Assembly: GCA_020890945.1 (NCBI GenBank) | Contig: JAJHPK010000061.1 | Span: 1-34,770, forward strand | Length of the DNA: 34,770 nt | DNA from: Nitrosomonas sp. | GTDB lineage: Bacteria > Pseudomonadota > Gammaproteobacteria > Burkholderiales > Nitrosomonadaceae | Reading direction: 5' to 3' | Shown here: positions 1 to 34,770 of the stretch, in pieces | Numbering within the stretch: the first letter of the stretch is position 1 | How the letters are laid out: each line of letters opens with the position of its first letter | Translations under genes and position numbers: made by a program | The notes under the pieces: generated by a model | What the model saw: the letters and a program-made list of their open reading frames with translations, nothing else | The model's database searches: none | Told to the model about the DNA's origin: nothing

Positions 1-116
1 TTTAACGCCTCAAATAACTCGTTCGGTACGCTCGGCATGTTGTTCGCTTGCAGATATCCCGCAAACAGACATCCTAACAACACCACCTGTACCCGAAGCC
101 ATAACTTCATAGCCAT
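1..116 (-). CDS. Secreted/exported protein of unknown function, N-terminal fragment
   Basis: An open frame runs off the left edge of the window, so only about 38 codons are visible. It begins with ATG at 116 (a second in-frame ATG is at 110), preceded by a G-rich Shine-Dalgarno stretch at 122-129. The visible residues have a short basic start (Lys, Arg), a hydrophobic core and a region compatible with signal peptidase I cleavage just after the AGYLQA segment, so the product is probably exported. There is a Cys inside the hydrophobic stretch, but a lipoprotein is not clearly indicated. It lies 42 bases downstream of rpoC on the same strand and could be co-transcribed. In many gammaproteobacteria rpsL follows rpoC; this is not RpsL. 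Function cannot be assigned from this fragment. Confidence 0.6.
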   Translation of the reverse strand, partial: MAMKLWLRVQVVLLGCLFAGYLQANNMPSVPNELFEAL

Positions 117-158
117 CTTCTCTCCCCCCTTGGTTTTATTTCACAATTTTTACGCTAC

Positions 159-3100
159 TCAAACAGCATTATCAATCGATACCTTCGTTGATTCAATACT
201 TATTTCTGGAGCTTTATTTAAACTCTTGCGTTTATTATGGAAAGATAATCCTGTCCCAGCCGGAACAAGTCTTCCGACAATAACATTTTCTTTCAATCCG
301 CGCAGCTCGTCTTTTTTACCCATAATCGCTGCTTCTGTCAATACGCGCGTTGTTTCTTGGAAAGATGCGGCAGAAATAAACGAATCAGTTGATAACGACG
401 CCTTAGTAATTCCTAATAACATAAATTCATAGGTAGCAGGAATCTTGCCTTCAGCGATCAATCGCTCATTTTCATTGAGTAAATCAGTGCGCTCAACCTG
501 TTCGCCCGGAATAAACAGAGAATCACCCGAGTTAATAATCTGAACCCTTCGTAACATTTGACGCACAATCACTTCAATATGCTTGTCATTAATTTTAACA
601 CCTTGTAAGCGGTAAACGTCTTGCACCTCATCAGTAATATATCGGGCTAGAGATTCAACACCTTGTAAGCGTAGGATATCACGAGGATCGGCTGGTCCGT
701 CGACAATAATTTCACCTTTGTTCACAACCTGACCATCATGTGCCATTACGTGCTTATCTTTCGGAATCAAATACTCATGTACAGCACCTTCTAAATCAGT
801 GATAACAAGTCGTTGCTTACCTTTGGTATCTTTACCAAAAGAAACAATACCAGTCACTTCAGCCAACAAACCTGCATCTTTAGGTGAACGCGCCTCAAAC
901 AACTCGGCCACTCGCGGCAAACCACCAGTGATATCACGGGTTTTCGAGGTTTCTTGTGGGATTCTTGCCAAAACTTCCCCGACACTCACTTGCTGACCAT
1001 CGCGCACGGTAATAATACAACCGATTTGGAATGTAATACTAACAGGTTGATTGCTACCAACTATTTTAATTTCATTGCCCTCGTCATCCAAAAACTTCAC
1101 GAGTGGACGCAACCCTTTCGATTGGGCTACGCCACGACGTTTTGGATCGATCACAACCAAGGTGGACAATCCAGTAACCTCGTCAATTTGTTTTGCAACC
1201 GTTACGCCTTCTTCAACGTTTTCAAAGCGAACTTTACCTGCATATTCGGTAATAATCGGACGTGTATGCGGATCCCATGAAGTCAGAATCTGACCTGCTT
1301 TGACGGTTTCACCGTTGCGCACTAACAGCGTAGCGCCATAGGAAGCCTTATGCCGCTCACGTTCCCGTCCATTTTCATCTTGAATAATGATTTCACCACT
1401 TCGTGAAATAGCAATTAATTCGTTCTGTGCATTCGTTACATAACGCATGGTAGAAGAATAATGAACTGTACCATTTGATTTGCTTTCTACCTTGCTAACA
1501 ACCGCTGTTCTAGACGCTGCACCACCGATATGGAACGTACGCATCGTCAATTGCGTACCAGGTTCACCGATTGATTGTGCCGCGATAACTCCTACCGCTT
1601 CACCTACATTAACCGAATTACCCCGTCCTAAATCTCGTCCATAACATTTAGCACATAAGCCATATCGCGTTTCGCAAGTCAGTGGTGTGCGAACCTTAAC
1701 TTCATCAATGCCAATGGCTTCGATCAAATCAACCGCATCTTCATCTAATAACGTGCCTGAAGCGAAGATGATAGTTTGGTTTTCAGGATTAATAATGTCC
1801 GTCGCGACGACCCTACCCAGAATTCTTTCTCGCAACGGCTCAATGATTTCTCCCCCTTCTACAAGAGCTTTCATCACAACGCCATTGCCTGTATCACAAT
1901 CGTCCTCAGTAACCACTAAATCTTGCGTAACGTCTACCAAACGACGCGTTAAATAACCCGAATTTGCAGTTTTCAGAGCCGTATCTGCCAACCCCTTACG
2001 TGCCCCATGAGTCGAAATAAAATACTGCAATACATTGAGACCTTCACGGAAGTTAGCTGTGATCGGCGTTTCGATAATTGAACCATCGGGCTTGGCCATT
2101 AAGCCACGCATTCCAGACAATTGGCGAATCTGTGCAGCTGAACCACGCGCGCCAGAATCAGCCATCATATAAATTGAATTAAAAGATTCCTGCGTGACCT
2201 GCTTACCATTTTTATCCAATTGGATTTTATTGGTTTCTTTATCAAGCACAGGTTCCACGCCGAGTTGATTCATCATCGCTTTGGCGACTTGATCCCCCGC
2301 GCGTCCCCAAATGTCAACGACCTTATTATAGCGTTCACCTTGCGTAACCAGCCCAGAAACATACTGTCCTTCAATTTCTTTTACTTCTTTTTCAGCCGCA
2401 CCAATAATGTCACCTTTTTCTACCGGTACCAACATATCATCAGCGCAGATCGAAATACCGGCCCGAGTTGCATAAGTGAATCCAGAATACATGAGCTTAT
2501 CAGCAAAAATAACTGCTTCACGCAAACCGCATCGTCTAAAGCTTACATTAATGAGTTTGGAAATTTCTTTTTTCTTGAGAGTCGTATTTAGTAATGAAAA
2601 TGGTAATCCGGGTGGAAAAATTTCAAACAGTAACGCGCGACCCACGGTAGTTTCATAACGAGTGTTTTTTTCAACAATCTCATTCTCGCTATTTTTCTCA
2701 TATTCCTTAATGCGCACTGTAATTTTCGCGTTTAATTCCACGCAACGATTTTCATAGGCTCGCGATACTTCATCCACATTCTGAAAGAAGGTTCCTTCGC
2801 CTTTTGCGCCAATTTTTTCTCTCGTGGTGTAATACAGCCCTAGTACGATATCTTGTGAAGGAACAATAATTGGTTCGCCATTTGCTGGTGAGAGCACATT
2901 GTTAGTTGACATCATCAGCGTTCGGCATTCCATTTGTGCTTCTAATGAAAGTGGCACGTGGACGGCCATTTGGTCACCGTCAAAGTCAGCATTAAACGCT
3001 GCGCAAACCAGCGGATGCAATTGTATCGCCTTACCTTCAATCAAAACCGGCTCGAAAGCTTGAATACCCAAACGATGCAGAGTCGGTGCGCGGTTTAGCA

Positions 3101-4364
3101 TCACCGGATGTTCACGAATGACATCTTCCAAAATGTCCCAAACTACAGGGGTTTCATTCTCAACCTCACGTTTTGCCGCCTTGATCGTACTGGCAATACC
3201 CATCAGTTCTAATTTATTGAAGATAAATGGTTTGAACAACTCAAGCGCCATTTTCTTAGGTAAACCGCACTGATGCAGTTTCAATTGCGGTCCTACCACG
3301 ATAACCGAGCGTCCTGAATAGTCAACCCGTTTACCCAATAGGTTCTGACGGAAACGTCCTCCTTTACCTTTAATCATGTCAGCGAGTGACTTAAGTGCAC
3401 GTTTATTAGCCCCCGTCATTGCCTTACCGCGACGACCGTTATCCAATAACGAATCCACCGCTTCCTGTAACATACGTTTTTCATTACGTACGATAATTTC
3501 TGGCGCTTTCAATTCAAGCAATCGTTTTAACCGATTGTTACGATTGATAACGCGTCGATACAAATCATTCAAATCAGAAGTTGCAAAACGACCACCATCT
3601 AATGGAACCAAAGGACGTAAATCTGGAGGTAAAACAGGAAGTACCGTTAAAATCATCCATTGTGGTTTTATACCTGACTTATTAAATGCTTCAAGCAACT
3701 TAAGACGTTTGGAAATTTTTTTGATTTTTGTTTCTGAACCCGTACTTTCAATCTCTTTACGGAGATTTTCGATTTCAGTAATAATATCCAAATTACCTAA
3801 TAAATCTCGAATTCCTTCTGCTCCCATACTCGCGCTGAAGTCATCACCGTATTCTTCAGTTTTGATAAGATAATCATCTTCAGTCAGTAATTGGCATCGT
3901 GATAACGGTGTTAATCCTGGATCGGTGACGACATACGCTTCAAAATACAAAACTCGCTCGATATCCCGCAGGGTCATATCAAGCACCATACCTAGGCGTG
4001 ACGGCAATGATTTCAAAAACCAAATATGAGAAACAGGTGTAGCCAGTTCAATATGCCCCATTCGTTCGCGACGAACTTTAGAAAGCGTAACTTCTACTCC
4101 ACATTTTTCACAAATTACTCCACGATGTTTCAAGCGTTTATATTTTCCACATAAACACTCGTAATCTTTTACCGGCCCAAAAATTTTGGCGCAAAATAAA
4201 CCATCTCGTTCTGGCTTAAATGTGCGGTAATTAATGGTTTCAGGTTTTTTAACTTCACCATATGACCATGAGCGAATTTTTTCAGGCGACGCCAAGCCAA
4301 TCTTGATCGCGTCAAACTCTTCCTTCTGAACAACTTGTTTAAATAGATCTAGCAGTGCTTTCAT
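159..4364 (-). CDS. rpoC: DNA-directed RNA polymerase subunit beta'
   Basis: Largest subunit of core RNA polymerase; it carries the catalytic magnesium and much of the DNA-binding channel. The product is 1401 residues, close to the usual gammaproteobacterial length of about 1400. The N-terminal zinc site is intact (Cys70, Cys72, Cys85, Cys88), the NADFDGDQ active-site motif lies near residue 460, and the second zinc site (the [11 protein letters not shown] region plus an upstream Cys) is present in the C-terminal half. The trigger-loop/bridge-helix region reading [19 protein letters not shown] is typical. ATG at 4364 has a GGGAG Shine-Dalgarno just upstream. It follows rpoB by 105 bases and is the last recognisable gene of the rplK-rpoC block. 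Confidence 0.99.
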
Positions 4365-4469
4365 TTGTCACTCCCGTAATCAGGGGTAATACTGATTCTT
4401 GTTATAATTTGTATAATAATTAAAGAACGTAACGCGGTTCTACGGTGTATTTTGTGTACAACGGTAAAA

Positions 4470-7400
4470 CTAATGCTGTTCCAGGTCGATATCCATCCCC
4501 AATGACCGAATCTCTTTTACCAATACATTAAAGGATTCTGGCATTCCAGCATCGATTTTATGATCGCCTTTAACGATACTTTCATAAACTTTAGTCCGAC
4601 CGGTAACATCATCCGATTTCACTGTCAGCATTTCCTGTAATGTATATGCGGCACCATAAGCTTCCAACGCCCAAACCTCCATTTCTCCAAAGCGTTGTCC
4701 ACCAAATTGAGCCTTACCACCCAACGGTTGCTGCGTAACAAGACTGTAAGGCCCCGTTGAACGAGCATGCATCTTATCGTCAACCAAATGGTGTAGTTTT
4801 AGAACGTGCATGTATCCTACTGTAATGGATCGGTCAAATGCCTCACCTGTACGGCCATCATATAAAGTAATTTGACCGGATCTGGGTAATCCAGCTAATT
4901 CCAGCATGTTTTTAATTTCCCCCTCTGTTGCACCATCAAAAACTGGGGTTGCAAAAGGAACACCCATTTTCAAATTTTCCGCAAGTAATAAAATTTCGTC
5001 GTTGTCTAACGAAGCTATATTTTCCTTATTGCCACTTGAATTATAAATTTTATCGAGAAATTCTCTAATTTCCTGCGCATTTCTTTCTGCCCTTAACATT
5101 TCATCGATTTTCTTGCCAAGCCCCTTGGCCGCCCAGCCCAAATGTACTTCAAGAATTTGTCCCACATTCATTCGAGAAGGAACACCAAGCGGATTCAACA
5201 CCACGTCCACTGGTGTGCCATCGGCCATATAAGGCATATCTTCCAAGGGAACAATTTTTGATACAACCCCCTTATTACCGTGTCGCCCTGCCATTTTGTC
5301 GCCTGGCTGTAGGCGGCGTTTCACAGCAATATAAATTTTCACCATTTTTTGTACGCCTGGCGCCAATTCGTCACCTTGCGTCAATTTCTTTTTCTTCTCA
5401 TCAAAGGCCGCGTCAAACGCTTTACGTTTTTGCGCGACACTTTCACGTACTTGCTCTAGTTGCATACTGGTTTCTTCATCGGCTAAGCGGATATCAAACC
5501 AGAAATGCGGATCAAAACTTCTCAGGTATTCAGAAGTGACTTCTTTTCCTTTACCCAGTTTTTGTGGCCCACCGGTAGCAATTTTCCCCACTAATAAGCG
5601 CTCGAGACGCTCAAACGCATCTTGTTCCATAATACGCATTTGATCCGCTAAATCCTTTTTATATTTAGCTAGTTCATCGTCGATAATTTGCTGCGCTCGC
5701 TTATCGCGTTGTATGCCTTCACGAGTAAAAACTTGCACATCAATGACAGTACCGGAAATTCCAGAAGGAACGCGTAAGGAAGTATCTTTTACATCCGATG
5801 CTTTTTCACCAAAAATCGCTCTTAACAACTTTTCTTCCGGCGTCAATTGAGTTTCACCTTTTGGTGTCACCTTACCAACCAAAACGTCGCCGGCTTCAAC
5901 TTCCGCACCAATATAAACAATTCCTGATTCATCAAGGCGACCCAGTTGATGTTCGGAAAGATTAGGAATATCGGCGGTAATTTCTTCGGTACCAAGTTTA
6001 GTATCTCTACTGACAACTGATAATTCTTCGATATGAATTGAAGTAAAGCGATCTTCCGCGACTATACGTTCTGAAATAAGAATGGAATCTTCAAAGTTGT
6101 ATCCATTCCAGGGCATAAATGCCACTAACATATTTTGTCCTAATGCCAGCTCACCCAAATCGGTTGAAGCGCCATCAGCAATGACGTCATACTTAGAAAT
6201 CTTGTCGCCAATATTAACCAAAGGCCGTTGATTAATATTGGTATTTTGATTAGAACGGGTATACTTAGTTAAGTTATAAATGTCTACGCCTACTTCACCC
6301 ACAATGGTTTCATCATCATTGACACGAATCACTATTCGCCCTGCATCAACATAATCAACGATTCCACCGCGTCTTGCATGGACAGTCGTACCAGAGTGTA
6401 TTGCGACAACACGCTCGATTCCAGTTCCTACAAGTGGTTTTTCTGCACGCAAGCAGGGAACGGCTTGACGTTGCATATTCGACCCCATCAGTGCACGGTT
6501 TGCATCATCGTGCTCTAAAAACGGTATGAGTGATGCAGCAACCGAAACAATCTGAGCAGGCGCCACGTCGACGTATTCAATACGATCGGCAGACGATAAA
6601 GTAAATTCATTTTTATGCCGACAAGAAACGATATCGCTGACAAATCTATTTTTTTCGTCTAATTCAGCGTTTGCTTGGGCGATAGTAAAATTGCCTTCTT
6701 CAATCGCAGAAAGATAATCGATTTCTTTAGTTACGCGACCATTCTCTACTTTTCTATAAGGCGTTTCGATAAATCCATAATCATTGGTTCGCGCATATAG
6801 CGCTAGCGAGTTAATCAAACCAATATTCGGTCCTTCAGGTGTTTCAATAGGACACACTCGACCATAATGCGTGGGGTGAACGTCACGAACTTCAAAACCG
6901 GCTCTTTCACGAGTTAATCCTCCCGGTCCTAAAGCCGAAATACGCCGCTTGTGAGTTATTTCAGAAAGAGGATTCGTTTGATCCATAAATTGCGACAATT
7001 GACTCGAACCAAAAAATTCTCGTGCTGCAGCAGAAACTGGTTTAGCATTAATTAAATCATGCGGCATCAAATTATCTGATTCAGCTTGACTGAGACGTTC
7101 TTTTACCGCACGTTCAACACGTACCAAGCCGGATCTGAACTGATTTTCCGCCAACTCACCAACTGAACGAACTCGTCGATTACCCAAATGATCGATATCA
7201 TCGATTTCACCACGACCATTACGTAACTCCACGAGAATTTTAATGACTGCAATAATATCTTCATTCGATAGTGTTGGAGAACCTTCTAGCTCACTACGTC
7301 CCATTCTGCGATTGAATTTCATGCGCCCTACCACAGACAAATCATATCGTTCTTCAGAATAAAATAAGCCATGAAATAAAGCTGTTACCGCTTCTTCCGT

Positions 7401-8540
7401 AGGTGGCTCACCAGGACGCATCATACGATAGATTGCCACTTGGGCTGCCATTTCATCGGTCGTTTCGTCAATTCGTAGTGTTTGAGAAATAAACGCGCCA
7501 TGATTCAAATCATTGATATAGAGCGTATTAATTTTTTTAATATTGGCCCTACGTAATTTTCCTAAAAGATCCTCAGTAATTTCATCATTTGCCAAAGCAA
7601 CTAATTCACCGGTATCTTTATCAACAATATTTTCAGCAAGAACTCTTCCAAGTAAGAAATCTTCAGGTACATCAAGTTGCTTAATACCTGCATCCTCCAT
7701 TTCCCGAATATGTTTGGCTGTGATACGTTTATTTTTTTGAACAATCGTATTCTTTTTAAAAACGATGTCAAAACTTGCCACCTCGCCCCTTAATCGTTCA
7801 GGAACCAACTCAAATTGAATACCTTTATCCGAAAGATAAAAAGCATCGAATATGAAAAAATCTTTCAGAATCTCTTCGACTGTACAACCGATTGCTTTTA
7901 ATAATGTCGTTACCGGCATTTTACGACGACGATCTATCCTGAAATACAAGCAATCCTTGGGATCAAATTCAAAATCTAGCCAAGAACCCCGATACGGAAT
8001 AATGCGTGCAGAAAATAACAATTTTCCCGACGAGTGTGTTTTGCCTCGATCATGCTCAAAAAACACCCCGGGAGAACGATGTAACTGCGACACGATCACA
8101 CGTTCCGTTCCATTAATAACAAACGAACCTGTTTCTGTCATTAATGGGATTTCCCCCATATAGACTTCTTGTTCTTTAACCTCTTTAACAGTCGGTTTAG
8201 AAGATTCCTTGTCCATGATTGTTAATCTCACTCGCGCTCTTAATGGTGACGCATAAGTAAGACCACGTTGCTGACATTCTTTAACATCAAATACGGGCGT
8301 TCCTAACTCATAGCTGATGAAATCCAGACGTGCGTTTTTAGTATGACTCTCAATCGGAAAAATCGAATTAAATGCAGCTTGAAGTCCCTGATTTTTGCGT
8401 TTATTGGGTAATGTTTTTTCTTGCAAAAATGAAGCATAGGATTCCAACTGCGTTGCGAGAAGAAATGGGATCGGAAGCACACTTGCACGTTTAGCAAAAC
8501 TTTTACGAATACGCTTTTTCTCGGTAAATGAGTAACTCAT
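4470..8540 (-). CDS. rpoB: DNA-directed RNA polymerase subunit beta
   Basis: Second large subunit of core RNA polymerase. The product is 1356 residues (Escherichia coli 1342). The rifampicin-pocket segment [20 protein letters not shown] is intact at the residues usually mutated in resistance (equivalents of Gln513, Asp516, His526, Ser531). Thr replaces Asn at the position equivalent to 518, which I read as natural variation. The C-terminal switch and flap regions, including the [13 protein letters not shown] segment, are conserved. The ATG at 8540 has a GGAG ribosome-binding site in the 165-base rplL-rpoB gap, which also carries an attenuator-like hairpin. It is transcribed with rplL upstream and rpoC downstream. 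Confidence 0.99.
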
Positions 8541-8654
8541 GATTTTTCTCCGAACGAAGAAGATAAGAAATTGAAAAAGCCTAATTTAAAAAAACTGATC
8601 ATTATTATTTTATGTGGTTGATATCTCGACGAATAAAAAATCATGAAATACCAA

Positions 8655-8686
8655 AAGGCCGGCAAGATTAAAAATCTACCAGCCTT
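8655..8686 (-). terminator. rplL-rpoB attenuator-like hairpin
   Basis: Between rplL and rpoB the minus-strand transcript can fold into an imperfect hairpin: the five outer pairs AAGGC/GCCTT are perfect and the inner part has mismatches and a bulge. A short U-rich stretch follows. A partial terminator in this gap, lowering RNA polymerase subunit output relative to ribosomal proteins, is established for Escherichia coli. The weak U-tract fits attenuation better than full termination. Assignment is by position and foldability only. Confidence 0.5.
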
Positions 8687-8705
8687 CATTCTTTTTATTG
8701 AAAGA

Positions 8706-9089
8706 TTACTTAATTTCGCAAGTAGCTCCAGCTTCAACCAATTGTTTTTGAATTGCTGCAGCATCTTCTTTAGAGACACCTTCTTTCAGTGGTTTTGGTG
8801 CACCATCAACTAGATCTTTAGCTTCTTTCAAACCTAAGCCAGTAATCGCTCTAACAACCTTAATCACATTGACTTTGCTTTCACCGGCAGAAGCCAAAAT
8901 TACCGTAAATTCTGTTTGTTCAGCGGCTGCTGGAGCAGCTCCACCCGCGCCAGGTGCAGCCACAGCAACTGCAGCGGTTGCAACGGCAGATACACCAAAT
9001 TTTTCTTCCATGTCTTTGATCAATTGCGATAACTCTAATACCGTCATATTTGCAACTGCATCTAATATTTCAGCTTTTCCTACAGCCAT
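8706..9089 (-). CDS. rplL: 50S ribosomal protein L7/L12
   Basis: Stalk protein of the large ribosomal subunit, which recruits and activates translational GTPases such as EF-Tu. The product is 127 residues with the classic layout: an N-terminal dimerisation helix pair that binds L10, an Ala/Gly/Pro-rich hinge (about residues 38-57) and a compact C-terminal domain with the conserved [15 protein letters not shown] helix. The ATG at 9089 follows a strong AGGAG site. It lies 48 bases after rplJ. Its C-terminus contains a cysteine (ATCEIK), a minor deviation from the usual ending. Confidence 0.99.
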
Positions 9090-9137
9090 TATTTTCTCCT
9101 GGTTAAATTAAGTTTTCCGTACAAGTTAATAGAAGTG

Positions 9138-9662
9138 TCATGAAGCTTCTTTACTATCACGCACCATCGCTAAGCCACGAACAAATTTCGTCGGTACTTC
9201 ATTAAGCGTTTGAACAAATTTACTAATAGGTGCTTGCATCGTGCCAAGTAATTTCGCGAGCAATTCATCTCTGCTAGGCAATGATGCCAACGCGGAAATT
9301 TCTTCTCTAGACATTACGTGCTGTCCCATTGCTCCAGCCTTAATCACAAATTTTTCATTTTCTTTAGAAAATTCATGTAAAACTTTAGCAGCAGCCACAG
9401 GATCTGCACTAATACCATATACAAGCGGTCCTACCATATGCTTAGCTAAATCAGCATAAGGTGTATCTGTCACGGCGCGTCTTACGAGCGAATTTTTGAT
9501 AACGCGAAAATAAATTCCTGATGCTCGCGTTTTTGCTCGTAACTGGGTCATTTTGCCCACTTCTATTCCTCGATATTCAGCAATGATAATAGCTTGAGCA
9601 TTTGCTACTTGAGCACTTACTTCGGCTACGATTGCTTTTTTATCTTCAAGATTAAGACTCAA
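9138..9662 (-). CDS. rplJ: 50S ribosomal protein L10, TTG start
   Basis: Base of the ribosomal stalk; it binds 23S rRNA and L7/L12 dimers and represses its own operon by binding the mRNA leader. The product is 174 residues. The N-terminus [14 protein letters not shown] aligns with the family start, so translation must begin at the TTG at 9660-9662; no ATG lies in frame near it. A GGAG ribosome-binding site sits about 8 bases upstream, which supports this. A TTG start on such a highly expressed gene is unusual and may limit translation. The 317 bases upstream form the regulatory leader described separately. Confidence 0.97.
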
Positions 9663-9979
9663 GATACATTCTCCATCAGTAAAAATAGTGTTTGATCACA
9701 ACCACACTCTCGATATTTACCTCAAACACTACGAACTGGTGGCCTATAACCAGGAAAATCTTTCCCGTTTGGGCGCACCATCTACGTTGGGCGACATTAA
9801 GAAAATCCGTAATACAAAAAAATCCATGGATTTACACTTTGCTGCGTTTAAGCTTCAGAAAATACTTTTATCTTTGTATCTAAATAGTTATCTTCTGAAG
9901 CCCCAACGGTCTTTGACAATCCACCTGGAATAAATCGATCGATTAAATTGATTTTTCCAAATGGCCCAAAGTTCTTTTA
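9663..9979 (-). promoter_or_regulatory. rplJ leader region, candidate L10 autoregulatory element
   Basis: There is no credible gene in these 317 bases between rplA and rplJ; small plus-strand frames here have no family features. On the minus-strand transcript the region contains a strong hairpin (arms 9889-9901 and 9852-9864, 12 of 13 pairs) preceded by a CCGTTGGGG segment. Further on is a loopless palindrome followed by a T-run (about 9814-9833) that could act as a weak attenuator. A near-palindrome AATCGATCGATT lies at 9933-9944. In gammaproteobacteria the rplJ leader binds the L10-L12 complex for feedback control. Position and the long hairpin fit that role, but I could not match the kink-turn consensus base by base. 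Confidence 0.5.
9852..9901 (-). promoter_or_regulatory. Long hairpin in rplJ leader
   Basis: The arms GCTTCAGAAGATA (9889-9901, read on the minus strand) and TATTTTCTGAAGC (9852-9864) pair over 13 positions with one G/U or mismatch position, separated by a 24-base AT-rich loop. It is the strongest secondary structure in the gap and lies about 190 bases upstream of the rplJ start. It is the likely core of the L10-binding leader. Confidence 0.55.
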
Positions 9980-10678
9980 TTATTGCTGCGTTACACTCGG
10001 TTGATCTACTCTTACACCAACTCCCATAGTGCTAGAAATTGATATTTTTCTGAGATAAACTCCCTTTGAAGCAGCAGGCTTTGATTTGTTTAATGCCTCT
10101 ATCAAAGCCAGTAAATTTTGTTTTAATGCATCCGTTCCAAAGGATGCGCGCCCTATCGTGCAATGAATGACTCCGGTTTTGTCTGCTCTAAACTGAACCT
10201 GACCCGCTTTTGCATTCTTAACAGCACCAGCTATATCTGTTGTAACTGTTCCCACTTTAGGATTAGGCATCAAACTTCTCGGACCTAAGATTTGACCTAA
10301 CTGCCCCACCACTTTCATCGCATCAGGACTAGCAATCGCCACATCGAAGTTAATATTACCTGCTTTAATATCAGCCGCGAGATCATCAAATCCCACAATA
10401 TCGGCCCCAGCTTCCTGCGCTTCTTTTGCTTTTTCTCCTTGTGCAAAAACTGCCACGCGAACTGTTTTTCCTGTGCCAGCAGGCAAAACCACTGAGCCGC
10501 GCACAGCTTGGTCCGATTTTTTTGCATCAATACCAAGATTGACTGCTACATCAATCGATTCATCAAACTTAGCGGTTGCCAATTCTTTTACTAACCCCAA
10601 TGCATCATCCAAAGGATAGTTTTTGTTGCGATCCACTTTTCCAGTCAATGCTTTATAACGCTTAGATATATGTGCCAT
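9980..10678 (-). CDS. rplA: 50S ribosomal protein L1
   Basis: Protein of the L1 stalk, which helps release deacylated tRNA from the E site; L1 also represses the rplK-rplA transcript in many bacteria. The product is 232 residues, the normal length, with the conserved [15 protein letters not shown] signature in the second half. The ATG at 10678 lies one base after the rplK stop, and its AAGGA ribosome-binding site is inside the last codons of rplK, so the two genes are translationally coupled. Confidence 0.99.
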
Positions 10679-10679
10679 T

Positions 10680-11111
10680 TTATAATCCTTCTACCTCGAT
10701 ACCCATGCTTCTGGCACTACCTGCGATCGTTCTGACCGCAGCATTTAAATCGGCAGCAGTTAAGTCGGGCATTTTTGTTTTTGCAATCTCTTCCGCTTGA
10801 CTTCTACTCAATTTACCTACTTTATCCAAATGTGGTCTTGGACTCCCTTTGCCAACACCGGCTGCTTTCTTAATCAAAACCGACGCAGGCGTCGTTTTCA
10901 TCACGAAGGTAAAGCTTTTGTCAGCATATGCGGTAATAATCACCGGCACTGGTAAACCGGGTTCCATTTTTTGCGTAGCTGCATTAAAAGCTTTACAAAA
11001 TTCCATGATATTAAGCTGACGCTGCCCAAGAGCTGGGCCGATAGGAGGGCTCGGATTCGCCTTCCCTGCAGGCACTTGTAATTTGATATAACCGATTATT
11101 TTCTTTGCCAC
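10680..11111 (-). CDS. rplK: 50S ribosomal protein L11, GTG start
   Basis: Component of the GTPase-associated centre. A longer frame opens at 11150, but the family N-terminus ([12 protein letters not shown]) is preceded by a GTG at 11109-11111 with a GAGGAG site six bases upstream, so I set the start there, giving 143 residues. The proline-rich N-terminal segment [11 protein letters not shown] is intact (Pro22 and Pro26, where thiopeptide resistance maps). Just after it the usual Gly at position 32 (GQxGVNIMEF) is Gln, reading [10 protein letters not shown]. The C-terminal rRNA-binding domain ends in a normal [11 protein letters not shown]. It forms an operon with rplA. Confidence 0.97.
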
Positions 11112-11242
11112 TGCTTTCTCCTCGAGGTACAAACGAGCAACATACGTCACCCTCCCTCTTATCTATTGATTAAATAATGATTACTACGCTAATTAACGAT
11201 GAATGAATCTACCAGAACAACTCGTTTACTATTCATTGCCAA

Positions 11243-11776
11243 TCAAGATTTTTCTACTTGATTGAAATCCAACTCAACGGGTGTAGGTCTACCAAATATT
11301 GAAACTGATACTCTGAGTTTGCTTTTATCATAATTCACATCCTCAACATTGCCATGAAAATCCGTAAAGGGCCCCTCCTTTACACGAACAGCTTCTCCCA
11401 TCTCAAATAAAATTTTAGGTTTAGGTTTCTCAATACCTTCCTGAATTTGCTGAAGAATATTATCAACTTCTTTTTGACTGATGGGTGTCGGTCGCATGAC
11501 TGATCCACCAACAAAACCGGTAACTTTATCAGTATTCTTTACTAAATGCCAAGACTCATCCGACATTTCCATTTCAATGAGTACATAGCCCGGAAAAAAT
11601 TTTCGTTCACTGATATTTTTTTGACCACTTTTCATTTCGATCACTTCTTCAACCGGAATCAAAATTTGACCAAACTTATCTTGCATGCCGGTTCGTTCAA
11701 TCCGTTCCATCAGTGCACGTTGAACACTTTTTTCATACCCTGAATAAGCGTGAACCACATACCATTTCTTACTCAT
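11243..11776 (-). CDS. nusG: Transcription termination/antitermination protein NusG
   Basis: Elongation factor that binds the clamp helices of RNA polymerase and links it to Rho or to ribosomal protein S10. The product is 177 residues. The N-terminal NGN domain begins [20 protein letters not shown] and contains the [11 protein letters not shown] segment. A linker leads to the C-terminal KOW domain ([21 protein letters not shown]). The ATG at 11776 follows an AGAGGA site. It sits 23 bases after secE and 131 bases before rplK, the standard arrangement. Confidence 0.99.
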
Positions 11777-11799
11777 TCAATTTTCCTCTGTGGAATTTG

Positions 11800-12144
11800 T
11801 CACACTTCTTGATTCAATAATAATTTCACCAGTGACATCAAGGCAGCATCAATTAACCACAAAAATAAAGCCATCGCAATAACGAATGCAAACACCACAC
11901 CCGATGTTTGAAGGGTCTCCTTGCGGCTAGGCCATACAACTTTTCTTGTTTCTTCGATAGATTCTTTCGCGTAGACAAAAAATTCTTGTCCTTGCGTGGT
12001 GAATTTCACAGTCACTCCTGCCAATAAGAATCCAATCAAAATGGATAGGATACGTAAGACCATCGGGCTCTCAGCCAAATAAATGAATCCCGCAATTCCC
12101 CCAATAAAAAATAACAACGCCAATGCAAGCTTCAGTTTATTCAC
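11800..12144 (-). CDS. secE: Preprotein translocase subunit SecE, GTG start
   Basis: Small essential membrane clamp of the SecYEG protein-export channel. The product is 114 residues with three predicted membrane segments (about 5-25, 30-48 and 82-108). The conserved cytoplasmic amphipathic helix and following motif (ESIEETRKVVWPSRKETLQT) precede the last segment. The start is a GTG at 12142-12144 with an AAGGA site upstream. It lies between tRNA-Trp and nusG. The three-segment form is that of enterobacteria and many other gammaproteobacteria; minimal SecE has only one. Confidence 0.98.
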   Translation of the reverse strand: MNKLKLALALLFFIGGIAGFIYLAESPMVLRILSILIGFLLAGVTVKFTTQGQEFFVYAKESIEETRKVVWPSRKETLQTSGVVFAFVIAMALFLWLIDAALMSLVKLLLNQEV

Positions 12145-12311
12145 ACTAACAAGATCCTTTTTACCCTAGCTCTATATCACGATAGCTAATAAAGCTAACA
12201 AATTGCACGATAAGTTTTATACAGAACAGAGGCTTTTTATATTTCCAAGTTTGTTTTTTTAAAATTTAACACTAATACTTTGTTTGTTGTATTCAATTCA
12301 AATAAAAATGC

Positions 12312-12387
12312 TGGCAGGCCAGGAGGGCATCGAACCCCCAACCTTCGGTTTTGGAGACCGACGCTCTGCCAATTGAGCTACTGACCT
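12312..12387 (-). tRNA. tRNA-Trp (CCA)
   Basis: A complete cloverleaf reads on the minus strand. The acceptor AGGTCAG pairs with CTGGCCT, the anticodon loop carries CCA, the T-loop is GGTTCGATGCC, and the 3' CCA is genomically encoded. It lies between tuf and secE. Confidence 0.97.
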
Positions 12388-12446
12388 TCATGATGAACAT
12401 TTTTATTAACAACAAAAGTATTTAGTATTTCTTTGAAACAATTATA

Positions 12447-13637
12447 TTATTCAATAATCTTTGCAACGACGCCAGCACCAACGGTTCTGCCACCCTCACG
12501 TATCGCAAAACGCAAGCCTTCTTCCATCGCAATCGGCGCAATCAAATTAACCGTCACCGATACATTATCTCCAGGCATCACCATCTCAGTTCCTGCAGGT
12601 AATTCAATCGCTCCCGTCACGTCCGTCGTCCTAAAATAAAACTGCGGCCGATATCCAGGAAAAAACGGTGTATGTCTACCACCTTCCTCTTTACTCAACA
12701 CATAAATCTCTGCCGTAAATTTAGTATGCGGTGATATGCTGCCAGGTTTGGCCAACACTTGTCCACGCTCTACTTCTTCACGTTTCGTGCCGCGTAGTAA
12801 TATTCCTACGTTATCACCCGCCTGACCTTGATCAAGAAGTTTACGGAACATCTCAACACCTGTACACACCGTCTTTATCGTAGGCTTAATACCAACAATT
12901 TCGATCTCTTCACCGACCTTGATGATCCCTCTTTCTACCCGACCAGTCACCACCGTGCCGCGTCCAGAAATCGAGAAAACGTCTTCCACCGGCATAATGA
13001 AAGCCCCATCAATTGCACGTTCTGGTTGCGGTATATAACTATCCAATGCTTCCGCTAACTTCAGAATCGCTCCTTCACCTATATCGCTCGTGTCTCCTTC
13101 CAAAGCCTTGAGAGCCGATCCTATGATAATCGGTGTGTCATCGCCTGGAAATTCATATTTCGACAACAATTCGCGAATTTCCATTTCTACTAATTCGATC
13201 AATTCTGCATCATCTACCATGTCTGCTTTATTCATGAAAACAATGATGTAGGGAACGCCTACTTGACGAGCCAGCAGTATATGCTCACGTGTCTGTGGCA
13301 TAGGACCGTCCGCAGCCGATACGACCAATATAGCACCGTCCATTTGTGCAGCACCCGTAATCATATTCTTAACATAGTCCGCATGACCAGGACAATCCAC
13401 ATGCGCGTAATGACGATTCGCCGTCTCATATTCTACGTGCGCGGTGTTAATCGTAATACCACGTGCTCGTTCCTCTGGGGCCGAATCAATCTGCGCGTAA
13501 CTCTTCGCCTCGCCACCAAATTTCTTTGTCAATATCGTCGTAATCGCCGCTGTCAGCGTCGTCTTACCATGATCCACATGACCTATCGTCCCTACATTCA
13601 CGTGTGGCTTCGACCTCTCAAATTTACTCTTCGCCAT
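12447..13637 (-). CDS. tuf: Elongation factor Tu
   Basis: GTPase that delivers aminoacyl-tRNA to the ribosome. The product is 396 residues, the normal length after the initiator. All G motifs are present: P-loop GHVDHGKT, switch-[10 protein letters not shown], the NKAD guanine motif and GSAL. The beta-barrel domains 2 and 3 are complete, including the [14 protein letters not shown] segment. The ATG at 13637 has an AGGGGAG site. The three tRNAs upstream and tRNA-Trp downstream are on the same strand with no obvious promoter between them, matching the tRNA-tufB type of transcription unit. Whether a second tuf copy exists elsewhere cannot be seen. Confidence 0.99.
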
Positions 13638-13696
13638 GATCCGCTCCCCTTTTACTTACTCTAATTCTCTTTAATTAACTGTAATCAAATGTCCTA

Positions 13697-13771
<75 letters not shown>

Positions 13772-13850
13772 AAGCATCACTTAATAAAACACTTAACGCT
13801 TCATCATTTTTTTCAATACATTCATACTGTTTTCGGCACACACAAAACAC

Positions 13851-13924
13851 TGGAGCGGGTGAAGGGAATCGAACCCTCATCGTAAGCTTGGAAGGCTTCT
13901 GCTCTACCATTGAGCTACACCCGC
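13851..13924 (-). tRNA. tRNA-Gly (TCC)
   Basis: Acceptor GCGGGTG pairs with CACCCGC, the anticodon loop carries TCC, and the T-loop GGTTCGATTCC and encoded CCA are present. It is the middle tRNA of the Tyr-Gly-Thr trio upstream of tuf. Confidence 0.97.
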
Positions 13925-14027
13925 ACTATCTTCGCATCATATATGTAGCCATTACAGCCCGCACATCGAAACATATAAATTCACCAAATAATCTATATGG
14001 TTCGCATTATTCGTCTATTCATTCAAC

Positions 14028-14113
<86 letters not shown>

Positions 14114-14127
14114 AAGCGAAACTGCGG

Positions 14128-14156
14128 ATTATGAATATTTTACCGCTATAAGTCAA
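14128..14156 (-). promoter_or_regulatory. Stable-RNA-type sigma70 promoter for the tRNA-tuf unit
   Basis: On the minus strand TTGACT (14151-14156) and CATAAT (14128-14133) are separated by exactly 17 bases. A GC-rich discriminator (CCGC) follows the -10 box, the feature that makes stable-RNA promoters growth-rate responsive. The predicted start lies just before tRNA-Tyr. This is by sequence match only. Confidence 0.75.
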
Positions 14157-14232
14157 TCGGATAGTGAGACAACGATATAGATATGGACTATTAATATTCA
14201 ATTTAATAGCAAAATAAACCTCTTTTCTGTTA

Positions 14233-15213
14233 CTAATTCAAGCGGATGCGGGGATCGGCCAAAGTATACGATATATCCGTCAAAATAAGGCCGACGATAT
14301 AAAGCATTGATCCCAAAAACACCATAGATCGAACAACTGCAAAATCCTGAGAATTAATTGCATCGATAGTATAGCTACCGAGTCCTGGAATGCCAAAAAA
14401 TGATTCGATTAACAAGCTCCCCATGAAAAGTAATGGTACGACTGCGACGGCCCCAGTTAAAATTGGAATCATCGCATTTCTTAAAACATGCTTAAACAGC
14501 ACCAAATATTCAGATAACCCTTTAGCCCGAGCTGTGCGCACATAGTCTTTATTCATTTCCTCCAAAAAAATCGTGCGATACCAACGAGTGCTTGATCCTG
14601 CACTGCTCAATATTCCTATCATTACAGGTAATATTAAAAATTTACCAATATCTACTCGATTCCCATAACCAGAAATTGGTACTAGATGCCATAACTTTCC
14701 TAATAAAAACTGCCCAGAAATAATATAAAATAAACCAGAAATTGACATCAAAGCGATACACACAACCACACCCCAGAAATCAATGTAGGTCGCACGAAAA
14801 AAAACCATCAACAACGCAAAACTAACATAGGCAACCAATCCAAGAAAAAAAACTGGAATTGCAACCATCAAACTCGGCAACATACGCGATTTCATTTCTT
14901 GAGCGATATCGCGCCCATCGTCTGCTTGACCAAAATCAAACAAGAACATTGCCAACGATTTTTCAAAAAAAATCGTATTCGTTAATTTACGCCCAAAGAT
15001 TTCTTCCTTTTCATTAAATAATAATGGCTTATCGTAACCTTTATCTGATTTCCATTTTTCAATCGCCTCAGGTGTCACATGCTTAATACCCAATTGCATA
15101 CGTGCCATATCATCTGGCGTATTCACGACAAAAAACAGTACAAAGGTAATCAAATTTACGCCAATCAAAATTGGGATCGCGTAGAAAATACGCCGGATCA
15201 CATAATCAAACAT
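14233..15213 (-). CDS. Peptide-type ABC transporter permease (OppB/DppB/YejB family)
   Basis: Inner-membrane permease of a peptide/opine/nickel-class importer. The product is 326 residues with about six membrane segments: one at the N-terminus (about 10-30), then a soluble insert, then five in the C-terminal half. The EAA loop that contacts the ATPase is clear in the segment EEMNKDYVRTARAKGL, and the family ending TLADPRIRLN is intact. The soluble insert between the first two membrane segments (about residues 32-105) is long, as in YejB-like proteins. It follows the binding-protein gene by 39 bases, but no second permease or ATP-binding subunit is adjacent: the next gene downstream is tRNA-Tyr. 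Substrate unknown; peptides are the family default. Confidence 0.9.
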   Translation of the reverse strand: MFDYVIRRIFYAIPILIGVNLITFVLFFVVNTPDDMARMQLGIKHVTPEAIEKWKSDKGYDKPLLFNEKEEIFGRKLTNTIFFEKSLAMFLFDFGQADDGRDIAQEMKSRMLPSLMVAIPVFFLGLVAYVSFALLMVFFRATYIDFWGVVVCIALMSISGLFYIISGQFLLGKLWHLVPISGYGNRVDIGKFLILPVMIGILSSAGSSTRWYRTIFLEEMNKDYVRTARAKGLSEYLVLFKHVLRNAMIPILTGAVAVVPLLFMGSLLIESFFGIPGLGSYTIDAINSQDFAVVRSMVFLGSMLYIVGLILTDISYTLADPRIRLN

Positions 15214-15252
15214 GGCCGCTTATTTCCGCTGACGAACTTAGTAGAATAATCA

Positions 15253-17457
15253 TTAGACTGTAGCGCTTCTTTCTCGACGTCGAAAAGCTGTTATGGCGGG
15301 AACACTAACCGCCAATAGCAATATGCTAAATACCAAGATGGGCGCAATCACTGGCGCATTCCATTCGCGCTGCTTTTTTTGCCTTAAATCACCATCGATT
15401 TTAAAATACTTCATTGTATTGTTGGAAATGCGGTTAGGTTTCACATTTTGATACCATGCATGATACAAACCGAAATCTTTCGGATGATATCCCCATAACC
15501 AAGGGGCATCGTTACGTAATATATCCACCATTCGATCAATGATCTGTTGCCTTTGCGGACCATTGTTCATATTTTTCATCTTCTCGAACAGTTGATTATA
15601 TTCATCATTATCATAATTCGCAGCGTTCTCCCCGCTATTGCCGACTTTCCGTTGTGGACCATACAATAAAAATAAAAAGTTTTCTGCGTCCGGATAATCT
15701 GCATTCCAACCCCATTCAAAGATTTGTGCATTTCCTTTACGAATCTTGTCTTGAAATCGGTTGTAGTCAGTACTGCGTACAATCAATTGTATATTAAGCT
15801 TTTGAAATTGCTTACGCATCCAATCCAACTTCGATTTATCATCTGCACTACGCGCAGTCACATCGTAATACAGCATCAGCGGAGCGCCATTTTTTTGATT
15901 AATGCCATTCGGATATCCAGCTTCGGATAAGAGCTTCTTAGCGACTTCGATTGATTTTCTCTTGGGCTGACCATCGACCCAATCGTAAACGACCGGATTC
16001 ATGCCTGCCTGGCCTTCGCGATGCCCTATGATACCAGGTGCAATGGGGCCATGCGCCGCTAATCCACGGCCGTTCGCAAAAATCGAAATGAATTCTTCGT
16101 AATCAACTGCAATCGCAATCGCCTGCCGCAATTTTCTTGCTGCTTCACGTTCTTTGACATCACGGCCACCATCCCCAACAACCGGATCTAACATATTGAA
16201 ACCCATATAATAAGTAGAAGCAGCGATTGTTGTTTCCAAGCGAATACCTTGCTTGGCCATTTCTTCTGTGACCACCGCTTCACCCTGTCCAGTCAATTGT
16301 ACGGCTTGGTCAAAACTATCCGAACCAATGCCTGCTGCATCATAATATCCTTGCAGAAACTTATTCCAGCGAGGAATATTTTCTTTTTCACGCGTAAAAA
16401 TTACTTTATCAATCAGCGGTAATTTCTTACCGGCGTCTTCTAACAGTCCTTTTTCTTCATCACCAGGCATTCCATCAGCGGGGTATCGTTCTTCATGAAA
16501 ATTTGGATTTTTCTCTAACACCATACGAAGATTTGGATTATTTTCTGTCAACATATAAGGACCCGTTCCAACCGGATACCAGTCCAAAGTCAGATTCTTT
16601 TTTATCAATCCCGGATGCGAATACAACAAATCAACCTCCCAAGGAATTGGAGCAAAAAAAGGCATTGCCAACCAGTAAACAAATTGAGGATACTTACCTT
16701 TTATCTTTATGCGATAGGTATGTCTATCCACGATTTCGACACCCGATAATGCATGTTTTCTTAAGTCCAAATAATTGTCCGGCAGCGTGCTTGAATCAAT
16801 CTGCTTTAGCAACGCGGCATATTCCCTTAATCCAACAATATAATCAGCCATCAGTTCAAAAATGGGCGAATGCAATCTGGGATGAGCTAGGCGTTTGATT
16901 TGATAGACATAGTCTTCCGCTGTTAACTCACGTGTGCCGGTCTGTGCAAAATCAGCCGGAGTAGAAATTTTGGCAATTTCTTGCTCATTCAGTTGATGAT
17001 AAAGCCAATGACCTTGAGCATCTTTGGCAAATGCGGGATGCGGTTGATACAAAATTCCCGGCAAAATGGAAATCTGATAGATGCTATAAGCTACTTTTTC
17101 GACGGCATCATTATCGGTAAGAAAATTTCCGTTTTCATCCAGATACTCTATGGTTGGTAGCCCTGTTGCAGTGGCCGGAATGAGCGAAAAAGGACGTTTT
17201 AGATAATGATACTGCAGCGGTGGCTCATAAATCTGCGCGGTAAATTGAATTTCGCTAGAACTGTAAGATTGCACTGGATCGAGATGTTTGGGTCGCTCAC
17301 TAAACACGCTATATAAAACATTTTGCTCGACATCATTTTGCGAATAAGGGTTATTCCAAACACTGAATTCACAGGAAGACAATAACAATAGGCCACTCAT
17401 TCCAATAGCAATAAGAATTATTTTATTACAATAGAAATCATTTTTTTTAACCATCAT
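15253..17457 (-). CDS. Extracellular solute-binding protein, family 5, lipoprotein with C-terminal membrane helix
   Basis: Probable peptide-binding component of the adjacent importer. I start it at the ATG at 17457 (734 residues) because a GAG ribosome-binding site lies seven bases upstream and a lipoprotein signal follows directly: hydrophobic core then LSSC, with Cys29 as lipidation site. A longer frame to 17541 would bury the signal. The body resembles family 5 binding proteins: the EPPLQYHYLKRPFSLIPATA region, then GTGPYMLTENNP, and DYNRFQDKIRKGNAQIFEWGW with ADYPDAENF further on. Unusually, it ends in one strong hydrophobic helix (about 703-723) followed by Arg-rich residues, so it may be anchored at both ends. 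It is longer than the usual 530-600 residues. Confidence 0.88.
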   Translation of the reverse strand: MMVKKNDFYCNKIILIAIGMSGLLLLSSCEFSVWNNPYSQNDVEQNVLYSVFSERPKHLDPVQSYSSSEIQFTAQIYEPPLQYHYLKRPFSLIPATATGLPTIEYLDENGNFLTDNDAVEKVAYSIYQISILPGILYQPHPAFAKDAQGHWLYHQLNEQEIAKISTPADFAQTGTRELTAEDYVYQIKRLAHPRLHSPIFELMADYIVGLREYAALLKQIDSSTLPDNYLDLRKHALSGVEIVDRHTYRIKIKGKYPQFVYWLAMPFFAPIPWEVDLLYSHPGLIKKNLTLDWYPVGTGPYMLTENNPNLRMVLEKNPNFHEERYPADGMPGDEEKGLLEDAGKKLPLIDKVIFTREKENIPRWNKFLQGYYDAAGIGSDSFDQAVQLTGQGEAVVTEEMAKQGIRLETTIAASTYYMGFNMLDPVVGDGGRDVKEREAARKLRQAIAIAVDYEEFISIFANGRGLAAHGPIAPGIIGHREGQAGMNPVVYDWVDGQPKRKSIEVAKKLLSEAGYPNGINQKNGAPLMLYYDVTARSADDKSKLDWMRKQFQKLNIQLIVRSTDYNRFQDKIRKGNAQIFEWGWNADYPDAENFLFLLYGPQRKVGNSGENAANYDNDEYNQLFEKMKNMNNGPQRQQIIDRMVDILRNDAPWLWGYHPKDFGLYHAWYQNVKPNRISNNTMKYFKIDGDLRQKKQREWNAPVIAPILVFSILLLAVSVPAITAFRRRERSATV

Positions 17458-17545
17458 GATATTTCTCGTTACTTCCCCCCTCCGAACACTCACACTCAAT
17501 TTGCATGGATACCGTTTTGAAAGCCTCAATTCGCCGTACATCAGC

Positions 17546-17551
17546 TATAAT
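17546..17551 (+). promoter_or_regulatory. Candidate -10 box for fabI
   Basis: A perfect TATAAT lies 33 bases upstream of the fabI ATG within the gap shared with the divergent binding-protein gene. I see no good -35 at the normal 16-18 base spacing; the nearest TTGAAA is 23 bases away. It is plausible but weak. Confidence 0.35.
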
Positions 17552-17583
17552 AACGCTGCATAATCGATAATAAAGGAAATTTC

Positions 17584-18375
17584 ATGGGATTTCTCGCCAA
17601 CAAACAAATACTCATCACGGGCCTCCTCAGTAATCGCTCTATCGCCTACGGCATTGCCAAAGCAATGAAACGGGAAGGCGCACTATTAGCATTCACTTAT
17701 CAAGGTGAAGAACTACGGGGTCGAGTAGAAAAATTGGCGGCTGAATTCGATTCCACATTATTATTTCCTTGTGATGTCGCAAGCGACGATGAAATTGCAA
17801 CCTGTTTTGATAATCTTAAACAACACTGGCAAGGGCTGGATGGCATCGTGCATTCCATCGCATTTGCACCCCGCTACTCCCTTTCAGGTGACTATTTACA
17901 AAGTGTTGATCGCGAGGCATTTCGTATTGCTCACGATATCAGTTCTTACAGTTTTTCTGCGCTTGCAAAAGCGGCGTTGCCTTTGATGGAAAATAGGAAC
18001 GCAGCGCTTTTAACTCTGAGTTATTTAGGCGCAGTACGCGTCATGCCGAATTATAACGTGATGGGGTTGGCGAAGGCCAGTCTCGAAGCCAATGTACGTT
18101 TCATGGCTTCTAGCCTAGGTCCCAAGGGTATTCGAGTAAACGCTATTTCTGCCGGTCCGATTAAAACCTTAGCCGCAGCAGGAATAGGCGATTTTAGCAA
18201 ATTATTAGGCTATACCGAAAAAATCTCACCGCTACGACGCAACGTTACTACTGAGGAAGTTGGCAATACAGCTGCATTTTTATGTAGTGATTTGGCCAGC
18301 GGAATTACGGGGGAAATTACCTATGTCGATGCGGGCTTTAATACGGTTGCTTTCGATATAAAAACCCCTGAATAG
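17584..18375 (+). CDS. fabI: Enoyl-[acyl-carrier-protein] reductase (NADH), FabI
   Basis: Catalyses the last reductive step of each fatty-acid elongation cycle. The product is 263 residues, an atypical short-chain dehydrogenase with the FabI version of the nucleotide motif ([15 protein letters not shown]). The catalytic residues are Tyr147, Tyr157 and Lys164 in [19 protein letters not shown]. Position 93, glycine in Escherichia coli, is alanine here (HSIAFAP), as in some other natural FabI proteins. The ATG at 17584 has an AAAGGA site. The gene is monocistronic, divergent from the ABC genes and convergent with ppiD; a terminator overlaps its last codons. Confidence 0.98.
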
Positions 18376-18395
18376 CGTTAGCTTAGAGGTTTTTT
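18361..18395 (+). terminator. fabI rho-independent terminator
   Basis: The AAAACCCCT at the fabI end (18361-18369) pairs with AGAGGTTTTTT (18385-18395) with one internal mismatch, and the stem runs directly into the T-run. It separates fabI from the convergent ppiD. The 5' arm overlaps the final fabI codons. Confidence 0.6.
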
Positions 18396-18397
18396 AA

Positions 18398-20281
18398 TTA
18401 AAAATCTTGATTAATTTTCACTTCGTACTGCTTTCTAATTGCGGCTAAATAAGCACCCGTTTCTTCTTGTGTGATCATTTGCTGTAACTGCTTTTTGAAA
18501 GCATCAAATTTTTCTTTATCTTTATCGCTCGGCTCGATAATCTTATTGATTCGAATCAAAGTAAATCCGTCCGGATTTTCTAAACCAACATAGATAGGCA
18601 ATTCCTTGGTATCCGCTTTAAAAATAGCACGCAATTCTTCATTACCCAATCCTTGCGATTGCATATATGAAACCGATTTAGCGTCATCCCAGGTAATGTC
18701 TTGAACATCACTAGATGGGGACGTTTGAAGTTGTTTCAATTTATTTTGTCCCACTTCAAGTGCTTTGGCTTCTGACATTCGTTTTTTTAATGCCCCGATC
18801 ACTTGATCTTTCACTACTTCAAGCGATTGAGTTATTTCAGGTTGATGCTCGATAACACGTGCCGAAACAAAGGTATCGGGTTCAACTTCTATGGCTTCGG
18901 TATTTTTTTGATTAGTAATATTGTCACTTGAAAATATTGCTGACAGCAATTTATCATTTGCCAGCATCTGAGGCTCGGCTTTATCCTTAGATATCCAATC
19001 ACTTTTCTCAATGGTCAAACCAAATTTATCCGCCACAAATTGAAGATTCTCATTTTGCTCATAAACCATGTTACTGAAATCTTCAGAAAATTCCCCAAAA
19101 ATTTTACTAGCAGCCTGTGTTTTTAATTGTTGCTCAATCTGCTCACGAACTTCTTTTAAATCAGGTTTCTTTTCCGATTTAACATCAGTCAATTGAATAA
19201 TATGAAAGCCAAAATCAGTTTCGACGATATCGCTAATCTCGTTTAATTGCATGGAGAAAATCTTATCTTCAAATGATTTCACCATAACACCACGGCCAAA
19301 AAAGCCAAGATCGCCCCCTCGACTGGCCGACCCAGGATCATCCGAAGTCTCTTTTGCTATTTCTGCAAATTGCTCAGGATTCTGCTTGACTCGATCCAAA
19401 GCTTTTTGTACTTTCTCACGAGCAGCCCCCTTTGTTTCTTCTGATGCATCAGCGGCAACACTGATAAGAATATGACTTGCTTTACGTTCTTCAGGCTGGG
19501 AAAAATCGTTTTGATGTTCTGCAAAATAAGCTTCGATAGCTTCGTCGCTAATTATCTCTTTTTTTGCCACATTGGCCAGCGATAACACGACATATTCAAC
19601 CCGCGCACGTTCAAGTAAGCGGAAATTTTCCTGATTTTTATCGTAATAAGTTTGTATTTCGGTCTCAGATGGTTGCATTTCCGAAACAAATTGCTCTGCC
19701 TTAATAACAGATCGATTAATTTCGCGTTGCACTTCGCTTAAATAGGATACTTTTTTAGCTACAGCACTCGGAGCAAAAGCATGTTCGCTGTACCCATCCA
19801 TCAATTGTTGCAGCATTAGCTCTTTACGCACGCGTGATTCAAAAATGGCTGGCGTCAATCCTTGAGCACGCAGCAACTCTTCATACTGCTGTTTAGAAAA
19901 TTTGCCATCTTTTTGGAATGCTTGAACTTCACGCAACGTTTTGATTAACTGTGAATCCAAAACAACAAAACCGTTCTTTTCTGCTTCAGATTGCAGTAAC
20001 CGCTGTTGTACCAATCGTTCCAATACCGAGTTTTTTACTTCAAAGTTATCCAACATTGAGCTGTCAAAATTAGCGCCCAGCATTGCACGCATTCGTTCAT
20101 GGTGATCTCGCAATGCTTGCTCATACTCGCGACGGGAAACTTTCTCTCCGGCAACAATAGCGACAAATCCATCGTCACCTTTGTCGCGATACGATTCCAC
20201 TCCCCAAAACAAAAATGGCAATATCGCTAATGCCATAATGATTTGAACAATACGTTTCTTGCGATTGACAAAATCAAACAC
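18398..20281 (-). CDS. ppiD: Periplasmic folding chaperone/peptidyl-prolyl isomerase PpiD-like
   Basis: Membrane-anchored periplasmic chaperone acting near the Sec translocon on emerging outer-membrane and periplasmic proteins. The product is 627 residues (PpiD of Escherichia coli 623). The layout is a short cytoplasmic start, one membrane helix (about 13-29), a SurA-like chaperone domain, a parvulin domain (about 250-370, with [28 protein letters not shown] and FGFHIIQL) and a C-terminal chaperone segment. The start is GTG at 20281 with an AGG site eight bases upstream. It lies downstream of hupB as in enterobacteria, but two tRNA genes intervene here. Confidence 0.95.
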
Positions 20282-20348
20282 GAATCAAACCTAACAAAAT
20301 AAAAATAGTTTAAATGAAATAAGATACTTTCAAGAAGAATGAAATCCG

Positions 20349-20425
20349 TGGCGGAGTGGACGGGACTCGAACCCGCGACCCCCGGCGTGACAGGCCGGTA
20401 TTCTAACCAACTGAACTACCACTCC
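20349..20425 (-). tRNA. tRNA-Asp (GTC)
   Basis: Acceptor GGAGTGG pairs with CCACTCC, the anticodon stem CCGGC encloses a loop with GTC, and the T-loop GGTTCGAGTCC and encoded CCA are present. It lies between tRNA-Val and ppiD. Confidence 0.97.
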
Positions 20426-20464
20426 CAATAGTCTAATTTTCGTCACTTATGTGACAATTCTAAC

Positions 20465-20540
20465 TGGTGGGTGCTGACGGGATCGAACCGCCGACATTCG
20501 CCTTGTAAGGGCGACGCTCTACCAGCTGAGCTAAGCACCC
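20465..20540 (-). tRNA. tRNA-Val (TAC)
   Basis: Acceptor GGGTGCT pairs with AGCACCC, the anticodon is TAC, and the T-loop and encoded CCA are normal. Its 5' end is only 14 bases after the hupB stop codon, so it must be cut out of the hupB transcript unless a promoter lies inside hupB. Confidence 0.97.
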
Positions 20541-20554
20541 AGTTGCAAAGTGCG

Positions 20555-20827
20555 CTAGTTTACTGCATCTTTTAGCGCTTTACCAGCACTGAATTTTGGA
20601 ACCTTTGCTGCCTTAATTTTGATAGCAGCACCTGTACGAGGATTACGACCAGTACGCGCAGCCCGTGCACCCACTTTAAAAGTGCCAAATCCGACCAATG
20701 TTACACTGTCGTTCTTTTTGAGCGCTCCTTTTATTGCAGACAATGCTCCATCCAAGGCACTTCCAGCGGCAGCTTTAGAAAGTTTAGCCGATTTTGCGAT
20801 AGCTTCAATGAGTTCGGATTTGTTCAT
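20555..20827 (-). CDS. hupB: DNA-binding protein HU (beta type)
   Basis: Small nucleoid-associated protein that bends and compacts DNA. With the ATG at 20827 it has 90 residues, the family length; a GTG two codons upstream is in frame, but the GGGGAG site fits the ATG. The sequence has the N-terminal helices ([21 protein letters not shown]), the [20 protein letters not shown] arm with its DNA-intercalating proline region, and a basic C-terminal part. A good promoter lies upstream. The gene order hupB then ppiD matches many gammaproteobacteria, which favours the beta-type name. Confidence 0.95.
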
Positions 20828-20884
20828 AAACACTCCCCTTCAAAGTTAATGGTAATAAAATCACAAGCAAATACTGCAAACGCA

Positions 20885-20913
20885 CTTATATCAAGCCATT
20901 AGGACTTGGTCAA
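20885..20913 (-). promoter_or_regulatory. sigma70 promoter for hupB
   Basis: TTGACC (20908-20913) and TATAAG (20885-20890) on the minus strand are spaced by 17 bases, and the -10 box is preceded by TTGA. The predicted start gives a leader of about 50 bases. The surrounding 227-base gap to gpsA is very AT-rich, typical of a strong promoter upstream region. Confidence 0.7.
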
Positions 20914-21054
20914 GAAAATTAACATCCCTCAGTCGCATGATTTATCAATCTTTTTTTTGACTTCGCTACACATACTTTTACAAAAAAAAATATTATTGAT
21001 ATATATCATAAGGTTATGTTAATAATTTAAAGTATTACCGAAAGTTTGTCAAAA

Positions 21055-22044
21055 CTAATAAATCTCACTTTTCTGTTCGCGATTTAACAACACTTCTACG
21101 GCTAAGCGAGGAGATACCCCTTCATGGATGATATTGCATACTGCCTGCGTGATCGGCATTTCAACTTTTAATCGATTGCTCAACTGCAATACTGATTGTG
21201 CCGTATGCACGCCTTCTGCAACATGACCCAGTTGGTCTAGAATAGCATCGATAGATTTTCCCTCTGCTAGCATCAAGCCTACTTGACGATTGCGCGACAA
21301 CTGGCCTGTGCTAGTTAAAATCAAATCGCCGACTCCAGTCAATCCCATAAAGGTTTTCAAATCACCGCCTAATTTCAGTCCTAATCGTGTGATTTCCGAT
21401 AACCCTCGAGTAATCAAAGCCGCGCGTGCATTATTGCCATACCCAAGTCCATCTGAAATTCCTGCCGCAATGCTGATCACATTCTTTATTGCACCGCCAA
21501 TTTCTACCCCAATCACATCTTGACTGGTATAAATTCGCAACTTGGCACTATGCAGATAAGAAGCCATCTGCTGAGAAAATTGAAGATCTTTGGATGCAAG
21601 TGTTAACGCAGTCGGCAGGTTTCGCGCAACTTCGTCTGCGAAGCTGGGTCCAGATAACACGCCCGAACATGATGACAAATCAGGACATTCTTGTTGCAGG
21701 ATTTGGTGCGGCAGTAGCGACGTATCGGATTCAAACCCCTTACACCCCCACAGCAATGGCAATTTGATTCGTGTTGCAGTAATTTTTTTTAACGTTTCAC
21801 GTAAACCAGAGATTGGCACTAAAATCAATGCAAAGTCGACTTGTTCAATAGCTTCCGCAAGTATAGAAGTGACCTGTATCGTTTCCGGTAGTACATATTG
21901 TGGCAAATAACGTCGATTGATTCTTGTTGCAACCATCTCGGCTGCATGTTGGGCATCTCTTGTCCACAGATTTATCTGATGATGTGATAAATTAATCGCT
22001 AAAGCTGAACCCCATGCACCTGCACCCAGTATCGCAATTTTCAT
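21055..22044 (-). CDS. gpsA: Glycerol-3-phosphate dehydrogenase [NAD(P)+]
   Basis: Reduces dihydroxyacetone phosphate to sn-glycerol 3-phosphate, the backbone precursor of phospholipids. With the ATG at 22044 it has 329 residues. The N-terminal Rossmann motif GAGAWGSALA and the catalytic-lysine region GGAIKNVISIAAG with the following NNARAALITRGLSE are intact. The start overlaps the stop of the upstream SH3 gene as ATGA, so translation is coupled. It is the last gene of the yibN-grxC-secB-gpsA type cluster found in enterobacteria and relatives, here with an SH3 gene inserted between secB and gpsA. Confidence 0.97.
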   Translation of the reverse strand: MKIAILGAGAWGSALAINLSHHQINLWTRDAQHAAEMVATRINRRYLPQYVLPETIQVTSILAEAIEQVDFALILVPISGLRETLKKITATRIKLPLLWGCKGFESDTSLLPHQILQQECPDLSSCSGVLSGPSFADEVARNLPTALTLASKDLQFSQQMASYLHSAKLRIYTSQDVIGVEIGGAIKNVISIAAGISDGLGYGNNARAALITRGLSEITRLGLKLGGDLKTFMGLTGVGDLILTSTGQLSRNRQVGLMLAEGKSIDAILDQLGHVAEGVHTAQSVLQLSNRLKVEMPITQAVCNIIHEGVSPRLAVEVLLNREQKSEIY

Positions 22045-22499
22045 GAACCCCAAACCTGAATGCTTTTAACGTATCCAGTTTGTCCATCCTGATGTCGCAC
22101 CTTGACCCATCCCGGATTATCAGAATCGATCCATTCCATCACCACATTTCGTTCAGCTTGGAATAGCGATACCGCATTGGCATCTGGCGTTTGATAAACA
22201 CTCGCAACAGGAACTGTCACAATAACGTAGCGTTTATCACTCAAACCTTTCTTTTCTATCCAGGCAAGGGTGCCGCCGCTATCTCTTACCTTGCTCCAAC
22301 CTTCCACGTCCACAATCGTTTCTACCGGAAGATATTGACTTGCCACATAGATCTTGCCTGCTTTCAGCGAAGGTGCGTCATACATGATGCTGCCGTTTTG
22401 AGCAACGGAAAAATACGACATCTCAGCATGCAAATGATTTGGTAAATACAAACCCAACGCCATTAAAACAGTAATTAAAGCGTATGAAAATTGTTTCAT
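22041..22499 (-). CDS. Secreted bacterial SH3-domain protein
   Basis: A 152-residue exported protein. It has a signal peptide (about 1-25, cleaved after NHLHA), then two consecutive bacterial SH3-like modules: one around residues 30-90 (SIMYDAPSLKAG through GGTLAWIEKKGL) and one around 95-150 (ASVYQTPDANAVSLF through GQTGYVKSIQVW). Such modules usually bind cell-wall peptides or serve as protein-protein adaptors in the periplasm. No catalytic domain is present. It overlaps gpsA by four bases and follows secB by 29 bases, so it is part of the operon. The exact ligand is unknown. Confidence 0.85.
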   Translation of the reverse strand: MKQFSYALITVLMALGLYLPNHLHAEMSYFSVAQNGSIMYDAPSLKAGKIYVASQYLPVETIVDVEGWSKVRDSGGTLAWIEKKGLSDKRYVIVTVPVASVYQTPDANAVSLFQAERNVVMEWIDSDNPGWVKVRHQDGQTGYVKSIQVWGS

Positions 22500-22528
22500 C
22501 TGCTCCTCACGTTTTATGATCTTTAAAT

Positions 22529-22993
22529 TTATTGGCTAGCGCCATTCATAACAGATTCTGGTTTCTTTTGACGATAAATCGCTTCAAAATTAACCGGATT
22601 TAAAATAACAGGAGGAAAGCCTGCTCGCGTTACGGTATCGGACACTACTTCTCGCAAATAGGGAAATATAATAGTTGGACAGCCAATACCAAGCACCGGT
22701 CCCATTTCTTCTTCGGAAATGTTGCCAATACGAAAAACTCCTGCCTGTTGCACTTCTACTAAAAACATCATCTTATCTTTGATCTTTGCGGTCACAGTGA
22801 CTGTTAGCAAAACCTCATGCAGGCCATCGCCTAAATTCTGATTCTTACCACCAAGCTGCATGTTAATCTCAGGCGCCTCTCTTTCTAAAAAAATTTGCGG
22901 TGCATGGGGGATCTCTAGTGAAAGATCTTTTACATAGATTTTTTCTATTAAGAAAGTAGGTTGCTGCGACTCCGTAGATTCACTCATTTGCAT
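22529..22993 (-). CDS. secB: Protein-export chaperone SecB
   Basis: Tetrameric cytoplasmic chaperone that keeps preproteins unfolded and hands them to SecA. The product is 154 residues with the family core FLIEKIYVKDLSLEIPHAPQIF near the start and the conserved IGCPTIIFPYLREVVSDTVTRAGFPPVILNPVNFEAIY towards the end (given here as family landmarks, not as one uninterrupted motif). Two ATGs (22993, 22987) are possible; the GGAT segment before the first is a weak ribosome-binding site. It lies between grxC and the SH3 gene. Confidence 0.97.
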   Translation of the reverse strand: MQMSESTESQQPTFLIEKIYVKDLSLEIPHAPQIFLEREAPEINMQLGGKNQNLGDGLHEVLLTVTVTAKIKDKMMFLVEVQQAGVFRIGNISEEEMGPVLGIGCPTIIFPYLREVVSDTVTRAGFPPVILNPVNFEAIYRQKKPESVMNGASQ

Positions 22994-23051
22994 TATCGAT
23001 CCAATTGTTATTTAAGATATTGTTCATAATATTCCTTTACGTTCTGTGAAT

Positions 23052-23306
23052 TTATATCAGTAATGTTGATAACTCTCCACTACGATCCAAAAGCGACAAA
23101 TCGTCATACCCCCCCACATGCTTTTCCCCAATATATATTTGTGGAACCGTGCGACGACCCGTTTTAGTCATCATTTCTGCACGTAACTCAGGATTTAAAT
23201 CGATACGGATTTTTTCGATTGTCTCGACGCCTTTTGAGCGCAATAAATTTTCAGCCATACGGCAATAAGGACACGAACCGGTCGCATACATAATGATCTT
23301 TGGCAT
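23052..23306 (-). CDS. grxC: Glutaredoxin 3
   Basis: Glutathione-dependent disulfide reductase of the cytoplasm. The product is 84 residues, the usual length, with the dithiol active site CPYC at residues 12-15 following MPKIIMYATGS. The glutathione-binding TVP (GRRTVPQIYIG) and GGYDDL motifs are present. The ATG at 23306 lies nine bases after the rhodanese gene, in the usual yibN-grxC-secB order. Confidence 0.97.
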   Translation of the reverse strand: MPKIIMYATGSCPYCRMAENLLRSKGVETIEKIRIDLNPELRAEMMTKTGRRTVPQIYIGEKHVGGYDDLSLLDRSGELSTLLI

Positions 23307-23315
23307 GATTTCCCT

Positions 23316-23756
23316 TCACCGCTTGACAATAGGAAGATTCGCTCTTTTCCAAGCATCAATTCCACCCATTAAATTATAAATTTTTGGGAAACCATTTTTT
23401 CTCAGTATGTGACTTGCATTTGTGGAACGCACGCCACCACGATAAATCACGACAATGGGTTTATCTTTGTATTTTTCCAACTCCGACCAACGTTCTTCCA
23501 TTTTCTCGGTAGGAATATGCTTGGAGTTAGGTAAATGCCCAGTAGCAAACTCGCTATCATCGCGCACATCAACAATTAACGCATTTTCATAGTTGATGAG
23601 TTGTACCGCAACCCTGGTATCAATTTCCTTGATGCCACGTTGAGAAATTAATGTCCACAAAAGCATAAACCCGCTGACAGCTGCTGTAATCACGAAAATT
23701 AGATTCTCGAGTCTTAAGAGAAAGTGACTTTGATTTTGAAATAAAGATAGATCCAT
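23316..23756 (-). CDS. Membrane-anchored rhodanese-like protein lacking the catalytic cysteine (YibN-like)
   Basis: A 146-residue protein with one N-terminal membrane helix (about 17-37) and a single rhodanese domain (about 50-145), the architecture of YibN in the same gene position. The domain has the normal ALIVDVRDDSEFATGHLPNSKHIP segment and ends in NLMGGIDAWKRANLP. In the active-site loop the expected Cys (family pattern YCRxGxRS) is Tyr105, reading VIYRGGVRS; the codon is TAT, one transition from the Cys codon TGT. Sulfurtransferase activity is therefore unlikely; a binding or scaffold role is more plausible. It is the first gene of the minus-strand cluster. Confidence 0.9.
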   Translation of the reverse strand: MDLSLFQNQSHFLLRLENLIFVITAAVSGFMLLWTLISQRGIKEIDTRVAVQLINYENALIVDVRDDSEFATGHLPNSKHIPTEKMEERWSELEKYKDKPIVVIYRGGVRSTNASHILRKNGFPKIYNLMGGIDAWKRANLPIVKR

Positions 23757-24149
23757 GACATTAAAATGATAGAGTTTTGATAATTTAAAAGCTTAATTTT
23801 AGCAAAAAGTAAAAATTGCTAGATTTCATTTCACAAACTGAATGGGCTGGTATATTAACATTATGTCTACCAATTAATAATCTATATCGTTTCCGCATTC
23901 AATATTTATTTTTATTTGCGATAACTGTTTAATGAATAATATGAAACAACAGAATCACGGTCTTCTCACCATCGACAGAACGAGTTTGCGCTGTCTCGTT
24001 TGATGTTTGGATGAATTCGGATTGAAGGCGAATTCCGGTTGATTGCTGCAATCAATTGCAAAATATACTAAAATGGTTGGCTTTTATTCCATCGAACTAC
24101 TGCTTACAATAAACATTACAACACACTCCACTCATACTCATATATCGCC
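23757..24149. promoter_or_regulatory. Divergent intergenic region between the rhodanese cluster and gpmA
   Basis: There are 393 bases without a convincing gene. The part next to the rhodanese (about 23757-23930) is very AT-rich. The part nearer gpmA holds several signals: an interrupted inverted repeat AACGAG/CTCGTT (about 23980-24001), two near-copies of a GAATTC(C)GG(A)TTGA element (about 24013-24043) and a perfect inverted repeat at 24039-24055, followed by a TATACT box. Together these look like a promoter with operator-like repeats for gpmA, but no regulator can be named. A 23-codon frame at 23932-24003 has no ribosome-binding site. Confidence 0.45.
24039..24069 (+). promoter_or_regulatory. 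Candidate gpmA promoter with overlapping inverted repeat
   Basis: TTGATTG and CAATCAA form a perfect 7-base inverted repeat around CTG (24039-24055). Its left arm includes a possible -35 (TTGATT) and TATACT at 24064-24069 is a good -10. The spacing of 19 bases is longer than ideal. The overlap of a -35 with a palindrome is what an operator would look like. Confidence 0.35.
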
Positions 24150-24899
24150 ATGAAGAAAATTGTTCTCCTGAGACATGGAGAGAGCATCTGGAACAAAGAA
24201 AATCGATTTACCGGCTGGACTGATGTAGATTTAACAACGCAAGGAATTCAAGAAGCCAAGAACGCCGGGCAACTCCTTAGAAAACTTGGATATTCATTTG
24301 ATATCGCCTATACCTCTGTACTCAAGCGCGCTATTCGTACATTGTGGCTTGCCCTGGATGAAATGGATCAAATGTGGATTCCCATTGAACACACTTGGCG
24401 TTTGAATGAAAGACACTACGGTGCATTACAAGGCTTAAACAAAGCAGAAATTGCTGCGCAATACGGTGAAGAACAAGTATTAATCTGGCGTCGCGGGTAT
24501 GACGCTACCCCACCTGCCTTAACGCCAGGAGACAGTCGCTATCCTGGCTCAGATCCCCGCTATAAAGACCTTACGGTTAGCCAGTTACCTTTGACCGAAT
24601 GCTTACGAGATACCGTTGAAAGATTTTTACCTTATTGGGAAACCATTATCTCACCACAAGTGAAATCGGGTAAAAGCATCATCATCGCTGCACATGGTAA
24701 TTCATTACGCGCCTTAGTACAGTACTTGAATAATTTTTCTGAGGAAGAAATACTCAGCTGCAACATACCAACGGGTATTCCGTTAGTTTATGAACTCGAT
24801 GACAATCTAAAACCGATTCAAAATTATTATCTAGGAAATTCCTCTGAAATTGAGCAAGCAATTCAATCTGTTGCAAACCAAGCAAAAACAAAACCTTAA
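24150..24899 (+). CDS. gpmA: 2,3-bisphosphoglycerate-dependent phosphoglycerate mutase
   Basis: Interconverts 3- and 2-phosphoglycerate in glycolysis and gluconeogenesis using a phosphohistidine. The product is 249 residues. The catalytic His9 is in the LRHGESIWN motif, Glu87 in NERHYG and His182 in [10 protein letters not shown], and the substrate-binding FTGWTDVDL segment is present. The C-terminal tail resembles that of the Escherichia coli enzyme. It is divergent from the rhodanese gene and 75 bases before envC. In enterobacteria this same slot is held by the unrelated cofactor-independent mutase. Confidence 0.97.
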
Positions 24900-24974
24900 A
24901 ATATTTACTGTTATTACACAAATTTCACAACAACCATAAACAAGAATATTTTCAGCTATTTTCCACAAACTCAA

Positions 24975-26183
24975 TTGACTCAGATTCGCTTGGTTATATC
25001 GGCAGGTATTTGCTGTCTTATCTCGTTCTATTCTTGGCCAGTTTTATCCGATAATCAACAAAAACTGAAATCTGTCCAAGAACGTATCCAATCTTTACAA
25101 AAAGATATCGTTAATAAAGAAGTAATTAAGCATGACACAACCATCAAATTACAAGAAACTCAGCGTGTCATTACCGATATTATGAATCAATTACAAAAAC
25201 TTACCATTAATGAAAAGGCGATCCATCAAGAATTACAGCAATTCCAAATGCGTCATAATCAATTAAACAACTCTATTAAAAAAGAACAAAATCAGCTCGA
25301 GCAATTGCTTTATCAGCAATATATAGCCAAACAACACCCTCATCTGCAATCCATTTTCAGCCAAAACAATCTCAATCAAATGTTGAGAGATCAGTATTAC
25401 TACAAACAGTTGCTATTAGCAGGTTCTGATAGTATTCAACGCTTATTGAATCACCAACATGAAATTGCAACTCTTTCTAAAAAACAGCAGACAAAACAAC
25501 AAGAAATAGTGGCCATACAGTCGCAATATTCATCACAACAAGAACAGTTGGCACAAGAAAAAAACAAACAGCAACAGTTACTGACTCAAGTATCCAGTCA
25601 AATTACTCAACAACAAGACGAAATTAACAGATTACGCAGTGACGAAAAACGTATCACTCAACTTATCAGTAAGCTCAATGAAGCGATTCGCTTACAAGAG
25701 CTAGAAAAAAAACGTGAAAAAGCGTCCAAAGAAAAAGAATTAATACAAAACAATAAACGTGCTGATGCTTCCATATCAAATTCATCTTTTAATTCATCGA
25801 AAAGACAATTCAATTTGCCAGTTCGTGGGAAACTTCTCAATCGTTTCGGTGACCAAAGATCAGGAAAACATGTGACATGGAAAGGGCTTTTTATTCAATC
25901 AAGCAATGGCAGTGAAGTTAAAGCCATTGCCGATGGCAAGGTTGTGTTTGCCGATTGGTTAAAAGGTTTTGGCAAATTACTTATCATCGATCATGGAAAA
26001 GGTTTTATGAGTCTTTATGGTAATAATGAGACACTCTATAAACAGGTCGATACTGCAATTCGAGCGGGCGATATTGTTGCCACCGTTGGAAATAGCAGCG
26101 GTAGTCTTGATTCAGGTTTATATTTCGAACTACGTTATAATGGAAAGCCGCTTGACCCCCTGACCCGGATAAAAATAGAATAA
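24975..26183 (+). CDS. envC: Murein hydrolase activator EnvC-like protein (degenerate LytM)
   Basis: Periplasmic activator of cell-division amidases. The product is about 402 residues: a signal peptide (cleavage near residue 25), a very long Gln/Lys-rich coiled coil (about 30-245), a linker, and a C-terminal LytM domain (about 275-400). As in EnvC, the domain has lost the zinc ligands: the usual HxxxD is KGLFI (WKGLFIQ) and the usual HxH is YFE (LYFELRYNG). It should activate amidases rather than cut peptidoglycan. The only start I can find is a TTG at 24975, with no good ribosome-binding site; no ATG or GTG lies in frame upstream. It sits before ctpA, its usual partner in many proteobacteria. 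Confidence 0.92.
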   Translation: MTQIRLVISAGICCLISFYSWPVLSDNQQKLKSVQERIQSLQKDIVNKEVIKHDTTIKLQETQRVITDIMNQLQKLTINEKAIHQELQQFQMRHNQLNNSIKKEQNQLEQLLYQQYIAKQHPHLQSIFSQNNLNQMLRDQYYYKQLLLAGSDSIQRLLNHQHEIATLSKKQQTKQQEIVAIQSQYSSQQEQLAQEKNKQQQLLTQVSSQITQQQDEINRLRSDEKRITQLISKLNEAIRLQELEKKREKASKEKELIQNNKRADASISNSSFNSSKRQFNLPVRGKLLNRFGDQRSGKHVTWKGLFIQSSNGSEVKAIADGKVVFADWLKGFGKLLIIDHGKGFMSLYGNNETLYKQVDTAIRAGDIVATVGNSSGSLDSGLYFELRYNGKPLDPLTRIKIE

Positions 26184-26244
26184 TGAACCCCTTAGAAATC
26201 ATTTTTAAACATACACATAAATTGATCAGCACGGAGAAAGCATC

Positions 26245-27699
26245 ATGAGTCATATCATTAAAAAATCGGGATTACTAATTATTGGCTTAATCGCCGGTAT
26301 CATGATCAGCTTGAATTTCTCTGCTATTGCCAAAAAGGACTCTGTCGAAGCAGTTCATCCGCTTCCAATTGAGGAATTGCGGACATTTGCACAGGTTTTT
26401 GGTCGTATAAAAAGCGATTACGTAGAATCGGTTGAAGACAAAAAACTGATCACCGAAGCGATCAATGGAATGCTTGTAGGTTTAGATCCGCATTCATCTT
26501 ACCTTGATAAAGACGAATACAAAGAACTTCAAATTGGTACTCAAGGTGAATTTGGCGGCTTGGGAATACAAGTAACCATGGAAGATGGTGTCGTTAAAGT
26601 CATTTCGCCGATTGAAGATACTCCTGCATTCCGTGCCGGTATCAAAACGGGCGATTTAATCGTTAAATTGGATGATAAAGTTGTCAAAGGCATGACGTTA
26701 AACGACGCCATCAAAATGATGCGCGGAAAACCTAAAACATCCATCAAAATCACCATTGTCCGCGAAGGTGAATCCGATCCTTTAATCTTTAATCTGGTGC
26801 GAGACATCATTAAGATTCAAAGTGTTAAATCTAAAATGATCGAGCCAGGATATGCCTATATTCGTATTACACAGTTTCAGGAACAAACCGGTGAAAATTT
26901 AGCGCAAGCTATCAACACCTTGTTCTCTCAAAATAAAGGCGACATGAAAGGTTTAATTTTAGATCTGCGCAATGATCCAGGAGGACTATTAAACGGAGCG
27001 GTAGCTGTTTCCGCTGCTTTTTTGCCTGAAAATGCTTTAGTTGTTTACACGGAAGGGCGTAGTGTTGATGCAAAAATGAAATTACATGCGAGCCCAGAAC
27101 ACTATTTACGTGGTTCCGATGTTGATTTTTTAAAGGGACTACCTCAAGAAGCCAAGACTGTACCGATGATTACATTAGTCAATGGCGGATCAGCTTCTGC
27201 TTCTGAAATTGTTGCCGGTGCATTGCAAGACCATAAACGCTCAATTGTCATGGGATCACAAACTTTTGGTAAAGGTTCGGTACAAACCATTCTGCCATTA
27301 GGTAACAACACCGCTATAAAATTGACAACGGCTCGCTATTACACGCCCAACGGCCAATCAATACAAGCCAAAGGAATCACGCCGGATATTAAAGATGAAA
27401 CCGATACCGGTGATGAAGAACGTTTGCGCGAATCTGATTTGAATCGTCATTTATCGAATGGAAAAACCGATAAAAAGAAATCTCCGGCCAGCATGGATCC
27501 CGCCATACAGATAGAAAAGGCGATTCAAGAAACTTCTGGTGAAACCAAAGAAGAAAAAGCTAAAGCTAAGAAAAACAAAAAACCATTAGAATTTGGCTCG
27601 GAAGATGATCAATTGCTAGTTCAAGCGATGAATTACTTCAAAGGTATTAAAACAACCCCTAAGAAGAAAAGCGATAAAAACGAAAAAACTGAAAGCTAA
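26245..27699 (+). CDS. ctpA: Carboxy-terminal processing protease, S41 family
   Basis: Periplasmic serine protease that trims C-termini, often cell-wall hydrolases or their regulators. The product is 484 residues: an N-terminal signal/anchor (about 7-27), a PDZ domain (about 98-175, with GGLGIQV and AGIKTGDLIVKLDD) and the S41 domain. The Ser/Lys dyad is Ser318 in NGGSASASEI and Lys343 in FGKGSVQT. The C-terminus is Lys/Glu-rich and low complexity (after about 420). The ATG at 26245 has a GGAG site. It follows envC by 61 bases, consistent with a cell-separation unit. Confidence 0.96.
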   Translation: MSHIIKKSGLLIIGLIAGIMISLNFSAIAKKDSVEAVHPLPIEELRTFAQVFGRIKSDYVESVEDKKLITEAINGMLVGLDPHSSYLDKDEYKELQIGTQGEFGGLGIQVTMEDGVVKVISPIEDTPAFRAGIKTGDLIVKLDDKVVKGMTLNDAIKMMRGKPKTSIKITIVREGESDPLIFNLVRDIIKIQSVKSKMIEPGYAYIRITQFQEQTGENLAQAINTLFSQNKGDMKGLILDLRNDPGGLLNGAVAVSAAFLPENALVVYTEGRSVDAKMKLHASPEHYLRGSDVDFLKGLPQEAKTVPMITLVNGGSASASEIVAGALQDHKRSIVMGSQTFGKGSVQTILPLGNNTAIKLTTARYYTPNGQSIQAKGITPDIKDETDTGDEERLRESDLNRHLSNGKTDKKKSPASMDPAIQIEKAIQETSGETKEEKAKAKKNKKPLEFGSEDDQLLVQAMNYFKGIKTTPKKKSDKNEKTES

Positions 27700-27713
27700 C
27701 AAAAAGTAGGGTT

Positions 27714-28475
27714 GTGGATGATCAACAACTGATTCGATATAGCAGACATATTCTTTTACCGGAAATTGATATTGAGGGTCAAGAAAAGCTAAATCGATCG
27801 CATGTTTTAATCGTAGGCATGGGGGGACTCGGTTCCCCCGTTGCAATGTACCTAGCAGCAAGTGGGATTGGGAAAATAACCATTTGTGACGGTGACCAGG
27901 TTGATCTCACTAATTTACAACGCCAAATTATTCATCACAGTGAATCGATTGGATTAGCAAAGGTTGACTCAGCAAAACAGACTCTTAATCGAATTAATCC
28001 CGAAGTGCAGATCGTTGAAATTTCTCATCGAGTTGAATCAAAAGAACTGCAATCATTAATTCAAAATGTAGATGTTGTCATCGATGCAAGTGATAATTTT
28101 TCTACCCGGCACCAAATCAATCAGACCTGCGTAAAATATAAGAAACCTCTGGTTTCAGGCGCTGTTGCACGATTTAACGGACAGGTTACCGTTTTTGATT
28201 TGCGCCATCACAACAGCCCATGCTATCACTGCCTATATCCTAATGAAGGAGAATCAGAAGATATGCCATGCGCGGTGATGGGAGTATTTTCTCCCTTAGT
28301 TGGAGTCATTGGCTGCATACAAGCTGCAGAAACCATCAAAACATTACTTGATATCGGCCATAATTTAAACGGCCGATTATTATTGTTAGATGGTTTAACA
28401 ATGAACTGGCGTTCTATCAATCTTCTTAAAGACCGCGCTTGTACAGTCTGTGCAGCAGAGAATAAAGTCAGATAA
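27714..28475 (+). CDS. moeB: ThiF/MoeB-family adenylyltransferase
   Basis: E1-like enzyme that adenylates the C-terminal glycine of a small sulfur carrier (MoaD or ThiS). The product is 253 residues from a GTG at 27714 with an AGTAGGG site. The ATP-binding motif VGMGGLGSPVAMYLAASG, the DxxDxxNLQRQ segment and the zinc cysteines (Cys170, Cys173, Cys243, Cys246) are present, and Cys186 in MPCAVMGVFSPLVGVIG matches the catalytic Cys. ThiF and MoeB cannot be told apart safely; no thiamine or molybdopterin gene is beside it. The lack of a C-terminal rhodanese domain argues against the fused forms. It lies 14 bases after ctpA. Confidence 0.88.
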   Translation: MDDQQLIRYSRHILLPEIDIEGQEKLNRSHVLIVGMGGLGSPVAMYLAASGIGKITICDGDQVDLTNLQRQIIHHSESIGLAKVDSAKQTLNRINPEVQIVEISHRVESKELQSLIQNVDVVIDASDNFSTRHQINQTCVKYKKPLVSGAVARFNGQVTVFDLRHHNSPCYHCLYPNEGESEDMPCAVMGVFSPLVGVIGCIQAAETIKTLLDIGHNLNGRLLLLDGLTMNWRSINLLKDRACTVCAAENKVR

Positions 28476-28616
28476 CTACTTTTTGAAGCCCGTAATGCTT
28501 TCCCGCCGCAAAAACAATCTTCGATACGATTGATTGCCATTCAAGCGTACATGTCGAATAATGACCGTTGCATCATTTGTTGATCCATTCCAAATAACCT
28601 ACGAGTCTTATAAAGT

Positions 28617-29615
28617 ATGCAAGCAATATATTTTCACAGTGGTGGTGACAGCAACGTTTTGCACTATGGCGAAATAGATGCCCCAAAACAGTGCGACGAA
28701 AACCAAGTTCTGGTACATCTCAAAGCCATCGGCGTCAACCCGATTGATATTAAAATACGTACCGCCCCGAATCGTTTTCCAGTAACTTTTCCAGTCATAC
28801 CGGGTTGTGATGGTGCGGGGATTATCGAAGCGATAGGTACGAAGGTCAAGAATTTTAAGCCTGGCGATGAAGTCTATTTTTCTCAACCGGGATTTAATGG
28901 CCGTCAAGGTAGTTACGCGGAACATATACTAGTCGATAGCGATTTACTGTCACATAAACCACAATCGTTATCATTTGAACAAGCTGCCGCGGCGCCCCTC
29001 GTACTGATCACTGCTTGGGAAGCATTGTTCGATCGCACCGATATGCATGAGGGACAAACCGTTTTGATCCAAGCGGGTGCTGGCGGAGTGGGTCATGTAG
29101 CGATTCAATTGGCAAAGCTACACGGCGCTACTGTAATCACTACCGTAAGTAATGAGGAAAAAGCCGCGTTTGTAAAAAGATTGGGGGCCGATTACGTCAT
29201 CAATTATCGTCATCAAAACGTAGTGACAGAAGTATTCGCTTATACAAAAAGCGCAGGCGTAGATATCGCATTTGATACCGTTGGCTCGCAAGTGTTACAA
29301 GATTGCCTTAATTGCGTCAAACCGTATGGCGATGTAGTCACGATTCTACAACCCACCAATGAGACAAACTGGAGTGAAGCACGCTTGCGAAATCTGCGAT
29401 TTAGCATGGAAATGATGTTGTCGCCGGTTTTATTAGAATCAGCGGAAGCCAAATCACACCAAGCCGAGATATTGCGCCAATGCGCACAGTTATTTGATGA
29501 AAACAAGCTCACTATCGAAATAGCGCGTGTTTTTAAATTATCGGAAGCCGCTGCCGCACAGCAATTCTTAGACCAAACGCATCCAATAGGAAAGGTTGTA
29601 TTGACCGTTTCTTGA
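28617..29615 (+). CDS. Quinone oxidoreductase-like zinc-free medium-chain dehydrogenase
   Basis: A 332-residue NADPH-dependent oxidoreductase of the medium-chain dehydrogenase superfamily. It has the N-terminal GroES-like domain (VNPIDIKIRTAP, PGCDGAGIIEAIG, FKPGDEVYF) and a Rossmann domain with GAGGVGHVAIQLAKLHGA (about 154-171). The structural- and catalytic-zinc cysteine clusters of alcohol dehydrogenases are absent, so it belongs with quinone or enone reductases. The ATG at 28617 has no clear ribosome-binding site. It is 141 bases after moeB and 22 bases before the flavoprotein gene, so the last two may be co-transcribed. Substrate unknown. Confidence 0.9.
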   Translation: MQAIYFHSGGDSNVLHYGEIDAPKQCDENQVLVHLKAIGVNPIDIKIRTAPNRFPVTFPVIPGCDGAGIIEAIGTKVKNFKPGDEVYFSQPGFNGRQGSYAEHILVDSDLLSHKPQSLSFEQAAAAPLVLITAWEALFDRTDMHEGQTVLIQAGAGGVGHVAIQLAKLHGATVITTVSNEEKAAFVKRLGADYVINYRHQNVVTEVFAYTKSAGVDIAFDTVGSQVLQDCLNCVKPYGDVVTILQPTNETNWSEARLRNLRFSMEMMLSPVLLESAEAKSHQAEILRQCAQLFDENKLTIEIARVFKLSEAAAAQQFLDQTHPIGKVVLTVS

Positions 29616-29637
29616 TAAATCATCGTTGGAGAACTCA

Positions 29638-31059
29638 ATGGGAAAAATATTGGATGTGATTATTGTCGGCGCCGGTACGGCTGGATTGTCGGCATTACGT
29701 GAAGTCAAAAAACAAACGGATCAGTTTGTGATCATTAATGATGGTCCGTGGGGAACAACTTGCGCTCGAGTCGGTTGCATGCCTTCCAAGCTATTGATCG
29801 AAGCCGCCAATGCATTTCACCACCGCAATACCTTTGCTGAATTTGGCATTAACGGCGCTGACTCATTAACGATAGATATTCCCAAAGTACTGCGGCGTGT
29901 GAGAAAACTCAGGGACGATTTTGTTAGCAGCACCATAACAACTACTACCGAGTTAGGTAAGAAAGCCATTTCGGGACGAGCACGATTAATCGCACCGGAT
30001 ACGATCGAAATCAATGGTGAAAAACTGCGTGCCCACAAAATCATTCTCGCAACTGGCACTCATCCCATCATTCCTGAACCTTGGCGCAAATTAGGCAAAC
30101 GATTACTGACGACAGACACTTTATTTGAGCAGAAAAAATTGCCTGCGCGTATAGGTGTTATCGGCATGGGTCCAATTGGCGTTGAAATGGCTCAAGCACT
30201 TTCTCGTTTAGGCATACAAGTTAGCGCATTCGGTAGCAGAAATACCATTGCAGGCATTAGCGACCCTGAAATCAATGAAACTGCGATCCAATTATTACAA
30301 AAAGAACTTCCAATTTATTTAGGCAGTAGAGCAGATGTCGTCACCGATCACAAAAAAATTCAAATCACAGCCGGAAAATCAGCCATAGAAGTCGATAGTA
30401 TCCTGGTCGCATTGGGCCGCCAACCCAATATTGATCAATTGGGCTTAGAGACGCTAGGAATAACCTTAAATGACAAAGGCATGCCGTCGTTTAATTCTAA
30501 TACACTACAAATTGAAGATTTACCTATTTTTCTAGCAGGTGATGTCAATGGAGAAAAAGCCATACTTCATGAGGCTGCTGACGAAGGTTTCATTGCCGGG
30601 TATAACGCTACTCGCAGCGAAAATTTTTGCTTTAAACGTCGAACACCGCTAGGCATTATTTTTTGCGACCCGAATATTGCGATAGTCGGGCAACGCTATC
30701 AAGAGCTCAGCAAGCAAAAAAATAAATTCGTTATTGGAAAAGTCAATTTTGCAAATCAAGGCCGTGCAAGGGCAAGTCTAAACAACAAAGGATTACTGCA
30801 TGTCTATGCAAATGCAAAAAATGGTACTTTATTAGGAGCAGAAATGTGCGCACCGGCCGGTGAACATATGGCGCATTTACTTGCTTTAGCAATAGACCGC
30901 AAACTCACGGTCCATCAGTTGTTGCATATGCCTTTTTATCATCCCGTATTAGAAGAAGGTTTACGAACGGCATTACGATCCATTACCGCTCAATTGCCCG
31001 TTGGTCGTGTACCCGATTTAACGCTATGCAGTACATTAAATACCAATGCGATCGATTAA
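29638..31059 (+). CDS. Orphan dihydrolipoamide dehydrogenase-like flavoprotein
   Basis: Class I pyridine nucleotide-disulfide oxidoreductase of 473 residues; the ATG at 29638 has a GGAG site. It contains an FAD motif (IIVGAGTAGLSAL), the redox disulfide Cys42/Cys47 in GTTCARVGCMPSK, an NAD(P) motif (IGVIGMGPIGVEMAQAL) and a C-terminal dimerisation domain with the His-Glu dyad in YHPVLEEGL. The CARVGC version differs from the CLNVGC of Lpd subunits in the 2-oxoacid dehydrogenase complexes. No E1 or E2 gene is adjacent, so it is probably a stand-alone disulfide or quinone reductase. It may work with the oxidoreductase upstream; the substrate cannot be read from sequence. Confidence 0.9.
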   Translation: MGKILDVIIVGAGTAGLSALREVKKQTDQFVIINDGPWGTTCARVGCMPSKLLIEAANAFHHRNTFAEFGINGADSLTIDIPKVLRRVRKLRDDFVSSTITTTTELGKKAISGRARLIAPDTIEINGEKLRAHKIILATGTHPIIPEPWRKLGKRLLTTDTLFEQKKLPARIGVIGMGPIGVEMAQALSRLGIQVSAFGSRNTIAGISDPEINETAIQLLQKELPIYLGSRADVVTDHKKIQITAGKSAIEVDSILVALGRQPNIDQLGLETLGITLNDKGMPSFNSNTLQIEDLPIFLAGDVNGEKAILHEAADEGFIAGYNATRSENFCFKRRTPLGIIFCDPNIAIVGQRYQELSKQKNKFVIGKVNFANQGRARASLNNKGLLHVYANAKNGTLLGAEMCAPAGEHMAHLLALAIDRKLTVHQLLHMPFYHPVLEEGLRTALRSITAQLPVGRVPDLTLCSTLNTNAID

Positions 31060-31091
31060 ATCTTGCAAGTTATTTTTTACGAAATCAATAT

Positions 31092-31125
31092 AAAAAAATA
31101 GCTACCTGAAAATTCAGGTAGCTAT
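31092..31125 (-). terminator. Strong rho-independent terminator of the multicopper oxidase unit
   Basis: ATAGCTACCTGAA (31098-31110) and TTCAGGTAGCTAT (31113-31125) form a perfect 13-base stem with a 2-base centre. On the minus strand it is followed by seven T (31092-31098), so it ends the cupredoxin unit. On the plus strand the stem is not followed by a T-run, so it is a poorer terminator for the flavoprotein gene. Confidence 0.9.
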
Positions 31126-31187
31126 GAACAGCACACCAAAGACGATTACAAACTACTTCTTTGTATTCTTTTTATAATGCTTATGCC

Positions 31188-33944
31188 TCAATGACCCCCT
31201 ATTGGGCTTTGTTGCGCAGCGGTTAATAAATCTTTCCACTGTGAAGGCAAATGCTGTACCCAACCGTTATACACATTGGGTACTGCTAAAACGCCTTGCC
31301 CACCAAAACCTGGTAATGAAATGACCGTATCATCTTTTGCGGTCGTTTCCGTATCCCACAAAGAAACATGACCAACAACATCTGCATCTTTAATGTCACC
31401 ATCACCATTTGGATCAATATCCACAACTGTCAATCGGTTAGAAAACTTACTGGTGACATAGGCATAGTACCCGCCATCTTTCTTCGCGCCAAAGTTCGCG
31501 CCATGACAACCTGGATCGCACGATAACATTTTAACGATCGCACCCGTTTCAGTATTCACGATAACGATTTGACCATCCATTGCAGCAATGACCAAAGCTT
31601 TGCCATCAGGAGATACAGGCGCTTGAATTGGCAATACGCCAACCGCAATCTCTCCATTATTATCGTTATCAGCAAAACTTCCCGTGATAGGATCGTAATC
31701 GGCAATCAGATTAACCGTTTTTTGCAAATTACCTTCACCATCCATAATACTCAAAGAATGATGCAATAAATTGGTAGCAAAAATTTTGCTGGAATCCGGC
31801 ATCATGCCAATAGCGATTGGATGTGCACCCGGAGCATTGTTACCTGTCGGTGTTCTAGCATGAATATCTCCATTAGCACCATAGACACCCACGTCATGCG
31901 TATTAATGTTCGGCGTCACAATCTTAGAACCATCCGCGCTAATCCAGTGTCCATGAGGGTTAGCGGAAATATGTCCTTGCGCTTGTGTTGGAAGCATTTT
32001 CTTTGGCGTCATGGTTCCAGCCGGAATCATGTACAGACCATTTTCGCCGTTAATTGCGATGGTAATGTCATCACTTGTGGGTAACGTAACAACATGTGAA
32101 GGCGAAAAACCAACACGGATATTTTTCACTAACTTACCATCTTCTCTGTTGATAATGGAAAATTTGTTATCAAACCATTGCGTTTGATATATCAATGTTT
32201 GGTCACGATTTGACCACATATTGTGGGGATTATTGTTGTTAATTTCTGGCAATGCGACTTTACGTTTAACCGTCCAATTCGCTGTATCTACAACGGTGGT
32301 CGTACCTGGTTTATATTTGCCAGCGGTTTTTTCAAACTGCGTATTGACCCACACTTCACCAACACCAGGAAATTCAGGCACATTTGATACACCTAAAGAT
32401 TCTTTCTTGTTCAACTCACTCAATGCCAACTCATAACCGTCAACCTTTGTTTCGGTTTTGAAAGGCTCTCCAGAAATTCTGACTGAAGCGCTTTTATTAG
32501 GAAACGTCAAATTCCATGTGCCTGCTTTAAAATCTTGCCAATTGTCAGTCGCGGTTGCGATAAAAAATGTTTTCAACAAGCGTACTGCCAAATCCGAGTT
32601 GGTTGGCAATCCTTTGATTCCTGTAACCAAATCAATTGTGAAATTTTCCTCCCGATCACCCAAATCCAATCCTGTTGTCTTTTTATCATCTACGATCACG
32701 GCTGCAAACATGAATGGATGCACTTTACAAGTAAAAACATACAATCCCGGTGTCTCCAATTTTATGATGGCACCACCACGATACGCGTCTGACTGGTTAA
32801 GCGGCATATGCTTCGCCCCCGTTGGCCACAACAAAGAACTGATCGTATGGACTCCGTTTGTATCCGACATAACAAAATTAACACTGCTGCCAGGATACAT
32901 TACTTCTAGCGATCTTGATTTAATATCAAATGGTAAGCCAACAATAGCATCTCCTCGAGCACTTCTAAACCAGCTTCCACCTTCATCGCTGACTTCAAAA
33001 GTGACCAAACCGTCTTCCTCCTGTCTTGGCCCAAATAAAATTTTGCCATATGGGGACGCGCCAACAACACTCACCCCGTTACCACCTTTTGGATCCACAC
33101 GAAAATTACCATGCATACCGGCTTCCATATGTGCAAACAAGTGACAATGGTATTGCCAACTTCCTGGACCTACACCTGTACCCGCTTTAACTGTAAAAGA
33201 ATGCGTGTCAGAAATATCTTTCATTAACTTGGTATCAATGACTTCCTCGGTTCCTTTTTTCAGCCAACGATGCGCATGTAAATGAAATGTATGTCCTGGA
33301 CCTACTGATAAAATATGGAAACGAACAATATCATCCTCAACGGCTGCTGGAAGCGGATTAGCCCAAAGTGGTTTTTGTTGTGTTCCATCACCAGATATTT
33401 CTGTTCCCCAAAAAGTCGATCCCACCATGTACAACACAAATTGTTTATCGATATCTTTTTGATAAACAGGCGTAATTTTTCCTTTGCCTTCTACAAAACT
33501 ATCGACTGGACCATTTTTATCATCAACAATGATTGCACCAAATAAACCCAGCATTTTCTTTTTACCGCCATGGTAAACGTAGGTGCCTGATTTATTAGCC
33601 TGAATAGTATATTTTTGTGTTTGACCTGGTTTTGTCACTGTTTTGTTATTGTTCTTTAAACCAGGCACATTAAACTCAACATTGCTCTTAGTCTCATTCG
33701 CAAGTGATACATGGATGACATCACCTTGTTTTGCAAATAAGGCCGGGCCTGGAATAACTGCTTCGTCCCCATTTGACCCATTTAGGGCATAACCCACTTG
33801 ACCATTAGGGAGTATTTTTGCAGTCAAATTAAAATTCAATGACGCCGCAAAAGATGAAGATATTGTGAACCATGACACGACCAACAGAATCGCTATAGCT
33901 GGCCTCGAAATAGAAATATCGATTTTAAAAATACTTGTTTTCAT
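31188..33944 (-). CDS. Secreted multicopper oxidase-like protein: three cupredoxin domains fused to a beta-propeller
   Basis: A 918-residue exported protein. I use the ATG at 33944 (GAGGG site eight bases upstream) rather than the GTG at 33962. Signal peptide about 1-34. Domain 1 (about 36-142) is a cupredoxin without copper motifs: E90/N92 stand where HxH is expected, and only His125 of the second motif remains (YVYHGG). Domain 2 (about 155-285) has perfect L3 (H218, H221, H223 in HTFHLHAH) and L4 (HCH at 266-268, H272, M277). Domain 3 (about 310-418) has type-1 ligands H366, C406, H409, M412 in an amicyanin-like CxxHPFM. From about 520 to 918 repeated strands of YVTN-propeller type follow, with a CDPGCH motif at 809-814. 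It lies 29 bases downstream of the broken cupredoxin gene. Confidence 0.9.
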   Translation of the reverse strand: MKTSIFKIDISISRPAIAILLVVSWFTISSSFAASLNFNLTAKILPNGQVGYALNGSNGDEAVIPGPALFAKQGDVIHVSLANETKSNVEFNVPGLKNNNKTVTKPGQTQKYTIQANKSGTYVYHGGKKKMLGLFGAIIVDDKNGPVDSFVEGKGKITPVYQKDIDKQFVLYMVGSTFWGTEISGDGTQQKPLWANPLPAAVEDDIVRFHILSVGPGHTFHLHAHRWLKKGTEEVIDTKLMKDISDTHSFTVKAGTGVGPGSWQYHCHLFAHMEAGMHGNFRVDPKGGNGVSVVGASPYGKILFGPRQEEDGLVTFEVSDEGGSWFRSARGDAIVGLPFDIKSRSLEVMYPGSSVNFVMSDTNGVHTISSLLWPTGAKHMPLNQSDAYRGGAIIKLETPGLYVFTCKVHPFMFAAVIVDDKKTTGLDLGDREENFTIDLVTGIKGLPTNSDLAVRLLKTFFIATATDNWQDFKAGTWNLTFPNKSASVRISGEPFKTETKVDGYELALSELNKKESLGVSNVPEFPGVGEVWVNTQFEKTAGKYKPGTTTVVDTANWTVKRKVALPEINNNNPHNMWSNRDQTLIYQTQWFDNKFSIINREDGKLVKNIRVGFSPSHVVTLPTSDDITIAINGENGLYMIPAGTMTPKKMLPTQAQGHISANPHGHWISADGSKIVTPNINTHDVGVYGANGDIHARTPTGNNAPGAHPIAIGMMPDSSKIFATNLLHHSLSIMDGEGNLQKTVNLIADYDPITGSFADNDNNGEIAVGVLPIQAPVSPDGKALVIAAMDGQIVIVNTETGAIVKMLSCDPGCHGANFGAKKDGGYYAYVTSKFSNRLTVVDIDPNGDGDIKDADVVGHVSLWDTETTAKDDTVISLPGFGGQGVLAVPNVYNGWVQHLPSQWKDLLTAAQQSPIGGH

Positions 33945-33973
33945 TATGTTTTCCCTCAACACATATTCTTATA

Positions 33974-34648
33974 TTAGTTAACTTGGAATTTGCCTTTCAT
34001 ACCCAACAGGCTATTTGATAAGTCTCTATCAATATAGAACGAGCTGTGTTTGGCTTTCACGCTGAATACGTGCTTTTCCAGTGGTCCAATAGCAGCAGTG
34101 TTTATATGTCGATGAGTACCTGGATCAGTCCAGTCGTATCCGGGCAATGCAAATTGATGAATGTCTGTACCCATTGCAATCAAATGAAACCGGACATCGC
34201 TGTTTTTCGCTGCCGCAAGTGATGGGTTTGCGCCATGTTTTGACTGTTTATGGGTTTTTCCATCAATTTCCATACCCCAAAAAGCATCATCACCTAAGTA
34301 CAACACATATTCTTTGTCATATTTAGGAGCATTTTTCGGACTTACAATAATTGCACCGAATAACCCTTTATTTTCTGAACCATTATGACTTTCATAATTG
34401 TGATCATGGTAAGCCCATGTGCCGGCAGTTCCATGTGCAACATTCCACTTATAGTTATAGACGGCATAAGTTTCTTCCAAACCTGCGCCAGCACCCTCAT
34501 CAAAGTTGTGATTGATGACTCTCAATGTGCCATCACTCAAAATATCGTAATGAACACCATGAACATGAATGCTGACCTGTTTACTGATTCCTGGAACACG
34601 CGTTTCATTGCCTGGAATCGCATTAAGAATTGATATGTGGACAACGAG
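33974..34648 (-). pseudogene. Multicopper oxidase-like cupredoxin protein, 5' end removed by insertion
   Basis: The frame stays open from the stop at 33974 up to a TAG at 34649-34651. About 224 codons remain, but no signal peptide or start of the first domain. The TTG at 34538-34540 is inside the domain and cannot be a genuine start. The remaining N-terminal part reads HISILNAIPGNETRVPG, then the L1 motif HVHGVH (34550-34567) and L2 AYHDH, with GLFGAIIV after it: a functional-looking half of the trinuclear copper site. The second domain keeps one His in DIHQFALPG and lacks HCH at L4 (FYIDRDL), ending GMKGKFQVN. It aligns end to end with domains 1 and 2 of the next gene. Expression here is doubtful. 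Confidence 0.85.
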
Positions 34649-34683
34649 CTATGATCATTTCTGGTGTATGGAAGGAGAAGAGA

Positions 34684-34744
34684 GCGGTGTAATCTGTTGA
34701 TAAAGATCTGCCCAGATCAACTATCAAAATAAGGAGAACACCGC
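34684..34744 (+). repeat. Nested inverted repeats over the transposase start region
   Basis: Three nested perfect repeats share one axis: GCGGTGT (34684-34690) with ACACCGC (34738-34744), TTGATA (34697-34702) with TATCAA (34722-34727), and GATCT (34705-34709) with AGATC (34714-34718). The outer arm ends one base before the ATG and the AGGAG site lies inside the fold, so the structure could block translation of a transcript entering from outside. Confidence 0.7.
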
Positions 34745-34745
34745 A

Positions 34746-34770
34746 ATGACAGATAATAATGTTTTTAAAC
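34746..34770 (+). CDS. Putative transposase, first eight codons
   Basis: An ATG at 34746 with AGGAG nine bases upstream opens a frame that runs off the window: M T D N N V F K. This resembles IS256-family transposase N-termini but is too short for a firm call. The strand is opposite to the gene it interrupts. Confidence 0.4.

Follow-up and report, generated by a model that had tools for sequence, protein, structure and literature searches.

The closest described systems are the type B two-domain laccases (SLAC; PDB 8aip, 9ix9, 3cg8), which are the best PDB sequence matches of both proteins considered here, referred to as A and B (A profile against 8aip, 3.4e-28; B against 4uah, 4.3e-19). These laccases consist of two cupredoxin domains, with the copper-binding motifs L1 and L2 in domain 1 and L3, L4 and the type 1 site in domain 2. 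In the SLAC homotrimer, each trinuclear site is located between domain 1 (L1, L2) of one subunit and domain 2 (L3, L4, type 1) of the next. The trimer is described as having three trinuclear clusters (PMC3918160), and such a cluster as being bound by four histidines from each of two domains (PMC3600357). SLAC is encoded by one gene, whereas the locus described here has two genes with half of the site each, and B carries an extra cupredoxin domain and a propeller. NirK is a two-domain cupredoxin trimer with type 1 copper in domain 1, in contrast to B with its type 1 set in domain 2. A Cys before L3, as expected for a NirK-like type 1 site, occurs in 0/74 B proteins, and the NCBIfam model Cu_nitrite_red scores B with 43 bits against a cut-off of 296.3.

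The six-domain proteins ceruloplasmin and hephaestin are described with one trinuclear site between two domains and none at the other possible interfaces (PMC3600357). They are single polypeptides, whereas the halves described here reside on different gene products, and a chain of six cupredoxin domains was found neither in A (two domains) nor in B (two domains, a weak cupredoxin match and a propeller). The fungal laccases POXA3 and NLAC are reported to work as heteromers (PMC3129051, PMC10741624). Their large subunit is itself a laccase, the function of the small protein is given as unknown, and the sections of these papers on the heteromers describe no half-site split. A topical literature search found no description of a multicopper oxidase split across two genes.

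The gene pair in the window

The window, i.e. the whole analyzed stretch of 34,770 nucleotides, contains the following features of the pair.

31188..33944, minus strand: protein B open reading frame, 918 amino acids from ATG, frame intact
33660..33671, minus strand: former L1 of B, now N92-V-P94-G, His lost (alignment to a SLAC-type chain)
33564..33575, minus strand: former L2 of B, YHGG at residues 124-127, second His lost (alignment of relatives)
33276..33293, minus strand: intact L3 of B with H218 (type 1) and H221/H223 (trinuclear), as in 74/74 B
33114..33149, minus strand: intact L4 of B with H266-C267-H268, H272 and M277, as in 74/74 B
32709..32849, minus strand: third cupredoxin domain of B with a putative, pattern-based type 1 set H366, C406, H409, M412
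31191..32657, minus strand: C-terminal beta-propeller of B, approximate limits (TIGR03866 and YVTN, both below cut-off)
33974..34645, minus strand: remnant of protein A, positions 58-283 of the 284 of the A profile (reading frame)
34556..34567, minus strand: intact L1 of A, HVHG, both His kept in 76/76 A
34400..34411, minus strand: intact L2 of A, YHDH, both His kept in 76/76 A
34157..34159, minus strand: sole L3 relic of A, a codon aligned with the type 1 His; HxH pair lost (alignment)
33998..34036, minus strand: former L4 of A, YIDRDLSNSLLGM, without Cys and His (L4 Cys in 0/76 A)
34645..34770, no strand: terminal part of a multi-copy, insertion-sequence-like element that breaks off A and continues to the contig end at 34770

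The N-terminus of B is signal-peptide-like, and an alternative GTG start in the list of open reading frames (33962) would give 924 amino acids. Domains 1 and 2 of B correspond to a two-domain oxidase with the L3/L4 half only, matched above cut-off by Pfam Cu-oxidase_3 and Cu-oxidase_2, and are followed by the cupredoxin domain and the beta-propeller. L3 reads HTFHLHAH (residues 218-225) and L4 reads HCHLFAHMEAGM (residues 266-277). The pseudoazurin and propeller matches of B are weak and below cut-off, as is the weak match of TIGR02375 to the third cupredoxin domain, whose residues H366, C406, H409 and M412 are invariant in 50/50 sequences. In the B orthologue at L074, a Lactonase propeller match lies above cut-off.

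The original prediction, made from the window alone, was correct in the loss of L1 from B but placed the lost histidines at E90 and N92, whereas the alignment to the SLAC-type chain places them at N92 and P94. For A, it had noted the loss of both L3 and L4. The latter holds, with neither Cys nor His remaining; of L3, the HxH is gone and one His is left in the copy in the window. A had further been regarded as broken here, which agrees with the finding that 34645-34770 belongs to a set of 20 near-identical stretches in the genome, the 19 others being 124-131 bases long, 99-100% identical and each located at a contig end. The window therefore retains only a 3' fragment of A, in which roughly the first 57 residues of the mature protein are missing. 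Since a multi-copy element interrupts A where the contig ends, this copy of the pair is broken. The missing front was not found elsewhere in the genome by a search run without a positive control.

Ligand partition and adjacency across the Nitrosomonadaceae

The same pattern recurs in those genomes of the family that have the pair, where counts refer to distinct sequences, several genomes are present twice, and 21 frames (cut loci, split frames and other oxidases) were assigned to 'other' and kept outside the A and B counts. The four L1/L2 histidines are present in all 76 distinct A proteins, and the HxH histidines of L3 and the Cys of L4 in none of them, with the reservation that one row (L193) ends before L3 and its L3 loss is unseen. 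Conversely, all eight L3/L4 ligands are kept in 74/74 distinct B proteins, which lack the L1 histidines (0/74) and the second L2 His (0/74) and retain the first L2 His in 45 cases. A and B together thus comprise all twelve ligands. A single chain with all four motifs, which the original prediction had named as evidence against complementary halves, occurs in 0/76 A and 0/74 B, and the prediction that the halves lie in neighboring genes was borne out, as 69 of the 76 A and 72 of the 74 B belong to adjacent pairs (72 distinct pairs, gap between open frames -79 to +67). Chance was rejected as an explanation of the motif pattern, given a complementary split without exception in 76 A and 74 B.

The second-shell residues are partitioned in the same way as the ligands. 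The Asp113-equivalent is D in 76/76 A and deleted in 74/74 B, the Tyr108-equivalent is Y in 75/76 A, and the Asp259-equivalent is D in 74/74 B versus 9/76 A. SLAC-like type 1 ligands in domain 2 (L3 His, L4 Cys/His/Met) are present in 74/74 B and not in A, where the Cys is missing in 76/76. For a complete homotrimer interface, the ligands are insufficient in A alone and in B alone.

With a probability of about 0.8, A and B form a multicopper oxidase that is obligately heteromeric and whose trinuclear site lies between domain 1 of A and domain 2 of B. Alternatively, they could be two separate proteins without a shared cluster, A being a His-rich copper binder or chaperone and B an electron-transfer protein using the type 1 copper of domain 2 and of the cupredoxin domain. 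The genes are indeed separate, a type 1 site is lacking in A, and there could be two such sites in B. However, a type 1 site requires just the first His of L3 and the Cys, His and Met of L4, yet the four trinuclear-type histidines of domain 2 are invariant in 74/74 B although they have no partner inside B. Moreover, A keeps exactly the matching four histidines together with the domain-1 second shell, and the genes are adjacent with near-perfect co-occurrence, so that separate functions appear unlikely.

After removal of the ligand columns, the domains of A did not differ significantly in conservation (p 0.17), and those of B showed a modest contrast (p 0.012). Among the top 50 column couplings between A and B, 23 connect domain 1 of A with domain 2 of B, compared to about 10 expected (permutation p 0.004, shift p 0.027, effective n 28), and the top-ranking pair has its A column close to L2 and its B column close to L4. 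The p-value ranges from 0.004 to 0.09 across settings, and this small signal may still include shared ancestry. The couplings weakly favor a contact between these two domains.

A was found in 72 of the 125 Nitrosomonadaceae genomes and the oxidase part of B likewise in 72, with both in 71, one genome having only A and one only B. The pair is missing in 53/125 genomes, and in 34 of the 99 that are at least 90% complete. This patchy occurrence would fit a relic pair that is decaying and being lost, as would the broken A of the window and the genome G011, in which an intact A adjoins a B without domain 1 and without L3. The same three observations also count against the heteromeric enzyme. Decay is nevertheless highly improbable because the ligand halves are unchanged in the frames of 76 A and 74 B, and the third-domain ligands are invariant in 50/50.

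Another possibility is that A and B do not partner each other but that each pairs with some other, complete multicopper oxidase in the cell. The window genome does encode complete two-domain oxidases of another type (L005, L006), so a working oxidase in this genome does not depend on the A-B pair alone. In the tree, a long branch of 2.18 changes per column separates L005 and L006 from A and B, and A and B adjoin each other and not L005 or L006, which makes this arrangement hardly credible.

Complete relatives and the proposed heteromeric enzyme

The A profile also matched oxidases of the same two-domain family in other bacteria of the same GTDB class (group C: L127, L128, L132-L152; the complete outside oxidases L132 and L133 belong here and not in A). 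Unlike A and B, the group C oxidase is a single, complete protein with all four motifs (22 of the 23 homologues outside the family) and is not fused to a propeller; its neighboring gene encodes a cupredoxin-propeller protein, a match to which lies beside the oxidase in 22/23 cases. The predicted descent from a complete two-domain oxidase by reciprocal loss is consistent with this single complete oxidase in 22/23 outside cases. A complete oxidase with a separate cupredoxin-propeller gene is likely the ancestral state, preceding duplication, fusion and reciprocal loss, judging by these sequences. Tree tests joining A+B, A+C or B+C (33 rows) singled out no branching order of the three groups; the larger tree comprised 64 of the 74 prepared rows, from which L150 was left out.

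The heteromeric enzyme favored here would be a single periplasmic multicopper oxidase that descends from a SLAC-type two-domain laccase and has A and B as its two subunits. After duplication, A would have retained the half in domain 1 alone and B the half in domain 2 alone. Fusion to a cupredoxin-propeller protein, which in relatives is the product of the next gene, would have extended B. The sole complete trinuclear site would then lie where domain 1 of A meets domain 2 of B, so the enzyme would be an obligate hetero-oligomer that very probably works only when A and B join. In ceruloplasmin, too, only one of three interfaces is live. Electrons may pass from a donor to the cupredoxin domain of B, on to the type 1 copper of its domain 2 and to the shared trinuclear site, where O2 would be reduced to water. 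The A-B complex is what we infer, as are its stoichiometry and copper content, the path of the electrons and the substrate.

If confirmed, this would be a multicopper oxidase whose O2-reducing cluster needs two different proteins while the complete form persists in relatives, and the step from a homomer to an obligate heteromer by complementary loss would become directly testable. Ammonia oxidizers would also gain another periplasmic copper oxidase, without an assigned role. In passages on ammonia oxidizers, the enzyme converting nitric oxide to nitrite is called unknown or merely proposed (PMC6478695, PMC6967387). An ammonia-oxidation intermediate such as nitric oxide as the substrate of the A-B oxidase is speculation. 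Since the pair is missing in 53/125 family genomes, it cannot be a universal nitrification enzyme, and for this reason a function as nitric oxide oxidase is treated as speculation only. It is very unlikely that the most far-reaching version applies in full, i.e. a split multicopper oxidase that would be the first natural example, obligately heteromeric through reciprocal loss, with a two-gene trinuclear cluster and a dedicated cupredoxin-propeller electron input, acting on such an intermediate (e.g. nitric oxide to nitrite).

No clue to the substrate was found among ten neighbor proteins of six loci, two of which have no family. LuxR-type response regulators lie near the pair in L074 and L163, where further neighbors are a PEP-CTERM protein (L074) and a Peptidase_S24 protein (L163), and winged-helix regulators in L155 and L159. 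Neighbors in L061 include an EAL response regulator as well as a PepSY protein. Relatives of the cupredoxin-propeller part also adjoin oxidases in a methanotroph-like order, as well as in some Nitrospira.

The interrupted gene pair

The window, which is the entire contig C87 (34,770 bases) of a 2.68 Mb genome, carries the features below. Among named records, those nearest to its B protein are from Nitrosomonas, and the genome is treated as Nitrosomonas on this basis.

31188-33944, minus strand: B, intact ORF of 918 aa
33974-34645, minus strand: remnant of A, directly upstream of B
34645-34770: end of a multi-copy element interrupting A, with 19 further near-identical stretches in the same genome

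A is a two-domain oxidase protein, and B combines two oxidase domains with a cupredoxin domain and a beta-propeller. Cu-oxidase_3 and Cu-oxidase_2 from Pfam matched B, and Cu-oxidase_3 was the sole match of the A fragment, below threshold. The NCBIfam matches of B to pseudoazurin and propeller models were all under the cut-off.

As originally noted, A is broken here. Only its 3' remnant is present, and recognisable homology to A ends at the same base where the multi-copy stretch takes over. The 19 other stretches are 124-131 bases long and 99-100 % identical, and there is one additional weak partial match. Each of the 19 sits at a contig end: four lie at base 1-2, and the remaining fifteen reach the last or last-but-one base. 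For this reason, the element, which resembles an insertion-sequence end, is probably also what breaks the assembly at these positions. A search of the same genome with a relative's sequence, conducted without a positive control, did not find the missing front of A. PF02461, the AMO/pMMO subunit family, had no match in this draft genome, perhaps due to repeated amo operons missing from the assembly.

Complementary copper ligands across the Nitrosomonadaceae

Two-domain multicopper oxidases of this type bind copper through twelve ligands in the motifs L1 and L2 of domain 1 and L3 and L4 of domain 2. Full-length relatives of B were found in many Nitrosomonas genomes. HVHG and YHDH did not vary among the 50 distinct A of a first set, nor did HTxHxHAH and HCHxxxHMxxxM among its 50 distinct B. 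In this set, A was directly upstream of B for 65 of 71 B frames longer than 600 aa, a count that includes copies of one genome. Loci from more genomes brought the tally to 76 A, 74 B and 22 complete relatives from outside the family, all of them distinct. The four L1/L2 His are all kept in 76/76 A, while neither an L3 HxH His nor the L4 Cys is kept in any of them (0/76, with one row, L193, cut before L3); a His at the second L4 His position occurs in one row. B keeps all eight L3/L4 ligands in 74/74 and an L1 or second L2 His in 0/74, with the first L2 position still being His in 45/74. All twelve ligands are present in 21/22 complete relatives, the exception being L150, a frame without L4. 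The complementary split noted in the window, with L1 and L2 in A and intact L3 and L4 in B, is thus confirmed and extends across the family.

The expected conserved neighbour of B was also found. A recognised adjacent pair is present for 69/76 A, and 72/74 B are paired. The seven unpaired A either adjoin a split B frame, stand where the locus is cut or the contig ends, or come from G011, which belongs to the window's genus. Of the two unpaired B, one is at a contig edge and one has a broken frame. A and the oxidase part of B each occur in 72/125 family genomes, and 71 genomes contain both. The A-only genome is G011, whose B has neither domain 1 nor L3, and the B-only match (G106) is a 205-aa frame with two stops. 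Among family genomes at least 90 % complete, A is present in 65/99.

Tandem double pairs occur on one contig each in G023 (C193) and G081 (C155). A contig labelled Pseudomonadales (L072) carries a full pair and one labelled Acidobacteriaceae (L081) a separate propeller gene; their genes cluster with Nitrosomonas or Nitrospira genes, and the contigs may be mis-binned or reflect transfer. In genus g27, the B frames of L163, L164 and L167 are 981-983 aa long, and that of L163 has a His/Asp/Arg-rich stretch inserted between L3 and L4.

A predicted heteromeric oxidase

The closest solved structures to A and B by sequence are those of SLAC-type laccases (small laccase, a type B two-domain laccase). 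In these trimers, the trinuclear cluster is located where domain 1 of a subunit meets domain 2 of its neighbour. If A and B occupied neighbouring positions, a full ligand set would arise only at the contact of A domain 1 with B domain 2. Passages in the literature describe three trinuclear clusters per SLAC-type trimer (PMC3918160) and a cluster to which two domains contribute four His each (PMC3600357). The ligand split, the adjacency and the co-occurrence together make it well supported at the sequence level that A and B would form a split, obligately heteromeric oxidase, predicted, as in the original proposal, to be active only as a hetero-oligomer.

Second-shell columns were named after SLAC residues by counting alignment positions. 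The domain-1 equivalents of Tyr108 and Asp113 are kept in 75/76 and 76/76 A, respectively, and are replaced or deleted in B. The domain-2 equivalent of Asp259 is kept in 74/74 B and mostly lost in A (9/76). Passages of PMC3918160 name Tyr108 and the copper ligands of SLAC, and passages of PMC10419308 name Asp260 and Asp114 in a related laccase. Near-invariant columns make up 33/148 of domain 1 versus 13/107 of domain 2 in A (p 0.047), and 21/127 versus 41/111 in B (p 0.0004). With the ligand columns removed, the contrast has p 0.17 for A and p 0.012 for B.

Column couplings between A and B (72 pairs) were richest in the block of A domain 1 and B domain 2, which holds 23 of the top 50 where about 10 would be expected. 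The strongest coupling joins a position near L2 of A to one near L4 of B. With an effective n of 28 and p from 0.004 to 0.09 across settings, this signal is only suggestive of a contact between these two domains.

Complete relatives, propeller proteins and function

The A profile matched 4/369 sampled class genomes. Two of these belong to the window's genus (the window's own genome and one more), and two come from outside the family. Within the order to which one of the outside genomes belongs, 21/151 genomes matched. This order is called methanotroph-like here because a pmoA/amoA-family gene is present in that outside genome; in G170, the other outside genome, no such gene was found. The outside homologue is a single complete two-domain oxidase, with the cupredoxin-propeller protein encoded by a separate gene after it. 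Of the 23 rows (22 from the methanotroph-like order and one from G170), 22 have four motifs and 22 the cupredoxin-propeller neighbour, with L150 lacking both L4 and the neighbour. A quick tree recovered an A clade and a B clade (SH-aLRT 100 each). Tree tests did not separate the possible groupings of A, B and the complete relatives: the best tree joins A with the complete relatives at support 0, and p-AU was 0.395 for A with B and 0.355 for B with the complete relatives. The B propellers form one clade separate from those of the complete relatives.

Nitrosomonas and Nitrospira also have separate cupredoxin-propeller proteins, most of which lack an adjoining oxidase; none was found near the one in G016. 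Of 42 long frames examined, two of them long B proteins from the split pair, 7 have a neighbouring oxidase that shows L1- and L4-like motifs. In Nitrospira, such oxidase frames of 661-711 aa stand beside a cupredoxin-propeller gene at L083, L084, L087, L088, L089, L090 and L107. G011 encodes a complete two-domain oxidase with HPHG, YHSH, HTVHWH and HCHVNDH (L207:2740-3726) and, about 350 bases past it, a separate cupredoxin-propeller protein (L207:4081-5916). This recurrence beside oxidases in some lineages would fit an electron-donor role of the propeller protein.

Nothing in the gene pair itself points directly to a substrate. In passages on ammonia oxidizers, the enzyme converting NO to nitrite is called unknown, or nitrosocyanin or NirK is put forward for this role (PMC6478695, PMC6967387, PMC10472526). 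Neither the pair nor any multicopper oxidase divided between two genes is described in the titles, abstract openings and passages among the literature matches listed, which mostly do not cover subscription journals. For N. europaea, a survey passage gives the number of multicopper oxidase genes as four or five and does not name the pair (PMC6769254). Heterodimeric fungal laccases, as described in passages of PMC3129051 and PMC10741624, consist of a laccase and a small protein whose function is unknown.

Two giant proteins of 2054 aa (L205:4225-10386, G006) and 2062 aa (L206:894-7079, G034) have the L3- and L4-like motifs HVFHLH and HCHLYPH and no H-x-H-G L1 motif. They may be of the same kind as the 1886-aa N. 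europaea protein listed among six-domain oxidases in a passage of PMC3600357.
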